Shown in pieces: positions 1 to 64,000 of a stretch of 64,000 nucleotides of DNA (positions are counted from its first letter, which is position 1; every line of letters begins with the position of its first letter). The DNA comes from Brevibacillus laterosporus. GTDB taxonomy: Bacteria; Bacillota; Bacilli; Brevibacillales; Brevibacillaceae. A model generated the notes under the pieces. It was not told the origin of the DNA. It saw only the letters and a program-made list of their open reading frames with translations, and did no database searches. The stretch spans positions 3,032,001 to 3,096,000 of the forward strand of contig CP033464.1 in NCBI GenBank assembly GCA_007833815.1, given 5' to 3'. Both the position numbers and the translations under genes were made by a program.

Positions 1-2
1 CG

Positions 3-389
3 ATCTTTAATGTAGTAGGTACGTTAGATGTGGGTAAAAAGTGGGCAACGGGGAGACAGCGGCCTAGTGAATCGTTGGGCCCCAACGGCAGTACGTACTT
101 TTTTCGAATCGAAGTTTCAAACCTAGAATTTACTCCAAGTTTGGTTACCGTCCGGATAAGGCTAAGACTTCGGTGGTCCAACATTCAGGGGACTGTAGCA
201 GAGTATGAACTACCGGTTATTTACAGTAATGGTACTTTCGTAACGACTGGATATGAGAGCGGGGGGTCCGTCAAGGTTAATACCTACACGAACCCCTCTG
301 AGATAACGCAAAAAGGCTTTGTTGTTGTTGTAACTAGCTCACAGAACGCGACAGAAATCTTAGAGGCTACTTGGCATGCGTTTGAATAA
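3..389 (+). CDS. Phage tail-end protein, C-terminal part (5' end outside window)
   Basis: The frame is open from base 3 through the GTG at 30, so the GTG is probably internal and this is the end of a longer protein. The visible 129 residues are beta-rich, with many alternating hydrophobic/Thr/Ser stretches and no catalytic motif. It lies directly upstream of a small accessory ORF, an XhlA-like protein, an endolysin and a holin, the usual order at the end of a Gram-positive siphophage or myophage tail operon. A receptor-binding or baseplate/fibre protein is therefore likely from context. I do not recognise a specific family. Confidence 0.6.
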   Translation: MFNVVGTLDVGKKWATGRQRPSESLGPNGSTYFFRIEVSNLEFTPSLVTVRIRLRLRWSNIQGTVAEYELPVIYSNGTFVTTGYESGGSVKVNTYTNPSEITQKGFVVVVTSSQNATEILEATWHAFE

Positions 390-400
390 GGAGGTATAAC

Positions 401-679
401 ATGAAACAAATTCCACGTAAAATATACTACGACAAGGGAACCGGCACTGTCTTGCTAGATACGGGCGAGAGTGTCGGTTCTGTTTTTGAAGAAACGGTAG
501 AGCAAGGACTCGAATCCTACTCCGTATTAATCGGACGCGCCCCCGAAACGGTCGGCTGCGTACGTCTTGAATACGGACAGTACTCCGAATATTTTGCACA
601 AGGGTACGCTTATCGGGTGAATGCGGAGACAGATAACGTTGAATGGGAAATCCCTCCAGTTGAGGAATCGGAGAATTAA
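401..679 (+). CDS. Small phage protein of the tail-lysis junction
   Basis: 92 residues, ATG preceded by a strong AAGGAGG, 11 bases after the preceding stop. The protein is acidic at its C-terminus (ending PPVEESEN) and has no membrane segment or signal peptide. Small proteins of this size often sit between tail fibre and lysis genes in Bacillales prophages. The function is unknown; only placement and an intact frame with good codon periodicity support it. Confidence 0.7.
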   Translation: MKQIPRKIYYDKGTGTVLLDTGESVGSVFEETVEQGLESYSVLIGRAPETVGCVRLEYGQYSEYFAQGYAYRVNAETDNVEWEIPPVEESEN

Positions 680-691
680 GGGAGGGCGCGC

Positions 692-955
692 ATGGGAGAA
701 CACGATACCGTATCTATTTTACAAGACGTCCGCGAGCGCATGGTCCGGGTAGAAGAAAAGGTCGACCACTTATCACGTGACCGTGAAAAGCTCGATCAAG
801 TGAGCGAAAAGGCACGGGATGCACTTGCGTTGGCCCAAGAAAACGCCCGTGACATTGCGGAAATCAAAGCGGACTCACGCCGAAGTTGGGGCGTGATCAT
901 CGGGATGGGAACGAGTTTTATCGGTTCCATCCTTTTTTATTTTCTTACGAAATGA
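692..955 (+). CDS. xhlA: XhlA-type hemolysin-like phage membrane protein
   Basis: 87 residues: a charged, coiled-coil-prone N-terminal two thirds (heptad pattern around VRVEEKVDHLSRDREKL) followed by one C-terminal transmembrane helix (about residues 67-85). This layout, size and position just before endolysin and holin match the XhlA family, which assists membrane disruption at host lysis. ATG follows GGGAGGG. It acts at the cytoplasmic membrane. Assignment is by architecture and context, not a catalytic motif. Confidence 0.75.
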   Translation: MGEHDTVSILQDVRERMVRVEEKVDHLSRDREKLDQVSEKARDALALAQENARDIAEIKADSRRSWGVIIGMGTSFIGSILFYFLTK

Positions 956-965
956 GGTCGGTAAC

Positions 966-1724
966 ATGACGAAGCAGGAACGGTTAATCTCGTTGATTTC
1001 ACCGCATGTAGTCGGGCGCTATCCGTGCGCGTCCGGCGTCATTGCGCAACTCATTCTCGAAGTCGGATGGGACCTACGTACGCCCCGCGATTTGGTAACG
1101 GGACGCGAATCGTATAATCTCGGCAATATCAAAGGAACGGGACCAGCCGGTAGCGTTACGATCTTGACCACGGAGTATTATTCGGCCACCGACGTAGCAA
1201 AGGCGAGGGCCAGCGGTGATCTGGTAAAGGTACTCGACGCGTCCGGCGCCAAGACGAAGGTGCAAGTAAAGGCGCGGTTCCGTGCGTACAACAATTACGG
1301 CGAGGCCATCGACGACCATTTCGCATTATTAAAGAATCCGCGCTACGTCAATGCGGGCGTATGGAAAGCGAAGACGCCGCGGGAGTTTGCAGAAGCGGTT
1401 AAGGGCGCGGGTTACGCAACCGATCCGAATTACGTTTCGTTGATTATGTCGATTGTAAACGGGAATCAGTTAACGCGGTTTGATAAGCCGGTCGCTCCGG
1501 CTGTACCCGTAAAGAAAATAGAGGAGGCGGTAGAATTGGCGTTGAAAGAATGGCAATTACAACTAGCGGATAAGTCGATCGATAGTCTCGCGGCAAAGTC
1601 GATGTTATCGGATGCGGCCGAGTGGAAGGAACGTTTACGGAAAGAACCGCAGAAAGTAATCGAGGATATGCCGTGGCTCGTCTTCGTACTGGCGGATCGA
1701 GTATCGGGTAAGGAGGGGGCGTAA
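966..1724 (+). CDS. Phage endolysin, glucosaminidase (GH73/FlgJ-like)
   Basis: 252 residues. The first 170 resemble mannosyl-glycoprotein endo-beta-N-acetylglucosaminidase domains: PCASGVIAQLILEVGW (around residue 20) with the likely catalytic Glu, then NLGNIKG, FRAYNNYGEAIDDHFALL and a C-terminal YATDPNYVSLIMSIV, all typical of FlgJ-type muramidase/glucosaminidase folds. The last 80 residues are charged helices and may mediate wall or partner binding. It would cut peptidoglycan during phage release. No signal peptide is present, as expected when a holin exports it; the holin gene starts one base after this stop. Confidence 0.85.
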   Translation: MTKQERLISLISPHVVGRYPCASGVIAQLILEVGWDLRTPRDLVTGRESYNLGNIKGTGPAGSVTILTTEYYSATDVAKARASGDLVKVLDASGAKTKVQVKARFRAYNNYGEAIDDHFALLKNPRYVNAGVWKAKTPREFAEAVKGAGYATDPNYVSLIMSIVNGNQLTRFDKPVAPAVPVKKIEEAVELALKEWQLQLADKSIDSLAAKSMLSDAAEWKERLRKEPQKVIEDMPWLVFVLADRVSGKEGA

Positions 1725-1725
1725 C

Positions 1726-1971
1726 ATGGAATTTACGTATGATATCGCGACATTGGCCGCAATCGTGGCGGCATTGACGGGAATAGCGAAGGGATTCGGA
1801 ATACCGACGAAGTATGCTCCGTTGGCTGCGATGGCGATTTCGGGCCTATTCGTGTTTCTACCGGATGGCGCGTTGAAGGCGAATCTATTGACTACGGTCG
1901 TGGTCGGGTTGACGGCGGCGGGTGCATATTCGTATGTGAAACCGGATAGTAATGAAGGAAAATCGAAATAG
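1726..1971 (+). CDS. Phage holin
   Basis: 81 residues with two or three hydrophobic segments (about 7-25, 30-48 and 52-70) and a short charged hydrophilic tail ending EGKSK. Small size, membrane topology and immediate linkage to the endolysin make it a holin, forming lesions in the cytoplasmic membrane that time lysis. ATG at 1726 has its Shine-Dalgarno AAGGAGGGGG inside the end of the endolysin gene, so the two are probably translationally coupled. It is the last gene of the late operon; a strong terminator follows. Confidence 0.8.
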   Translation: MEFTYDIATLAAIVAALTGIAKGFGIPTKYAPLAAMAISGLFVFLPDGALKANLLTTVVVGLTAAGAYSYVKPDSNEGKSK

Positions 1972-2047
1972 ACTCTAGTTCACGTTGCAGCAGACCTTCA
2001 AGGTGAGACCACGTATAGCTCTCACTAATACAATAGAAAGAATAACT

Positions 2048-2095
2048 GCCCATTTATTGGCCTAACGGCTGGTAGGTGGGCGTTATTTTTTTTTG
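2048..2095 (+). terminator. Rho-independent terminator of the phage late operon
   Basis: A 15-bp stem (2048-2062 with 2067-2081) closed by TAAC is followed by a run of T. Several pairs are G-U wobbles that work only in the plus-strand transcript, so it is oriented to end the tail/lysis operon. Confidence 0.85.
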
Positions 2096-2128
2096 TTTTA
2101 TAACAATATTTTCCCATTAATTTCTTGA

Positions 2129-2173
2129 TTGCATGTTCTCATACCGTTCGCGTATAATAAGAACAAACGTTCT
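2129..2173 (+). promoter_or_regulatory. LexA-controlled promoter (SOS box)
   Basis: TTGCAT (2129-2134) and TATAAT (2153-2158) are separated by 18 bp. Immediately downstream AGAACAAACGTTCT (2160-2173) contains GAAC-N4-GTTC, the core of the Gram-positive LexA (DinR) box, positioned over the likely transcription start. It should make the two following ORFs SOS-inducible. YolD-like genes are commonly paired with Y-family polymerases in the Bacillus SOS regulon, which fits. Confidence 0.7.
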
Positions 2174-2199
2174 ATATAAAACAGAAGGCGGCGGTCTCT

Positions 2200-2501
2200 A
2201 TGCTAGACTTGTTTGTCGAGAAGGTAACCCCTATCTCGCGTATTCAACCAGATGATGCGCAGTATATCATACAAGAATCAATACTCAACACCAAGACCAT
2301 TACTGGTTATATGGTCCGATCAAACAGGAACTCTGGATCGCGACTAAGGATTACGAACAAATCAAGCTATTGACGGACTGGAACTCGATCATAATCCGCG
2401 TCGATCAAATCGTTGACATCGTTGTATCACCTAACCTAGACTTGATAGATTGGCTATGGACGGAGGACGAGTTCTACTATGGAAAAACGAACAAAGCTTA
2501 A
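2200..2501 (+). pseudogene. Frameshifted small phage/SOS protein upstream of YolD-like gene
   Basis: Reading from ATG 2200 gives 57 residues to a TGA at 2371, but similar-quality coding continues in another frame to TAA 2499. The joined product would read ...NTK-DHYWLYGPIKQELW..., so loss of one base near 2294-2297 explains the break. The restored protein is about 100 residues, acidic, ending in DEFYYGKTNKA, and its end overlaps the start of the YolD-like gene, as expected for coupled translation. I do not recognise the family. A sequencing indel is an alternative to a true mutation. Confidence 0.6.
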
Positions 2502-2829
2502 CGACCTATTCGGCTCCATGCGTCTGGTACTGCCGGAGCATCGCGAATGGTACCTTAAACACCGAAGGGAATTATCGTTGTTGCCGAAGCCAGACCTCGA
2601 TCACGACGAGATCATGGCGATCAATTATAAATTGACGGATAGTAAACGTTATTCATTCGAGTTAACCGTTACATACTGGCGTAGAGTGTCCGAAAATGGG
2701 GGCGAGTTTCAAACGGTGAAGGGCGTTGCTAAGGCGTTCGATACCGTTATGAAACAGGTTAGAATCGAGGAGGAAAACGGTGAATGGACGTGGTTGGATT
2801 TCGGGAATATTGCGTCCGTTACCGATTAG
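2479..2829 (+). CDS. YolD-like protein
   Basis: 116 residues with the YolD-like layout: an early basic segment, LPEHREW near residue 18, then a beta-rich C-terminal half (YSFELTVTYWRR, VRIEEENGEWTWLDFGNIASV) typical of the family. YolD-like proteins are often encoded next to UvrX-type error-prone polymerases and predicted to act like a UmuD-type partner; no polymerase gene lies here. It overlaps the preceding frameshifted ORF by 23 bases and lies downstream of a LexA box. A terminator follows at 2839. Confidence 0.7.
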   Translation: MEKRTKLNDLFGSMRLVLPEHREWYLKHRRELSLLPKPDLDHDEIMAINYKLTDSKRYSFELTVTYWRRVSENGGEFQTVKGVAKAFDTVMKQVRIEEENGEWTWLDFGNIASVTD

Positions 2830-2838
2830 AATAGGAGA

Positions 2839-2885
2839 AGACCCGACAGCAGAGTCAATCCGCCATCGGGTCTCTTTATTTTTTA
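2839..2885 (+). terminator. Terminator after YolD-like gene
   Basis: An 8-bp stem AGACCCGA (2839-2846) / TCGGGTCT (2866-2873) is followed by CTTTATTTTTT. No T-run exists on the minus-strand side, so it does not serve the integrase. Confidence 0.7.
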
Positions 2886-2897
2886 GGGGAAAGATTA

Positions 2898-3881
2898 CTA
2901 CTTGAGCATCACACTACCACGTTTTCTCTGAGTTCCCTTGTCTAATAAGGAAGTTACTGGGCTGGCTACTTCATGGTACTCTGAGAGGTCCTTCTTAGCG
3001 TATCGAACATATTGTTCCGTCATAGTAAGGGACGTGTGTCCTAGTATGCGCATAAGTGCGATGGGCTCGCCGTGTTGTCGAAGGAACTTAACCGCAAAGA
3101 AATGACGAAACGTATGGGGCGACACCCTTACGCCCTTTATCCCAACTTTCTTAGCGTATTTCTTTAGCATCTTTGAAAATGTATCAGCGAAGTATCTTTC
3201 GCCAAATTGAGTGAGCCAAAGATAATCATCTGGTTGCACATTCATGTAATTAATTAGTTTCTCGATCTCTTTTACTGTAATTGATGAGATAGGGATAGTC
3301 CTTGCTGTTTTCGTTTTAGATGTTTCGGCTCGAATTGTGATTTGTCTTAATCTGATATCCACGTCGGATATTTTTAAGTTTGTTAACTCACCGATACGGC
3401 ATCCAGTATCACAAAGGACCAATATCATAACGTAGTCTCTCAAGCCCGTGTATATACGTTTATTTGGTGCTTCAAGTAATTTTAATACGTCCTCGTCTTT
3501 GAAGATTTCAAAAGTTTCCTTTTCCTGTGTTTGATACTTAATGTTGTTCATAGGTGAAGTTGAGATAACTCTCTCATTGACTAAATGGTTGAAGAATACT
3601 CGAAGATTACGTATATTATTATTCACAGTTCGAGCGGATAGCCCTTTCTTTCCGGTTGGGCTCATAGGATGGTCGTCCCATTTTTCCTTTTCGCATGTTA
3701 AGTAGGCTATATATTCGCGTATAATGTCAGGGGTGAATTTTGTGTATTCCCGTTTCTCTGCCCATTTCCTAAACTGCGCTAGGCACTGTGAGTATATCTC
3801 AATAGTTTTAGGTGAGCGGCGTTCCATCTTTTTAACTGCGAGAAATTCATCAATCAGCTTACCAAAATTAAGTTCTTTCAT
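2898..3881 (-). CDS. int: Phage tyrosine recombinase/integrase
   Basis: From ATG 3881 the protein has 327 residues: an N-terminal SAM-like core-binding domain (about 10-110) and a C-terminal catalytic domain. The tetrad and nucleophile are visible: Arg162 in CDTGCRIGEL, His256 and Arg259 in HTFRHFF, His282 in ILGHTS and Tyr291 in QYVRYA. It should integrate and excise the prophage by strand exchange at att sites. The frame is open upstream to TTG 3995, but those residues are unlike integrases; ATG 3956-region (M26) behind GGAAAGG is another possible start. Attachment sites cannot be identified from this window alone. Confidence 0.88.
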   Translation of the reverse strand: MKELNFGKLIDEFLAVKKMERRSPKTIEIYSQCLAQFRKWAEKREYTKFTPDIIREYIAYLTCEKEKWDDHPMSPTGKKGLSARTVNNNIRNLRVFFNHLVNERVISTSPMNNIKYQTQEKETFEIFKDEDVLKLLEAPNKRIYTGLRDYVMILVLCDTGCRIGELTNLKISDVDIRLRQITIRAETSKTKTARTIPISSITVKEIEKLINYMNVQPDDYLWLTQFGERYFADTFSKMLKKYAKKVGIKGVRVSPHTFRHFFAVKFLRQHGEPIALMRILGHTSLTMTEQYVRYAKKDLSEYHEVASPVTSLLDKGTQRKRGSVMLK

Positions 3882-4065
3882 AGGTTCAGTACGGGACAAA
3901 AAGTTAAATTTAGCGGCCATAAACGGATCAAACCTTTCCAATAAATTTTGTCGACACGTTCCGATAAAGCAAACGCATAGTTTATTGGAGTGCAAAACTT
4001 ACGCACCTGTTCACGCCTGATTTGACGGGCTTTTTAGACGAAGGCAAAACCAACGAATAGTGAGT

Positions 4066-4233
4066 TCATCGCAATGGTTGCGGATAAGCTGAGGCTTGAG
4101 CATAAGGCGTCATAATCTCAGTATTGGCGCCATTCTTGCGTAAATCTACCCGGAAAATTCTCGTAAGTTTAGCTTGTGGTTCGGTCGAGATTCCAATAAA
4201 TTTTTTATCGTCATTGCGATAAAGTTGGTCTTT
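4066..4233 (-). pseudogene. Small phage ORF remnant upstream of integrase
   Basis: On the minus strand a good Shine-Dalgarno (CGGAGGTGAAAAG) precedes about 55 codons reading DQLYRNDDKKFIGISTEP..., with balanced coding-like composition, but no start codon exists in that frame; the frame with the GTG ends after 8 codons. A single indel just after the start would restore a small protein beginning MKRPTL. I do not recognise it. The remaining sequence between 3,882 and 4,377 shows no other convincing gene; the int promoter and an att site should lie in or near it. Confidence 0.35.
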
Positions 4234-4377
4234 TCACCTCCGTATTTTTACGTAGGTAGTCGGAAAGATCGATTGATCCAAAGTGTACCCGAATATTTAT
4301 TGTGAATCAACTTTAACTGGAAGATAAGTCAGAAAAATAGTAGAGTACCTTCACGGATAAACTCACGTGTAAAATTA

Positions 4378-4407
4378 CGCTAGTCCTTCGGGGCTGGCGT
4401 TTTTTTT
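4378..4407 (+). terminator. Terminator with UUCG tetraloop
   Basis: A 9-bp stem 4378-4386 / 4391-4399 closes on a C-UUCG-G tetraloop and is followed by TTTTTTTT. It reads on the plus strand, but no intact plus-strand gene precedes it, so the gene it served has been lost or degraded. Confidence 0.8.
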
Positions 4408-4464
4408 CATAAGTTCGCAATTTCTTGGAAAGGTTTTCCTTTTATTGGGAGGGAGGTGAATTAT

Positions 4465-4518
4465 ATGAACGTAGGAGAGCACGGAAACCCAACGTTTGGG
4501 CCAGTCGAAGGTAATTAG
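4465..4518 (+). CDS. Micro-ORF, 17 residues, possible relative of the 8-kb array
   Basis: ATG 4465 follows GGGAGGGAGGTGAATTAT, a near-ideal ribosome binding site, and encodes MNVGEHGNPTFGPVEGN. The HG..P..x.GP pattern resembles the first member of the micro-ORF array at 8,067 (HGTDPNWDSGP). The strong binding site on so short an ORF is the main support. No function is known. Confidence 0.4.
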   Translation: MNVGEHGNPTFGPVEGN

Positions 4519-4628
4519 CATTTAAGGATCGGATTTTATCATTAAAATTAGGAGGATGGCGGCCACTATTAGATAAGAAATAGTAAAATAGAAAACTTGC
4601 AACGCGACCCAATATATACAATTACATA

Positions 4629-4930
4629 GGGACACGTGCCAAAGGTTATTCGAAGAAGAAAGGGGAACAATGTGCATACTCGCAGGGACATGGCGCCGTC
4701 TCACACCCGCCACAAATTTGCGATTACTTAACGCTTGGTCACGTAAATAAAACGAAAACGGATGTAGTACGATGACACATGTCCGTTATGTATTGAACGC
4801 GGCAAGACGTGGGAGGGCGACGATCCGCGCTGTGCTTTCGAATCCAACGTATTTTCGACCGGAAATTGGAACTGCACCACTACAACGAATTACAGGCATA
4901 TCGGAAACTCAGTGAGTCTAATAGTGGTAA
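4629..4930 (+). pseudogene. Broken phage proteins incl. CPLC...NWNC family
   Basis: A 48-codon segment (4629-4772) is open without a start and ends at TGA 4773. In the next frame 4771-4875 reads DDTCPLCIERGKTWEGDDP, then CAFESNVFSTGNWNCTT, which I recognise as a small conserved phage protein family with paired Cys and WxGDDPxCAF / NWNC motifs. After NWNCTT the frame must shift again (near 4880) to reach a helical tail (ELQAYRKLSE). No start codon is present. Several indels therefore inactivate this stretch. 4,519-4,628 shows nothing convincing. Confidence 0.5.
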
Positions 4931-5005
4931 AAGCGTTAGCGTGGATGATCCTTCTGTACTTTGAATCAGGTAAGCTACAGATGGCGATTTAACACGCTGC
5001 TCAAT

Positions 5006-5134
5006 ATGTTAAATTCATTCTTTTTTACAATCATTGCCTTTCTGGGTATCCTTTTCTTGATTTCCTGGGAACACAACTCTCTCCCATTTAGTAAGGAAAT
5101 AGCAAGAAAAAACAAAGAGGCCAATGCTCGCTAA
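5006..5134 (+). CDS. Possible small membrane protein
   Basis: 42 codons from ATG 5006: one strong hydrophobic helix (FFFTIIAFLGILFLISW) followed by a charged tail ending KNKEANAR. There is no clear Shine-Dalgarno, so it may be a fragment or chance ORF in decayed phage sequence. Between 5,135 and 5,468 the best open stretch is GTG 5273 to TAG 5434 (53 codons, Lys/Arg-rich), also without a convincing binding site. Confidence 0.25.
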   Translation: MLNSFFFTIIAFLGILFLISWEHNSLPFSKEIARKNKEANAR

Positions 5135-5468
5135 CACAGTTATCAATGCGGTCATATATATCCCTACCTCACCTAAACTATTATTTTTGCTTACGATATT
5201 TATTACGTCCGATAACTGGAAAAGTTCCAGAAATGTACAATACCTAAACTCAATGGAACATAGAGAGATTGAGTGCGGAAAGAATCAGCGAAACGTCTTC
5301 GTAAGGCACAACGTAAGAAAACGAAATGTTCAATAGGGCCACGCTCCTTTACGCCGAATTATAACGGGTGGAGTTGGGACAAAAAAGGAAGGTCAGACGG
5401 AGGGGATTTTGGAAAAAAAGAGGCCGTTTCCTAGGGGGAAATAACCTTTTGACAAAATATTATGATAG

Positions 5469-5672
5469 TTAATCAGAAAATATCTTCTTACGTTTAATAC
5501 CCACAAATATTCCTACTACTCCAACTAAGCCGTACAAAGCAATCACGATATGGAAGGATGATACTGGTTCCGTTAAAAGGCGAAAACTCCATAAATGCCA
5601 TCGGAAAATATAATTAACCCTCAGATCAATAGGATAATTAGTCTCATTTTTGTTTTCATCATGTGAACACAT
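5469..5672 (-). CDS. Possible single-span membrane protein
   Basis: 67 residues on the minus strand with a hydrophilic N-terminal part and a C-terminal transmembrane helix (IVIALYGLVGVVGIFVGI) followed by KRKK, a plausible positive-inside end. A TACAAT box lies just upstream of the ATG but there is no Shine-Dalgarno. A second ATG 14 bases downstream in another frame begins MKTKMRLIILLI, so a frameshift from a different small protein is also possible. Unknown function. Confidence 0.3.
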   Translation of the reverse strand: MCSHDENKNETNYPIDLRVNYIFRWHLWSFRLLTEPVSSFHIVIALYGLVGVVGIFVGIKRKKIFSD

Positions 5673-5708
5673 CAGAATGATTGTATCACATTTGAAGAGA
5701 AGGAGAAC

Positions 5709-5790
5709 GTGAAATAACCGACCGACAAATAATTGACGCGAAAGTGGCGGAGTGCTTGGGATGGGAATCGTCGAGTATCTAAATTAAGGG
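5709..5790 (+). pseudogene. Fragment of small phage protein (DRQIIDAKVAECLGWE)
   Basis: AAGGAGAAC precedes GTG 5709, which stops after two codons; a one-base shift then reads ITDRQIIDAKVAECLGWE, resembling the N-terminus of small phage proteins that begin with a similar 'D..I...VAE..GW' pattern (often annotated as phage ABA-sandwich proteins). The frame ends soon after. It appears to be a frameshifted, truncated copy. Confidence 0.4.
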
Positions 5791-5809
5791 GGAATGTAGC
5801 GGGATGATA

Positions 5810-6154
5810 ATGGACAGATGTGTTTGCCATTACGAAAGTGAACCGCCTTACCCGTACTGAAAACGCGCCCATGAAAGCCTAATCGCTTGGCTCGAGCGTC
5901 GACTAGCGTATGCCGACTGTTATACTCTTCCGATTTATGTACGACAATTCAATCAGATGTGGGCGGAAGTGACCAAGCGGTTTATTGATGGATGCTTCCG
6001 TGAGTACAAGCCAACGCGACAGTACCCAACGTTGACCTTTACGTTTATGTATACGTACATGAGGGCGCCGGTGCTGGCGAGAGTGTTACGTGACGAGAAA
6101 CGAGTATATGCGGATAACTCACAGAGTAATGAAGAGCTTACGGAGTGGTGGTAA
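5810..6154 (+). pseudogene. Phage-type protein interrupted by an in-frame TGA
   Basis: From ATG 5810 the frame has a TGA at 5858-5860 (codon 17) and then stays open in the same frame to TAA 6152, giving a 114-codon product with one internal stop. The downstream part (HESLIAWLERRLAYADCYTLPIY...) has good coding character on both sides of the only later ATG (5957), so the TGA looks like a nonsense change, most simply from TGG. Family unknown. An initiation downstream of the stop could still make a shorter protein. Confidence 0.45.
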
Positions 6155-6182
6155 TTAAAAAGCCCGCCTTCTGGCGGACTGC
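6150..6182 (-). terminator. Terminator of the secreted Ig-like gene
   Basis: On the minus strand GTCCGCC-AGAA-GGCGGGC (6179 to 6162) is followed by TTTTTAATT. One U-G pair forms only in the minus-strand transcript. It lies just beyond the stop of the minus-strand gene ending at 6193. Confidence 0.75.
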
Positions 6183-6192
6183 TGACTAGTTA

Positions 6193-6594
6193 CTATTTTT
6201 TTGGATAAATATCGAACCAGAATTCTTTTGTAATTCCTCCGTATTTAAACTCAAAATAACCCTCGCCTGATCTGTATGGTTCTATCCATGCATATTTTGA
6301 GCCCGGTTGTTTGTCATAATAAGCACCACCACTCTTGCCTATAGTTACGTCATTTGAAACCCATTTCGTTGTCCCATCTGAGAAATGTGCTTGTATGTAG
6401 ATATCAGTGCGGTCTCCATAATAAACCTTGCGCTCACCAAGCTCAACAACCAACTCTGTTACCTGAGCTTGATCTGCTTGTACCTTACTTTCTAACTGAA
6501 CTGTTGATGGGCTAGCTTCTGCGGCAAATACTGAAGGTGATGCTACTACACAAAGAGTTAAAACGGCAATAGTAGAGAGTAATGATTTCTTCAA
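6193..6594 (-). CDS. Secreted Ig-like domain protein
   Basis: I favour TTG 6594 as start because GGAAGG lies 10 bases upstream; it gives 133 residues that begin directly with a signal peptide (LKKSLLSTIAVLTLCVVA, cleavage about SVFAA-EAS). The mature part is a single beta-sandwich: VELGERKVYYGDRTDIYIQA, FSDGTTKWVSNDVT and a closing FEFKYGGITKEFWFDIYP resemble bacterial Ig-like (BIG2-type) folds. It would be exported, possibly wall-associated. It is intact and AT-rich between decayed phage genes and has its own terminator and AT-rich upstream region, so it may be a late-acquired cargo gene. Confidence 0.65.
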   Translation of the reverse strand: MKKSLLSTIAVLTLCVVASPSVFAAEASPSTVQLESKVQADQAQVTELVVELGERKVYYGDRTDIYIQAHFSDGTTKWVSNDVTIGKSGGAYYDKQPGSKYAWIEPYRSGEGYFEFKYGGITKEFWFDIYPKK

Positions 6595-6690
6595 AATATC
6601 CAACCCTTCCATAATTATACTTTTACAAGTGAAGATTACCATACTTTTTACATTAATTCAAAATTTTTATATATTTTTAAATAATTAGAG

Positions 6691-7180
6691 GTGATCGCCG
6701 AGTCTACTCGGCGGAAGGGGTTTCGCCAACGCTCACGACAATGGGCGGTGGGCACCGTGAACCCAACGGACGGAACCAGTATCAGTTATTGTTTGGATGC
6801 TAATTACGCTAAAGGCACGTCGCCGGGAGAAGTAGGGAAGGGACGTCGCACGCATGTAATGGAGGAAGCCCGCCCTGTTCTTACGCCTGATCGCGGAGAG
6901 AAGGGGCAGAACGGGCGCCGGCGTTCACACTAACGGCACAGGATCGGTACGGCGTAGCTCTCGGCTCATACCCGGGTTACCGAATACGTAAGCTAACGCC
7001 CCTCGAATGCTTCCGTTTACAGGGCTTCCCAGACACTTATTATCACGCGTTAAAGTCCATAGGTATCAGAGCGACTCGCAACTCTACAAAATGGCGGGCA
7101 ATGCCGTAACTGTCAACGTAATAAGCACGATAGGTAGGCGTTTATTACCGTATCTTAGTGCAGAAATAAAGGAGGCGAGT
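6691..7180 (+). pseudogene. DNA (cytosine-5) methyltransferase, C-terminal half, multiply frameshifted
   Basis: Four pieces in shifting frames together match the C-terminal half of phage-type m5C methyltransferases: RRVYSAEGVSPTLTTMGGG (from 6696), DANYAKGTSPGEVGKGRRTHV and RPVLTPDR (6790-6915), FTLTAQDRYGVAL and IRKLTPLECFRLQGFPDTYY (6924-7040), and QLYKMAGNAVTVNVISTIG (7079-7135). The last two are conserved motifs IX and X. At least three frame changes are needed, and the catalytic PC motif region is absent, so it is dead. The left edge near 6690 abuts AT-rich sequence and looks like a breakpoint. Confidence 0.8.
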
Positions 7181-7726
7181 GGCAGCCGTACCGTTTCATT
7201 GTTGCACAATCGTTCGCGGTTCCAATATGTAGAGTTCGATGAAGATGGCACCATAACGCAGGTCTCTATAGCAGATTCTGACGAACAAGTAGAGAAAGAA
7301 AAACAAAAACAGTCTAAAATGGCGGCATTTGCAAAGAAAGATATAGACAGGAAAGCACATGAACCATACTATGGTTATTATTATGTAGTCGATAAGAGTG
7401 GGAGCAATAAGTACTGGGATGTCGGGAATGGTAAAGTAGGAACCTATGTAAAACAAACATCAAGTAACAAAAGCGACTTGTTTGATTATGAGGATAAAGT
7501 TCTAGATTTAATTAAAGCTGAGGGTACGCTTATTGCAAACTCAACCGTTTCAGCCTCGGCATTTATGGCAAGTGTAAAAGGCATTAAATCAGGTTGGGGC
7601 GCTGATAGAATTATCGCTTTTCTCGGATCTGCTGGTTTTGGTATGGCAGCAGCTGTTAACGCTGCAGATGTGGTTATAATTGAGAGAAAAGCAGCACGTG
7701 CATTTGATATTATTTATGAAAAGTAG
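7007..7726 (+). CDS. Chimeric ORF: methyltransferase tail joined to unknown AT-rich protein
   Basis: The 239-codon frame starts inside the methyltransferase remnant (residues about 24-50 carry its motif X), then changes character near 7,160-7,200: base composition becomes AT-rich and the remaining 180 residues (FQYVEFDEDG, YYGYYYVVDKSGSNKYWDVG, then a Gly/Ala-rich hydrophobic GSAGFGMAAAVNAADVVI near the C-terminus) belong to something else. The natural start of that second protein was probably lost at the junction. A small membrane protein follows with a one-base overlap, so a secreted toxin-immunity-like pair is possible, but I do not recognise the family and give no function. Confidence 0.5.
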   Translation: MLPFTGLPRHLLSRVKVHRYQSDSQLYKMAGNAVTVNVISTIGRRLLPYLSAEIKEASGSRTVSLLHNRSRFQYVEFDEDGTITQVSIADSDEQVEKEKQKQSKMAAFAKKDIDRKAHEPYYGYYYVVDKSGSNKYWDVGNGKVGTYVKQTSSNKSDLFDYEDKVLDLIKAEGTLIANSTVSASAFMASVKGIKSGWGADRIIAFLGSAGFGMAAAVNAADVVIIERKAARAFDIIYEK

Positions 7727-7932
7727 TGAGTGAAATGACAAAATACAATTGGGTTTTATTCCTTTTACCTTTGTATATATTTCTTAATCTAGCAATTCTA
7801 CCTTTTCTTTTGAAGGGTAAATTCAAAAGGTTACGAAAAGTGCTCTATATTGTAAGCATTGTAGTAGCGTCGTTCTCGTTTATCATGTTTATATATTTTA
7901 TCTATTATACAATGTCTTTTACTGTTTTTTAA
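7726..7932 (+). CDS. Small two-helix membrane protein
   Basis: 66-68 residues starting at GTG 7726 (overlapping the previous stop by one base) or ATG 7735. Two transmembrane helices (about 8-27 and 40-65) are separated by KGKFKRLRK, suggesting a short cytoplasmic loop. Overlap with the previous ORF implies coupled translation. An immunity-type role for the neighbouring product is conceivable from layout only. Confidence 0.55.
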   Translation: MSEMTKYNWVLFLLPLYIFLNLAILPFLLKGKFKRLRKVLYIVSIVVASFSFIMFIYFIYYTMSFTVF

Positions 7933-7941
7933 ACTATTACA

Positions 7942-8001
7942 TTGGTAATCGCGGTAGTAGCACTGGTTATCTCGATCGCCGCCGTGAAAAATCGCAAGTA
8001 G
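7942..8001 (+). pseudogene. Remnant of a tiny phage membrane peptide
   Basis: TTG 7942 to TAG 7999 reads a single helix LVIAVVALVISIAAVKNRK. Its codons are GC-richer than the gene just before it and it ends exactly at a terminator, so it looks like the 3' end of a small phage membrane gene whose start was lost. No Shine-Dalgarno. Confidence 0.35.
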
Positions 8002-8026
8002 TCGTCGGATACACCGGCGGCTTTTT
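8001..8026 (+). terminator. Terminator before the micro-ORF array
   Basis: An 8-bp stem 8001-8008 / 8014-8021 (two G-U pairs valid on the plus strand) with loop ATACA and five Ts. It separates the upstream unit from the micro-ORF array, which therefore needs its own promoter or readthrough; no obvious -35/-10 pair was seen in 8,027-8,052. Confidence 0.7.
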
Positions 8027-8066
8027 GTATATATGGAAGGATTTCGTAGGCGAGGAGGTGGATATG

Positions 8067-8159
8067 ATGAAAACTAATAGACACGGTACAGACCCAAATT
8101 GGGACTCAGGCCCACGTTGGAAAACGGCTCCTGATTGGTACGTAGACCCCGGCTATTAA
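8067..8159 (+). CDS. Micro-ORF 1 of W/DPGY array (30 aa)
   Basis: AGGAGGTG (8053-8060) precedes tandem ATGs at 8064 and 8067; the second has better spacing and gives 30 residues. The peptide is rich in Trp, Asp, Pro and Gly: an N-terminal HGTDPNWDSGPRW and a C-terminal APDWYVDPGY. The C-terminal W-x-x-DPGY is the signature shared by the array. No signal peptide, membrane helix or cysteine. The next member starts 19 nt after the stop. Confidence 0.65.
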   Translation: MKTNRHGTDPNWDSGPRWKTAPDWYVDPGY

Positions 8160-8178
8160 TATTAGGAGGTTACGCGAC

Positions 8179-8217
8179 ATGACTAATCCAGAATGGGATG
8201 CAGACCCGGGTTATTAA
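8179..8217 (+). CDS. Micro-ORF 2 of W/DPGY array (12 aa)
   Basis: ATG follows TTAGGAGG by 8-9 bases. The whole product is MTNPEWDADPGY, essentially the array motif alone: MT-x-P-E/D-W at the start and DPGY at the end. It is bounded by 19-nt intergenic spacers on both sides. At 12 residues only its regular placement, ideal ribosome binding site and similarity to its neighbours make it credible. Confidence 0.65.
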   Translation: MTNPEWDADPGY

Positions 8218-8236
8218 TCGAAGGAGGGTGTTACTT

Positions 8237-8293
8237 ATGACGGAACCAGATTGGATTTTTGACCCCGGTTGGGACGCAGACCCCGGACATTGA
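8237..8293 (+). CDS. Micro-ORF 3 of W/DPGY array (18 aa)
   Basis: AAGGAGGG lies 8 bases before the ATG. Product MTEPDWIFDPGWDADPGH contains two copies of the motif (W-x-x-DPG and W-x-A-DPG), so it may have arisen by internal duplication; the final Tyr of the pattern is His here. It is separated from members 2 and 4 by 19 nt each. Confidence 0.65.
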   Translation: MTEPDWIFDPGWDADPGH

Positions 8294-8312
8294 ACAAGGG
8301 AGGAACCGCGAT

Positions 8313-8383
8313 ATGATCTACGATATGAATTGGCATGCGATCCTCAAGGTATTATTAATTGGCTCGACGATGCCGGCTATTAA
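8313..8383 (+). pseudogene. Micro-ORF 4 of W/DPGY array, frameshifted
   Basis: GGGAGG precedes ATG 8313, which reads MIYDMNWHA and then leaves the motif frame. A one-base insertion after 8337 restores MIYDMNWHADPQGIINWLD followed by DAGY and TAA 8381. The restored stop lies exactly 19 nt before the next ATG, as in the other members, which independently supports the frame correction. As sequenced, the ATG frame runs through into member 5's frame to 8480. Confidence 0.55.
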
Positions 8384-8402
8384 TCGAAGGAGGCTACAGA
8401 GT

Positions 8403-8480
8403 ATGACCGAACCAGAATGGGCAGTGCAACGTAATTGCAATACGGGCGATCCGGGTTATGTCGACGATCCCGGTTATTAA
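8403..8480 (+). CDS. Micro-ORF 5 of W/DPGY array (25 aa)
   Basis: CGAAGGAGG lies 9 bases before the ATG and repeats the sequence before member 3. The product begins MTEPEWAVQRNCNTG and ends DPGYVDDPGY, carrying the terminal motif twice and the only cysteine of the array. The frame is continuous with the broken member 4 upstream, but the internal binding site and spacing argue for initiation at 8403. Confidence 0.65.
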   Translation: MTEPEWAVQRNCNTGDPGYVDDPGY

Positions 8481-8502
8481 TATCACCGAAGGGGTGCGCT
8501 AT

Positions 8503-8559
8503 ATGACAGAATCTGATTGGACAAAACAACGTTTTAATGACGGTGGAATCGGCTGGTAA
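8503..8559 (+). CDS. Micro-ORF 6 of array, divergent (18 aa)
   Basis: CGAAGGGG precedes the ATG; the spacer from member 5 is 22 nt. Product MTESDWTKQRFNDGGIGW keeps the MTE-x-D/E-W start and a Gly-aromatic end but has lost DPGY. It is the last recognisable member; no further binding-site/ATG pair with this pattern follows. Confidence 0.55.
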   Translation: MTESDWTKQRFNDGGIGW

Positions 8560-8993
8560 GCAGCCACTTTTACCACGATGTACGCGGACCAGAGTAGTAC
8601 GGAGTTGCTACTACGCTTAGTCTCGTGGGAGCCGGATTCATGTCGGGGTGTACACTTGACGTGGTTGGCGCTGGCAATCCGACCTTTCGGGCTACGAGCG
8701 CTAGAGGATTGCCAAGACGTGATTCGGAAAGAAGGCGGGCAGCCGATAACATGGCGAAGATGCGGTAGAGAAGACGCTCGGAAAGTGTTACGGTAAATTT
8801 TACTGGTAAATAAGACTTATGTACTTAGACTTACTAATAAGACTTAAAAAGATACCGCCTCAATCAGTCACTCTTATATAAAAGATAGAGACATGAGGAA
8901 GAGTTAGACGAGACCTAGGTATAGTAAGTACATTTGATCGCGTAGGTACTTGAAAGCATATTAGAAGAAGTGAAAGATAGATTGGAATAGGAG
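8560..8993 (+). other. Decayed phage coding sequence and AGACTTA repeats
   Basis: 8,580-8,810 has coding-like but frame-switching segments (for example GNPTFRATSARGLPRRDSE, then DAVEKTLGKCYGKFYW ending at a TAA near 8808) that look like one phage protein broken by indels; I do not recognise it. 8,811-8,846 holds three copies of AGACTTA spaced 14 and 13 bp. 8,950-8,990 ends with a short open stretch LESILEEVKDRLE that stops just before the next small ORF. Confidence 0.35.
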
Positions 8994-9110
8994 ATGATCG
9001 CTTTCAATCCATTTAGTGAACTAGGTTGGTACCACGTACCATTACTCCTAATTGGAGCGTCGTTGGAATTTATTGCGGACAAGTACCGTGAGTGGAGATA
9101 TAAAAGGTAA
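8994..9110 (+). CDS. Small phage membrane-type protein (38 aa)
   Basis: ATG 8994 lies directly on GGAATAGGAG, probably translated by coupling from the ORF ending in that TAG. Product: a hydrophobic central segment (WYHVPLLLIGASLEFIA) followed by a basic tail DKYREWRYKR. It ends at a terminator. Such one-helix proteins are frequent in phage early regions. Function unknown. Confidence 0.4.
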   Translation: MIAFNPFSELGWYHVPLLLIGASLEFIADKYREWRYKR

Positions 9111-9135
9111 CAGGCCGGGGCTTATTCGGCGACCG
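9109..9135 (+). terminator. Terminator after small phage ORF
   Basis: AACAGG/CCTGTT outer stem with an imperfect GC-rich inner stem, followed by TTTTTAAAT. Plus-strand orientation. Confidence 0.55.
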
Positions 9136-9180
9136 CCCTGTTTTTAAATTTAGTAAAGACAAATTAAAGAAGGGTATAAG

Positions 9181-9432
9181 TCATCTTCTGCTATGAAATT
9201 TTAAACAATCTCGAAAATTATCATGGCACCTTCTGTTGCATCGGACATTATCGTAACCTATTCTGAAGCGACAGAAACTTGAGCATCTTCGCCATTCTCT
9301 TATACAAATATCACGCCGGGTAGGACGACGTGGAGAGTATGGGTCTGATAGGAAATAAGGATCATCGTATGAGTTCGGATGTCCGTCATACTGTACTTGT
9401 TGAATAATTGTCTTGCTATTTTTTCTCATCAT
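9181..9432 (-). CDS. Small Cys/Arg-rich protein
   Basis: 83 residues on the minus strand with GGGGTGG eight bases before a double ATG. The N-terminal half is Pro/Tyr/Asp-rich (GHPNSYDDPYFLSDPYSPRRP); the C-terminal half has five Cys spaced C-x3-C-x9-C-x3-C-x6-C among many Arg. No signal peptide. The paired C-x3-C spacing suggests a helical hairpin or metal/disulfide mini-fold, as in some spore-coat-associated or antimicrobial proteins, but I do not recognise a family. It is intact, opposite in strand to the phage remnants around it. Confidence 0.5.
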   Translation of the reverse strand: MMRKNSKTIIQQVQYDGHPNSYDDPYFLSDPYSPRRPTRRDICIREWRRCSSFCRFRIGYDNVRCNRRCHDNFRDCLKFHSRR

Positions 9433-9474
9433 GTTTCCACCCCTATTTTGGAAGTAACACGCCTTTTATAGTAA

Positions 9475-9687
9475 ATGACGGTATGCCCTGTCCTGACTAA
9501 ACGGATCGACGGGGTGCTTCACCCAAATGCAGATGCGGCAATCACGGAAGGGAACACGGCGGCGGCTAAACTACTGTATCAGCAAGTCGGATTACTTACG
9601 GATAAGGTTGAGGTTAAGACGAAGAATACCGGAGAGGTGCCGGACATTGACGAGTTGAAACGGATGGTCGCTGAAATGGACGAGTAG
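9475..9687 (+). pseudogene. Phage terminase small subunit, C-terminal fragment
   Basis: A stop codon directly precedes ATG 9475 and there is no ribosome binding site. The residues DAAITEGNTAAAKLLYQQVGL, LTDKVEVKTKNTGE and the acidic end KRMVAEMDE match the C-terminal region of phage terminase small subunits as I remember them. The DNA-binding N-terminus is missing. The expected neighbour, terminase large subunit, is absent. Confidence 0.55.
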
Positions 9688-9688
9688 A

Positions 9689-9965
9689 CGGGGCCATTTC
9701 GAATCAGGCCCACAATTTCCACCAACTCGCGACATCGAACGGCTAGCCAAATACTACCTTGGCCGTAAGATTTTCGACGGCAAGCAGGCGGAAGTACTCG
9801 AACGTGCAACCGAAATCCTAAAGGATACGCCGAACGCCCCCTAATTGTCGAAGCTTTATATCGCGGTTAGCTTGATGGACGTACTACTGACAAAGCCAGC
9901 CGACTTGATGTTCGGTGAACCACCTTCGTATGAATCAGGTAAGCCAGACGCTTCCATCGAGTCTT
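9689..9965 (+). pseudogene. Phage portal protein, N-terminal fragment with nonsense codon
   Basis: One frame reads PPTRDIERLAKYYLGRKIF ... ILKDTPNAP, then TAA at 9842-9844, then continues in the same frame with LYIAVSLMDVLLTKPADLMF-GEPPSYESGKPDAS. The D-L-M/L-F-GEPP motif is typical of SPP1/A118-type portal proteins. CAA to TAA would explain the stop. The start is missing and similarity ends near 9,965, where AT-rich host-like sequence begins, so this marks the right edge of phage DNA. Confidence 0.55.
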
Positions 9966-10028
9966 TCTTTTGGACTTTTCTGGTACATTTTAGTAAAAAA
10001 ATGCTTGATTTTTTGAATAGATCAAAAT

Positions 10029-10056
10029 TAAAGCTTTTATGAATCCTTACCGATAT
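10029..10056 (+). promoter_or_regulatory. Sigma-D-type motility promoter
   Basis: TAAA (10029-10032), 16-bp spacer, ACCGATAT (10049-10056), close to the Bacillus sigma-D consensus TAAA-N15-GCCGATAT. It sits about 70 bp upstream of a chemoreceptor gene, the expected regulon. The same arrangement precedes the second receptor at 62,066. Confidence 0.65.
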
Positions 10057-10126
10057 TAGGGGTAGTGCTCTATTTTAAGCAAATGTATCGTTGTAAATGC
10101 AGGAAGAAGAAAGAGAGGGGAAAGAG

Positions 10127-11878
10127 TTGTTTTCCAACATGAAAATATCCACAAGGAATCTATTGTTTACAGTTCTTAATACAGTGTTGATAGGAGCTGT
10201 ATTAATCTTTGCAAGCTTCTTTATTCAAGGACGTGTCCTCATAGATATGCTAGAAAAAGATACACGTGCCTTGTTACTGTCACAAGCTGCACATGTTTTG
10301 CCAGGAGACGTAGATGAGGCAATTAGAAATCTTGATCAGAATGCTTCCATTCAGAAAAAACTTACAGAGAAACTTGATGAGATTAGTAAGGAGCATTCGC
10401 AGGTTAAACAAGCATACGTGTTTGGAGTGGAATTAAAAGAGGGAAACCAGACTTCTATTATTGCTCAACCAACTGCCATCCACGAGTTTATGAAGTCTGA
10501 AGGTATCAAAATGGGAGATATGCTGCCTCAACCAGACGTCATTGTTACCGGTATCCAGCATCTTATCACTACGAAACAAGATACACTAACCTCCATTTAT
10601 GATGATGATTTAGGTACATGGGTTTCGGCGCTTCACCCAATCATGGATAACAGTGGCAAAGTTGTCGCTTATTTTGGAATAGATGTAGATGCTAGTATAG
10701 TTACACGCGGTCAAGACGCTTTGCTATTGTACTCTAGCATATTGTTGCTCATTCTGTTAGTCATTAATTTATTCTTCCAATATTGGATTGTGAACTATAC
10801 ATTTAAGCCAATTCAAGAGCTTATCCGTGGTATTAATGAAATGAGCAAAGGAAATTTAGATATCCGTTTGCAAGAAGGAAAAGACGAACTCGGACAGGTT
10901 AATAACAAATTTAATGTAATGGCAGAAAATATGCGTACGATTATGATGACGATTCGCGAATCTTCTCACCGGTTAGTAAAAAATTCACAACAACTACATA
11001 CGATTATGGAAGTTAATAACCAGCATGCTACAACTATAACGGATAATATTCAAGAAATGTTCCAGCAAACTAACCTGCAAAACATGGCTACGACTGAATG
11101 TGCGAAATCGTTGGACGAGATGGTCATCAGTGTTGACAGCATCGCAAATAACTCGACAGAAGTACACTATACATCCCTTACCATGAAAGACCAGGCTGAG
11201 TCTGGCCAGTTCTCTGTCACCAAGGTAGCAGATCAAATGCGGTTAATTCACGATTCTGTGCAAGAATCGGAAAATATTATTAATGTGTTGCAATCGCAAT
11301 CTGGCAAAATTGGTGAGATTGTCAAAATGATTTCAGAAATTGCTAATCAAACGAATCTACTTGCCTTAAATGCCGCTATCGAAGCGCAACGAGCAGGTGA
11401 GCACGGTCGAGGATTCTCTGTTGTTGCTGATGAAGTACGTAAGCTAGCAGAACAATCAAAGCATTCTGCAGAAGAAATTAGTCAGTTAATCGGAAATATA
11501 CAGGAACGAACAAATACCGCAGTGATATCCATTCGCAAAGGTTCGGATCACGTCCAAGATGGTGTGAAAATCGTACAAGAAACAGGTGACATATTCCGTC
11601 ATATGGTTCAGGCAAGTACAGAGGTATCCGACCGTATGCAAGAAGTCTCTGCTTCGACGCAACAAATGGCAGCCGAAACAGAGGAAGTCACCTCCGTAGT
11701 GAAACAGGTATCGGAAAATGCAATGAAAAATACTAATACGGCAGAAAACATTCAGGCCAAATCAGATAATCAGTTAGCTTCCTATCAGGAAATTTTAGTT
11801 TCTGTAGACGATTTGAGTAAAATTGCACAGGAATTGGAACAGGCGCTTTCCCAACTGAGATTAGAAGAACACAAGTAG
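10127..11878 (+). CDS. Methyl-accepting chemotaxis protein
   Basis: I favour TTG 10127 (GAGGGG six bases upstream; 583 residues); ATG 10097 in frame has no binding site. Domains: transmembrane helix 1 (about 8-32), extracellular sensor (about 35-195), transmembrane helix 2 (about 203-222), HAMP (about 223-275, [18 protein letters not shown]), then the signalling hairpin with tip [20 protein letters not shown] near residue 425. It should relay ligand binding to CheA/CheW at the membrane. The tip has Gln where most receptors have Ala (EAARAGE). A sigma-D-type promoter lies upstream and a terminator downstream. The ligand cannot be predicted. Confidence 0.9.
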
Positions 11879-11941
11879 ACAACATCTTAGGGAATGTTTG
11901 GTTTGGTAAACAGCAGAATTCCAATAGTGAGCCAAGGAGAG

Positions 11942-11971
11942 GAGAGATCAGATTGGTCTCTCTTCTTTTTT
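11942..11971 (+). terminator. Terminator of chemoreceptor gene
   Basis: 9-bp stem GAGAGATCA / TGGTCTCTC (one U-G pair) with loop GAT followed by TTCTTTTTT. Confidence 0.75.
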
Positions 11972-12016
11972 CACCTTTTAGCATACATACAAATCATTTA
12001 GGAGGCAGGAGTTATC

Positions 12017-15000
12017 ATGCAGAATACAACAAGATTTGAACCAATAGCGTTCCCACTAGACAATAATCGCTCCAGTCAACGTACAAGTACTGTGACAACC
12101 AGGAGCTCGTATGAATTGACGCCTTTTATGACAAAGTTATGGGAAAAGGGACAAGGGCTTCATTTATTGGCTCTGTACATGATGTGGTTGCATCGAGTCA
12201 GCGGAACAGAACAAATCACAGTGGGTACCCTCGTGCAAGAAAAATGGGTGCCTATAGCCGTAACAGTGCAAAAAGAAATGAGCTTTGTTCACTTACTAGA
12301 CCTAGTTGAACAAGCGTGGACAACCATAAGCGAACTAGTTGACGAATCGTACGAATCGTACTTCTTAGAACAATTCCCAAGCACTTTTAGTGTACAGCAA
12401 TCGGTCTTTGCTATCCCGTCACAACCAGCCGCTCCCTTGCATGTTGAAATAATGGTGAACGAAACAGAAACCAGGTGGCACATGTGTTATGATTCCAACA
12501 GCTTTAATGGGCAGACCATTGATCGATTTATGGAACAAATAGAACATTTAGCCGAACAAGCTGTGTTGCAACCGAATTCTCCATTTTCTGCTTATCCGAT
12601 GCTGTCCCGCATGGAAGAGCAACTTTATCAGTCCATTAATCAGACATACCTACCATTCCCAGCGAACAAAACCATCGTGGATATCTTTCAAGAGATAGTA
12701 GAAGAGTTTGGAGAGCGAGTTGCATTACAAACAGATGTAGCTTCTTATACGTATAACGAACTAGAAGCGGCATCTAATCAGGTTGCTGTGATGTTATTAC
12801 AATATGGGGTTGAACCAGGGCAGTATGTGTCGTTATTTATGGAGCGCAGTATCGAAGCTACCATAGCTTTACTCGGGATAATCAAAGCTGGAGCTGCGTA
12901 TGTTCCATTAGACCCACATCATCCACGAGAGCGAAATGCCCATATCATCAAAGAGACGAATTCTCATGTTGTTCTTTCCAGTTCTGCCTATCGGGAATTA
13001 GTGTTACAAGCTATTCCCAATGCTCAGGTACTATGGATGGAAGACATTGAACAATATCCCCAAAATGCTGTAAAACCAGCTATCACCCCGTTTCACCCAG
13101 CCTATGTCATTTTCACTTCGGGTTCTACAGGAACACCTAAGGGAGTTATCTTGCACCACCAAGGCGTAGTTAACTATAGGCTGGCTATGAGAAAAATGAT
13201 GAATGTGACAGAGCAGGATGTCTTTACCCAATTCATCACATTTAGTTTTGATGCGTCTATTCACGAGGTGTTTGGTGGTTTGCTAAATGGGGTTACGCTA
13301 CACTTTCTAACTGGGGAAGAGAGAATGGATACGATTGCTTTTGCGAAAGCGGTCAAACGAGTAGGTATCACATGCATTCCAGGCATTCCCGCTGCTTTCT
13401 TTAATCAATTGGTCAAAACGTTGCCGAGTATGGAAACAGCTTGCTTTGCTAAAGTAAAAAGTATTGGAGTTGGCGGAGAACTATTAACTGGTGAGGTGGC
13501 ACGTTCATTCCAAGCGAAATTTTCGACGGATACCATCCTTTATAATTTGTATGGACCTACTGAGTGCACGGTAACAGCTACATTTCACGCTGTGACAGAA
13601 CCAGTTAAGAATGATACGATCAGCGTTCCAATTGGTAAACCACTAGCTAATTATGAGCTTTATCTAGTTAATGAAGCCAATCAGCTATGCCCCATCGGTG
13701 TGCCCGGTGAAATTTTAATCAGCACCGTAGGAATCTCGCAAGGCTATCTGCATATGCCTGAAAAAACGAAAGAAGCTTTTATTCCGGACCCGTTTACAAA
13801 AGGATCAGGAAAAACCTTTTACAAAACAGGTGACATGGCCCGCATGTTAGAAGATGGAAGCGTCGAGTATTTAGAGCGTAAAGATTTTCAAGTCAAAATT
13901 CGCGGACATCGGATTGAAATTGGGGAGATTGAAGAACGTTTATCTACGTATCCTGACATACAAAACGTAACGGTTATTGTGAAAAAAGATCGTGATAACC
14001 AGAATAGACTGGTTGCTTTTTACACAACGGGAACGAACCAGGAGATTGACCCGTCGCTTTTACAAGATTTTAGTTCACAAAAGCTGCCACCTTACATGAT
14101 TCCAGCACAATTTGGTTATATAACAACGATGCCAATAACACCAACGGGTAAAATTGACCGTAAATTTCTAGCAAACATTGAACTGATACCTATGACGAAG
14201 AATCGAATCTATATTGCACCGAAAACAGAGATAGAACAAGAGATTGCAAGGGTGTGGCAAACAGGGCTCGGGGTTGACCAAGTGAGTTTGAGTGACAACT
14301 TCTTTGAAATTGGTGGTCACTCTCTTAAAATTTTAGAGCTGTTAGTTGAGCTAAAACCGAAACACCCTATGCTAAAAATTAATGACTTCTTTACGTACCC
14401 AACTGTACAATCATTAGCGCAACGCATTGAAGAGTTACAACTAGACCAACATAAGAAAGAACAAGCGAGTACAGCTTCGTCTGCAATGAATCGTCGAATG
14501 GAGGAAGTACTAACTGAGTATCCAGAGCGTTTGCGAACCACAAAACAAGTCGTACGACGACCACAACAGACATTCCTGTTAACGGGGGCGACAGGCTATC
14601 TTGGTTCACATTTGTTGCATGAACTGTTACAGACAACCTCGGGCACGATTTATTGCTTAGTTCGCGGGGCAGATATTCAGGGATCTCATGAACGCTTACA
14701 ACAAAATTATTCTTTTTATTTTGGCGATCAGCACAAGCAACAGCTTCGTTCACGTATAAAAGTTGTGTTAGGTGATTTGCAGCAAGTAGGCTTGGGATTA
14801 TCAAAAGAGGATTGGAGTGAGCTTGCTCAACACGTAGATGCCATCATGCACAGTGGAGCGGATGTGGCTCACTTTGGTGAAGCTCAGCATTTCTATCAGG
14901 TAAATGTACGTAGTACGGAGACGTTGCTAGCTCTGGCTCGGGAAAAACAAGGGACTCATCTTCACTTTGTCTCCACAATTGGTATTCCCGAAGAACTATC

Positions 15001-15697
15001 CAATGCTGGTAAATGGCAAGAATTACGTAACGCAGAACAAATGGACTATTCCATTGTGTTAGAAAATCATTATATCAATAGCAAATGGGAGTCAGAGAAG
15101 CTGGTGATGAAGGCGTATGAACAAGAAGGTATACCAGTGACAATCTATCGTCCGGGTAATCTAAGTAGCCATTCTCAAACAGGTAAATTCCAACGTAACA
15201 TGGGAACAAATGCGATGTATCGAATGTGTCGGGCTATGTTCCTGTTGAAAGTTGCACCACATGCTGACTGGTTAGTGGATTTCACTCCGGTTGATTTTGC
15301 AGGAAAAGCGATTGCTACGCTTGCTTTGCAAGAGGAAGCAGTAGGAGGAATTTTCCATATTGTCAATCCTGAACAGATTACGTATGCGGAGTTACTGAAA
15401 CATTTTCAGTCATTCGGTTATGAATTGAGTCTTGTATCACAACAAGAATATGAACAGTGGTTATTTGATACAACAGCGAAAAACCGTGAAGGAATGGAGC
15501 TTGCTATTACCCAGTTAGAGGGAGATGGAGCTCACGACTCTCATGTTCGATTTGCTTGCCCTCAGACGACTACCTTGTTACAGAAGGTTCACATTGCTTG
15601 CCCGAAACCAACGAAAGATTATTTCGAGGCGATGGTGAAGTATGCTATAGTAAACGAATATTTCCCTTTGCCAACGTTGGTAGAGACGATTTGTTAA
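12017..15697 (+). CDS. NRPS-like protein: partial C - A - PCP - thioester reductase
   Basis: 1,226 residues, ATG behind TTAGGAGGCAGGAG. Residues 1-200 resemble the C-terminal half of a condensation domain without the HHxxxDG motif. An adenylation domain follows (about 215-715; A3 FTSGSTGTPKG near 366, FSFDAS, NLYGPTE near 510), then a carrier domain (DNFFEIGGHSLKILELL near 765) and a reductase domain (TGATGYLG near 856, Tyr-x3-Lys in YINSK near 1018). It should activate a substrate acid, load it on the phosphopantetheine arm and release it as an aldehyde or alcohol with NAD(P)H, like carboxylate/aminoadipate reductases. It stands alone with no other NRPS genes beside it. Confidence 0.88.
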   Translation: MQNTTRFEPIAFPLDNNRSSQRTSTVTTRSSYELTPFMTKLWEKGQGLHLLALYMMWLHRVSGTEQITVGTLVQEKWVPIAVTVQKEMSFVHLLDLVEQAWTTISELVDESYESYFLEQFPSTFSVQQSVFAIPSQPAAPLHVEIMVNETETRWHMCYDSNSFNGQTIDRFMEQIEHLAEQAVLQPNSPFSAYPMLSRMEEQLYQSINQTYLPFPANKTIVDIFQEIVEEFGERVALQTDVASYTYNELEAASNQVAVMLLQYGVEPGQYVSLFMERSIEATIALLGIIKAGAAYVPLDPHHPRERNAHIIKETNSHVVLSSSAYRELVLQAIPNAQVLWMEDIEQYPQNAVKPAITPFHPAYVIFTSGSTGTPKGVILHHQGVVNYRLAMRKMMNVTEQDVFTQFITFSFDASIHEVFGGLLNGVTLHFLTGEERMDTIAFAKAVKRVGITCIPGIPAAFFNQLVKTLPSMETACFAKVKSIGVGGELLTGEVARSFQAKFSTDTILYNLYGPTECTVTATFHAVTEPVKNDTISVPIGKPLANYELYLVNEANQLCPIGVPGEILISTVGISQGYLHMPEKTKEAFIPDPFTKGSGKTFYKTGDMARMLEDGSVEYLERKDFQVKIRGHRIEIGEIEERLSTYPDIQNVTVIVKKDRDNQNRLVAFYTTGTNQEIDPSLLQDFSSQKLPPYMIPAQFGYITTMPITPTGKIDRKFLANIELIPMTKNRIYIAPKTEIEQEIARVWQTGLGVDQVSLSDNFFEIGGHSLKILELLVELKPKHPMLKINDFFTYPTVQSLAQRIEELQLDQHKKEQASTASSAMNRRMEEVLTEYPERLRTTKQVVRRPQQTFLLTGATGYLGSHLLHELLQTTSGTIYCLVRGADIQGSHERLQQNYSFYFGDQHKQQLRSRIKVVLGDLQQVGLGLSKEDWSELAQHVDAIMHSGADVAHFGEAQHFYQVNVRSTETLLALAREKQGTHLHFVSTIGIPEELSNAGKWQELRNAEQMDYSIVLENHYINSKWESEKLVMKAYEQEGIPVTIYRPGNLSSHSQTGKFQRNMGTNAMYRMCRAMFLLKVAPHADWLVDFTPVDFAGKAIATLALQEEAVGGIFHIVNPEQITYAELLKHFQSFGYELSLVSQQEYEQWLFDTTAKNREGMELAITQLEGDGAHDSHVRFACPQTTTLLQKVHIACPKPTKDYFEAMVKYAIVNEYFPLPTLVETIC

Positions 15698-15818
15698 AAA
15701 TGTTTTGTTCAGTAATCGTCCTCTAATTATCAGCTGGTTTAAGAATAGCTCAAAAAGAATTATAATAAGCTACATGTAATGAAAGTCATCAGAAAAACCA
15801 GGTTAAAGGTGGAATAAC

Positions 15819-16496
15819 ATGGAAATAATTATTTTAGCAAAATTGATGCTTTCTGCTTTCCTTGGAATTGTAATTGGAATTGAGCGCGAATTAAAACAAA
15901 AACCGCTTGGGTTAAAAACCAGCGTGATCATATCGGTTAGCAGTTGCTTACTGACAATTGTTTCGATTGAGTCCGCCCAATTTTATGCTGAAACATCTAT
16001 TAACAATCGAACAGACCCTATGCGTTTGGCCGCGCAGATTGTTAGTGGAATTGGTTTTCTGGGTGCAGGCGTCATTTTGCGCCGAAATAATGATGTTATT
16101 TCTGGCTTAACCACAGCTGCAATTATTTGGTCGAGTGCGGGTATCGGAATTGCAGTTGGATCGGGCTTTTATTATGAAGCAGCGTTAGGTGCTGCCATGA
16201 TTTTATTCTCTGTGCAGTTGCTCCCTTACTTAGTAAATATGATTGGGTTTCGAAAATTGCAAGGAAAAGAGTTAAAAATCCGCTTGTTTTTAGATGAACA
16301 CTCACATATGACTGCCATAATTCAGAAATTTAAAGAAGAGGATATGAAAATTAAAAATGTCTGGTTAAAGGATGTTGATAAGCATCGCGTACAGATGGAT
16401 TTACGCCTTGTCGTTTATGATCACATATATATAACAGACATTTATGAGATGGTTCATAATTTAAATGGAGTGGCACGTGTAGAGATTGACGGCTAG
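15819..16496 (+). CDS. mgtC: MgtC/SapB family membrane protein
   Basis: 225 residues: four or five transmembrane helices in the first 150 residues with the MgtC signature (IGIERELKQKPLGLKT near 20; DPMRLAAQIVSGIGFLGAG near 68; GLTTAAIIWSSAGIGIA near 100), then a soluble ACT-like C-terminal domain. Family members modulate Mg2+ homeostasis and membrane energetics rather than transporting Mg2+ themselves. A TATAAT at 15761 may be its -10 element. A T-box leader for trpS begins shortly after the stop. Confidence 0.85.
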   Translation: MEIIILAKLMLSAFLGIVIGIERELKQKPLGLKTSVIISVSSCLLTIVSIESAQFYAETSINNRTDPMRLAAQIVSGIGFLGAGVILRRNNDVISGLTTAAIIWSSAGIGIAVGSGFYYEAALGAAMILFSVQLLPYLVNMIGFRKLQGKELKIRLFLDEHSHMTAIIQKFKEEDMKIKNVWLKDVDKHRVQMDLRLVVYDHIYITDIYEMVHNLNGVARVEIDG

Positions 16497-16539
16497 TTGT
16501 AGGTGACGTATACTAGCTGATAAGTTTACAAGGATTGTA

Positions 16540-16855
16540 TAAATGAAGGTAAATAAGCATACGCAAAGACGAAGAGGAGTATGCATGCAGAATGCTAAAG
16601 AGAGCTGATGGGTGGTGCAAATCAGTGCAGGAAGCTTGCAGAATGGACTTTTGAGCGTTCAGACCGAGAGTGTTAGCGCACAGGTAGGCTCTGGCGGAGT
16701 GTCTCACCGATAAAGGAGACATGTATTCGAACAGACATGCATAAAGTACGCTCTTGTTCCGATACATAATGAGCGCGCTGTGTAAACAGCGAATCAAGGT
16801 GGCACCACGGGTTTCCCGTCCTTATTTTTAGGATGGGAAACCCTTTTTTTATTTC
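16540..16855 (+). promoter_or_regulatory. T-box riboswitch upstream of trpS
   Basis: A long structured leader ends with AAGGTGGCACCACGG (16796-16810), the T-box that pairs with uncharged tRNA acceptor ends, and an intrinsic terminator GGGTTTCCCGTCC / GGATGGGAAACCC (16809-16843) plus T-run. In the stem I region GAATGGAC places UGG (16644-16646) at the likely specifier position, matching tRNA-Trp and the downstream trpS. Uncharged tRNA-Trp should favour the antiterminator and expression. Specifier assignment is by eye. Confidence 0.85.
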
Positions 16856-16889
16856 TGCATCAAATATGTAATCAGTAAAAAGGAGCGTG

Positions 16890-17054
16890 ATGGGAATGGA
16901 AGATGGTTGGTGGTGGATTTGTCAACTGATTATTACAAATAAAAAGAGGGAGATCATTGCCTTTCATATTCAACGATCTTTGCTCCTAAAACGAAAGAAG
17001 CTGATTATATATGAACAAACAAAAACTAGTATCAGGTATCCGTTCCACAGGTGA
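16890..17054 (+). CDS. Leader ORF with three consecutive Trp codons before trpS
   Basis: AAAAAGGAGCG precedes ATG 16890, which reads MGMEDGWWWICQL; the three TGG codons are at 16908-16916. The frame runs 54 codons and overlaps the trpS start by 44 bases in another frame. It lies between the T-box terminator and trpS. Its layout resembles the B. subtilis rtp (anti-TRAP) leader, where a T-box is followed by a Trp-Trp-Trp leader peptide. Ribosome stalling at the Trp codons could change trpS translation; an imperfect hairpin (AGATCATTG with CAACGATCT, about 16951-16982) lies in between. The peptide itself need not have a function. Confidence 0.55.
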   Translation: MGMEDGWWWICQLIITNKKREIIAFHIQRSLLLKRKKLIIYEQTKTSIRYPFHR

Positions 17055-18006
17055 GCTGCATGTAGGTAACTACTATGGTGCGATGAAAAATATGGAGAAT
17101 GTTGTTAACACGTACGATGCCCATTTTTTTATTGCAGATTTGCATACATTGACCACAAATCCTAGTCCAGAGCACATGTCCAAGAATGCTCTAGAGGCTG
17201 CCGCTAGTTATTTGGCCGCAGGTCTTAACCCTGAGTACTGCACGTTTTACACACAATCCTCTTTGGCAGCCGAGGTAGCAGAATTATCTTTGTATCTAGG
17301 TATGGTCATGCCACTAGGTGAGTTGATGCGGTGTCCTACATTTAAAGAAAAGGCAAAAAAACATCCTGATAATGTTAATTATGGTTTGGTCGGGTACCCT
17401 GTGCTGATGACAGCAGATATTCTGTTGCATAAAGGTCAAGTGGTTCCTGTAGGTGAAGATCAATTGGTGCACTTGGAAATGGCAAGGCAAATCGTTCGGC
17501 GCTTCAATAAGTTATATGGAGAAGTTTTTTCAAATCCACAACCATTGGCAGAGAATGCTGTGCGAATCCCGGCGCTACACGGTCAGGGTAAAATGAGTAA
17601 ATCGGACAGCGTAGATACGTATATTAGCTTACTCGATGAAAACGTCCAGATTCAACAGAAAGTAAGGAAGGCATATTCTGATCCAACGCGTGTCTATCTT
17701 CAGCAACCGGGTCACCCAAGTGTAGAAGGGTGTAATGTATACCATCTGCATACGTACTTTACGGATGAGCAAGGTCAGCAACAGCTTAGAGAACAGTGTG
17801 CATCGGCATCAATTGGGTGTGTGGCTTGCAAACAGCGACTAGCAGAACAGATCGAACAAGTTATCGAACCATTCCGTACTCGCAAACAGCAACTAACAGA
17901 GGAACAAATACTTGATATCTTACATCATGGTGCAGTAAAAGCTCGCTTATCCGCACAAAAGGTTCTTCAAGAAGTGCGAGATGCTATGGGAATTCTCATG
18001 GTGTAA
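17011..18006 (+). CDS. trpS: Tryptophan-tRNA ligase with four-Cys (Fe-S type) motif
   Basis: 331 residues, class I synthetase: HIGH-type GELHVGN (14-20), catalytic KMSKS (194-198), and the typical TrpRS core. It charges tRNA-Trp in the cytosol. Cys241, 263, 270 and 273 give C-x21-C-x6-C-x2-C near the anticodon-binding domain, almost the C-x22-C-x6-C-x2-C motif of Thermotoga TrpRS that binds a [4Fe-4S] cluster. The Shine-Dalgarno is weak (GAAAGAAG), so coupling to the overlapping Trp-rich leader ORF is plausible. Controlled by the T-box upstream. A second standard trpS may exist elsewhere. Confidence 0.93.
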   Translation: MNKQKLVSGIRSTGELHVGNYYGAMKNMENVVNTYDAHFFIADLHTLTTNPSPEHMSKNALEAAASYLAAGLNPEYCTFYTQSSLAAEVAELSLYLGMVMPLGELMRCPTFKEKAKKHPDNVNYGLVGYPVLMTADILLHKGQVVPVGEDQLVHLEMARQIVRRFNKLYGEVFSNPQPLAENAVRIPALHGQGKMSKSDSVDTYISLLDENVQIQQKVRKAYSDPTRVYLQQPGHPSVEGCNVYHLHTYFTDEQGQQQLREQCASASIGCVACKQRLAEQIEQVIEPFRTRKQQLTEEQILDILHHGAVKARLSAQKVLQEVRDAMGILMV

Positions 18007-18111
18007 TGTAAAAATGAATCGTCCAAATAAAATGTAGAGTATTGACAATTTGTGGTACATGAAGACAAAATAGAGAGATTGAACCAGACCAATGAATGAA
18101 AGGAGTTCGTT

Positions 18112-18747
18112 ATGTCTGATGATCGCGGGAAGGAAAATGAAAAGAACACTCAGGGGGATGAAAATAAAAGAGCAGATGCAAATCGAACAACTGTAGTCCC
18201 ACTGGATAAAGAAGCAGTAAATGAAATAGCAAAACTTACTCTTACAGGACAGCAGCCTATTGGTGGATTTCTTTACTTTGTTGGTTTTTCGTTAATACTA
18301 AATTTTGCTAGTAGCATTTTCAATTTTGTAGCTCTCTTCAACTCACTAGGTGAGGCATGGTTGATTCTTGAAAGATCAGAAATAAGGTATCCAACGATGG
18401 TGAAGGGGATTATTTCCTTTGAATTGTTTTACGCCATTCTCTTAATTATATCTGTCTGTTTACTCTTATTTCTTTTTTTTCGCAAGGATAAACGTTTTCC
18501 AAGCTATATGATCGGCTACATGATCATTACAATGTTGTTCTCTATGTTAGATATGTACCTAGTGGACGAGTACATCGGTAGCTTTATGCTTTTGGATAAA
18601 AGTACACCTTTTGCTTATATTCGTGAAGTCGTAATTAGCATTTTCTGGGTAACCTATTACGTCCGTTCTAAGAGGGTTAAGCTAACATTTGTACATGATC
18701 GGCCGCTATTTGCTTCGAAGAGATATGAGACACCACCTTATTCGTAA
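18112..18747 (+). CDS. DUF2569-type membrane protein
   Basis: 211 residues: a charged disordered N-terminus (1-45), then four transmembrane helices (about 56-78, 100-122, 132-150, 165-182) starting with the family-type PIGGFLYFVGFSLIL. AAGGAG precedes the ATG. Function unknown. It is a single-gene unit ending at a bidirectional terminator. Confidence 0.65.
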   Translation: MSDDRGKENEKNTQGDENKRADANRTTVVPLDKEAVNEIAKLTLTGQQPIGGFLYFVGFSLILNFASSIFNFVALFNSLGEAWLILERSEIRYPTMVKGIISFELFYAILLIISVCLLLFLFFRKDKRFPSYMIGYMIITMLFSMLDMYLVDEYIGSFMLLDKSTPFAYIREVVISIFWVTYYVRSKRVKLTFVHDRPLFASKRYETPPYS

Positions 18748-18767
18748 AACGGCATAAGCTATTCAAC

Positions 18768-18815
18768 CCAAAAACCCCTTTCTGCCCGGCAACAGGCAAA
18801 AAGGGGTTTTACGTT
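18768..18815. terminator. Bidirectional terminator
   Basis: AAAACCCCTTT (18771-18781) pairs with AAAGGGGTTTT (18800-18810), with a smaller internal GCC/GGC stem; T-runs exist on both sides. It serves the plus-strand DUF2569 gene and the minus-strand Gln-rich gene converging on it. Confidence 0.7.
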
Positions 18816-18843
18816 CCCAAACATGTAACAGGTCATTTTTTTA

Positions 18844-19188
18844 TTATTTGATCTCCTTCGCCAATTCACCATCACTAGGAACCTTGCCGTTGTACGCTAG
18901 GGAAGCTTTTGAGACTTGATTATTGTGAGCAACCTGTTTTTCCTGCTGTTGATGTTTATTAATAGGCCGTTCCGTTACATGTTCAGCATAAACAGGCATT
19001 GCCACTGAGTTTTGATTCATTTGCTGTGCAGATTGCGAAATGAGCATAGCCTGTTTATCGTGTAAATCTGCCTGTTGACGATGCAGGAGAGCTTGCTGCT
19101 CGTGAGCCTGGGCTTGCGTTAGATGAGCTTGAGCTTGTTGTTTATGCATATTGATTTGCTGATTGTATTGTGAGCTAAGCATGTGCAC
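18844..19188 (-). CDS. Gln/His/Ala-rich hydrophilic protein
   Basis: GTG 19188 has AAAGGAGG seven bases upstream; the frame is open further to 19218 but those codons contain that binding site, so the shorter form (114 residues) is preferred. The first half is an alpha-helical repeat of HxQQAQAH / HRQQADLH / QA units with heptad-like spacing; the rest is polar and Asn/Gln/Lys-rich. No membrane segment. It follows a small hydrophilic ORF on the same strand. Such composition is common among spore-associated proteins of Bacillales, but that role is a guess. Confidence 0.55.
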   Translation of the reverse strand: MHMLSSQYNQQINMHKQQAQAHLTQAQAHEQQALLHRQQADLHDKQAMLISQSAQQMNQNSVAMPVYAEHVTERPINKHQQQEKQVAHNNQVSKASLAYNGKVPSDGELAKEIK

Positions 19189-19221
19189 GATATTGCCTCC
19201 TTTCTGCTTGTTCATCATGTG

Positions 19222-19338
19222 CTATCGTGAAATGGGTTTTGCTTGCGATTCTTTGCTCATGGTGTTGGAAGAGCGTGTTTGTGATGGGTTATTTTTACTA
19301 CTTTGTTGAGGTTTGACCCCGTTATGCTTGGACATCAT
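19222..19338 (-). CDS. Small hydrophilic protein (38 aa)
   Basis: GGAAG lies 6 bases before ATG 19338. Product starts MMSKHNGVKPQQSSKNNPSQ and is Ser/Asn/Gln/Lys-rich throughout. Its stop is just upstream of the Gln-rich gene, so the two form a short leftward unit. Size and composition recall minor small acid-soluble spore proteins; I cannot assign it to one. Confidence 0.45.
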   Translation of the reverse strand: MMSKHNGVKPQQSSKNNPSQTRSSNTMSKESQAKPISR

Positions 19339-19448
19339 GACACTTCCTTTCTTGTAGTTGGTTGAAAATGTCCTTCATAGCTTCCCCATTTCCTCGAAAC
19401 ACATCGCGTGTACTAGTCAAAAAGGGATGAAAAACTTTTACCAATCCA

Positions 19449-19640
19449 CTAGTGATCGTAATGTTCTATAACCCAATCCATAAAGGAAGCAAGGCGGAGA
19501 TCATTTTCCTTTTCTGCCGGATAGGCAAGCAGGGTAGGTCGAGTTAACGTCCCATTTTTTCCTTGCAATTTTTCTTGTTGGACAAAGCGGGAGGGAAGGA
19601 TCGAAATTGCTGATAGCGTATTGTCGTAATCATATAACTA
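19449..19640 (-). pseudogene. LysR-type regulator, C-terminal remnant
   Basis: On the minus strand about 60 codons read NTLSAISILPSRFVQQEKLQ ... FMDWVIEHYDH then TAG 19449. The SxxxxLPSRFV segment and a closing helix FMDWV resemble the end of LysR-family effector domains. There is no start and an upstream in-frame stop, so this is a relic. The remainder of 19,339-19,906 holds no other gene I can support. Confidence 0.4.
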
Positions 19641-19906
19641 GTCTGATAAATAAAGAAGGAAAATGAAAACAGAAAGGGGCTTGCAGGTTTCTCAAATCAA
19701 ATAATGTAGTTACTTACCTTTATTTGTTCATTTTCAAGGAGGAATTGAAATTAAATTGTGGCAAAAATGAGCAACTATCATCATTTCATTTGATAACGGT
19801 CGTGAGTCACTACAATTTCAACTATATAAAACAAAACCGATCATCTGGAAAGTAAACTGGGTATTACAGCAATAGAAGAGAAGCTTAAAAATTTTTATAT
19901 GAAAAG

Positions 19907-19933
19907 TGAAATATAGTCAGAAATTTTTCCGTC
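19907..19933 (+). promoter_or_regulatory. ECF-sigma-type promoter
   Basis: TGAAAT (19907-19912), 17-bp spacer, CGTC (19930-19933), resembling the TGAAAC / CGTC elements recognised by SigM/SigX/SigW-type factors. It lies about 30 bp before an ECF sigma gene, as expected for positive autoregulation. Confidence 0.55.
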
Positions 19934-19961
19934 TATACAGTGACAAGGAGGTGGAACACAA

Positions 19962-20495
19962 TTGGATGACAATGCTGGCGCACGTATCGAACAATGGTTT
20001 CTAGCATACAGCAATGATATTTATCGTTTTCTCGTCTATTATACGGGACGAACAGATATAGACGATCTTGTACAAGAGACCTTTATTCGTGCCCTAAAGG
20101 CTACCCAGCATACAGAGATTGTAAACCCAAAAACGTGGTTGTTTGCCATTGCTAGAAGTGTAGCCATTGATGAAAAGCGTAAAACAAAACTAATAAACTG
20201 GTTGCCAGATATATTCTTGCAGCATCTTGTTTCGCCCGATAAAACACCCGAAGAATCCTTAGAGTTAAGTGAGAATAAACGTTTGCTTTATGACATCATC
20301 AATCAGTTGAAACGATCTTATAGGGACGTGTTGATATTGCGCGGTATCAAGGGATTATCAAGTAAGGAGACAGCGGAGGTATTGGGATGGAGCGAAGCCA
20401 AAGTAAATCTCACTTTGCATAGGGCAATGAAAGCTGTTCAAAAAAATAGGAATGTTCCTGTTTCGGAGGTGATCAACGATGCCGTCACAAGATGA
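19962..20495 (+). CDS. ECF-family RNA polymerase sigma factor
   Basis: 177 residues starting at TTG 19962 behind AAGGAGGTGG. Region 2 (about 15-75: DIYRFLVYYTG, DIDDLVQETFIRALK, PKTWLFAIARSVAIDEKR) and region 4 (about 115-165: LILRGIKGLSSKETAEVLGW, KVNLTLHRAMK) are clear. It directs RNA polymerase to a stress regulon, probably including its own promoter. The next gene overlaps by 17 bases and looks like its membrane anti-sigma factor. Confidence 0.92.
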   Translation: MDDNAGARIEQWFLAYSNDIYRFLVYYTGRTDIDDLVQETFIRALKATQHTEIVNPKTWLFAIARSVAIDEKRKTKLINWLPDIFLQHLVSPDKTPEESLELSENKRLLYDIINQLKRSYRDVLILRGIKGLSSKETAEVLGWSEAKVNLTLHRAMKAVQKNRNVPVSEVINDAVTR

Positions 20496-21588
20496 GCAAA
20501 TTATATTGGAAGATTTAAATCATTTCCCGGATCAGATCCTTTCTAGGGAGCGGAACCAAGTGATAGTAGAAAATATACGAAAGGAGAGAAGAATGATGCA
20601 AAAATTGAAAAGGCGGAAAATATATTTTGGATGGGCGGCAAAAGGGCTTATCACATGTGCAGCGTTATTTGCTTTTATCTGGATGAAGCCATTCTCTTCT
20701 CCAGTAGAAAACTCTTCTTCAATAGACACATCAGGAAGTAAGGATGTAATAGAGCAAAAGTATATTACGGCAGCTCAAAAAGAAATAAAAAAAGCGTTTG
20801 GCATTAATAAGGATTTTCATTTTGAAAAGTTGGAGAAAGACACAGATTACTCTACTTTAGAGACAAAGGATCGAGAGGCAATTGTGTGGTTTAAAGCTGG
20901 AACCACAGATGTTAATGGCGTCTCGGCTACATATAAATTCGATGAGCTGACGAATATGTATCAAAAATATGTAGAGACTGCACGAAATCGGATTAAGGAA
21001 ACGAATCTACATGATAATTTTCAAACGGTCAGTCTCTATAAAAACAAATCAGGAACAGGCATGTCTTTTTTGTCAGAAGATAACCAGCGCGTGCATGTTG
21101 ATCTGAATACCAATAAAGTGACCGATTTCTATTTAGATTACAATCTGGGTAATGTGGATAAAAAGTTTGTGTCCATAGCTCAAAAAGCGTTAATGAAACT
21201 TTCAAATAAAAATGATTTCTCATTTAATCATGTAGAAAAGTTCTCCCATGAAAAAGAAGATATGTGGAGGTTCTCCAATAAGGAAGATAAGTATCACGAC
21301 AAATATTCTGTTCAGATTGGAGAGAAAACAGGTCAAGTGTATAGTGTACGTTATGAAACTGATCGTTATAGTATCAAATCAAAAGACGAAGCAATGTCAG
21401 TGGGCAAACCGCTCATAAAAAACATAACTGGAATAGACGTTACTGGGTATAAGGTTGATGGTGGTGATCATTGGGGAGGCTATGTATTTCAGAGTCCGGG
21501 GAAAACAGCCGTATCTATATTTACTGATAGAGCGATTGATAGATCGGACGGTGGCAATGTTAGCGGTCTCCAAGTCCACGTTCGGTAA
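20479..21588 (+). CDS. Membrane-anchored anti-sigma-type protein
   Basis: 369 residues: a cytoplasmic charged N-terminus (1-55), one transmembrane helix (about 56-72), then a 290-residue extracytoplasmic region with two related modules (AQKEIKKAFGINKDFHFEKL and AQKALMKLSNKNDFSFNHVEK), PepSY-like in pattern. Overlap with the sigma gene and topology argue for the cognate anti-sigma factor, holding the sigma at the membrane until a signal arrives. There is no zinc-finger (HxxxCxxC) motif, so it is not a ZAS-type protein. Confidence 0.7.
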   Translation: MPSQDEQIILEDLNHFPDQILSRERNQVIVENIRKERRMMQKLKRRKIYFGWAAKGLITCAALFAFIWMKPFSSPVENSSSIDTSGSKDVIEQKYITAAQKEIKKAFGINKDFHFEKLEKDTDYSTLETKDREAIVWFKAGTTDVNGVSATYKFDELTNMYQKYVETARNRIKETNLHDNFQTVSLYKNKSGTGMSFLSEDNQRVHVDLNTNKVTDFYLDYNLGNVDKKFVSIAQKALMKLSNKNDFSFNHVEKFSHEKEDMWRFSNKEDKYHDKYSVQIGEKTGQVYSVRYETDRYSIKSKDEAMSVGKPLIKNITGIDVTGYKVDGGDHWGGYVFQSPGKTAVSIFTDRAIDRSDGGNVSGLQVHVR

Positions 21589-21593
21589 ATAAG

Positions 21594-21635
21594 TAAAAGC
21601 TACTGACTAACATACATTGTCGGTAGCTTTTTTGT
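21594..21635. terminator. Terminator between convergent genes
   Basis: AAAAGCTACTGAC / GTCGGTAGCTTTT stem with T-runs on the plus strand and a shorter one on the minus strand; likely serves both the anti-sigma gene and the MmcQ/YjbR gene. Confidence 0.7.
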
Positions 21636-21648
21636 CCTTTAGGCAGCA

Positions 21649-22005
21649 CTATTTTACTAATTCCTTTTGCATTTTTTTAGGAAGCTTATGAAAAACCAAT
21701 TCATAAGAATGAGTAATCAGCTTCTCCCACAATTCAGTAGGAATATCGGCATCTAAATAAATAGAATTCCAATGACTTTTATTCAAATAGTAGCCAGGAA
21801 TAATCCCCTCATATGTTTCTCTTAGCTGTTCGGCTCGAGCTGGATCACATTTTAAGGATAGGATAGGTTTTCCGTTAGAATCTCCACCAAGCATTGCAAA
21901 CATTTTTCCTCCTACCTGATAACGATCTGCTTCCCATTCCACTTTGTAATCATGAACCGCTCCCGGGTGCTTCAGACAATAGGCTTCCAGTGTGAATTTT
22001 TCCAT
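21649..22005 (-). CDS. MmcQ/YjbR family protein
   Basis: 118 residues with the whole family pattern: an early CLKHPGAVHDYKVEWEADRYQVGGKMFA, central LSLKCDPARAEQLRE, GIIPGYYLNKSHWNSI and a helical end. These cytosolic proteins have a CyaY-like, DNA-binding-like double-wing fold; the physiological role is unresolved. AAAGGAGCTT precedes the ATG. A short convergent neighbour is the anti-sigma gene. Confidence 0.85.
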   Translation of the reverse strand: MEKFTLEAYCLKHPGAVHDYKVEWEADRYQVGGKMFAMLGGDSNGKPILSLKCDPARAEQLRETYEGIIPGYYLNKSHWNSIYLDADIPTELWEKLITHSYELVFHKLPKKMQKELVK

Positions 22006-22241
22006 GATAAGCTCCTTTCTGCACGCATTTTTTCATTTGTTCAAGCCAGATTGCCAGAAGATAAAAGAAAAATACATCAAGTAGGAAAGTTGCTAATCTA
22101 TAGATTGATAGGAAAATTTGTGAATTTACTTGTCACAATTGTTGTTATGACTTGTTTCAATATTGGGTACATTATATAATAAGTTTGCCATTGTTTGCTA
22201 TCCTTGAACAGGTACATTATTTGCAAAGGGGTTGAACTGGG

Positions 22242-22412
22242 ATGCAATGGGTTATGGATGTTACCATGTTTCTGATAACTCTGTTTATTTTGGCTGGAGT
22301 TTTTCGTTCATTTAAGGCGAGAAACAAGTTTGCAACAGCGTTTGGTTTGGTTTCATTAGCAGTATTTGTATACGCTGATTTCCTTATTCTTAAATTTGCA
22401 ACAGTCGCGTAA
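22242..22412 (+). CDS. Small two-helix membrane protein (56 aa)
   Basis: ATG 22242 preceded by AAAGGGG; product MQWVMDVTMFLITLFILAGV..., two transmembrane helices (about 5-22 and 34-53) separated by FRSFKARNKFA. A clean intrinsic terminator follows, supporting a real single-gene unit. Function unknown. Confidence 0.55.
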   Translation: MQWVMDVTMFLITLFILAGVFRSFKARNKFATAFGLVSLAVFVYADFLILKFATVA

Positions 22413-22431
22413 ATGTAAGTGGTTTCATCTC

Positions 22432-22468
22432 AAGAAGCTTTTGCTCCGGCAAAGCTTCTTTTTTTTGT
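22432..22468 (+). terminator. Intrinsic terminator
   Basis: AAGAAGCTTTTGC-TCCG-GCAAAGCTTCTT followed by TTTTTTGTG. Confidence 0.75.
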
Positions 22469-22579
22469 GAATTTTTGTATGAGCTTTTTGAAGAGGGCCC
22501 CAATTATTTTAGACTAGTTCTTTTTCACGCATGATCAGGAAGTGGTTACGTCATACTAGGGATAGGAGGTGGAGTAATA

Positions 22580-23758
22580 GTGAGATGGAATTTGGGCAAG
22601 TCCTACTCCGTTCATATAAAGGGGATACTCATGTCAGATTCGAAAACCAAATGGCTATGTCAACGATTAAAAGCAGGACATATTGCCATGATTAATCATA
22701 GAAATCTGGATGTTACAGCGGCGGAAGAACTGATTGCATCTCAAGTAAGAGCCGTTATTAATCTCGCCCCCTTTTTAACAGGAGATTTTTTGACAGAAGG
22801 AGCCGCACGCCTTTTACAAGCAAACATAGCACTTTTTGAGATCGATTCTGCAATGAATGTTGCTAGCGATATACAAGAATTTTTAGAAGGAGAACAAGTA
22901 GAGATTGTGAATAATTGCTTGTATGCAATTCCTTCTGAAAAACAAAAACAAACCAAGATTGCCTTACGTCCATTTCTAATGCTAGATTACGAAGCTAGAG
23001 CTCAGCAAGCTATAAATCATGAGCATAAATATTATAATCAATTTCTAGCTAATACGTTAACCTTTGCCGAACAAGAAAAAAACCTCTTTACGGACGAACT
23101 TCCACTTCTCCCTATTCGTTCATCGTTTACTAATCGCTTTGTGGTTTTGGTTAACCGTGGTCCCTCTGCGCAAGACGATCTTCAATCATTGGCCTTTTTT
23201 ATTAAGAAATGTCGCCCAATTCTACTTGCGGTTGATGGGGGAGCAGATGTCATCCTTCGTTGTGGTTGGACCCCCGATGTTATTCTAGGTGATTTAGACA
23301 GCGTTTCGGATCATGCTCTCTTTTCAGGAGCAGATATTATCCTGCATGCCTACCAAGATGGTACGGCGCCAGGGCGAAATCGGCTGGATAGGCTGGGAAT
23401 TCCTTATTATGAATTGCCTGCACCTGGTACGAGTGAAGATGTTGCTATGCTAGTTGCCTATCAAGGTCAGGCTACTCGAATTATTACAATAGGGAGTCAT
23501 ACCAGTATGCAAGATTTTTTGGAAAAAGGGAGAAAGGGAATGGCTAGTACTTTTATCATTCGTACTCGTATTGGGCATAAACTAATTGACGCAAAAGGAA
23601 TGCATTACTTGATACAGCAAAAAGAAAAGTTTAGACCTTCTGTGGGTACTGTAATAGCAAGTTCTCTGGGTTTGATCTCTTTGCTTCTATTCATGCATCC
23701 AACCATTCGAACTGTAGGACACATGCTCTGGTCGCATGTAAGTAGGGGAATGGTATGA
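22580..23758 (+). CDS. steA: SteA-like putative cytokinetic ring protein
   Basis: 392 residues from GTG 22580 (GGAGGTGG upstream). It has the SteA layout: an N-terminal domain (20-170, AGHIAMINHRNLDVTAAEEL), a thiamin-pyrophosphokinase-like central domain (about 185-330; VDGGADVILRCGWTPDVILGDLDSVS) and a C-terminal transmembrane helix (about 360-376). SteA-type proteins have been linked to the division ring in Actinobacteria; in Bacillales the same gene is widespread with unknown role. Its stop overlaps the next start by four bases, so it forms an operon with two glycan-lipid-type enzymes. Confidence 0.75.
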   Translation: MRWNLGKSYSVHIKGILMSDSKTKWLCQRLKAGHIAMINHRNLDVTAAEELIASQVRAVINLAPFLTGDFLTEGAARLLQANIALFEIDSAMNVASDIQEFLEGEQVEIVNNCLYAIPSEKQKQTKIALRPFLMLDYEARAQQAINHEHKYYNQFLANTLTFAEQEKNLFTDELPLLPIRSSFTNRFVVLVNRGPSAQDDLQSLAFFIKKCRPILLAVDGGADVILRCGWTPDVILGDLDSVSDHALFSGADIILHAYQDGTAPGRNRLDRLGIPYYELPAPGTSEDVAMLVAYQGQATRIITIGSHTSMQDFLEKGRKGMASTFIIRTRIGHKLIDAKGMHYLIQQKEKFRPSVGTVIASSLGLISLLLFMHPTIRTVGHMLWSHVSRGMV

Positions 23759-24435
23759 GAGTCAGCGCGATTATTCCTGCCTTCAACGAGCAACATTGGA
23801 TTGAGGGAACGGTTTCAACCTTGAGAGAATTAACCTTTATTCAAGAGCTCATTGTAGTCGATGACGGGAGCACTGATCAGACTGCCAAAATCGCAAGACC
23901 ATGGGTTGATCAGCTCATTAGAATGCCTGAGAACGTTGGCAAAGGAGTTGCTTTACAAGCAGGCTGGGAGAGAGCTTCTGGTGATATTGTCTTATTTCTC
24001 GATGCTGATTTACAAGGGAGTGCACGTGAGGTGGACAAACTACTCGCACCTGTCGCTAGAAATGAATGTGATATGGCAATTGCTATTTTACCGAAAGCTC
24101 CCCATAAGTCCGGATTTGGTTTGGTTAAGAGGCTGGCTGACCAGGGAATTGTACAGATAACCCAGCAGAAGCTACAAGCTCCTTTATCTGGGCAAAGAGC
24201 ATTAAGACGTGATTTGTTTTCCTGTGTTCGTTTTGTGGATTGTGGATTTGGGATTGAGGTAGCAATGACGATTGATATATTGCGAGCTGGATATCGAATC
24301 CAAGAAGTTCCGGTAGAATTTACACATCGTTATACAGCAAACAATATTCAGGGCTTTTTGCATAGGGGAAAAGAGTTCTGGCATGTGTACCGGACCCTTC
24401 AGCGCAAACGACGAGAGGAGGGGAATCATGAATAG
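23755..24435 (+). CDS. Family 2 glycosyltransferase
   Basis: 226 residues, GT-A fold: SAIIPAFNE at the N-terminus, IVVDDGSTDQT near 33, VGKGVALQAGWERASGD, FLDADLQG (DxD-type) near 80, and a C-terminal RYTANNIQGFLHRGKEFW helix. It should transfer a sugar from a nucleotide donor, probably to a lipid or polyprenyl acceptor at the membrane face; the acceptor is unknown. Operon with the SteA-like and MraY-like genes (4-base and 8-base overlaps). Confidence 0.85.
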   Translation: MRVSAIIPAFNEQHWIEGTVSTLRELTFIQELIVVDDGSTDQTAKIARPWVDQLIRMPENVGKGVALQAGWERASGDIVLFLDADLQGSAREVDKLLAPVARNECDMAIAILPKAPHKSGFGLVKRLADQGIVQITQQKLQAPLSGQRALRRDLFSCVRFVDCGFGIEVAMTIDILRAGYRIQEVPVEFTHRYTANNIQGFLHRGKEFWHVYRTLQRKRREEGNHE

Positions 24436-25363
24436 TAGCACCGTACTGCTATTATCCTGTATTGCTATAATGTTACCCTTGATCTTACACGATGTGTTCT
24501 TTCTACGAGGAGTTAAATTACTGGAAAAACACGAGATTGTCAGACTAAATTATCAAGAGGAAATGATACCAACAGGCTGCGGATGGTTTTTATTTTTTTA
24601 TATTACAAGTACATATGTGTTGCTATCTCTCTTATTTTTTGTGCGGCCTTCTTTAGACATTCCTTGGAAATTTGCCGTATTTTTTCTGTGTGGTTCTTTT
24701 GCTATTGCAGCGTTGGGCTGGCAGGACGATTGTACACACGATAAGTATATCAAGGGGTTCCGTGGACACTTGGGAGCGCTGGTTACAGAACGGAGAATGA
24801 CCAGTGGTTTTTTAAAGGCTTGGGCAGGGGGCAACATTTCTCTAATTATTTGTCTGGGTTTGTATGACACAGTATTTGAAGTTCTGTTCCATACCATTTT
24901 GCTTGCACTGTCGATCAACCTGATAAATCTGTTTGATCTACGTCCGGGAAGGGCAAGTAAGGTTTTTTTACTCTTATTTATCCTTGTGCTAGTAGCTACT
25001 CCGTTATTTAGCGTGCCGATTTCTTGGGTATTTGTTTATCCCATCATCAGTGCTACACTCCTGTTGTTTTATCATGATGCAAAACGAATGGTGATGCTAG
25101 GTGATACAGGCTCCAACTATCTGGGGTTTATTTTAGGGTACACCTTAATTTGCACCACTCCACTAAAAATAAAAATTGTCTTTTTCTTTGTGTTTCTCGT
25201 ATTGCATGTATTGGCGGAGCGTTATTCATTTACTACGTTTATTAGAGACCGACCACTTTTACACAAATTGGATCTGTTGGGCGGAAAAAAAGCCCCGCCT
25301 ATAGATAGCGAAGCTTCCTACTCATCCTCTTCGTCAGGATCTCGTTTCATAAAGCGGGGTTGA
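24428..25363 (+). CDS. MraY/WecA-like polyprenyl-phosphate sugar-1-phosphate transferase
   Basis: ATG 24428 behind GAGGAGGGG; 311 residues with about nine membrane helices. GWQDDCTHDKYIKGFRGHL has the Asp-Asp pair, NLINLFDLRPGRA replaces the usual NAxNLxDGLDG, and MLGDTGSNYLGF gives the last conserved Asp. The family moves a phospho-sugar to undecaprenyl phosphate. The altered DGLDG-like motif (lacking the second Asp-Gly) sets it apart from true MraY, so the substrate or activity may differ. Its end overlaps the convergent DUF2627 gene by 46 bases. Confidence 0.72.
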   Translation: MNSSTVLLLSCIAIMLPLILHDVFFLRGVKLLEKHEIVRLNYQEEMIPTGCGWFLFFYITSTYVLLSLLFFVRPSLDIPWKFAVFFLCGSFAIAALGWQDDCTHDKYIKGFRGHLGALVTERRMTSGFLKAWAGGNISLIICLGLYDTVFEVLFHTILLALSINLINLFDLRPGRASKVFLLLFILVLVATPLFSVPISWVFVYPIISATLLLFYHDAKRMVMLGDTGSNYLGFILGYTLICTTPLKIKIVFFFVFLVLHVLAERYSFTTFIRDRPLLHKLDLLGGKKAPPIDSEASYSSSSSGSRFIKRG

Positions 25364-25629
25364 ACGCGATTACGTTTACGGTCATGATGTAAAACAAACC
25401 CCCCGATAAACGCTACGGGCACTACAAATAACAAGGCCCCTAAAGTAAATGGACCCCACAAAAATTGATTGATATCGGGATTAAAGTATTGATATAGAGT
25501 ATCGCGCATCATTTTAAAGCCCCATCCCGCTATGACGGCAGGAATGACCATGATAAGCAATGCGACGATTCTTTGACTAAGCAACCAAGCCACATCCTTT
25601 TTGTAAAGGTTTGAATACTTTCTCATCAT
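25318..25629 (-). CDS. DUF2627 family membrane protein (YqzF-like)
   Basis: 103 residues with two helices (about 21-38 and 60-80) and an acidic/basic C-terminus (KRDPDEEDE). In Bacillus subtilis the DUF2627 gene yqzF is next to bkdR, and here too it is divergent from bkdR, which supports the assignment. Function unknown. Confidence 0.75.
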   Translation of the reverse strand: MMRKYSNLYKKDVAWLLSQRIVALLIMVIPAVIAGWGFKMMRDTLYQYFNPDINQFLWGPFTLGALLFVVPVAFIGGFVLHHDRKRNRVQPRFMKRDPDEEDE

Positions 25630-25729
25630 AAAACATCTGGGGGTGCTTGTCTAACCTACAAAATGCGATAAAATGTAAGTGGAAGATTCAGCCAAAGCAG
25701 CAAGCCTGAATGAAAGAGGTGGGTTTCGC

Positions 25730-27811
25730 ATGCATAAAATTATTGTAGTAGGGGCTGGAAAAGGTGGTACGCTGCTCATTCACTTGTTATTGCAAATGGA
25801 AGGTGTTGAGCTGATAGCTGTGATTGACCACAATGCTGACGCTCCAGGCATACAAGTAGCCAACTCTCTAGGCATTCAGGTGGGGAGCGATTATGTTCCT
25901 TATTTGGCTCGGGATGTGGATTTGATTTTCGAAGCAACTGGCGATCCCCACGCCTACGATGACATTTTAAAAAGAAAGCGCGATGAAACTGTCTTAATAC
26001 CAGGTAATTTTACGAGTATTATCATGAAGTTGATTAGAGAGCGAGAGAAGCTCATTCAGACCCTTCGCCAAAAACAACGAGAATATGATACCATGCTAAA
26101 TTCTACGCATGATGCTATTATTGCTGTCAATGAAGAGGGGCTGGTAACGATTTTCAATCGAGCCAGTGAAAAGCTGATGGGACGAACAAAGGATGAAGTT
26201 ATTGGTACACGGGCGGAACACACAATACCCAATACACGTTTGCATTGTGTTCTTACATCTGGTCAGCCGGAGATTAATCAGGAGCAGGCTTTAACGAAGG
26301 ACACGCGCATTATTACCAATCGGGTACCTGTGCGAAATGATGCTGGGGATGTGGTCGGGGCTGTCTCTATCTTCCGAGATATTACGGAAATCATAGCATT
26401 ACTTGAAGAGGTAACGGATCTCAAAGAATTGCAAAGCTTATTGCAAGGAATTTTGCACTCATCTGACGAGGCGATTTCCGTTGTGGATGGCGATGGTATA
26501 GGGCTATTAATCAATCCTGCCTATACGCGCATTACTGGCATGACTCCCGATGATGTGATCGGCAAACCAGCCACGGTGGATATTTCTGAAGGAGAGAGCA
26601 TGCATATGCAAGTACTTCGGACGAAAAAACCAGTTCGAGGTGTTCGCATGAAGTTAGGGCCGATGCGTAAAGATGTCGTGGTAAACGTTGCACCAGTGTT
26701 GGTGAATGGGGAATTACGCGGTAGTGTAGGCGTTATTCATGACATATCCGAATTTAAGACCTTATCAGAAGAATTAGAGACGGCTAAAAGGATTATCCGT
26801 ACACTGGAAGCCAAGTATACTTTCGATGATATTATTGGGGATAGTGAACCGATGAAAGGGGCTATCGAACAGGCTAAGCTGGCTGCCATGACTCCAGCTA
26901 CTGTCATTCTGCGTGGAGAATCAGGGACAGGTAAAGAGTTGTTTGCCCATGCTATTCACAACGGAAGCTCACGTAAGTATAATCAATTTATTCGAGTCAA
27001 TTGTGCATCCTTATCAGAGACGCTGTTGGAAAGTGAACTGTTTGGCTATGAAGAGGGAGCCTTCACTGGTGCTAAACGGGGTGGCAAACGTGGACTATTT
27101 GAAGAAGCAAGTGGAGGTACCATTTTTTTAGATGAGATTGGCGAGTTATCTATGGGTATGCAAGCTAAACTTTTGCGTGTATTACAGGAAAAAGAGATTA
27201 TCCGGGTTGGTGGTACTAAAGCAATTCCTATCGATGTTCGCATTATTGCAGCTACGCATGTACATATGGAAACGGCCATCCAAGCCGGCAAATTTCGAGA
27301 AGATTTATATTATCGCTTGCATGTGCTACCGATTTATATTCCCCCCTTGCGTCAACGACAAGAGGATTTGGAACCGCTTGCTATCTTTTTGTTGCAAAAA
27401 TTCAATCTTGAGTATGGTCGTCATGTTCAGCATATCAACAAATCAACACTGGATGGGCTAAAAGGGTATCGTTGGCCAGGTAACGTTCGTGAGCTTGAAA
27501 ATATTTTGGGACGAGCTATTATTCACATGAAATTTACTGAAGTCGAGATCATGCCACATCATTTGCCACCCTTGGAACGCACTCATGTTCCGCAAGGTGA
27601 GTCAACGCAGCAAAAGCCAGCTAGTAGGGAGAATAGAACCTTAAAACAAGCTGTCGAAGAAGCAGAAAAACAATGTATTTTACAAGAGTTACAAAAGGCA
27701 AAAGGCAATCGAACGGAAGCAGCTAAGCAATTAGGTGTATCATTACGTAATCTGTATTATAAAATGGAGAAACTAGGCATTTTAGAAACGAATCCACAAG
27801 AAGGTTTGTGA
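25730..27811 (+). CDS. bkdR: Sigma-54-dependent transcriptional activator BkdR
   Basis: ATG 25730 follows AGAGGTGGG; an in-frame GTG at 25679 is less likely. 693 residues: N-terminal Rossmann-like domain (VVGAGKGGT), two PAS domains (about 110-220 and 235-350), AAA+ sigma-54 interaction domain (Walker A GESGTGKE near 396, GAFTGA near 443, Walker B FLDEIGEL near 465) and a C-terminal Fis-type helix-turn-helix. It should hydrolyse ATP to open sigma-54 promoters, here the one at 27931 before bcd. The N-terminal dinucleotide-binding-like domain could sense a metabolite, an inference. Confidence 0.93.
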
Positions 27812-27816
27812 ATATC

Positions 27817-27858
27817 TGCAAAATTTTGCGTGCAAAGGATTGCAAAGTTATGCAAAAT
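27817..27858 (+). promoter_or_regulatory. Upstream activating sequence: phased TGCAAA repeats
   Basis: TGCAAA occurs at 27817, 27831, 27841 and 27851; the first is part of the perfect palindrome GCAAAATTTTGC (27818-27829). Spacings of 14, 10 and 10 bp put the last three on one DNA face. They lie 75-110 bp upstream of the sigma-54 promoter, the right place for BkdR binding. Confidence 0.6.
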
Positions 27859-27930
27859 ATTTCATCATAGAGAAAGTGAAACCGTGTTGTTCACATCCTC
27901 TCCACCAATTGTTCACAATCATCTTATGGG

Positions 27931-27948
27931 TTGGCATGCTTATTGCTT
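27931..27948 (+). promoter_or_regulatory. Sigma-54 (-24/-12) promoter of bcd-bkd operon
   Basis: TTGGCATGCTTATTGCTT matches TGGCAC-N5-TTGC with the conserved GG and GC at correct spacing. It is about 105 bp before bcd and just downstream of the BkdR gene and its candidate binding repeats. Confidence 0.85.
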
Positions 27949-28052
27949 TAGTAAGTAGGTAGGTTGTGTAAGCGAATTCAAGAAATGACAACAAACCCCA
28001 AAAATCGTTATACAAAAATCGTTATAGAATAGAAACAGCAGGAGGGCTACTC

Positions 28053-29144
28053 ATGAAAATCTTTGATTATCTGCAAAAATACGATTACGAACAATTGGTG
28101 CTTTGCCAGGATGAAACTTCCGGATTAAAAGCAATTATTGTGATTCATGATACAACGCTTGGACCAGCTTTGGGTGGTACTCGTATGTGGATGTACAATT
28201 CTGAAGAAGAGGCAATTGAGGATGCGCTTCGTTTGTCTCGTGGTATGACGTACAAAGCTGCAGCAGCAGGACTTAATTTGGGTGGCGGAAAAGCGGTTAT
28301 CATTGGCGATCCGCGTAAAGATAAGAGCGAAGAATTATTCCGTGCGTTTGGTCGTTTCGTTCAAGGTTTAAACGGACGTTATATCACGGCTGAGGATGTA
28401 GGCACGACTGTAGCTGACATGGATTTAATTTATCAAGAAACAAATTATGTAACAGGTGTATCTCCAGCATTTGGATCTGGTGGTAATCCTTCTCCAGTAA
28501 CGGCGTACGGTGTTTATCGTGGGATGAAAGCAGCGGCAAAACGCGGCTTTGGTCATGATGATCTCTCCGGTAAAACGATTGCTGTTCAAGGGGTAGGTAA
28601 CGTTGCTTACAACTTGTGCCGCTATTTGCATGAAGAAGGGGCAAACCTGATTGTAACAGATATTAACATGGAAAATGTTCAACGCGCGGTAGTAGACTTT
28701 GGTGCGAAAGCGGTAGGAGTCAATGAAATCTTTGGCGTTGAATGTGATATCTTCTCTCCTTGCGCACTGGGCGCAATCATCAATGATGACACGATTCCGC
28801 AATTCAAAGCGAAAGTAATTGCGGGAGCGGCTAATAACCAGTTGAAGGAAGAACGCCACGGTGACACTATTCAGGAAATGGGCATCGTCTATGCGCCTGA
28901 CTATGTAATTAACGCAGGTGGTGTCATCAACGTAGCGGATGAATTGCATGGATACAACCGCGAACGTGCGATGAAAAAAGTAGAAACCATTTACGATAAC
29001 ATGAACCGCGTGTTTGAAATTGCCGATCGCGATAATATTCCAACATACAAAGCGGCTGACCGTATGGCAGAAGAGCGTATTGCGCGTTTAGCAAAATCTC
29101 GTAACACGTTTTTGCGTGATCCAAAATCAAACTTGCCAAAGTAA
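28053..29144 (+). CDS. bcd: Leucine (branched-chain amino acid) dehydrogenase
   Basis: 363 residues, full length for leucine dehydrogenase. Visible: PALGGTRMW, the catalytic-lysine region [18 protein letters not shown], a Rossmann NAD site [12 protein letters not shown] near 180, and [11 protein letters not shown]. It oxidatively deaminates Leu, Ile and Val to 2-oxo acids with NAD+, feeding the branched-chain oxo-acid dehydrogenase encoded downstream. AGGAGGG precedes the ATG. Driven by the sigma-54 promoter at 27931. Confidence 0.95.
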
Positions 29145-29167
29145 GAATCACTTGACTGAAAAAAGCA

Positions 29168-29224
29168 TTGGTAGTACGGTAGTGCAAGAATGTTTATTGA
29201 TTCTTGTACTGCCTACACTACCTA
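29168..29224 (+). promoter_or_regulatory. Long hairpin between bcd and lpdV
   Basis: GGTAGT, GGTAGT and CAAGAAT on the left arm pair in order with ATTCTTG, ACTGCC and ACTACC on the right arm around GTTTATTG. There is no T-run, so it is not a classical terminator; it may stabilise or process the mRNA, or attenuate expression between bcd and the bkd dehydrogenase genes. 29,225-29,394 also holds a TATAAT (29338) that could start a separate transcript. Confidence 0.5.
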
Positions 29225-29400
29225 CTTCATGCCAAAAACGTTATAACTAGAAGGCAGAACAAATGAGTAAAGAGTAGGAGTTGGACCATTTATTGACACA
29301 TCCAGCTCCTTTTTTAGTACCAGGTCATGGAATGTGGTATAATGTGTCTCGGTAAGGCAAAAGCAACACACAGCTACTACAGGGTAAAGGAGATGTGAAC

Positions 29401-30822
29401 ATGTCCCAAGAATTTGATCTTGTCGTGCTTGGTGGAGGAATTGGCGGCTATGTGGCGGCGATCCGTGCCACACAATTAGGCATGTCGGTTGCCATCGTAG
29501 AAAAAGATAAAATGGGTGGAACGTGTCTGCACCGCGGATGCATACCTTCCAAAGCATTATTGCGTAGCGCCGAGGTTTTTGCCACGATCAAGGAAAGTGA
29601 GAAATACGGGGTACGTACGGGGAGTGTTGAGCTAGATTTTGGACTGGTCCAACAACGTAAACGCTCGATTACAGATCAGTTGCATAAAGGCGTAGAATAC
29701 TTGATGAATAAAGGAAAAATCAAAATATATCAAGGATTTGGTCGTGTGATGGGACCAAGCATTTTTTCTCCGCAAGCGGGTGCTGTACGCATCGAGACAG
29801 CGGATGGTGAACAAGAAATTATCGTTCCTCGCTTTTTATTGATTGCGACTGGTTCTAGACCGCGATTGTTACCAGGCCTAAACATAGATGGGATACATAT
29901 AATGACGAGTGACGAAGCGTTGGAAATGGAGCAATTACCAGCCTCCATGATCATCGTTGGCGGTGGTGTTATTGGTATCGAATGGGCTTCTTTGTTAAGT
30001 GATTTTGGTGTGGATGTGACCGTAATTGAGTACGGGGATCGCATTTTGCCAACTGAAGATGCTGATATCAGTAAGGAATTAACCCGCATACTTAAAAAAC
30101 GGAAAGTAAAAATAGTGACAAATGCAAAAGTGATGTCTGAAAGTGCTCATACGGCAGAAGGTCAAGTAAGTGTACAAGCGGAAGTAAATGGGGGCATGCA
30201 AACCTTTACGGCTGAAAAAATGCTCTTGTCTGTCGGACGTCAAGCTAATGTAGAGAATCTAGGCATAGAAGCAACGGAGATTAATGTAGAGAAGGGTCAA
30301 ATTGTCGTGAATGCTACTTATCAAACAGCTGAACCGCATATTTATGCAGTAGGAGATGTGATCGGTGGGATTCAATTGGCGCACGTAGCTGCTCACGAAG
30401 GCATTTTGGCAGTTGAACATATGAATAACCACTTAATTGAGCCGCTTGATCCGACGAAGGTCTCTAAATGCACCTACAGTCGTCCCGAAGTAGCAAGTGT
30501 GGGTCTAAGTGAGACAGAGGCTAAGCAACAAGGCTATAGTGTTAAAACAGGGAAATTTAGTTTTAAATCATTAGGAAAAGCATTGGTTTTTGGAGAAAAC
30601 GATGGCTTTGTTAAACTGGTTGTCGATGAGAAAACCAATGATGTACTTGGTGTTCACATGATTGGACCGCATGTTACTGAAATGATTTCAGAAGGAGCGT
30701 TAGCGCGCGTACTTGATGCGACCCCTTGGGAGATCGCCCATACGATTCATCCGCATCCGACTTTGTCAGAAGCCTTTGCGGAAGCGGCTCTGGATGTTGA
30801 AGGTCTAGCTATTCATTCTTAA
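29401..30822 (+). CDS. lpdV: Dihydrolipoyl dehydrogenase (E3) of branched-chain complex
   Basis: 473 residues from ATG 29401 (AAAGGAG nine bases upstream). FAD site GGGIGGYVAA, redox disulfide GTCLHRGCIPSK, NAD site GGGVIGIEWA and the C-terminal His-Glu dyad region HPHPTLSEAF are all present. It reoxidises the lipoyl arm of BkdB, passing electrons to NAD+. Order lpdV-bkdAA-bkdAB-bkdB is as in Bacillus. The intergenic distance to bkdAA is 18 bases. Confidence 0.93.
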   Translation: MSQEFDLVVLGGGIGGYVAAIRATQLGMSVAIVEKDKMGGTCLHRGCIPSKALLRSAEVFATIKESEKYGVRTGSVELDFGLVQQRKRSITDQLHKGVEYLMNKGKIKIYQGFGRVMGPSIFSPQAGAVRIETADGEQEIIVPRFLLIATGSRPRLLPGLNIDGIHIMTSDEALEMEQLPASMIIVGGGVIGIEWASLLSDFGVDVTVIEYGDRILPTEDADISKELTRILKKRKVKIVTNAKVMSESAHTAEGQVSVQAEVNGGMQTFTAEKMLLSVGRQANVENLGIEATEINVEKGQIVVNATYQTAEPHIYAVGDVIGGIQLAHVAAHEGILAVEHMNNHLIEPLDPTKVSKCTYSRPEVASVGLSETEAKQQGYSVKTGKFSFKSLGKALVFGENDGFVKLVVDEKTNDVLGVHMIGPHVTEMISEGALARVLDATPWEIAHTIHPHPTLSEAFAEAALDVEGLAIHS

Positions 30823-30840
30823 ATGCAGGGAGGAAACCTC

Positions 30841-31833
30841 ATGACAAACAATCGTCATCAGGCTGTGGGTTTAACCGATGAACAAGTGATGGAAATGTAT
30901 CGTTTCATGCTCTTGTCGAGAAGAGTGGATGAGCGTTTATGGCTGTTAAACCGTGCTGGGAAAGTTCCATTCGTTATTTCCTGCCAAGGTCAAGAAGCCG
31001 CTCAGGTTGGGGCCGCTTTTGCTTTTGATAAACAGAAGGATTATTTATGCCCGTACTATCGTGATTTTGGAGCGGTTATGGTCTTTGGTCAAACAGCTCG
31101 TGACACGTTGCTGTCTGCTTTTGCAAAAGCTGAGGACCCAAACAGTGGTGGTCGTCAAATGCCAGGTCATTTTGGTGGCAAGAAGTATCGTATTCTAACA
31201 GGATCTAGTCCGGTTACCACACAAGTGCCACATGCTGTAGGAATTGCTTTGGCAGGTCGAATGACGGGTGAAAATCATGCCGTTTTCACTTCTTTTGGGG
31301 AAGGTTCTAGCAACCAAGGTGATTTCCATGAAGCAGCTAACTTTGCGGGTGTTCACAAATTGCCGGTTATTTTCTTCTGTGAAAACAATAAGTATGCCAT
31401 TTCTGTACCATTGAAAAAGCAATTGGCTTGCGAAAGTGTGGCAGATCGGGCTATCGGTTATGGATTCCCTGGGGTTAGCGTAGATGGTAACGATCCTATT
31501 GAGGTTTATCGTGTGATGAAAGAAGCGGTTGATCGAGCAAAAGCTGGAGAAGGTCCTACTTTGGTGGAGGCTGTAACCTATCGTCTTGTGCCTCATTCAA
31601 GTGACGATGATGATCGCGTATACCGTGACCGTGGAGAAGTGGACGAAGCGAAAAAGCAAGATCCAATCATTACCTTTGCCCAGTATTTAAAAGAGGTAGG
31701 CCTCTTAACGGATGAGTCAGAGTCCGCTCTTTCTAGCGAAGTGCAGGCAATCGTGGATGAAGCAACGGAATACGCAGAACAAGCATCATATCCAGCGCCA
31801 GAATCTACATTGACGCACGTATACGGATCGTAA
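30841..31833 (+). CDS. bkdAA: 2-oxoisovalerate dehydrogenase E1 alpha
   Basis: 330 residues from ATG 30841 (AGGGAGGAAACCTC before it; the ATG at 30823 lacks a binding site). Thiamin diphosphate motif GEGSSNQGDFHEAANFAGV...ENNKYAIS (the GDG-like start to NN end) is near 152-185, and the phosphorylation-loop-like HSSDDDDRVY near 258. With BkdAB it decarboxylates branched 2-oxo acids and transfers the acyl group to lipoate on BkdB. Confidence 0.93.
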   Translation: MTNNRHQAVGLTDEQVMEMYRFMLLSRRVDERLWLLNRAGKVPFVISCQGQEAAQVGAAFAFDKQKDYLCPYYRDFGAVMVFGQTARDTLLSAFAKAEDPNSGGRQMPGHFGGKKYRILTGSSPVTTQVPHAVGIALAGRMTGENHAVFTSFGEGSSNQGDFHEAANFAGVHKLPVIFFCENNKYAISVPLKKQLACESVADRAIGYGFPGVSVDGNDPIEVYRVMKEAVDRAKAGEGPTLVEAVTYRLVPHSSDDDDRVYRDRGEVDEAKKQDPIITFAQYLKEVGLLTDESESALSSEVQAIVDEATEYAEQASYPAPESTLTHVYGS

Positions 31834-31845
31834 GGGGGAGTTAAG

Positions 31846-32829
31846 ATGGCAGTCATTTCTTTTATTGATGCAATTACCATGGCGATGAAGGAAGAAATGC
31901 GTCGCGATCCCAAAGTATTTCTGTTGGGAGAAGACGTAGGGGTACGCGGAGGTGTGTTCCGTGCGTCCAACGGGATGATTGAAGAGTTCGGGGAGCAACG
32001 TGTTATGGATACTCCTTTAGCTGAATCAGCTATCGTTGGTGTGGCGATCGGAGCAGCAGCGGTAGGCATGCGTCCTATTGCAGAAATACAATTTGCAGAT
32101 TTCATATTGCCAGCGGTGAACCAAATTGTTTCCGAGGCAGCTAAAATGCGTTACCGTTCCAACAATGATTGGAATTGCCCACTGACTGTGCGAGCTCCAT
32201 TTGGTGGAGGAGTTCATGGAGCTTTGTACCATTCTCAATCCTTAGAAGCAATGTTTACTAACGTTCCAGGGTTAAAGGTAGTAGTACCTTCTACCCCTTA
32301 TGATGCAAAAGGATTATTAAAAGCAGCTATCCGTGACGAGGATCCAGTTCTGTTTTTTGAACATAAGCGTTGCTATCGCTTGATTAAAGGTGAAGTGCCT
32401 GAAGAGGATTACACAGTACCTATCGGCAAGGCTGATGTGAAGCGAGAAGGAGAAGATATTACTGTCATCTCTTATGGTCTTACCTTGCATTTTGCTTTGC
32501 AAGCGGCAGAAAAGCTAGCTCAAGAAGGTATTTCTGCTCATATCCTTGACCTGCGTACGCTTTATCCGCTTGACAAGGAAGCAATCATAGAAGCAGCATC
32601 CAAAACAGGTAAAGTGTTAATCATCCATGAAGACAACAAAGAAGGCGGAGTTGGTGGCGAAGTAGCTGCTATTATCGCAGAGCATTGCTTGTTTGATTTG
32701 GATGCGCCAATCAAGCGCCTTTGTGGACCGGATGTACCGGCAATGCCATACAGCCCGCCGATGGAGAAATTCTTTATGTTAAGTCCAGAAAAGGTATTGG
32801 AAGCAATGCGTGAACTAGCGCACTTCTAG
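31846..32829 (+). CDS. bkdAB: 2-oxoisovalerate dehydrogenase E1 beta
   Basis: 327 residues with the typical E1-beta start (ISFIDAITMAMKEEM), LGEDVGVRGGVFR, DTPLAESAIVGVAIGAA containing the ThDP-activating Glu, EIQFADF, and the C-terminal transketolase-type domain (DLRTLYPLDKEAI, HEDNKEGGVGGEVAA). It is the partner of BkdAA. GGGGGAG precedes the ATG; 12 bases separate it from bkdAA. Confidence 0.94.
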   Translation: MAVISFIDAITMAMKEEMRRDPKVFLLGEDVGVRGGVFRASNGMIEEFGEQRVMDTPLAESAIVGVAIGAAAVGMRPIAEIQFADFILPAVNQIVSEAAKMRYRSNNDWNCPLTVRAPFGGGVHGALYHSQSLEAMFTNVPGLKVVVPSTPYDAKGLLKAAIRDEDPVLFFEHKRCYRLIKGEVPEEDYTVPIGKADVKREGEDITVISYGLTLHFALQAAEKLAQEGISAHILDLRTLYPLDKEAIIEAASKTGKVLIIHEDNKEGGVGGEVAAIIAEHCLFDLDAPIKRLCGPDVPAMPYSPPMEKFFMLSPEKVLEAMRELAHF

Positions 32830-32847
32830 GCAAAGGGAGGACGAACC

Positions 32848-34245
32848 ATGGCAACGAATGTACTCATGCCACAATTGGGCGAGAGCGTTACAGAAGGTAC
32901 CATTACTAAATGGCTTGTTAATGTGGGCGATGTGGTCAACAAGTATGATCCATTAGCTGAAGTAAATACAGATAAAGTAACAGCGGAAGTACCGTCCACT
33001 GTATCCGGACGAATTAAGGAGATTGTGGTTCCTGAAGGAGAAACGGTTAGTGTTGGTACGTTGATACTTTATATAGAAGAAGAGGGAGCGGGGAGTGCCA
33101 GCAACTCAACTGGTAGCGTGGAAGCTAGCTTGCAAGAGTCTGCAACATCAACAGCTCCACAAGCTCCAAAAGCTACCCAAACTACACCATCTTCTACAGA
33201 TAATGTTTCTATGGCAAGTGCAAGTGAGACGCAATCCGGTAGTAAACAACGATATTCCCCTGCTGTGATGCGTCTTGCTCAGGAGCATAATATTGACCTA
33301 ACCCGTGTCATAGGAACAGGCTCAGAAGGGCGTATTACGCGTAAAGATGTACAAAAGGTAATAGACCATGGTGGATTACTACAAGCAACCGATACGAGCA
33401 AGTTGATGAATAGTCAACTAGCTACTACTTCTCAACCTTCTACAATGGTAGCAGGTAGTTCACAAGTATCATCTGCGCCAGTAACTCAGCAGTCCAATAG
33501 CATCAGAATGGCGTCATCTTCTGCTCCAAGTCAAGTATTTGTAGCACAGGGGGATCAGATTATTCCTGTAACGCCTGTTCGTAAAACGATAGCATCTCGC
33601 ATGGTGCAAAGTAAGCATGAATCACCGCACGCATGGATGATGGTTGAAGTGGATGCAACGAATCTAGTTACTTTCCGTAATAGCGTCAAGGATGAATTTA
33701 AGAAAAAAGAAGGCGTGTCCTTAACGTTCCTGCCATTCTTTATTAAAGCAGTGGTGGAGGCTTTAAAAGAGTTTCCTATGCTTAACTCATCGTGGGCTGG
33801 CGATCAAATCATTGTTCGTAAAAATGTGAACATCTCTATCGCGGTGGCGAGCGACGATGCTTTATTTGTACCAGTGATTAAAGATGCTGATCAAAAATCA
33901 GTGTATGGCATTGCAAAATCAATTGAAGATTTGGCCTCCCGAGCACGAGCAGGCAAATTAACTATGGACGATATGAGTGGCGGAACCTTTACGGTAAACA
34001 ATACTGGTTCCTTTGGTTCCGTGTTATCTCAACCAATTATTAACGCACCTCAAGCGGCGATTATGAGCGTGGAATCCATCGTGAAACGTCCAGTGGTCAT
34101 TAACGATATGATTGCTGTTCGCTCCATGGTTAACCTATGCTTATCCTTAGATCATCGCGTTTTGGATGGTCTGGTATGTGGACGATTCCTACAAAGTGTG
34201 AAAGAAAAACTGGAAGCAATTGGCCCAGAAACTAAGGTTTATTAA
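32848..34245 (+). CDS. bkdB: Dihydrolipoamide acyltransferase E2 of branched-chain complex
   Basis: 465 residues: lipoyl domain (1-80, lipoyl-Lys43 in VNTDKVTAEV), a Ser/Thr/Gln-rich linker, peripheral-subunit-binding domain (about 135-170, SPAVMRLAQEHNID...GRITRKDV), a second low-complexity linker, then the acyltransferase core (about 245-465) with the His-Asp signature LDHRVLDG near the end. It transfers the branched acyl group to CoA. Last gene of the operon, followed by a terminator. Confidence 0.94.
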   Translation: MATNVLMPQLGESVTEGTITKWLVNVGDVVNKYDPLAEVNTDKVTAEVPSTVSGRIKEIVVPEGETVSVGTLILYIEEEGAGSASNSTGSVEASLQESATSTAPQAPKATQTTPSSTDNVSMASASETQSGSKQRYSPAVMRLAQEHNIDLTRVIGTGSEGRITRKDVQKVIDHGGLLQATDTSKLMNSQLATTSQPSTMVAGSSQVSSAPVTQQSNSIRMASSSAPSQVFVAQGDQIIPVTPVRKTIASRMVQSKHESPHAWMMVEVDATNLVTFRNSVKDEFKKKEGVSLTFLPFFIKAVVEALKEFPMLNSSWAGDQIIVRKNVNISIAVASDDALFVPVIKDADQKSVYGIAKSIEDLASRARAGKLTMDDMSGGTFTVNNTGSFGSVLSQPIINAPQAAIMSVESIVKRPVVINDMIAVRSMVNLCLSLDHRVLDGLVCGRFLQSVKEKLEAIGPETKVY

Positions 34246-34264
34246 GCCTTAATGTAATGGTAAA

Positions 34265-34300
34265 AATGAGGAAGATAGGTAATCTTCCTCATTTTTTTTG
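34265..34300 (+). terminator. Terminator of bkd operon
   Basis: AATGAGGAAGAT / ATCTTCCTCATT, a perfect 12-bp stem with a short loop, then TTTTTTTG. Confidence 0.85.
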
Positions 34301-34471
34301 CTTTTTTATGTAACTTTTTCACGATTTGTTCGTATAATTAATGGGTACTATTTTAAAATGCCTTAAAGTTATCAACAACTTTGTCCTATTACCTATACTA
34401 TTATTGGTATACTAAAGGGAGTTGTAATTTTCCAAAGGCAAAAAAAATAGAGAGTGAACAGGAGGAGAATT

Positions 34472-36517
34472 ATGAATAAACAACTAAAGAGAGGCGCATT
34501 CCTACTGCTAGCATCGACTCTAGCAATTACACCTTTGGTCTCTGTTCCACAGAGTACATATGCTGCGAAAAGTTTGTCTGTGGATGCAAAAGATACGAAA
34601 ACAGACAAGACAACGACCTACACCCTTGAATTCGAAGCAGAAGACGATTTGAAAAAGGGGGCTAAAATCACTGTAGATTTTGGTACAGATTTTGGTTTAA
34701 GAGACGTTGATGAAGATTCGATCAAAGTGAATGGTAGTACACCACAAGATGTATCTGTTAGCAAGGGCAAAATTACTATTAAAATCGGTAAAAAAATTGA
34801 TGATGGCGACGATGTAGAAATTATTATCAAAGATGTCGTTAATCCCGAAGATGACGATGAATACGACATTACTGTAGACGATGGCGAAGGAAAAGCAAAA
34901 GATTCGATTAAAATTGGAAAAAGCAGCTCTTCTTCTAAAAGCGGTACGGAGAAAAATGCATTCTCCGTTGACTTGGGAAGTAAATATCCAGATGAAAAAA
35001 CATCCCTCGAAATTTCCCGAATCGATTTAAACGACAAGTTAGATGATTCTAAATATGTAGAAGTGACATTCCCTAACTCAAGCATGGTACCTAGCAAAAT
35101 GAGCACAAGCGATGTTGAATTAAATGGATATTCACCAAAAGATGTTACGATCTCTGGTCGAACAGTTAAAATTAAGCCTAGTTCCAAAGCGGACGGAGAT
35201 AGCAAGCTAACAATCAAATTCAACAAAGATGCTGGTATCAAAAATCCTTCTTCCGGTGACTCTTACAAAGTAGAAGTAGATTATAAAAATACGACCTATG
35301 TTTCTAAAGAGTTTGAAGTGAAAAAAGGATCTTCTTCTGTAGATGGTGATTACAGTGTAACTCTTTCTGACAGCAATGCAGGAGCGCGCACAAGTTTGTC
35401 CATGGAAGTGAAATTAAAGGATGATCTTAGAAGCGGCGATGATATCATAGTAGAATTCCCTACCCAAGATATGGTGCCTGGTTTCATTTTTAGCACTTCT
35501 GTCACAATCAACGGAACACTTGTGAGAAATGTTGGTGTATCTGGCCGTACAGTAACCTTGTCAACACCTTACAACTTCTCTAGTACAGATCGTGCGCGTA
35601 TCGAATTCAAAAACGACGCGTTCATTAAAGTACCTACATCAGCAGGTAACTATGATCTGGCTGTAAAATATAGGGATACAACCTATCGTTCTAAATCGTT
35701 TACTGTAGCAACTGGAGGAGTAACACCAACGAATCCGACTAATCCAACGGTTCCTGCAATTCCTGTTAATAACAGCACAGCTACAGTAACACTAGGCAAG
35801 CCTAATCCTAACGCAATTACTGGTATGACTGTAGGCATTAAAGCACTAGGCGTTGGTCTTAGCACAGCAGATTATATTGAAGTTGTTATGCCAACATCTT
35901 TCCGTATACCTACAACTATACCTACAACAGCAGTGACTGTTAATGGCACATATCCAAGCTATGTTGGTACTCGTGGACAAAACTTGGTTATCTACCCAGC
36001 AGTTAACCTGCCAGCTGGTCAAGCGGTAAGCGTATCTATTAATGAAAATGCAAAAATCCAAACACCAGGTGCATCTAACATTTACAATGTAGGTGTTTAT
36101 ACATCAGCAGAAAAGAACCCATTGTTCATTCGTCAAGTAACGGTTGGTGCACAAAACGGGATCAGCTTCAAAATAGGAACAGCATCTTTTAAAACGCAAG
36201 GTAAAACATTCCCGTTGGCTGTAGCACCTTACACGTTGAATGGTAATACGATGGTACCTGCAACATTTGTGCGTGATGGTTTGAAAGTAAGCACAACATA
36301 CACAAAAGCAGCTGCTACTGTAAAACATGGCAACACAACGATGACCTTCAAAGTAGGCTCAAACGTTGTCAACATCAATGGTAAGAACTACACAATGCCA
36401 GCTGCTGTACAATTGAAAAACAACGTACCAATGTTACCAATTCGTACAATCACTGACAACTTGCGCTTCAACTTATCATGGGATAATGCTTCTTCCAGCG
36501 TCATGATCTTTAAATAA
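34472..36517 (+). CDS. Secreted four-repeat beta protein with copper-amine-oxidase-N-type end
   Basis: From ATG 34472 (AGGAGGAG upstream) 681 residues. Signal peptide 1-31 (LLLASTLAITPLVSV...TYAA). Four related beta-sandwich repeats of about 115-130 residues follow; repeats 2 and 3 align best (GYSPKDVTISGRTVKI with GTLVRNVGVSGRTVTL; SMVPSKM with DMVPGFI). A Pro/Thr-rich linker (about 430-448) separates repeats 3 and 4. The last 110 residues (PYTLNGNTMVPATFVRDGL, MLPIRTITDNL) form a copper-amine-oxidase N1-like 'stalk' domain common on Paenibacillaceae surface proteins. Likely a wall or S-layer-associated adhesin or structural protein; no SLH or LPXTG motif is present. Confidence 0.75.
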   Translation: MNKQLKRGAFLLLASTLAITPLVSVPQSTYAAKSLSVDAKDTKTDKTTTYTLEFEAEDDLKKGAKITVDFGTDFGLRDVDEDSIKVNGSTPQDVSVSKGKITIKIGKKIDDGDDVEIIIKDVVNPEDDDEYDITVDDGEGKAKDSIKIGKSSSSSKSGTEKNAFSVDLGSKYPDEKTSLEISRIDLNDKLDDSKYVEVTFPNSSMVPSKMSTSDVELNGYSPKDVTISGRTVKIKPSSKADGDSKLTIKFNKDAGIKNPSSGDSYKVEVDYKNTTYVSKEFEVKKGSSSVDGDYSVTLSDSNAGARTSLSMEVKLKDDLRSGDDIIVEFPTQDMVPGFIFSTSVTINGTLVRNVGVSGRTVTLSTPYNFSSTDRARIEFKNDAFIKVPTSAGNYDLAVKYRDTTYRSKSFTVATGGVTPTNPTNPTVPAIPVNNSTATVTLGKPNPNAITGMTVGIKALGVGLSTADYIEVVMPTSFRIPTTIPTTAVTVNGTYPSYVGTRGQNLVIYPAVNLPAGQAVSVSINENAKIQTPGASNIYNVGVYTSAEKNPLFIRQVTVGAQNGISFKIGTASFKTQGKTFPLAVAPYTLNGNTMVPATFVRDGLKVSTTYTKAAATVKHGNTTMTFKVGSNVVNINGKNYTMPAAVQLKNNVPMLPIRTITDNLRFNLSWDNASSSVMIFK

Positions 36518-36532
36518 GACTTATAGCATATT

Positions 36533-36596
36533 AAAACACCCCCAGTACAGAGATGAGTAGCCAATTGCTTCCATCTCTACTGGGGGTGTTTTTTCA
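36533..36596. terminator. Strong terminator, probably bidirectional
   Basis: AACACCCCCAGTA...GAGATG on the left pairs with CATCTC...TACTGGGGGTGTT on the right, followed by TTTTTC; the minus strand side also ends in TTTT. It separates the secreted protein from a minus-strand miniprotein gene. Confidence 0.8.
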
Positions 36597-36616
36597 GTTT
36601 TTCAAATATGTTTCTT

Positions 36617-36703
36617 CTATACGTACTGAAGAACCATCGGAACAACAAGAGCCAGTACAAGAATAATGACCAAGATCTTGGCGATGGTAGATTGATGTTT
36701 CAA
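36617..36703 (-). CDS. Single-helix miniprotein, Prli42-like
   Basis: TTG 36703 with AAAAGGAG nine bases upstream encodes 28 residues: MKHQSTIAKILVIILVLALV plus PMVLQYV, a short basic N-terminus and one transmembrane helix. Size and pattern resemble Prli42, the 31-residue membrane miniprotein that anchors the stressosome in Listeria and is conserved in Bacillales. The match is by general pattern only, so the name is tentative. Confidence 0.5.
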   Translation of the reverse strand: MKHQSTIAKILVIILVLALVVPMVLQYV

Positions 36704-36829
36704 TATAGACAGCTCCTTTTCATTTGTTCAATGAAGTGATACAAGGCTTTACGTGTACCTAGTTATGCAAAGCCAAGTTTTCTAAACATGAATTTGATTT
36801 GTTAAATGTACAAATGCTAATACCGTTGA

Positions 36830-36857
36830 TTGAAAAACGGCGAGGCTATGCTAGAAT
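36830..36857 (+). promoter_or_regulatory. Sigma-A-type promoter of methylmalonyl-CoA operon
   Basis: TTGAAA (36830-36835), 16-bp spacer, TAGAAT (36852-36857), 55 bp before the mutase GTG. The rest of 36,704-36,911 shows no gene. Confidence 0.5.
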
Positions 36858-36911
36858 AAAATGGAGGAGAATTCTTAATTTTTCCATTATGCTGGCATTG
36901 GGGGAGAACAC

Positions 36912-38564
36912 GTGTCTGATCATAATTTTACCCAAATCTATCAGGACTGGCAACAACGGTTGAACCAGCGGCTCGAAAAAATACCGGAACGTAAGCAAAG
37001 ATTTTCCACTTCTTCTGATTTGGAAGTCGAGCGGCTTTATCTGCCAAAAGAAGTGGACCAATCATATATGGACCAAATCGGTCTTCCTGGGGAATATCCA
37101 TATACCCGCGGCGTTCAACCTACTATGTTTCGAGGTCGCTTTTGGACGATGCGTCAGTATGCTGGGTTTGGGTCAGCAGAAGAGACAAATAAACGGTTTC
37201 GCTACCTGTTAGAACAGGGACAGACTGGACTTAGCGTAGCGTTTGACCTACCTACACAGATTGGCTATGACTCCGATGACTCCATGTCGGTGGGAGAAGT
37301 GGGCAAGGTTGGCGTTGCAATTGACACCTTGGAAGATATGGAGACGTTATTACAAGGCATTCCACTTGATAAAGTAAGTACCTCTATGACCATTAACGCA
37401 CCAGCTTCCGTGCTATTAGCTATGTACATCGTTGTAGCAGAGAAACAAGGAACGCCACCGCATGCTTTAAGCGGTACGATTCAAAATGACATTTTAAAGG
37501 AGTACATCGCCAGAGGAACATATATTTTTCCACCGCAGCCATCTATGCGCCTAATTACAGACATTTTCTCTTACTGTGCGGAGCATGTGCCTAAATGGAA
37601 CACCATTAGCATAAGCGGCTATCACATAAGAGAGGCAGGTTCCAGTGCAGTGCAAGAGGTAGCTTTTACATTGGCGGATGGAAGGGCTTATGTAGAGGCT
37701 GCACTTCAAGCGGGCCTTGATATTGATCTTTTTGCTCCACAATTATCTTTCTTTTTTAATGCACATAATCATTTCTTTGAAGAAGTCGCAAAATTTAGAG
37801 CTGCAAGAAGAATCTGGTCAAATCTAATGAGAAACACTTATGGTGCAAAACAACCAAAATCTTGGCAGTTCCGTGTTCATACACAAACAGGCGGATCCAC
37901 ATTAACCGCACAGCAACCAGATAATAATATCGTTCGGGTTACCTTGCAGGCATTGGCAGCTGTATTAGGTGGCACGCAGAGTTTGCATACCAATTCCCGC
38001 GACGAAGCACTTGCTTTACCAACAGAGGATTCTGCACGTATTGCCTTGCGCACCCAGCAGATTATAGCCCATGAAAGCGGTGTTACAGATACGGTTGATC
38101 CATTGGCAGGCTCGTACTACGTGGAAGCATTAACAGATGAAATCGAAGAAGGCGTTCTTGCTTATATGGACAAAATCGAGAAGATGGGTGGCGCTGTAGC
38201 CGCTGTTGAAGCAGGTTATATGCAGCGGGAGATACACAAGCAAGCCTATGAAACACAACGTAATATTGAGTCTGGCGAAGAAGTAGTAGTGGGGATGAAT
38301 CGTTTTACTTTAGAGCATGAGACTCAACCGGAACTTTTACGAGTTGATCCGTCGATAGGGAAAAAACAGACAGAGCGGCTTAGAGACCTACGCAATCGTA
38401 GAGATCACACTTTAGTTGATCAAACGCTCGCTCGATTAAAGGTAGCAGCAGAAGGTACAGATAATTTGATGCCCCATATTCTCGACTGTGTGCGCGTATA
38501 TGCCACGATTGGAGAAATCTGTGGCGTTTTGCGTCAGGTTTTTGGAGAGTATCGAGCGGTTTAA
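36912..38564 (+). CDS. Methylmalonyl-CoA mutase, catalytic (TIM-barrel) subunit
   Basis: 550 residues from GTG 36912 (GGGGGAG six bases upstream). It carries only the acyl-CoA-binding barrel: [69 protein letters not shown]. Tyr83 (RQYAGF) and Arg201 (ARGTY), 118 residues apart, correspond to Tyr89/Arg207 that specify methylmalonyl-CoA; isobutyryl-CoA mutases have Phe/Gln there. The B12-binding domain is encoded by the next gene. Together they interconvert methylmalonyl- and succinyl-CoA by radical chemistry. Confidence 0.9.
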
Positions 38565-38589
38565 TCTCATCGAAGGAGGAGAGCCAACT

Positions 38590-39432
38590 ATGAAACAGAA
38601 AATACGCGTATTAGTAGCAAAGCCAGGCTTGGATGGTCATGATCGAGGAGCGCTCGTGATTGCCCAATCCTTGCGGGATGCAGGGATGGAGGTCGTTTAC
38701 ACAGGCTTGCGACAGACTCCTGCACAAATTGTACATGCAGCGATTCAGGAGGATGTGGACTTTATTGGGTTATCTTGTTTATCTGGTGCTCATAATGAGT
38801 TATTTCCTGAAGTGATTCGCTTGCTACGGGAGCAACAGGCTGAAGATATCATGGTATTTGGCGGAGGAGTTATTCCGCAAGAGGATATTCCTTTTTTAAA
38901 AGAGCATGGGGTTGCTGAAATTTTTACACCAGGCACGCCAACTCAGGTAGCTGTAGATTTTGTTCGAAGTCAGGCAAGGCCTAAAAGGGATAGTTGGGTA
39001 GAGACTCCAAAGCGAATTGCTCATATAGGTATTGCAGTCCAATCAATTGAAGCGGTACTTCCCTTCTACACTCAACAATTAGGCTTACAGCTTAAGGGCA
39101 GAGAAAAAGTGGAGTCAGAACAGGTAGAGGTTGCATTTCTGCAAATCGGGGAAACCAATCTAGAACTATTAGAGCCACTCTCCCCAGAAAGCCCGATCGC
39201 TACCTTTATTACCAAACGAGGCGAGGGTATTCATCATATTGCTCTGGATGTTGATGATATACAAGAACGATTACGTCAGTTTAAACAACATGGTGTGCAG
39301 CTCGTTCATGAACAGGCTAAGCAAGGCGCACATGGAGCACAAATTGCCTTTTTACATCCAAAAGCAGCGAATGGCGTATTGTTCGAGCTATGTCAGTACG
39401 AACAGCAAAAGGGGGAACTGGCAGATGAATAA
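38590..39432 (+). CDS. B12-binding domain fused to methylmalonyl-CoA epimerase
   Basis: ATG 38590 behind AAGGAGGAG; 280 residues. Residues 1-135 are the cobalamin domain: DGHDRG (15-20) with the lower-ligand His17, GLSCLSGAH and FGGGVIP. After a short linker ([12 protein letters not shown]) residues 142-275 are a glyoxalase-fold epimerase: [45 protein letters not shown] and GVLFELCQ, with metal-binding His and Glu in the expected places. The protein would thus supply both the coenzyme domain for the mutase and (R)/(S)-methylmalonyl-CoA epimerisation. In most bacteria these are separate genes. Confidence 0.88.
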
Positions 39433-40981
39433 TGACATATACGCTAAGATTGACGAGCTTTACGAGCGGAAAAATAAAGTGGAGTTGGGCGGTGGAGATG
39501 AACGAATCGAAGCCCAGCATAAGCGGGGGAAGCTGACTGCTCGTGAAAGAATTGATCTGTTAGTAGATACAGGAACTTTTGTAGAGCTACAGCCGTTCGT
39601 AAAGCATCGTAGTCATTTGTTTGGTTTGGATCGCTTGGAAGCACCTGGAGAGGGAGTCGTGACAGGATATGGTAAAGTTCATGGGCGAATGATCTATGTG
39701 TTTGCCCAAGATTTTACTGTATTTGGCGGTGCATTAGGTGAAATGCACGCTAAGAAAATTGCCAATATTATGGATTTGGCTGCAAAAAATGGAGCTCCCA
39801 TTATAGGTTTAAATGATTCTGGAGGAGCTCGTATCCAAGAAGGGGTAGTCTCTCTAGATGGCTACGGGCATATATTCTATCGTAATTCTATCTATTCAGG
39901 TGTTATTCCGCAGATTTCTGTTATTCTTGGTCCTTGTGCAGGAGGTGCCGTCTATTCGCCTGCTATTACAGATTTTGTGTTCATGGTAGAGAAGACCTCA
40001 CAGATGTTTATCACCGGTCCCAAGGTAATTGAAACCGTGACGGGAGAGAAGATTTCCAGTGAAGATCTTGGGGGAGCAAAGGTTCATTCCAGTATAAGTG
40101 GAGTGGCTCATTTTACGTCGGAAACGGAGGCGGAAGTCCTGGAAGAAGTCCGTCGTTTGTTGCAGTTTTTGCCCCAAAATCACCGTGAAGAGCCTCCAGT
40201 TATCCCGTTTAATGGGGAGGAAGGTAATTGGCTGGAAGAGATGCTCGACATTGTCCCAGTCGCTGGAACGAAAGTATATGATGTGAAAAAGGTACTCACC
40301 CTTATCGTTGACGATGGCGATTTTATGGAGATTCAATCACAGTTTGCACGAAATGTAGTAGTTGGTTTTGGGCGTCTAAAAGGCCAGCCTGTAGGTTTCA
40401 TTGCTAATCAGCCCAAAGTGATGGCAGGTGGACTTGACATTGATTCCTCTGATAAATTGGCACGTTTTATCCGTACATGTGATTGCTTTAAAATTCCGTT
40501 AGTTACCTTTGTTGACGTGACAGGCTTTTTCCCCGGAGTAAATCAGGAGCACGGAGGCATTATTCGGCATGGGGCTAAAATTTTGTTTGCGTACTCAGAA
40601 GCAACTGTACCAAAAATTAGTGTCATTACTCGCAAAGCATACGGTGGTGCTTATGTAGCGCTTAATTCCAAAGCGATCGGTGCAGATGTGGTATATGCTT
40701 GGCCTAATGCTGAGATAGCGGTAATGGGTCCGGAGGGGGCAGCTAATGTCATTTTCGCTAAAGAAATCGAGAAAAGTGAAGATGCTCTGGGTACAAGACA
40801 ACAGAAAATTACTGAATATCGTGAAAAATTCGCCAATCCTTATGTAGCAGCTGAGCATGGCATGGTAGATGATATTATTGATCCACGGGAGACACGAAAA
40901 TATCTCATTCATTCCCTGGACATGCTAAAGACAAAACAAGAAGAGAGACCGGCTAAAAAACATGGTAATATTCCATTGTAA
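39425..40981 (+). CDS. Propionyl/methylmalonyl-CoA carboxyltransferase subunit
   Basis: ATG 39425 overlaps the previous stop by eight bases; 518 residues. Two crotonase-fold halves typical of biotin-dependent carboxyltransferases: [43 protein letters not shown], and in the C half [42 protein letters not shown]. It should carboxylate propionyl-CoA (or decarboxylate methylmalonyl-CoA) with a biotinylated partner; no biotin carboxylase or carrier gene is adjacent. Likely translated by coupling with the fusion gene. Confidence 0.9.
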
Positions 40982-41089
40982 TTCCTGTGAATAGGAAAGA
41001 AAAAAGTTCTGCCTGGAATAGTACAGACTTACTTTTTTACGGTATACTAAATAGTGATACATAGAGAATTGGGAACGGAGGAAATCAAT

Positions 41090-42205
41090 GTGATTAATCA
41101 AGAACGTATTCTTGCAGAGTTTTTGGAACTAGTCCAAATTGACAGTGAAACAAAAGAAGAAGCAGTGATTGCCGAAGTATTGAAGGATAAATTAGCGAGC
41201 TTGGGCTTTTCTGTAGAGGAAGATGATGTTGCCTCAAAAACAGAACATAGCGCGAACAACCTGTTTGCTACCCTAGAAGGTACTGCAAAGGGTACTGCTA
41301 TTCTGTTTAGCAGTCACATGGATACCGTCGTTCCAGGTAAAGGTGTAAAGCCTTCTATTAAAGATGGTTATGTGGTAACGGATGGCACGACGATTCTGGG
41401 TGCTGATGACAAAGCAGGTATCGCTGCGATCTTTGAAGCGATCCGTACGTTAAAAGAACAGAACTTACCTCATCCATCTATTCAGGTTGTATTGACCGTA
41501 GGCGAGGAATCTGGCCTAGTGGGCTCCCGTCATATGGATGCAAGCAAGTTAAAGGCAGAGATGGGCTTCATTTTGGATTCCACAGGTAAAGTGGGCGAGA
41601 TCGTCAAGGCTGGAGCTGGTCAATATCGCGTTGTTACCAAAATTCATGGAAAAGCTGCTCATGCTGGCGTTAATCCGGAAGATGGTGTGAGTGCTATCAC
41701 TGTTGCTAGCAAGGCTATTTCGCGTATGCCGCTTGGACGTATTGACGAAGATACGACTGCAAACATTGGTCGTTTTGAAGGTGGTCGTGCCTACAATATC
41801 GTAACAGATTACGTAGAGATTTGGTCAGAGGCACGCAGTATGGTAAATGAAAAGCTAGAAGTACAAGTGAAGAAAATGACGAGTGCATTTGAGGAAGTCG
41901 CTTCCGAACTAGGGGCTACTTGCGAAAATGATGTGAAGTTTATGTATTCCGGCTATAAATTTGATGAGAGCACCCCTGTGTTGCAAAAGGCGATTGCCGC
42001 TGTTAAGCGCGTAGGTCGTGAGCCGAAACTAACAAGTAGTGGTGGCGGTAGCGACGGTAACGTATTTAACGGACACGGTATCCCTTCTGTTAACTTTGGT
42101 ATCGGGTATGAAGAGATACATACAAAAAATGAACGGATGCCTATAGAAGAATTGTACAAGGCGTCTGAATTGGTACTAGCTGTTATCGCTGAGTGTGTAG
42201 AATAA
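41090..42205 (+). CDS. Tripeptidase T-like M20 peptidase
   Basis: GTG 41090 with GGAGGAAATCAAT upstream gives 371 residues; the frame is open back to 41054. M20 metallopeptidase: SSHMDTVVPG (Zn His-x-Asp), GADDKAG bridging Asp, GEESGLVGS catalytic Glu pair, lid domain with AAHAGVNPEDG, and IGYEEIHTKNE near the end. It corresponds to the YqjE/PepT-like peptidase found beside yqjC/yqjD (methylmalonyl-CoA genes) in Bacillus. Cytosolic, releasing N-terminal residues from short peptides. Confidence 0.85.
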   Translation: MINQERILAEFLELVQIDSETKEEAVIAEVLKDKLASLGFSVEEDDVASKTEHSANNLFATLEGTAKGTAILFSSHMDTVVPGKGVKPSIKDGYVVTDGTTILGADDKAGIAAIFEAIRTLKEQNLPHPSIQVVLTVGEESGLVGSRHMDASKLKAEMGFILDSTGKVGEIVKAGAGQYRVVTKIHGKAAHAGVNPEDGVSAITVASKAISRMPLGRIDEDTTANIGRFEGGRAYNIVTDYVEIWSEARSMVNEKLEVQVKKMTSAFEEVASELGATCENDVKFMYSGYKFDESTPVLQKAIAAVKRVGREPKLTSSGGGSDGNVFNGHGIPSVNFGIGYEEIHTKNERMPIEELYKASELVLAVIAECVE

Positions 42206-42348
42206 AGCAGAAGATGAAGAGAGTTTGGCTATGGTGCCAAGCTCTTTTTTGTCGTATCAGAAAGTTTGAAGAACAAAGAGCATATGCATGTATCAAGCGC
42301 AGTTCCATCTTTGATTTTCCTAATGAAATGAAAATAATGGGGATGAAG

Positions 42349-43461
42349 ATGATGCAACAAATGATGGCGGGACATATTCTTGCATGTGTGGAGCAACGGA
42401 GGGGACTTACTGAAGTAGTGGTCCAACGAGCAGATGGTATAACACAACGTGCTATTTATTATGGATATCATGACGATCTATGGGTAGGGCAAACGGTGTT
42501 ACTTAATGTGACAGCGACGAAATTAACATTAGGAACAGGTGGAACAGACTTCATTGTGGCTCAGGAACCTTTTTGTAATAGGGAACATTACCCAACAAAA
42601 TACGGGCATATTATGAAAATGCGCTATACTCCTTTGCAGGTGGCAGTAGATTCGTTGGAGGAACAAGCGAGCCCGTATCATGAGCTATTTATGCAGGAGG
42701 ATTTGTCTTTAGCCGGTAGCCTGGTGATTGTTGCAGAGCTACATAGTATGCTGCCTGCTTTGTGCATCAGATTAAAAGAATTGATGCCGGAAGCACGTAT
42801 TGTGTATGTAATGACGGATCATGCCGCACTGCCAATCTCACTTTCACAGCATGTCCACTGGCTTGTAAGCAATAACTATTTACAGGCTACGATTACTACT
42901 GGTCAAGCTTTTGGGGGGGATGGAGAGTGCGTCAATACCGTGACAGGCTTATTAGCGGCTAAACATGTATATCAGGCTGATTGGATTATTTGTGCATCGG
43001 GACCTGGGGGAGTAGGTACTGGTACGCCTTATGGCTTTACAGGATTGCAAATAGCCGATGTTTTACACCATGTGGATATATTAGGAGGGGCACCGCTTTT
43101 TTTGCCGAGAATTAGTTTTGGAGATAGGCGAGACAGGCACCATGGAATTAGTCATCATACAACGACCTTGTTAAAGCGATTTATGCTTCGTCCTATTATT
43201 CTACCTATACCCGTGTTTGGAGATGAGCGTGATCAACGCATAGATCAGCAGGTAGAGCAGTCATCCTTGTCACGAAAACATATCATCCTAAGAGAAAGAG
43301 CAGGGACGGTATCTGATCTTGCTAGCTTGTATGAGCGACACCACTTAGTGAATCTTTCCTCGATGGGGCGAAATTGGAAAGAAGATCCAAGTCCTTTTCT
43401 AACAGCAGATGCAATGGCAAAAGCCGCCTACTGGATACGGCAGCTTATAGAAAAGGTGTGA
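42349..43461 (+). CDS. DUF3866 family protein
   Basis: 370 residues from ATG 42349; several in-frame ATGs (42328-42352) make the exact start uncertain. The body matches DUF3866: GHILACVEQRRGL, LNVTATKLTLGTGGTDFIVA, GHIMKMRYTPLQVAVDSLEE, then a large C domain with ASGPGGVGTGTPYGFTGLQ, FGDRRDRHHGISHHT. The Gly-rich segment suggests ligand binding. No known function. Confidence 0.8.
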   Translation: MMQQMMAGHILACVEQRRGLTEVVVQRADGITQRAIYYGYHDDLWVGQTVLLNVTATKLTLGTGGTDFIVAQEPFCNREHYPTKYGHIMKMRYTPLQVAVDSLEEQASPYHELFMQEDLSLAGSLVIVAELHSMLPALCIRLKELMPEARIVYVMTDHAALPISLSQHVHWLVSNNYLQATITTGQAFGGDGECVNTVTGLLAAKHVYQADWIICASGPGGVGTGTPYGFTGLQIADVLHHVDILGGAPLFLPRISFGDRRDRHHGISHHTTTLLKRFMLRPIILPIPVFGDERDQRIDQQVEQSSLSRKHIILRERAGTVSDLASLYERHHLVNLSSMGRNWKEDPSPFLTADAMAKAAYWIRQLIEKV

Positions 43462-43469
43462 GTTTTAGG

Positions 43470-43601
43470 TTATTGTTTATTCGTTTGTTGTAAATAGGCC
43501 TGTAACGTGATGGGCTGCACAGATAATTCTCGCAGAGCGGCCTGTATTTCGTTTGCTTTACCGACTAAACGTATTTGTTTCAGATCTGTATATAACTTCA
43601 T
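43470..43601 (-). CDS. mciZ: MciZ, mother-cell inhibitor of FtsZ
   Basis: 43 residues from ATG 43601, GAGGGGGAAAT upstream. MKLYTDLKQIRLVGKANEIQ and the following AALRELS match the B. subtilis MciZ core (VLVGKAWEIRAKLKE). MciZ caps FtsZ filaments in the mother cell during sporulation and is under sigma-E control. Position next to nudF is as in Bacillus. It is divergent from nudF and convergent with the DUF3866 gene. Confidence 0.75.
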   Translation of the reverse strand: MKLYTDLKQIRLVGKANEIQAALRELSVQPITLQAYLQQTNKQ

Positions 43602-43907
43602 CTAAGATTTCCCCCTCGTATCTTAGTAATAGCAGTAGCTGCTACCTGTACAACCGAACAACTTTCTTTTGCAAGTGCTTCTCCAAAGAACCGCCGTCCA
43701 CCTAACGAGAATGAGTTTTGAGGTCTACGGTTCAAGGGGAGTTTTTGAGAAAGGGTTGTACAAGCTGTTCTTGATGCTAAGATATGGAGAGTGGTTTAAA
43801 TGTAGAACTAAAAATCAGGCTGTTCAAGAAATAAAGAGGTATTTCATGATAAGTATGTTCTACAACAGACAGTCACAAAACATTGTTAATTTAAGGAGGA
43901 ACCATCC
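43602..43907. other. Divergent regulatory region mciZ / nudF
   Basis: 306 bp between the divergent mciZ and nudF starts. I see no third gene; an 80-codon plus-strand frame (43669-43911) lacks a binding site and runs over the nudF start. A sigma-E promoter for mciZ would be expected here, but I could not identify one with confidence. Confidence 0.4.
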
Positions 43908-44471
43908 ATGATACAAGCTCAGCACGATTCGTTATATGAAAAAACGATCTCTACGAAAAAAATCTATGATGGCAAAATTATTTCGGTTCAGGTCGATGAG
44001 GTAGAATTACCAAATGGCCATACATCTCAGCGAGAAATTGTTAAACATCAAGGCGCCGTAGCTGTTATGCCGATCACGGAGGATGGGAAACTGATTGTCG
44101 TACGTCAATTTCGTAAGCCATTGGAGCGCTCGATTGTAGAAATTCCTGCTGGCAAGTTAGAGCGGGGAGAAGATCCACTAGAATGCGCTAAACGTGAATT
44201 GGAAGAAGAAACGGGCTACAAAGCCAAGGAATATAAACATATCAGTTCGTTTTATACCTCTCCGGGGTTTGCGGATGAATTATTACACCTATATATGGCT
44301 ACAGGACTGACTGCAGGAGAGTGTAATCCTGATGAAGATGAATTTGTTGAGGTTATGTACGTGACACTAGAAGAAGCTAGACAACTGCACGAAGCTGGGG
44401 AGATTCGAGACGCTAAAACCGTTCTTGCGTTATTTGTTTTGGAAAATGAGCGTATGAATCAGCGCTTGTAG
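43908..44471 (+). CDS. nudF: ADP-ribose pyrophosphatase (Nudix)
   Basis: 187 residues, AAGGAGGAACC before the ATG. The Nudix box G-x5-E-x7-REUxEExGU is visible as GKLERGEDPLECAKRELEEE then TGY (about 82-106). N-terminal beta domain and C-terminal LEEARQLHEAGEIRDAKT are typical of ADP-ribose hydrolases. It cleaves ADP-ribose to AMP and ribose-5-phosphate. Two bases separate it from the EndoQ-like gene. Confidence 0.92.
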   Translation: MIQAQHDSLYEKTISTKKIYDGKIISVQVDEVELPNGHTSQREIVKHQGAVAVMPITEDGKLIVVRQFRKPLERSIVEIPAGKLERGEDPLECAKRELEEETGYKAKEYKHISSFYTSPGFADELLHLYMATGLTAGECNPDEDEFVEVMYVTLEEARQLHEAGEIRDAKTVLALFVLENERMNQRL

Positions 44472-44473
44472 TT

Positions 44474-45655
44474 ATGCTAACATCTATTTTTGCAGATTTA
44501 CATATTCACATTGGCGGAACAATGTCAGGTAAAGCGGTTAAAATCACGGCCTCCCGAAAAATGACTCTACAAAGTATTTTGGAGGAGGCTTCCGAGCGTA
44601 AAGGGATGGAAATAATTGGTGTTATTGATGCGCATGCTCCTGAGGTACAAGCTGAATTGCAAGAATTAATTGATCGAAAAATAGCGGTTGCTCATCCCGA
44701 TGGAGGAATTCATTATAAACGAACGATGCTATTGCTTGGCTGTGAGCTTGAGATTAAGGAACCAGACCGGGGAGAAGCTCATTTTTTGTGCTATATGCCT
44801 GATTTGCGTCGAATGCGTCTGTTCACAGAATGGTTGGCTGTTCGTTGCAAGAATGTACACCTTAGTTCACAGCGCGTGTATACAAGGCTCCGGGAGCTTC
44901 AGAACTTTGTTTATCAGCATGACGGGCTGATGATCCCGGCCCACATATTTACGCCTCATAAAGGCCTCTACGGCAGTTGTACAGACCACCTTAGCGAGGT
45001 TGCTGATCCTACTTTTATTTATGCGGTAGAGCTAGGATTAAGTGCAAATACTGACATGGCAGATCGATTACAGGAATTGCACGGAAAAACTTTTGTAACA
45101 AATTCAGACGCTCATTCATTAGTTAAAATCGGCAGGGAATATCAAGTGATTTTGCAAAAGGAACCAAGCTATCAAGAGTGGGTCATGGCGATGCGACGCG
45201 AGAAGCAAAGAAGAGTCGAATGCAACTACGGGCTATCTCCGCAGCTAGGGAAGTATCACCAAACCGCTTGTCAAGGATGCGGTTCCATGGAGAGCGAAAA
45301 TGATGTTGGCAGATGCCCTGCGTGTGGGTATAAACGGATGGTGAGAGGTGTTAGTCAACGTATTGAGCAGTTGGCTGATATACCAGTAGGGGTTCATCCT
45401 CCACACCGACCTCCTTATGTGGAACAGATTCCGTTGGAGTTTTTACCAGGTGTGGGACCAAAATTGCGGCAAAAAATGTATGAACAAATTGGAACGGAGA
45501 TGGATGTGCTTCATAGGGCTGATGAGGAAACTTTGCGTCGCGTTTTAGGTGAGAAAGTCACTAGTCTGATTCTAAAAGCAAGGCGTGGAGAGCTATTGAT
45601 TCAAGCCGGTAGAGCAGGGATTTATGGAAAGGTAATTGGAGAAATAGGGGAGTAG
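44474..45655 (+). CDS. EndoQ-like PHP-domain DNA repair endonuclease
   Basis: 393 residues: PHP-type metal motifs (FADLHIHIGG, VIDAHAP, LGCELEIKE, MIPAHIFTP, TNSDAHS), a four-Cys zinc module (CQGCGSMESENDVGRCPACG, about 264-283), and a C-terminal helix-hairpin-helix (EFLPGVGPKLRQKM). This is the domain order of endonuclease Q, which cuts 5' of deaminated bases. Assigned from architecture; found in some Bacillales and archaea. Cotranscribed with nudF. Confidence 0.8.
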   Translation: MLTSIFADLHIHIGGTMSGKAVKITASRKMTLQSILEEASERKGMEIIGVIDAHAPEVQAELQELIDRKIAVAHPDGGIHYKRTMLLLGCELEIKEPDRGEAHFLCYMPDLRRMRLFTEWLAVRCKNVHLSSQRVYTRLRELQNFVYQHDGLMIPAHIFTPHKGLYGSCTDHLSEVADPTFIYAVELGLSANTDMADRLQELHGKTFVTNSDAHSLVKIGREYQVILQKEPSYQEWVMAMRREKQRRVECNYGLSPQLGKYHQTACQGCGSMESENDVGRCPACGYKRMVRGVSQRIEQLADIPVGVHPPHRPPYVEQIPLEFLPGVGPKLRQKMYEQIGTEMDVLHRADEETLRRVLGEKVTSLILKARRGELLIQAGRAGIYGKVIGEIGE

Positions 45656-45731
45656 ACGTTTTTTAAAAGTCATAGTATAGACAAGCGGTGCATAGAATGC
45701 AAGTATCCTGGCAACCAAGGAGGGGGCCGTC

Positions 45732-46358
45732 TTGCGTAACCGCTTTGGACTTGGCATCCAACTTTATTTGAAAGAAAATCAGTCCCTCTTTTTATTTACC
45801 ATTGTCTTGTTCACCATGGGTATTATTTTTGGAGCTGTGCTTGTCAACTCGCTTGATTTGTTACAGCGACAAGAATTGCTCGGCTTTCTCAATTATTTTT
45901 TTACTACCTTTGACAAGAGCGGAATAACTGACTCCTCTTTACATTTTCAACAAGCGTTCGGATATCATTTAAAAACAATCTTGATTCTGTGGGTACTGGG
46001 TATGTCGATTATTGGATTGCCTATGATCTTACTTTTATTATTTCTCAAAGGAATCATCGTAGGCTTTACTGTTGGTTTTTTGGTGGGAGAATTACAGTGG
46101 AAGGGAGTGACGTTTGCTTTGCTTGGCGTCCTTCCACAAAACATGCTAGTTGTACCGGCTATGCTAATTGCGGGAGTTGCAGGTATTTCATTCTCTCTTC
46201 GCTTGATTCGCACTAGATTAGTAACACGTCGAGATAGCATTATGCCGCACTTTGCTAATTATTCAATTTTGGTGGGAGGCATGTTTGTAATCATGACAGC
46301 GGCAGCTTTATTGGAGACTTTTTTGTCCCCATTATTGATGCAGTACGCCATTAATTAA
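45732..46358 (+). CDS. spoIIM: Stage II sporulation protein M
   Basis: 208 residues from TTG 45732 (AAGGAGGGGG upstream). Five transmembrane helices with the SpoIIM patterns FLFTIVLFTMGIIFGA, LLFLKGIIVGFTVGFLV and GVLPQNMLVVPAMLIAGVAG. It is part of the SpoIIDMP machinery that drives engulfment of the forespore. Its location before fur-yqzK-xerD matches other Bacillales. Confidence 0.92.
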   Translation: MRNRFGLGIQLYLKENQSLFLFTIVLFTMGIIFGAVLVNSLDLLQRQELLGFLNYFFTTFDKSGITDSSLHFQQAFGYHLKTILILWVLGMSIIGLPMILLLLFLKGIIVGFTVGFLVGELQWKGVTFALLGVLPQNMLVVPAMLIAGVAGISFSLRLIRTRLVTRRDSIMPHFANYSILVGGMFVIMTAAALLETFLSPLLMQYAIN

Positions 46359-46387
46359 GAATAATTATAAGATAATAACTTATGTAT

Positions 46388-46417
46388 TTGACTAAATAGA
46401 TTTCTCTCCTCTATAAT
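46388..46417 (+). promoter_or_regulatory. fur promoter
   Basis: TTGACT (46388-46393), 18-bp spacer, TATAAT (46412-46417), 35 bp before the fur ATG. The AT-rich stretch just upstream (AATAATTATAAGATAATAAC, 46360-46380) is loosely like a Fur/PerR-type operator, but symmetry is imperfect. Confidence 0.65.
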
Positions 46418-46452
46418 AAGTACAGGTTTGATGCGAACGGGGAGGGGCATAC

Positions 46453-46914
46453 ATGGAAGAAAAAATAGAAAAGATAAAGCAACAATTACATTCGCACCAC
46501 TATAAATTGACTCCGCAACGCGAAGCTACAGTTCGTGTCTTACTGGAGAATGAGGCAGATCATCTTAGTGCTGAGGATGTCTATTTAAAGGTAAAAGACA
46601 AAGCTCCAGAAATTGGCTTGGCTACGGTGTATCGCACCTTGGAGCTATTGAGTGAGTTGCGGATTATCCATAAAATGAACTTTGGCGACGGTGTAGCACG
46701 TTATGACCTCCGTGATGACAATGCTAAACATCACCACCATCACTTGATTTGCTTGCATTGTGGGACGGTGGATGAGATATTTGAAGATTTGTTAGTGGGA
46801 ACAGAAGAGAAGGTAAAATCGGACTACAAATTTGCTATTACGGATCACCGACTCAGTTTTTATGGAATCTGCCATCGTTGTCTTGATAAAGTTAATTTGG
46901 AAGACTACAAGTAA
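46453..46914 (+). CDS. fur: Ferric uptake regulator family (Fur)
   Basis: 153 residues: winged helix (KLTPQREATVRVL, LATVYRTLELL) and a dimerisation/metal domain with HHHHHLICLHCG and the second CxxC, GICHRC. Iron-bound Fur represses iron uptake genes. The syntenic position before yqzK and xerD is that of B. subtilis fur rather than perR or zur. A terminator follows. Confidence 0.92.
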   Translation: MEEKIEKIKQQLHSHHYKLTPQREATVRVLLENEADHLSAEDVYLKVKDKAPEIGLATVYRTLELLSELRIIHKMNFGDGVARYDLRDDNAKHHHHHLICLHCGTVDEIFEDLLVGTEEKVKSDYKFAITDHRLSFYGICHRCLDKVNLEDYK

Positions 46915-46915
46915 G

Positions 46916-46946
46916 AACTTCTCCATAGTTAAGGAGAAGTTTTTTC
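46916..46946 (+). terminator. Terminator of fur
   Basis: AACTTCTCC / GGAGAAGTT stem followed by TTTTTC. Confidence 0.8.
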
Positions 46947-46990
46947 TTATGCAAGAATGGGTCATGAAATGGGACAAGAAGGCATAAAAT

Positions 46991-47019
46991 AACAACAACC
47001 GTGCACAAGGGGTTGTTGT
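46991..47019 (+). promoter_or_regulatory. Hairpin covering the yqzK ribosome binding site
   Basis: AACAACAACC (46991-47000) pairs with GGTTGTTGT (47011-47019), ending two bases before the ATG. The likely Shine-Dalgarno AAGGGG (47007-47012) lies partly in the right arm, so translation may be limited by this structure. Confidence 0.5.
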
Positions 47020-47020
47020 A

Positions 47021-47260
47021 ATGAGTTTTCCATTTCGACGATTTATGGAATTAATTCGATTCTTTTTACTTTTTGTCACTTGTTCCTTGTTCAGTTATGG
47101 AGTAGTATCCTACTTATCACACCATATTTTGCCGGCGAATCCATATCGGGAACCTTCAGGGAATGCCGTTAAGGTGGTAAAATGGCTAGACAATAAACCC
47201 GTCTCTGAGTGGGACTGGTATTTGGAGCGCCTTCAGCTTTTTTTCTCGGAAGGGGAATGA
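47021..47260 (+). CDS. yqzK: YqzK-like protein (DUF4227)
   Basis: 79 residues with one transmembrane helix (about 11-29, RFFLLFVTCSLFSYGVVSYL) and a C-terminal WLDNKPVSEWDWYLERLQLFFSEG segment typical of DUF4227. Lies between fur and xerD as yqzK does in Bacillus. Function unknown. Confidence 0.8.
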   Translation: MSFPFRRFMELIRFFLLFVTCSLFSYGVVSYLSHHILPANPYREPSGNAVKVVKWLDNKPVSEWDWYLERLQLFFSEGE

Positions 47261-47342
47261 GAAAGCAGGATTTTGAAAGTACGCTGTTGAAAGGTATAAG
47301 GTACCGCTCTGGTATAATTAATCCAGGAGGAGAAGTGGCTTC

Positions 47343-48230
47343 ATGGATACGCTAATCGATCAATTCACCCACTTTCTAGCAGTAGAAAAAGGACTTGCAG
47401 TAAATACGTTGGAATCTTATCAACATGACTTGGTAATGTACGCTGCCTATTTAAGCGACCAGGGAATCAGCAAGGTAGAAGATACCACGCGTACTCATAT
47501 CGTTGGCTATCTTTTAATGCTTCAAGAAAAAGGACGGGCTACGGCTACGTTATCTAGGAATATGGCCTCCATTCGTGCTTTTTATCAATTCTTGGTTCGA
47601 GACCGTCATATGACGACTGATCCATCTATTCATCTGGAGACACCCAAAATCGAGAAAAGGCTGCCTAAGGTGTTGTCCGTAGAAGAAGTAGAGCGTCTAT
47701 TAGATGGTCCAAAAGGAAATGTGCCCATAGCATATCGTGATAAGGCCATGCTAGAATTACTGTATGCGACCGGAATTCGTGTTTCTGAGTTAGTATCCTT
47801 ACAACTGGGGGATATTAATCTGGACATGGGCTTTGTTAAATGTATGGGGAAAGGCTCTAAAGAGCGTATGATTCCGCTTGGTAGCATTGCAATTCAAGTC
47901 ATCCGTAACTACTTAGAGCGGGGACGTCCTCAGCTTGTTAAGGCTAGTTCGGATCAGGCGTTGTTTTTAAATCATTTAGGCACACAGATTACGCGCCAAG
48001 GTTTTTGGAAAATTATTAAAAAATATGCCTTACAAGAGGGAATTCAAAAGGAGATTACTCCGCATACCTTGCGACACTCCTTTGCAACACATCTTTTGGA
48101 AAATGGCGCAGATTTACGATCTGTACAAGAAATGCTGGGACATGCCGATATTTCTACAACACAAATTTATACGCATGTAACGCGTACGCGCATCAAAGAT
48201 GTATATGCTAAAACACATCCTCGTGCCTAA
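47343..48230 (+). CDS. xerD: Site-specific tyrosine recombinase XerD
   Basis: 295 residues, CAGGAGGAG before the ATG. N-terminal core-binding domain and catalytic domain with Arg in ATGIRVSEL, Lys in GKGSKERMIPLG, HTLRHSFATHLL, MLGHADISTTQIYTHV (nucleophile Tyr). With XerC (or CodV) it resolves chromosome dimers at dif. Unlike the phage integrase at 2,898 it lies in the conserved fur-deoB block, which identifies it as the housekeeping enzyme. Confidence 0.93.
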   Translation: MDTLIDQFTHFLAVEKGLAVNTLESYQHDLVMYAAYLSDQGISKVEDTTRTHIVGYLLMLQEKGRATATLSRNMASIRAFYQFLVRDRHMTTDPSIHLETPKIEKRLPKVLSVEEVERLLDGPKGNVPIAYRDKAMLELLYATGIRVSELVSLQLGDINLDMGFVKCMGKGSKERMIPLGSIAIQVIRNYLERGRPQLVKASSDQALFLNHLGTQITRQGFWKIIKKYALQEGIQKEITPHTLRHSFATHLLENGADLRSVQEMLGHADISTTQIYTHVTRTRIKDVYAKTHPRA

Positions 48231-48287
48231 AGAGATGAACGTACACTTTACAAGGCAGACTTCAAGTGCATAAGGAGGAACAGACAA

Positions 48288-49463
48288 ATGAAGCGTTTTT
48301 CACGTGTATTTTTAATTGTGATGGATAGTGTTGGAATTGGTGAATTGCCAGATGCTAAGAGATTTAATGACGAAGGCTCTCATACACTTGGTCATATCGC
48401 ACAAAAGGTAGAAGGATTTGCTCTGCCGCATCTTGCAGAATTGGGTCTGGGGAACATTGCTCCTCTACATAACGTACCAGCTGTAACTGCACCTCAGGCA
48501 CATTACGGCAAAATGAAAGAAATCTCCATGGGTAAAGATACAACAACAGGTCATTGGGAAATTATGGGCTTGCATGTATCTACTCCGTTTAATACATATC
48601 CAGACGGATTTCCGCAAGAATTAATTGAGGAATTCGAGCAACGCATAGGACGTAAGGTCCTTGGAAATAAGGTAGCGTCCGGAACTGAAATCTTAGATGA
48701 ACTGGGCGAAGAGCATATGAAAACAGGTGCAGTGATTGTGTATACGTCTGCTGATAGCGTATTCCAAGTTGCTGCTCATGAAGAGATCGTCCCGTTAGAA
48801 GAGCAATACAACATTTGTGAGGTTGCTCGTGAACTAACATTGCGTGACGAATATGCGGTTACACGTGTCATTGCTCGTCCGTTCTTAGGAAAAGCAGGTG
48901 CATTCGAGCGTACTTCTAACCGCCATGACTACTCTGTAAAGCCATTTGATAAAACTGTCATGAACAACCTTGTGGATGCGGGATTAACATCTATCGCTAT
49001 TGGTAAAATTTCTGATATCTATGCGGAAGAGGGCGTAAGTAAAGAGGTTCGTTCCAAAGATAACATGGATGGAGTAGATAAAATGCTTCAAAGCATGCAA
49101 GAATCCTTTACCGGGCTTAGTTTCGTAAATCTGGTTGATTTCGATGCCAAATACGGTCATCGTCGTGATCCAGAAGGGTACGGAAAAGCCTTAATGGAAT
49201 TTGATGCACGCATTCCAGAATTATTGGCTGCCTTGAAAGAAAATGACTTGCTTATCATTACAGCTGACCACGGAAATGATCCAACACACCATGGTACTGA
49301 TCATACACGTGAATATGTTCCTGTATTGGCTTTCTATAAAAATTTGGAGACAGGCAAAAATCTAGGTGTACGTGAAACATTTGCTGACTTAGGTGCAACC
49401 ATTGCCGAGAACTTCGAAGTAAAAATGCCGAAAATCGGCCAAAGTTTCTTAGCTCAATTGTAG
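48288..49463 (+). CDS. deoB: Phosphopentomutase
   Basis: 391 residues: alkaline-phosphatase-like metal sites VMDSVGIGE near the start, [10 protein letters not shown] (phosphorylated Thr) near 83-92, and [20 protein letters not shown] near the end. It interconverts (deoxy)ribose-1- and -5-phosphate, completing nucleoside salvage with the purine nucleoside phosphorylase 14 bases downstream. Confidence 0.95.
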
Positions 49464-49476
49464 GGGGAGAGCATAC

Positions 49477-50286
49477 ATGTCCAAAATTCTTGAAGCAAAA
49501 GCGTTTATTGAGGAAAAGCTGACTGAAAGGCCAACAATCGGTTTGGTTTTAGGCTCCGGTTTAGGCGTTTTGGCAGAAGAAATTGAAGAAGCTACCATTA
49601 TTTCATACGACGAGATTCCTCATTTTACGAAGTCAACAGTAGTCGGACATAAAGGGCAATTGGTTATTGGGAAATTGAAGGGCAAGCAGGTAGTAGCGAT
49701 GCAAGGTCGCTTTCATTACTATGAAGGTCATGATTTGGAAGCTGTTGTATTCCCGATTCGTGTTATGAAGGCGATTGGTGTAGAAACTATTATCGTGACA
49801 AACGCGGCAGGTGGCGTCAATGAATCCTATCAGCCAGGTAATCTGATGTTAATTTCTGATCATCTAAATCTGACATATCGTAATCCACTGATCGGTGAAA
49901 ATGATGAGTCTTTAGGTGCTCGCTTCCCTGATATGTCTGAAGCTTACTCGAAACGCTTGCGTGGGCTCTCTAAAGAGATAGCAGCTACATTAGGGATCCA
50001 ATTGCAAGAGGGCGTGTATGCAGGGCTACTAGGTCCATCCTATGAAACTCCTGCTGAGATTCGTATGTTGCGTATTTTAGGCGGGGATGCTGTTGGAATG
50101 TCCACAGTACCAGAAGTAATTGTGGCCCGTCATATGAACGTAGAGGTTCTAGGTATTTCTTGCATCAGCAACATGGCGGCAGGAATACTTGATCAACCAT
50201 TATCCCATGATGAGGTAATGGAGACGACTGAGAAAGTGAAAGCAGAGTTTCTTTCTTTAGTAAAAGGTGTTATAGAAAAGATCTAA
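49477..50286 (+). CDS. punA: Purine nucleoside phosphorylase
   Basis: 269 residues of the trimeric PNP type: GLVLGSGLGVLAEEIE, HKGQLVIG, MQGRFHYYEGHDLE, TNAAGGVNESYQPGNLMLI, GPSYETPAEIRML and GMSTVPEVIVARH. It phosphorolyses (deoxy)guanosine and inosine; ribose-1-phosphate goes to DeoB. GGGGGAG precedes the ATG. Confidence 0.94.
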   Translation: MSKILEAKAFIEEKLTERPTIGLVLGSGLGVLAEEIEEATIISYDEIPHFTKSTVVGHKGQLVIGKLKGKQVVAMQGRFHYYEGHDLEAVVFPIRVMKAIGVETIIVTNAAGGVNESYQPGNLMLISDHLNLTYRNPLIGENDESLGARFPDMSEAYSKRLRGLSKEIAATLGIQLQEGVYAGLLGPSYETPAEIRMLRILGGDAVGMSTVPEVIVARHMNVEVLGISCISNMAAGILDQPLSHDEVMETTEKVKAEFLSLVKGVIEKI

Positions 50287-50340
50287 AAATACATGGCATG
50301 CCTATTAGTGGAACGCAAGGTATGCTTGATAGGTAACATA

Positions 50341-50380
50341 GAAAAATCCCTTTGGACAACAAGAGCCAAAGGGATTTTTG
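50341..50380. terminator. Bidirectional terminator punA / iclR-type gene
   Basis: AAAAATCCCTTTGG / CCAAAGGGATTTTT stem; T-runs on both strands serve punA and the convergent regulator gene. Confidence 0.8.
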
Positions 50381-50384
50381 TACG

Positions 50385-51140
50385 TTATTGGTGATAACCT
50401 AGACCAAGCGATAACTGAGAGACGGTTCGCAACACTTTTTGCTGAAAAGCATCCATATAGGGAAGCATACGCTCAGAAGGACCGATCAGGCTGATAGAAG
50501 CGATAGCCTGACCAGTTGCATCGAAAATAGGTGCTGCAATAGCTGTTACACCAATGTTACGCAGATTAGAACTAACTTCATAGCCATTTTGTTTGATAGT
50601 TGTCAGACGCTGCTTCATTTCCTCAGAAGAAGTAAGTGATTGTGGTGTATATGCTTTTAGGCCAGTTGCCAGAATTTCATCAATGAAAGTCTCTGATTGA
50701 TATGCCAGCAAGCAACGAGCACTACTGGTCGCATACAAGGGGAAGCGACGATGAGCATCGACGGTAAACCGGATAGGATATTGGGAATCTATTTTGTCCA
50801 CATAAATGGCATCTCTACCATCCATGATGCAGAGACATACCAATTCTTTGGTCTGTTCCGCCAGCTCTTGTACATGGGGTTTAGCATATTCAACTGTATC
50901 GTGATCGCGTAATACCTTTGTGCCTAATTCAAGTAGGGTATAACCAAGTGAATACTGCTTGGTTTTTTGATTTTGGCGTATAAAGCCTTCGCTTTCTAGA
51001 GTTGTCAGTAATTTATGTACGGCACTTTTGGACATCGCCAGTGTCTTACTTATCTCTGTTACGCCTAATTCCTTAGGAGAATCCAGAAAGAGTTGCATGA
51101 GATGACAGCTTTTTTTTACGGAAGATAAGAAGTTGTCCAT
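50385..51140 (-). CDS. IclR family transcriptional regulator
   Basis: 251 residues: winged helix (about 5-65, LGVTEISKTLAMSKSAVHKLLTTLESEGF) and IclR effector domain (about 80-245; LAEQTKELVCLCIMDGRDAI, LYATSSARCLLA, NIGVTAIAAPIFDATGQAIA). GAAAGG precedes the ATG. Divergently placed from an ABC importer operon, which it probably controls through two 17-bp operators at 51294-51330. Confidence 0.9.
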   Translation of the reverse strand: MDNFLSSVKKSCHLMQLFLDSPKELGVTEISKTLAMSKSAVHKLLTTLESEGFIRQNQKTKQYSLGYTLLELGTKVLRDHDTVEYAKPHVQELAEQTKELVCLCIMDGRDAIYVDKIDSQYPIRFTVDAHRRFPLYATSSARCLLAYQSETFIDEILATGLKAYTPQSLTSSEEMKQRLTTIKQNGYEVSSNLRNIGVTAIAAPIFDATGQAIASISLIGPSERMLPYMDAFQQKVLRTVSQLSLGLGYHQ

Positions 51141-51255
51141 CCGATTATTCCTTTCCTATGAAAAGTCATGCATGGTTGACTAGGTATTCCAAAAAATGGG
51201 GGAAAAGCCCTGACGTAACGGTATTGTATCATGAACACATAATTTTCACAAATAA

Positions 51256-51284
51256 TTGATTTTTAAAAATATTCATGCTAAAAT
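51256..51284 (+). promoter_or_regulatory. Promoter of ABC importer operon
   Basis: TTGATT (51256-51261), 17-bp spacer, TAAAAT (51279-51284). The start point would fall just at the first of two operator-like repeats. Confidence 0.5.
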
Positions 51285-51293
51285 TCACATATC

Positions 51294-51330
51294 GTTCTTA
51301 TATAGATAACAACGTTCTCTTATAGTGAAC
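51294..51330 (+). promoter_or_regulatory. Tandem 17-bp IclR-type operators
   Basis: GTTCTTATATAGATAAC (51294-51310) and GTTCTCTTATAGTGAAC (51314-51330) share 13 of 17 bases, each with GTT...AAC dyad ends, and are offset by 20 bp (two helical turns). They overlap the expected transcript start, so binding would repress. Confidence 0.6.
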
Positions 51331-51358
51331 AATAAAAAGAGAGTATGGGGGGCTTATG

Positions 51359-52486
51359 ATGAAGAAAAAAGCGTGGTCTGTCTTATCCGTTATAGCACTT
51401 GCAGGAACGTTAGTAGCAGGCTGTGGAAACTCAGCGCAACCAGTAGCAAATAGTGGTTCGACATCGGTACCCGTGCAAGGTGGAGGTGCTGCGTCTACTC
51501 CAGCGAAAATGGAAAACAAACTAGTCATTGCTGGTAATGGCGCTACCGTAGAGAAATTAATGAAAGACGAGATTTTTAAAAAATTTAATGAAAAATATCC
51601 AGACGTAAAGCTCTCATATGTATCAGGTGTATCTACAGAAATTGTGGCTAAGGTGAAAGCACAACAAAATTCTCCACAGATCGATATAGCTATCGTTGAA
51701 GGTGGTGAGCAAGAGAAAGGTCGTACAGAAGGACTATGGCAGCCCATTACAGCTACAGAAATCTCTAATGCTGCTAACGTATCTGATGACTTAAAAGTGT
51801 TAGATAATTCGGGAGTTACAGTCAATTTCACGCCGATGGGTATCTCTTACAATAGTGAGTTAGTTAAAGCAAAAGGTATGCCTGTTCCAGAATCTTGGAA
51901 TGATCTCACTCGTCCTGAAATGAAAGGAAATCTGACTTTAACCGATGTAACAAGCAACTTTGGACGAAGTACTTTGATTATGCTTGCGTATACAAATGGC
52001 GGTTCGGAAAAAGAGATGGAAGAGGGCTTTAAAAAGCTGGAAACGATTGCAGGATATATGCCTACATTTGCAAAGTCAGCAGCACAGCTACAACAGAATT
52101 TGCAAAGTAAAACGTCCGCTTACACTGCTTGGACAATGGCCCGTAGTATCACGCAGAAAAAGTCGGGTTTACCACTTGAATTCGTGTTTCCCAAAGAAGG
52201 GGCCAACATTGTACCTAACGTAGCAGTTATGGTAAAAGGTGCGAAACATCCAGAAGCAGCTAAAGAATTTATTAACTTCTTATTAACAGATGAAGTGCAA
52301 AACATGTATGCCTCAAAATTGTATTACAACCCAGCTACCAAAGTGAACTTACCAGACGAGATAAAGAAACAGCTTGATTTTGACCGCACGAGAGTCGTAA
52401 ATTTTGATTATTCTGTTTTGGGCAACAAAACGGGAGAGTGGGTTGACCGTTTCAACAAGGAAATCGCACCAAGGGTAGGAAAGTAG
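51359..52486 (+). CDS. ABC importer solute-binding lipoprotein
   Basis: ATG 51359 or the one three bases earlier. Lipobox TLVAGC (Cys22 in the shorter form), Gly/Ser-rich linker, then a periplasmic-binding fold of the polyamine/iron/phosphonate class: ENKLVIAGNGATVEKLM, DIAIVEGGEQ, VTVNFTPMGISYNSELV, KGNLTLTDVTSNFGRS, VAVMVKGAKHPEAAKEFINF. It delivers ligand to the permeases encoded downstream. Ligand unknown; the linked M20 peptidase suggests an acylated or peptide-like compound. Confidence 0.88.
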   Translation: MKKKAWSVLSVIALAGTLVAGCGNSAQPVANSGSTSVPVQGGGAASTPAKMENKLVIAGNGATVEKLMKDEIFKKFNEKYPDVKLSYVSGVSTEIVAKVKAQQNSPQIDIAIVEGGEQEKGRTEGLWQPITATEISNAANVSDDLKVLDNSGVTVNFTPMGISYNSELVKAKGMPVPESWNDLTRPEMKGNLTLTDVTSNFGRSTLIMLAYTNGGSEKEMEEGFKKLETIAGYMPTFAKSAAQLQQNLQSKTSAYTAWTMARSITQKKSGLPLEFVFPKEGANIVPNVAVMVKGAKHPEAAKEFINFLLTDEVQNMYASKLYYNPATKVNLPDEIKKQLDFDRTRVVNFDYSVLGNKTGEWVDRFNKEIAPRVGK

Positions 52487-53605
52487 GTGTCCACATTGAC
52501 TAGAGTATTTGATGTAGAATTCATCAATGTTCAGAAAAAATTCCAGAATCAAATTGTTGTTGATAACTTCCAGCTTCAGATTGAGCAAGGGGAGTTCATC
52601 TCCTTGCTCGGACCTTCGGGTTGTGGCAAAACGACAACGTTACATATGATCGCTGGATTTTTAGATCCCGATCAAGGTGAGTTGCTCATTAAAGGAAAGA
52701 AGATGAATGGAGTTCCTCCTTACAAACGTGAATTGGGCATGGTATTCCAAACCTATTCTTTATTTCCACACATGACTGTAGGAGAGAATATTGGTTACGG
52801 ATTAAAACTACGCAAAATATCTAAAACGGAACAAAAAGAAAAGATACGAAAAGTTCTAGAGCTGGTGAAGCTACCGCATGTAATAGACCGCTATCCCAAG
52901 CAGCTATCTGGTGGACAGCGCCAACGTATTGCGATTGCTCGAGCATTAGTGGTTGAGCCATCCCTATTACTTCTCGACGAACCATTAAGCAATCTGGATG
53001 CGAAATTACGTGAAGAATTACGTGATGAGCTTAAGCGTCTACATCAGGAAATCGGCGTTACAACTATTTTTGTTACGCACGATCAGGAAGAAGCATTATC
53101 GCTATCTGATCGAATTGCAGTTATGAATAACGGACGTGTAGAGCAAATTGGTCGACCTCATGAAATTTATCATCATCCTGCAACCGAATTTGTTCATACG
53201 TTTATTGGTAAGTCTAATAGATTGCCTGGTCTCATTACATCTATTGAAGGGCAAACCATGATCATAAAGACAGATGGAGATTGGGAGATGCAGGCTGTGG
53301 TGACAGATAAAATCTTCCAAGTAGGACAGCGAGTGACTGCCTATGTTCGTCCTGAAAAAATCAAATTATGTCCATTAAGTGATAGATCAGGTGATCAAAT
53401 CACCGCCGATCATAAAATGTATGGACAACTATCGTTCTCTTCGTTCCTTGGAGCATATACAGAATGTAAGGTGTGTATTGGCGGAGTTCAGCTGGATGTG
53501 CGTGTGCAAGAATCTAGTGTGCTTACCGAAATTAAACATGGAGAGACAGTAATCTGTCAATGGGATAAAGAAGATGTATTTGTCATGACGGAGGGGAGGA
53601 AGTAG
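52487..53605 (+). CDS. ABC importer ATPase (PotA-like)
   Basis: 372 residues from GTG 52487, directly after the previous stop. Walker A LGPSGCGKTT near 43, Q-loop VFQTYSLFPHM, signature [15 protein letters not shown], Walker B LLLLDEPLSNLDA, H-loop FVTHDQEEAL, and a C-terminal TOBE domain (about 285-365). Energises uptake with the two following permeases. Confidence 0.92.
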   Translation: MSTLTRVFDVEFINVQKKFQNQIVVDNFQLQIEQGEFISLLGPSGCGKTTTLHMIAGFLDPDQGELLIKGKKMNGVPPYKRELGMVFQTYSLFPHMTVGENIGYGLKLRKISKTEQKEKIRKVLELVKLPHVIDRYPKQLSGGQRQRIAIARALVVEPSLLLLDEPLSNLDAKLREELRDELKRLHQEIGVTTIFVTHDQEEALSLSDRIAVMNNGRVEQIGRPHEIYHHPATEFVHTFIGKSNRLPGLITSIEGQTMIIKTDGDWEMQAVVTDKIFQVGQRVTAYVRPEKIKLCPLSDRSGDQITADHKMYGQLSFSSFLGAYTECKVCIGGVQLDVRVQESSVLTEIKHGETVICQWDKEDVFVMTEGRK

Positions 53606-53608
53606 GAG

Positions 53609-54451
53609 ATGTCCAAACGACTTGCCTATCTGTTATTACTTTTGCCAGCAATGATTATTTTGCTGGGTGTTTTTCTGATTCCTATGCTCTTGATCCTTCT
53701 TTTAAGTTTTGAAGGGGCAGAGGGTCAATTTAGTTGGTCTAACTATCTCTTGTTGTTTCAAGATACCTATTATCTAGAGATTCTAGGAAGAACGATTACC
53801 TTAAGTTTGTATACGGTTGTTTGTACGTTACTACTAGCTTATCCTGTGGCCATGTTTATGGCCAGCACACAAGGAAAGATGCGCGGGCTTGTCACGATGT
53901 TAATTTTGTGTCCACATCTTATTAGTGTTGTCATACGGAATTTTGGCTGGGTGGTTATCCTTGGAGATACTGGTTGGATTAATAGTTTGTTGATAAAAGT
54001 AGGGCTTATTGATGCACCAATACGTTTGTTATACAACGAATTGGGCATTGTCGTAGGCTTAACGGATGCTTTTATTGCTTATATGGTATTAGCGATTGCT
54101 ACTAGTCTGTACACCATTGATGCTTCTTTGTATAAAGCAGCTTCTATCTTAGGGGCAACACGTCTTCAGTCGTTCTTTCACATTACGTTACCTCTAAGTA
54201 TACCAGGTGTGTTTGCCGGTATTACGCTTGTATTCAGCTTGTCGATGAGTGCTTATGTAACGCCTGCTCTTATGGGGGGAACGTCTGTTAAAGTGATTCC
54301 TGTATTAGCTTTTGAACAGATCATGTCGACATTGAACTGGCCATTAGGGGCAGCTCTCGCAATATTATTGCTTTCAAGTACGGTTGTGCTGGTCACATTA
54401 TTTACACGATTAGTAGAAACAAAAAGGTATAAAGAGGTGTTTACATCATGA
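53609..54451 (+). CDS. ABC importer permease (PotB-like)
   Basis: 280 residues, six transmembrane helices; the coupling EAA-type loop DASLYKAASILGATRLQSFFHITLP is near 170-195. GGAGGAAGTAGGAG precedes the ATG. Membrane partner of the next permease; the genes overlap by four bases. Confidence 0.9.
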   Translation: MSKRLAYLLLLLPAMIILLGVFLIPMLLILLLSFEGAEGQFSWSNYLLLFQDTYYLEILGRTITLSLYTVVCTLLLAYPVAMFMASTQGKMRGLVTMLILCPHLISVVIRNFGWVVILGDTGWINSLLIKVGLIDAPIRLLYNELGIVVGLTDAFIAYMVLAIATSLYTIDASLYKAASILGATRLQSFFHITLPLSIPGVFAGITLVFSLSMSAYVTPALMGGTSVKVIPVLAFEQIMSTLNWPLGAALAILLLSSTVVLVTLFTRLVETKRYKEVFTS

Positions 54452-55254
54452 GACAAGGAAGATTTTCCTGGCTAGGTGTTATCACCGTCGCCATTTTGAT
54501 TTTTGTAAATGCACCTTTTTTGATTATTATTCCTAGTTCGTTTACGTCTGCGGGTTATCTGTCGTTCCCCCCTGAAGGGTTCTCTTTTGATTGGTATAAA
54601 CAAATCCTAGATCGTCCAGAGTTCATTGATGCATTCTGGTTTAGCTTGCAGCTTGCAGCTATTACAGCTATCCTTGCTACACTGATTGGTACTATGGCTG
54701 CTCTAGCTATTTCTAAGTATCAATTTAAGGGAAAGAACATAATAAGCGGGTTACTCTTGTTACCTTTAACAGTTCCATCGCTCATTATTGGTATCGCCGC
54801 CCTGCTTTTCTTTACTCGACTAGAGCTGGGAGGAACATTCCTTGGCTTGTTGCTGGCTCACGTTTTAATTTCTATTCCTTATGTAGTACGACTGGTTTTG
54901 ACGGGGTTAACTACATTTGATTACACCCTGGAAAAAGCAGCGTATATGTTGGGAGCAAGGCCGCTACATGTTTTCTGGGATATTACACTACCAATGCTTC
55001 GTCCAGCGATTTTGTCAGGATTTATCTTCTCCTTCCTGACCTCGTTTGATAATGTGACAATTTCCTTGTTTCTTGTCGCTCCCGATACAACAACGTTACC
55101 ACTTGCCATTTTTACGTACATGCAAGAGTCTCTTGATCCGATGGTAGCGTCTATCTCATCTGTCGTTATTTTAATTAGCCTATTCTTTATCTTTTTATTA
55201 GAGAAGGTGTATGGTTTAGATCGATTGTTTGGATTAAACGCACAACAACACTAA
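54448..55254 (+). CDS. ABC importer permease (PotC-like)
   Basis: 268 residues, six helices, EAA loop YTLEKAAYMLGARPLHVFWDITLP. Start ATGA overlap with the upstream permease. Completes a polyamine/spermidine-type 2-permease ABC importer. Confidence 0.9.
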   Translation: MRQGRFSWLGVITVAILIFVNAPFLIIIPSSFTSAGYLSFPPEGFSFDWYKQILDRPEFIDAFWFSLQLAAITAILATLIGTMAALAISKYQFKGKNIISGLLLLPLTVPSLIIGIAALLFFTRLELGGTFLGLLLAHVLISIPYVVRLVLTGLTTFDYTLEKAAYMLGARPLHVFWDITLPMLRPAILSGFIFSFLTSFDNVTISLFLVAPDTTTLPLAIFTYMQESLDPMVASISSVVILISLFFIFLLEKVYGLDRLFGLNAQQH

Positions 55255-55272
55255 TGGAGATGTCATTTACCT

Positions 55273-56409
55273 ATGGCCCTATATACTTATCTGCAAGAAC
55301 AACTTCCTAGCTTTTTGCAACGATTAGAGGAGAGTGTCAATATCGACTCTCCTTCCAAACATAAACCACAGAGTGAAAAAATGATTGCTTGGTATATAAA
55401 AGAAATACAAAAATTAACAAATGGAGTCATCCATCGTTATACGAATCCCACCTATGGCGACCAACTGCGCTGTGAGGTGGGGACAGGTAAGAAAAGAATT
55501 TTATTAGTTGGTCATTATGACACGGTATGGCCACTACAAGAATCCGTGGAGCGACCATTTCGCTGCGAAGACGGAAAAGCATATGGTCCAGGTGTTTATG
55601 ATATGAAGGCAGGAATTCTCCAAGCACTATTTGCTATTCATGCTCTGGATATGTTTGATCGTTTGCCCAAAGATAAAACATTTGTTCTTCTTTTAACAGG
55701 TGATGAAGAGATCGGTAGTCCTACTTCACGTATGATTTTGGAAGAGGAAGCAAAAAAAGCAGAGGTAGCCTTCATCTTGGAACCTCCGATGGCTCCACAT
55801 GGGGCGTTGAAGACGTGGCGTAAAGGTAGCTCACAATATACCATTCAGGTATCAGGTGTCTCAGCTCATGCAGGTGTGGACCATGCAAAGGGAATTTCAG
55901 CTATTCAAGAGATGACCTATCATATTCAACGATTGCATAACCTTACCAATTATGACAGTGGAACAACCGTTAATGTAGGAACTGTCACTGGAGGGGTGGG
56001 GAGAAATGTAGTAGCCGATTATGCCGAAGCAGAAGTAGATGTACGAGTTCAATCTCAAGAGGAAGCCGAACGGTTACACCAAGTGATCATGTCTTTACAA
56101 CCGGTACTTACTGGAACAAAGCTGGTTGTAAAAGGCGGAATTAGCCGTCCGCCCATGGAAAAAACAGAGAAAAGCTATGCACTCTTTTCGTTAGCAAAGT
56201 TTATCTGTGAGCAAGAATTTTCTTGCTCTTTAACCGAAGAGGGAACAGGTGGGGTAAGTGATGGTAATTTCGTTGCTGCTTGTGGCGTGCCTACGTTAGA
56301 TGGATTGGGGGCAAGTGGAGATTATGCTCATTCTCCGCGTGAGTTCATTTGGATTAAAGATATTCCAAAACGAACCACACTATTAGCTCGTTTGTTAGAA
56401 GAATGTTAA
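55273..56409 (+). CDS. M20 family metallopeptidase (carboxypeptidase G2-like)
   Basis: 378 residues. Zn ligands and catalytic residues: VGHYDTVWP, YGPGVYDMKAG, GDEEIGSPTS, SQYTIQVSGVSAHAG in the lid, GGVSDGNFVAA and DYAHSPREF at the end. Resembles glutamate carboxypeptidase/acetylornithine-deacetylase-like enzymes that remove an amino acid or acyl group. As last gene of the IclR-linked importer operon it probably processes the imported substrate in the cytosol. A terminator follows. Confidence 0.88.
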   Translation: MALYTYLQEQLPSFLQRLEESVNIDSPSKHKPQSEKMIAWYIKEIQKLTNGVIHRYTNPTYGDQLRCEVGTGKKRILLVGHYDTVWPLQESVERPFRCEDGKAYGPGVYDMKAGILQALFAIHALDMFDRLPKDKTFVLLLTGDEEIGSPTSRMILEEEAKKAEVAFILEPPMAPHGALKTWRKGSSQYTIQVSGVSAHAGVDHAKGISAIQEMTYHIQRLHNLTNYDSGTTVNVGTVTGGVGRNVVADYAEAEVDVRVQSQEEAERLHQVIMSLQPVLTGTKLVVKGGISRPPMEKTEKSYALFSLAKFICEQEFSCSLTEEGTGGVSDGNFVAACGVPTLDGLGASGDYAHSPREFIWIKDIPKRTTLLARLLEEC

Positions 56410-56424
56410 AAATGATTTTGTGAT

Positions 56425-56495
56425 ACTCTCTTGATCCAAACATAAGCCAAATCTGCTTTTGCAGATATACTGGTGGGTGGATAAGAGAGTTTTTC
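56425..56495 (+). terminator. Terminator of importer operon
   Basis: Outer stem ACTCTCTT(GATCCA) / (TGGAT)AAGAGAGT with an inner ATCTGC-TTTT-GCAGAT hairpin, followed by TTTTTCC. Confidence 0.75.
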
Positions 56496-56950
56496 CATTT
56501 AGATGTTACTATGTGGGGTTAAAAATGCATGCATGATGTTACATATGTGAGATAATTCTGTCAGATGAACATAAAAAATAATAAAATAAATAAATTATAA
56601 TAATGAATGACAAAGAAAGGAAGATTTCAAACAAGTGACAAAAAGAAAGCGTAATCATAGCTTTATTTGCAAGACTCTTTTGACTGAAACCGAAAAGTTT
56701 ATGAAAATTGACTGGTCAGTTTAGTATACAACATACATTTGTAGGAAATTCATGATAGCTCTATTCACTTTGTTTATAATATTTTATGTTTGCAGGGGCT
56801 CTAATTCGTTGACACCGTAATAAATTCGTAATATTTTTATATGTAACAGAGAGTTTGTTTCGTTATTTTGCGAAATTCGTAAAGAAACGGAAATGATTGA
56901 AAGTGAATTCGTAGAGTAAATGAGCTTAAACAGAAATATGAGTAAAATGG
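56496..56950. other. AT-rich intergenic region
   Basis: About 450 bp, very AT-rich, without a convincing ORF on either strand. TGACTGGTCA (56709-56718, half-sites TGAC/GTCA) is a possible small operator. It presumably contains the promoter of the Lrp-type gene. Confidence 0.4.
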
Positions 56951-56960
56951 AGTGGTAAGA

Positions 56961-57440
56961 TTGAGGAAAATCGACCATGTGGATAGGCAAATCTTGCAGA
57001 TCCTCCAAGAAGATGGCCGAACTCCTTATACAGAGATTGCTCACCAATTAAAAGTGAGTGAAGGCACGATTCGCTCGAGGATATCCCGACTATTACATGA
57101 TGGAGTTTTTCAATTCGTCATTCGCACCGACCCGGAAAAATTGGGGCTTGATGTGCTAGCCTTTATCGGGCTAACCACGAAATTGGGCAAACAGAAACAA
57201 GTAGCTGCTGAGTTAACCCAATTACCTCAGGTTACATTCGTGGGAGCTTTTAGTGGCAAGCACGATTTAATTATACAAGCCTGTTTTTACAGCAATGATG
57301 AACTGATTATCTTCGTTAATGAGCAACTCTCGCGAATCGATGGAATTCTCGCTGCCGATGTCTCTTTGGAGCTAAAGCAGTATAAAGAATCTTTTTCGTA
57401 CGTGCGTGAAGAGGATAATGTAACACCAGAAGGGAGTTGA
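56961..57440 (+). CDS. Lrp/AsnC family transcriptional regulator
   Basis: TTG 56961 with GGAGTGG upstream gives the usual family start RKIDHVDRQILQILQEDGR; GTG 56952 is an alternative. About 159 residues: helix-turn-helix (YTEIAHQLKVSEGTIRSRI) and a C-terminal RAM/ACT domain (AFIGLTTKLGKQKQVAAELTQ, VTFVGAFSGKHDLI). Lies upstream of an Opp/Dpp-type transporter operon and may regulate it and/or itself in response to an amino acid. Confidence 0.88.
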   Translation: MRKIDHVDRQILQILQEDGRTPYTEIAHQLKVSEGTIRSRISRLLHDGVFQFVIRTDPEKLGLDVLAFIGLTTKLGKQKQVAAELTQLPQVTFVGAFSGKHDLIIQACFYSNDELIIFVNEQLSRIDGILAADVSLELKQYKESFSYVREEDNVTPEGS

Positions 57441-57883
57441 ACAATCCGGTTTTAGGACCATATCTTCCGATGCTAGATTTTTCTGAAAAAACATAAAATG
57501 AGAGCATTGTACCATGAATCATGCACCTTTCAGTATAGGGCATGATTTAGTGAACCACTTGCCCTCTGTTTTGATGTATGATCAGCCTTCTTGAATTATA
57601 TCGGTAAAAAAGCACGAGAGAACCTATCGTGTCGTATCTAGAATATTCAGAATGAATAGCATATTTGGTTTCCTTTACTTAAGTAGTACAATAACGCATA
57701 AGACTATTTTTCCTTCTCAGAGAAGGATAGAGCACGCTCAAAAACTGTCGAATATTGTAAAATGCTTGCTAAAAAATGATGATCGCTTGTACAGTAGCAC
57801 AATCATATATTCACGTAAGGTCATTAAGATGTCTGACGTGGATTGTGTAGAGATAGTAGAAATCTTTTAAGGGGGAATGAGGT
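57441..57883. other. Intergenic region before opp-type operon
   Basis: 443 bp with no ORF I can support: a 72-codon plus-strand frame (57652-57870) has poor composition and no binding site. No solute-binding-protein gene is present. A GGGGGAATGAGG Shine-Dalgarno for the next gene is at the end. Confidence 0.4.
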
Positions 57884-58816
57884 TTGCTCCGTTACCTTGG
57901 TAAACGTATCATCTTTATGTTTTTTTCTCTGTTTTTAATTGTTACCGCGACTTTTTTCCTGATGCATTCAATTCCGGGGGGACCATTCACCGGTGAACGT
58001 AATGTACCACCAGAGATTCAAAAAGCGCTGGAAGCAAAATACAATCTGGACTTGCCGATCAGTCAGCAGTACCTGCTGTATTTGAAAGGGATCGCTACCT
58101 GGGATTTGGGTCCATCCTTTACTGAGAAATCATCAACGGTTAATGATATGATCAATCGTGGATTTCCTGTATCAGCACATTTAGGTTTACAAGCTTTATT
58201 AGTAGCCATTTTTGGTGGAATTTCCTTGGGCGTTATCGCAGCTCTTTATCATAACAAATGGCAGGATTATAGTGCCATGTTGATTGCGGTGCTTGGACTT
58301 TCTGTACCTAGCTTTATTCTTGCAAGTTTTTATCAATATATTTTCTCGATTGAACTTGGGTGGTTCCCGATTGCAAAATGGGATACTTGGAAACATACCG
58401 TTCTACCAACATTCGCGTTGGCAGCAAGCCCGCTAGCCTTTATCGCGCGTCTGACTCGTTCTAATATGATTGAAATTATGGGACAAGATTACATTAAAAC
58501 GGCTAAATCTAAAGGGTTAAGTACTTTCGTTATCACAGTAAAGCACGCGATTCGAAATGCTCTATTACCTGTTATTACTTACTTAGGTCCTTTGGCTGCT
58601 AGCATTTTGACTGGGGCATTCGTTGTTGAGAGAATCTTTGGTATCCCTGGTCTTGGTAGAGAATTCGTTATATCCATTACGAATCGTGACTATACGGTTA
58701 TCATGGGTACGACCGTCTTCTATGCGATGATACTTGTTGTCATGGTTTTGATTGTGGATATTGCCTATACATTGATTGACCCACGCATTAAGCTTGGCGA
58801 TGTTGGAAAGGAGTAG
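57884..58816 (+). CDS. Oligopeptide/dipeptide ABC permease B
   Basis: 310 residues from TTG 57884 (AAGGGGGAATGAGG upstream). OppB/DppB family: [29 protein letters not shown] at the start, [29 protein letters not shown]-type loop near 195-220 and six helices. Forms the membrane channel with the C permease encoded eight bases downstream. Confidence 0.9.
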
Positions 58817-58823
58817 TGACAGT

Positions 58824-59738
58824 ATGCAATTAACAGAAAAACACTTTGAGCCTGTCTCGGTAGATGCTAGTCAGGCAGAACAAATTAAGCGTCCAAGTTT
58901 ATCCTTTTGGCAAGATGCATGGCGCCGTCTAAAACAAAATAAAGTAGCAATGGTTTCACTTATCTTTTTAATAGCTCTTATCGTTTGTGCTATTTTTATG
59001 CCGATGGTGAGTTCCAATGACTACTTCTCTACAGATTTGACTGGTAAAAACAAAAAGCCTTCCATGGAGCACTTCTTTGGGACGGATGATTTGGGACGCG
59101 ATATGTTCGTTCGAATTTGGTACGGTGCACGTATCTCCCTTGAAGTAGGTTTTGCCGCTGCCTTTATCGATTTGATTGTTGGAGTACTTTGGGGTGGTAT
59201 TGCAGGTTTCTACGGTGGTAAAGTTGACGAGGTTATGATGCGTATTGCGGATATCCTGTTTGCTATTCCTTATCTATTAGTAGTTATCTTGCTGTTGGTT
59301 GTATTAAAGCCTGGTGTTACCACTATTATTTTAGCCCTCACCATAACGGGTTGGATCGGAATGGCTAGGATTGTACGGGGTCAGATGTTGCAGCTTAAAC
59401 AACAAGAGTATGTATTAGCTGCGAAATCACTTGGAGCTGATAGTAATCGTATCATCTTTAAGCATTTGATTCCGAATGCTCTGGGTCCGATCATCGTAAC
59501 GTTGAGCTTGTCAATTCCAAGTGCGATCTTTGCTGAAGCATTCTTGTCCTTCCTAGGTCTAGGCGTTTCCGCACCGGTAGCTTCATGGGGAACCATGGCA
59601 TCCGAGGGGCTGCCAGCGATGAAGTATTACCCGTGGCGATTAATGTTCCCAGCTGTATTTATCAGTTTAACCATTTTGGCCTTAAACTTGTTGGGTGACG
59701 GTATACGAGATGCAGTAGACCCACGCTTACGTAAATAG
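58824..59738 (+). CDS. Oligopeptide/dipeptide ABC permease C
   Basis: ATG 58824 (GGAAAGGAG upstream) gives 304 residues; earlier in-frame codons overlap the B gene and are unlikely. OppC-type N-terminal helix (RLKQNKVAMVSLIFLIALIV), HFFGTDDLGRDMFVRIWYGARISL, EYVLAAKSLGADSNRIIFKHLIPN coupling loop and LLGDGIRDAVDPRLRK end. Confidence 0.92.
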   Translation: MQLTEKHFEPVSVDASQAEQIKRPSLSFWQDAWRRLKQNKVAMVSLIFLIALIVCAIFMPMVSSNDYFSTDLTGKNKKPSMEHFFGTDDLGRDMFVRIWYGARISLEVGFAAAFIDLIVGVLWGGIAGFYGGKVDEVMMRIADILFAIPYLLVVILLLVVLKPGVTTIILALTITGWIGMARIVRGQMLQLKQQEYVLAAKSLGADSNRIIFKHLIPNALGPIIVTLSLSIPSAIFAEAFLSFLGLGVSAPVASWGTMASEGLPAMKYYPWRLMFPAVFISLTILALNLLGDGIRDAVDPRLRK

Positions 59739-59749
59739 GAGGGATTAGG

Positions 59750-60745
59750 ATGGAACGAATTTTGGAAGTTAAAGATTTGCATGTTTCCTTCCACACCTAT
59801 GCTGGTGAAGTGAAAGCTGTGCGTGGCGTAAACTTTCATGTAAATAAAGGGGAAGCAGTAGCAATCGTAGGGGAGTCCGGCTGTGGAAAGTCGGTAACAG
59901 CTCAATCGTTGATGAAGCTAATTCCGACACCTCCGGGTGAATATAAGCAAGGTCAAATCTTGTTTAATGGTCAAGATATTATTAAGAAGACAAATAAAGA
60001 AATGGAATCCATTCGTGGTAAAGAAATGGGTATGATTTTCCAAGATCCTATGACTTCTTTAAACCCAACTATGACGATTGGTAATCAAATCATGGAAGGT
60101 TTGATTAAACATCAAAACATGTCCAAAGCGGCTGCAAAAGAACGTGCCGTGGAATTATTAAATATCGTAGGTATTCCACAGCCAGATCGTCGTGTGAACC
60201 AATACCCACATGAATTTTCTGGTGGTATGCGCCAACGTGGAATGATTGCTATCTCTCTTGCATGTTCGCCAAAGCTGTTAATTGCCGATGAGCCAACAAC
60301 AGCTTTGGATGTGACTATTCAAGCGCAGATTCTTGATTTGATGAAAGATTTACAAAAGAAAATGGGTACTTCCATTATCATGATTACGCATGATTTGGGT
60401 GTTGTTGCCGAAATGTGCGATCGTGTAGTTGTTATGTATGCTGGTAAGGTAATTGAAGAGGGTACAATTGATGAAGTATTCTACAATCCTCAGCATCCAT
60501 ATACAAAAGGTTTGTTGCGCTCTGTACCACGCCTTGACTTAGATCGTGATGAGCCGCTTACTCCAATCTTCGGTACACCACCTGATCTATTAAAACCTCC
60601 AGTGGGTTGCGGCTTTGCTGCTCGCTGTGAATGCACAATGAAGGTGTGCATGGAATATGATCCGGAATTGACCACCATTAGCGATAGTCAACGTGCCGCT
60701 TGCTGGTTGCAACATCCGCTTGCACAAGCTCGCACAGGTTCGTAG
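59750..60745 (+). CDS. oppD: Oligopeptide/dipeptide ABC ATPase D
   Basis: 331 residues: Walker [14 protein letters not shown] near 42, [18 protein letters not shown], signature [16 protein letters not shown], Walker [17 protein letters not shown], and the C-terminal oligopeptide-transporter motif with four Cys ([14 protein letters not shown]...C) which in this family can bind an Fe-S cluster or stabilise the domain. Confidence 0.92.
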
Positions 60746-60761
60746 GGGAGGAGGAGCACAG

Positions 60762-61736
60762 ATGTCAAACAAAGATCTGTCAAACAGTGATACATTGGTT
60801 GAGGTACGTAATTTAAAGAAATTCTTTAAGATCGGTGAAAGTACGTTAAAAGCGGTTAATGACGTATCATTTACTATTAAACGCGGTGAAACATTAGGAA
60901 TCGTAGGCGAGTCAGGTTGTGGGAAATCTACAGCTGGCCGTACAATGCTTCGCTTGTATGAACCAACCGACGGGCAAGTAATTTTTGAGGGTAAAGATCT
61001 ATCTAAATTAAGCCCGACTGAAATGAAAGCGATGCGTCGTAACATCCAGATGATTTTCCAAGACCCATACGCTTCTCTTAACCCGCGTATGACAGTTGGC
61101 GATATTATCGGGGAAGCATTAGATATCCATGGTCTTGCTACAGGTTCAAAACGTAAAGAACGTATTCAAGAATTGCTTGCTTTAGTAAGTTTGAATCCAG
61201 AGCATACGAACCGTTTTCCACATGAGTTTTCTGGTGGTCAGCGTCAACGTATCGGGATTGCACGAGCACTAGCTGTTGAGCCGCAATTCATCGTATGTGA
61301 CGAACCAATATCTGCGTTGGACGTATCCGTTCAAGCTCAGGTTGTTAACTTGTTGGAACAATTGCAAGAAAAAATGGGTTTAACTTATATGTTTATCGCC
61401 CATGACTTGTCCATGGTTAAGTATATTTCTGACCGTGTTGGCGTTATGTATTTGGGAAAAATGGTGGAGCTGGCAGACAGTGAAAAGCTGTATGAAAAAC
61501 CGCTACATCCATATACACAAGCCTTATTATCCGCGATTCCGATTCCAGATCCTGAAATCGAACGTAATCGTGAGCGTATCGTCCTTCAAGGCGATGTACC
61601 GAGTCCAATGAACCCACCGAGCGGTTGTCATTTCCGTACGCGTTGCCCGAAAGCAATGCCGGAATGTGCAGCGAAAGAACCGGTTTGGAAAGAGATTGAA
61701 CCAGGCCATTTCGCAGCTTGTCACCTGTATAACTAA
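60762..61736 (+). CDS. oppF: Oligopeptide/dipeptide ABC ATPase F
   Basis: ATG 60762 behind GGGGAGGAGGAG; 324 residues. Walker [47 protein letters not shown], Walker [18 protein letters not shown]-terminal [17 protein letters not shown]. Completes B-C-D-F; the binding protein gene is not in this window. Confidence 0.92.
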
Positions 61737-61771
61737 ACTCGTTGAATTGTTCAAGAAACTAGTACAAAAGA

Positions 61772-61815
61772 AAACGGCGCCTTGCATCATAGCAGGGCGT
61801 CGTTGTTCTTTTTGA
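61772..61815 (+). terminator. Terminator of opp-type operon
   Basis: ACGGCGCCTTGC / GCAGGGCGTCGT stem (wobble pairs) followed by TGTTCTTTTTG. Confidence 0.65.
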
Positions 61816-61939
61816 TCGATGGGAATGTTGTGTTGTGAAGAGGATTGTTCTTGCAAAAAAAGAAGATGTTGCCACTTGAAATTTTGTGTGTAAATCATTT
61901 GTAAATTTATTATTTTGTGAAAATTTACAGTTTTATAGT

Positions 61940-61967
61940 AATTAAGTCCCTCTGTTTTTCCGATATA
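61940..61967 (+). promoter_or_regulatory. Sigma-D-type motility promoter
   Basis: TAAT (61940-61943), 16-bp spacer, TCCGATAT (61960-61967), similar to the promoter at 10029 and about 100 bp before the second chemoreceptor. Remaining 61,816-61,939 shows no gene. Confidence 0.55.
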
Positions 61968-62065
61968 GATAATATGTTTCATGTTTTGTTTATACATATG
62001 AATGATTGTAGTACCGTAGGCTCGTTATGCACTGGCCTTTCCAACATGTAAGGAGGATGATATAA

Positions 62066-64000
62066 ATGATCAAGGGAGTCAGAGGGTTAAAAGATAACTG
62101 GAAACCCTCTTTAGCAAACATAAGAAAAATGAAAATTCATATGGGCAACTCCATAGCTACTAAAATGATTATTTGGGGAATCATTATGGTGCTACTGATC
62201 TTTGGAACCTTGGAAACAATCGTGTTGTCTTTTTCCAAAAATACGTTAATCAACATTACAACTAAACAATCTAAAATGTTGACAGAGCAGTATACAGCAA
62301 GTGTTGATGAATGGATAGATTCGATTGCGACACAAGTAAAAGGTTCTGCTTCAAAGAATCTAATGAGGACGACCATTGATACCCTCATAAAAGATGAATT
62401 TAAATTATTGAGACAGAGTTTTCCGGAAATTAAAAAGATTCATCTGGTAAATGGAAAAACAGGGATTGAAGAATATTCACTGACGACAATGAATTATACT
62501 AATTTTAATGATAAGTTATTTTTTAAAGATGCTATTGCTAAAAAGCAAATGATCATTTCTGGTGAAGATATCCAACCTCAAGTGGAAAAAAGCTACGGAT
62601 ACATCGCAACACCGGTGGGTCCTTCTAATTCCGATACGAGTCGTATTCTCATTGTTGCATTCTCTATGCAGAAAATGCTGGATAGAGTAGCAGGAGTTCA
62701 GTTCATGGAGCAGGGTTATGGGTATGTGCTTAATGAGAATGGTCTTGTCGTGGCTCATAAGAATGTGGAGCAAACGAACAATGTAGAAGTTGGTAATAAT
62801 CCAGCATACAAAGAAGTGATGCAAAAAGTAAAAGATCGCTCTAGCACGAATGTCATTTACGATGATAATGGCATAGAATCATTTGCATCAATTGCTCCTT
62901 TAAAAACGTTGCCCTGGAGCTTGGTACTAAGCACAAGTCTGTCGGAAATTTATGGAGAAGTGAACAGTATGGGCTGGATTATTTTCCTAGTTAGCATACC
63001 GGTCACTTTGCTTGCGGGTGCAGCCATTTGGTGGTATGCAAATAGCATGAAAAAGCAATTGATTTCTGTTACTACACAGATGCACAGAGTAGGTAGTGGA
63101 GACTTTACGACGAAAATAGAAGTGAAGGGTAAAGACGAAATCGCCCAAGTTGGACAGGCTCTCAACCAGATGGTAGGCGAGCTGAAAGATTTAATTACGC
63201 GTGTACAAAGCCAAGCGGTTGTCTTGAATGAGGCATCTGGAGAATTGCAGAAACATTCTGAAGCAAATACGGTATCACTACACCAAATTTCAGGTACATT
63301 AACTGGGATTTCCGAGCGTATTTCCATGCAAAACCGCGAAGTACAAGACACAGTGACTACTGTTTCAGAAATCTCCGAAGGGGTGGAGCAGGTTGCTATA
63401 TCAGCAGAGGCGACATCCAATGCTACATCCAAAACATTAGAACGCACTCAAGTTGGAATGAAGCAGGTTCAAGATGTAGTTGAAGTTGTTCGTGGTGTTA
63501 CAGTAGAAATTGGACAAAACGCGAATCGGATGCATACCCTGCGACAAAGGGCTAAAGAGATTTCTGAAATTGTGAAAATGATAACAGGAATTGCCTCTCA
63601 AACCAATCTTTTAGCTTTAAATGCTGCTATAGAAGCGGCACGTGCGGGTGAAGCGGGTAAAGGATTCTCCGTTGTAGCAAGCGAAGTTCGCAAATTGGCT
63701 GAAGAAAGCAGTAGCTTCTCGGAAAAGATCGCATCAATCGCTGGATCTATTAACTATGAAGCAAAAGAGATGACGGAAAATATGGATGATGTAGTAAAAC
63801 AAGCGGATGTTGGACTTAAATCCGTTGAGATGGTGGGTCAATCCTTTACCCACATCTTGCAAGAAATTCAGTCTGCGGCTGAACAAAGCGAATCCATGAC
63901 CGCTATTTCGGAAGAGATGGCAGCAGGTAATCAAGTTGTTAGTAGCTCCATGCAAAGTTTATCGCTTAGGTCCGGTGAAATTGATGAATCCCTAATTGAA
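62066..64000 (+). CDS. Methyl-accepting chemotaxis protein (3' end outside window)
   Basis: ATG 62066 with TAAGGAGGATG upstream; 645 codons are visible and the frame is open at the window end. Transmembrane helix 1 (about 33-53), extracellular dCache-like sensor (about 55-290; [37 protein letters not shown]), transmembrane helix 2 (about 302-325), HAMP, then the signalling domain with tip [20 protein letters not shown] near 508. Likely senses an amino acid or organic acid through the dCache, but the ligand is not determined. Confidence 0.9.

Follow-up and report, generated by a model that had tools for sequence, protein, structure and literature searches.

The tandem micro-ORFs at positions 8064-8559 of the window (the whole stretch of 64,000 nucleotides analysed here) belong to a group of phage and prophage arrays which probably, at a rough probability of 0.75, encode leaderless polypheromones acting on AloR-like receptors; within this reading we infer the expression, the processing, the binding, the direction of the effect and the benefit to the phage. 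The micropeptides are largely strings of xxP[EDN]W pentamers and xx[DN]PG[YH] or xx[DN]PQG hexamers without a signal peptide, and across all arrays 21 of 40 putative C-terminal pheromone units of receptor-associated propeptides occurred in them as exact copies.

Organization of the array in the window

The array resides in a decayed prophage of a B. laterosporus-like bacterium. A preliminary description of this DNA had listed six consecutive micro-ORFs, each with a strong Shine-Dalgarno sequence. The tandem layout was confirmed, as were the inter-ORF spacers of 19, 19, 19, 19 and 22 nt, but copy 4 is frame-broken (read from its ATG at 8313, it misses the DAGY end and continues for 55 codons to 8480), and micro-ORF 6 carries AAGGGG instead of a GGAGG-type ribosome site and was missed by the Shine-Dalgarno filter. 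The copies are as follows:

8067..8159, + strand: micro-ORF 1, 30 aa, with a further ATG at 8064
8179..8217, + strand: micro-ORF 2, 12 aa, MTNPEWDADPGY, M + TNPEW + DADPGY
8237..8293, + strand: micro-ORF 3, 18 aa, M + TEPDW + IFDPGW + DADPGH
8313..8383, + strand: copy 4, frame-broken, with a DDAGY-like tail out of frame with the start
8403..8480, + strand: micro-ORF 5, 25 aa, M + TEPEW + ... TGDPGY + VDDPGY, TEPEW being an exact unit
8503..8559, + strand: micro-ORF 6, 18 aa, MTESDWTKQRFNDGGIGW, ending in GGIGW, no exact unit

The motif GAYSCNGGNYAYTRA has five copies in the window, all of them inside the array, and none in 100 shuffles. Inspection by eye of the array micropeptides (10-43 aa) revealed no signal-like hydrophobic stretch, in agreement with the preliminary description, whose statement that no maturation enzyme lies nearby likewise fits our observations at the array. 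Searches of Pfam and PHROGs with four peptides per database returned no known family, and an Rfam scan found no structured RNA family at the array. The sole Rfam match in the window lies elsewhere and is a T-box leader (RF00230, positions 16557-16826) above the gathering score.

Distribution of related arrays and their flanks

Including the one in the window, we found 15 distinct arrays, all in prophages of the B. laterosporus group or in phage Emery. DNA similarity placed arrays in 4 of 60 genomes (G000, the genome of the window, together with G002, G004 and G005), with two further arrays in the window's own genome at 3009.5 kb and 3190 kb, while pattern searches found them in 4 of 40 genomes of the family (own genome included) and in 3 of 399 genomes of a class sample; all carriers from the genome searches belong to one genus. 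One exact pattern run against genome contigs matched only B. laterosporus MSSRFCCT15, and among 50,697 phage records the sole match was Brevibacillus phage Emery. Eight IMG/VR contigs carried arrays, one of them identical to that of G002, and the plasmids searched for arrays gave no match. The arrays of L017 and L027 are identical to each other, and at least three (L018, L020 and L025) look decayed. The order of ORF types is common to the prophages while the number of ORFs differs; stop-to-start spacers are mostly 16-22 nt and the ORFs have their own ribosome sites. The array of phage Emery is unannotated and is overlapped by two opposite-strand genes. These genes, gp37 and gp38 (L014, KC595516.1 27877-28346), are annotated antisense to the array and could be false gene predictions.

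Three features flank the array in the window:

7007..7726, + strand: remnants of prophage genes 5' of the array, with an initial segment that resembles the end of C-5 DNA methylases
8000..8022, + strand: terminator-like hairpin with U tail, directly 5' of the array, fold z-score -5.5
8658..8705, + strand: conserved downstream element, 91-94% identical in L014 (phage Emery), L016 and L024 and 81-82% in L018 and L020

The first part of 7007-7726 matched PF00145 at 21.1 bits, just below the cut-off of 22. A hairpin of similar form lies 5' of 13 of the 14 aligned arrays (in L016 at 3989-4010), with an altered stem in L018 and L020, phage Emery being the one without it. Such a conserved hairpin directly 5' of the arrays implies either antitermination or a promoter within the short interval that separates it from micro-ORF 1. 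The element at 8658-8705 matched no Rfam family and did not fold clearly better than its shuffles. Gene context differs: in L017-type prophages, methylase, sigma-factor-like and XRE genes lie 5' of the array and a helicase-loader-like gene and terminase genes 3', whereas the array of phage Emery has lysis/methyltransferase genes on one side and an XRE gene plus integrase on the other, and the gene immediately 3' of the array varies among loci. Small ORFs of 28 and 34 aa with the look of membrane helices, a further group of micro-genes, occur just 5' of some arrays (L016, 3904-3990; L017, 3334-3438 and 3574-3660).

Selection on the reading frames

Over seven ORF types, after exclusion of type T1 and of ORFs that differ in length, pN/pS was 0.31 overall and 0.21-0.38 per type, compared with 0.90 and 1.11 in shifted-frame controls. 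Because 15 arrays keep the same frame types and show this ratio against the controls, the array goes beyond chance, and what is conserved is the peptides rather than the DNA repeat. The preliminary description had left a choice between recent amplification and selection, proposing a substitution ratio on the repeats as a check. That ratio speaks for selection; recent amplification finds no support, since synonymous divergence within an ORF type is about 0.43 (pS) and the prophages share both the repertoire of ORF types and their order.

The same data bear on a translation-regulatory relay or leader-peptide array, a role which had also been put forward and which we consider scarcely credible. 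Regular spacing (mostly 16-22 nt), individual ribosome sites and a terminator-like hairpin 5' of the array would suit a relay, but selection acts at the amino-acid level, the number of ORFs and the directly downstream sequence vary from array to array, and the idea is unsupported for these reasons; it would also leave unexplained the identity of array units to the C-termini of propeptides described below.

Receptor-propeptide loci that supply the units

A search of the window's own genome for [DN]PG[YH] before a stop codon returned 32 places, 15 of them in its three arrays and 17 elsewhere. Loci were obtained for 15 of the 17 non-array places, and in 12 of the 15 the motif ends a frame of 46-57 codons with a hydrophobic N-terminal part, directly 3' of a receptor-like ORF, which is shortened or broken in L053, L056, L058 and L061. 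All five receptors scanned matched HTH_3 (PF01381) above the Pfam cut-off, and TPR matches were sub-threshold in three of the five and absent from the other two. A sequence search of solved structures returned HTH proteins, along with weak matches to TPR proteins for one of two receptor queries. The non-array loci thus look like RRNPP/Alo-type pairs, judging from sequence, with the TPR domain weakly supported. Alo systems are described in Paenibacillaceae, including Brevibacillus, in passages of Voichek et al. (2020; PMC7425212), and a passage on RRNPP_Detector mentions an AloR-AloP pair on a plasmid of B. laterosporus LMG 15441 (PMC10075063). As far as those passages on Alo go (PMC7425212), the unit-supplying loci are alike in the HTH receptor and the adjacent secreted-type propeptide, and a Spo0E-like gene, in Alo-type systems a frequent but not obligatory neighbor, lies downstream of some.

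Searching the genus with one receptor query gave 89 matches in six of six genomes, of which 65 were followed, the rest being mostly short or broken pieces. With fragments and broken copies counted, 26 of the 89 AloR-like matches fall in the window's own genome alone. Candidate propeptides were chosen on three features, namely position, ribosome site and a hydrophobic N-terminus (hydropathy only); the C-terminal ends played no part in the choice, and out-of-frame candidates were excluded from the propeptide and hexamer counts. By these rules 56 of the 65 receptor matches were followed, at a distance of 12-140 nt, by a candidate, and 55 of the 56 ended in one of three motif types: 45 in [DN]xG[YHFW], 6 in PQG or PLG and 4 in PDW, with one ending otherwise. 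One receptor-propeptide pair, on G004:C2, ends in DYDPGY. Phages Sundance (L220) and SecTim467 (L219) each carry a DPG-class Alo-like receptor, a propeptide (TDNPGY and TDDPGY) and a Spo0E gene (PF09388), and Spo0E is annotated beside receptors on three plasmids.

Propeptides ending in PxW pair with a looser set of receptors, the main one of which is ~24% identical to the first class; their units are TEPDW, TAPDW, AEPDW, SFPEW, TDPEW, TEPEW, IEPEW and TDPNW. IEPEW and TDPNW are encoded on B. laterosporus plasmids, and the first-class query picked up the receptors of both. Several PxW receptors in IMG/VR or prophage records adjoin repressor-type HTH genes, as would those of an arbitrium-like system. 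Among 40 genomes of the family, 3, all in the array-bearing genus, encoded close relatives (E up to 1e-45) of the main PxW receptor. A pattern search of the genus for further PxW propeptides returned 34 places, 30 with a locus and none new; two of the 30 showed a hydrophobic N-terminal part, and these, one of them a remnant, had been identified before. Likewise, searching with the PxW receptor gave four loci in IMG/VR and four places in the family, none beyond loci or records already known.

Exact matches between micropeptides and propeptides

All eight PxW pentamers were present as exact copies in 61 distinct phage micropeptides; shuffling the residues of the phage pentamers within columns gave a mean of 2.6, and 8 was reached in none of 50,000 shuffles. 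For the DPG-type hexamers, 13 of 29 were exact (13 of 32 when the three ending in PGW, from G001 and G003, are included; these PGW units, three pentamers and three hexamers, stand outside the 8/8 and 13/29 counts). In an earlier set of 34 propeptide hexamers, nine C-terminal hexamers were shared with micropeptides (shuffle mean 3.1; at least nine in 3 of 20,000), as were 11 variable dipeptides (shuffle mean 4.3; 11 reached in 0 of 20,000). The list of 61 omits the broken copy in the window, truncated products of the decayed arrays L018 and L020, the fused L019 frame, and MTESDWTKQRFNDGGIGW (window and L015), which has no exact unit; L027, with the same array as L017, is excluded from the counts.

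Control comparisons were negative: neither reversed hexamers nor the propeptide hexamers just upstream gave any match. When 37 units were compared with the six frames of 11 loci, 54 matches fell within arrays (identical in L017 and L027) and none outside. Longer matches were likewise absent: none of 32 heptamers was shared, nor was any of the 11 hexamers taken from propeptides that end in W. This boundary at five or six residues is due in part to a fixed neighbouring residue, Trp preceding the hexamer in 43 of 49 phage cases and Tyr in 32 of 52 propeptides. We infer the mature form of the pheromones from the C-terminal position of the unit in the propeptide, and since the matches stop at five or six residues, the arrays predict the mature lengths; mass spectra of some AloP, as reported in a passage of PMC7425212, suggest pheromones of six residues.

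Five new units from Brevibacillus came to hand after the peptide list had been fixed, and four of them (TEPEW, TDDPGY, IEPEW and TDPNW) were present in it. The fifth, YPDPGW from a plasmid of Brevibacillus sp. DP1.3A, had no micropeptide match, nor did two Paenibacillus plasmid ORFs, one ending in GGIHPW; all three candidates are excluded from the 65 propeptides. The propeptide candidate beside the receptor of L229, a Paenibacillus thiaminolyticus plasmid, ends in HGGIHPW, which recalls the unmatched HGGIGW end of a micropeptide.

The array in the window holds four exact units (TDPNW, TAPDW, TEPDW and TEPEW), all of the PxW class, while none of its DPG hexamers was exact among the propeptides found. 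Micro-ORF 1 contains two of them, TDPNW, the C-terminus of a propeptide encoded by plasmid pAZOBL1, and TAPDW, the unit of a propeptide on G000:C2 in the same genome as the array; its own end, YVDPGY, has no exact match. TEPDW of micro-ORF 3 is exact in a propeptide ending in ITEPDW, found in G005:C3 and in one IMG/VR record, and the units of micro-ORF 2 have no exact counterpart among the propeptides found. The preliminary description had suggested C-terminal-tag decoys, which comes close, the tags being those of RRNPP-type propeptides encoded elsewhere in the genus, on plasmids and by other phages.

Two alternatives assign the peptides other roles. The likeness might go back to propeptide genes captured in the past, or to a structural motif common to both, while the micropeptides bind a different target in host or phage; the motifs are indeed short, and AVQRNCN, TKQRF, GGIGW and IYDW have no pheromone counterpart here. 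We judge this highly improbable, given match boundaries at five and six residues, the 8/8 PxW result and a codon choice that is not shared. Codons in the shared units were about as alike as random synonyms, which lends no support to recent DNA capture from propeptide genes. The peptides might instead be antagonists or competitors that block the maturation proteases, oligopeptide import or the receptors themselves. At least one exact unit occurs in 45 of the 61 micropeptides. A blocker would suit the many units that match only nearly, the 16 micropeptides that lack any exact unit and the different preceding residue in phage and propeptide (Trp versus Tyr, above); we nevertheless hold antagonism to be unlikely, as 21 units are identical over their full length, as an agonist requires.

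Other candidates were rejected. Mimicry of the SSB C-tail fits poorly, as one host SSB tail ends in NITDDDLPF, unlike the array units. Discovery of the propeptides led us to set aside ribosome arrest, 2A-like skipping and queuosine codons.

Proposed mechanism

In the agonist reading that we favor, prophage expression would lead to micropeptides made in the cytosol, where, whole or cut after Trp, they would occupy intracellular AloR-like receptors, bypassing the normal route of export, extracellular processing and Opp import and falsely reporting many signallers at once. For the M+5+6n residue form (22 of the 61 micropeptides, by a loose pattern), two of the ends would already be correct through removal of Met and termination at the stop codon, and cleavage behind Trp would release the remainder. 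A passage of PMC7425212 relates that AloP13 shuts off the downstream spo0E-like gene, Alo13 being from Paenibacillus polymyxa; as this pheromone turns off the gene of a Spo0E-like phosphatase, the same direction is expected for the arrays, and receptor-activated genes such as spo0E would be switched off. The lysogeny decision of rival prophages with PxW systems would be disturbed. Extended, unprocessed peptides are described in passages on Phr105 (PMC11343458) as binding poorly or not productively, so processing of the array peptides must be assumed. Action would take place in the producing cell, or in neighbors after lysis. The earlier suggestion of host-directed phage micropeptides thus pointed in the right direction.

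It is also conceivable, although we think it somewhat unlikely, that the mimics act outside the cell, being released by lysis, cut by extracellular proteases and imported by neighbors as a false broadcast. Extracellular proteases mature extended pheromone peptides in phage systems of B. subtilis, according to a passage of PMC11343458; L017-type arrays lie between a sigma-factor-like gene and terminase genes and are thus possibly middle or late; and the arrays fit their own genome no better than other genomes. A broadcast, however, needs no leaderless design.

Comparison with known systems

No AloR-like gene was present among the listed ORFs neighboring the arrays. Nine array-bearing virus or phage records were examined for receptors: one encoded, at another place than the array, a distant receptor of full length (25%), four had HTH-sized matches only, and four had none. 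Lacking a receptor and a signal peptide, and stringing several different pheromones together, the array differs from Alo and is therefore not an RRNPP system by membership; in our reading its function resembles that of the ligand side in many such systems. Streptococcus SIP, the subject of Do et al. in 2017, is reportedly a leaderless RRNPP pheromone made from a micro-ORF, as in the array, but is said to be a single signal from a host gene with its own receptor adjacent. The phage anti-quorum-sensing protein Aqs1 is aimed at host quorum sensing, as proposed for the array, but it is a folded protein that inhibits one receptor and involves no copies of a ligand.

Arbitrium (AimR-AimP) and the Rap-Phr system of phi3T (PMC8027211, PMC10075063) are also peptide languages of the RRNPP type used by phages, with links to lysogeny and sporulation; they consist of a receptor and a secreted propeptide with one signal, whereas the array is leaderless and has ligands only, for many signals. 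An arbitrium locus unites aimR, aimP and aimX, and no receptor-like gene was found at the arrays. The tandem-pheromone propeptides Phr3T and Phr105 resemble the array in holding more than one pheromone unit per peptide but, on the evidence of passages in PMC11343458, are secreted and serve one receptor, which they adjoin. Within the titles, abstract openings and passages of the open-access literature, we found no receptor-less array of multiple pheromones.

Genomic location of the matched units

Own-genome fit was low throughout, with 3 of 15 units of G000 exact in its three arrays (only TAPDW in the array of the window), 1 of 13 in G002, 0 of 12 in G004 (decayed array) and 1 of 7 in G005. A simple takeover of the array's own host is weakened as an explanation by this lack of an own-genome excess of matched units. 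The widespread pheromones VVDPGH, VYDPGF and FVDPGH have no exact copy in the micropeptides.

One tentative extension, to which we give somewhat less than even odds, is a signal war in which a recombining library of counterfeit pheromones drives receptors encoded by rival plasmids and phages, and those of host strains in which these reside; if so, decisions of rivals on lysogeny, conjugation or sporulation would be set to the advantage of the array phage. Peptide quorum sensing in Bacillota is usually treated as a private line between propeptide and receptor. A receptor-less phage element that prints many pheromones would, if the reading is true, represent a novel means of steering bacterial decisions, and might account in part for the upkeep of dozens of diverging receptor-pheromone pairs in the hosts. 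The unmatched units TNPEW, TAPEW, LEPEW, VDPDW, AGPRW, VDDPGY and GGIGW would then predict pheromones yet to be seen.

The units copied exactly lean towards mobile elements: plasmids, extra-chromosomal contigs, phages or IMG/VR records carried 12 of the 21 mimicked units, compared with 1 of 16 non-mimicked units (Fisher p 0.0016), in a classification that was made post hoc on uneven sampling, counts the extra-chromosomal contigs of G000 as mobile and omits the three PGW hexamers of G001 and G003. Within the DPG class alone, the corresponding counts under the same classification were 6 of 13 and 1 of 16 (p 0.026).
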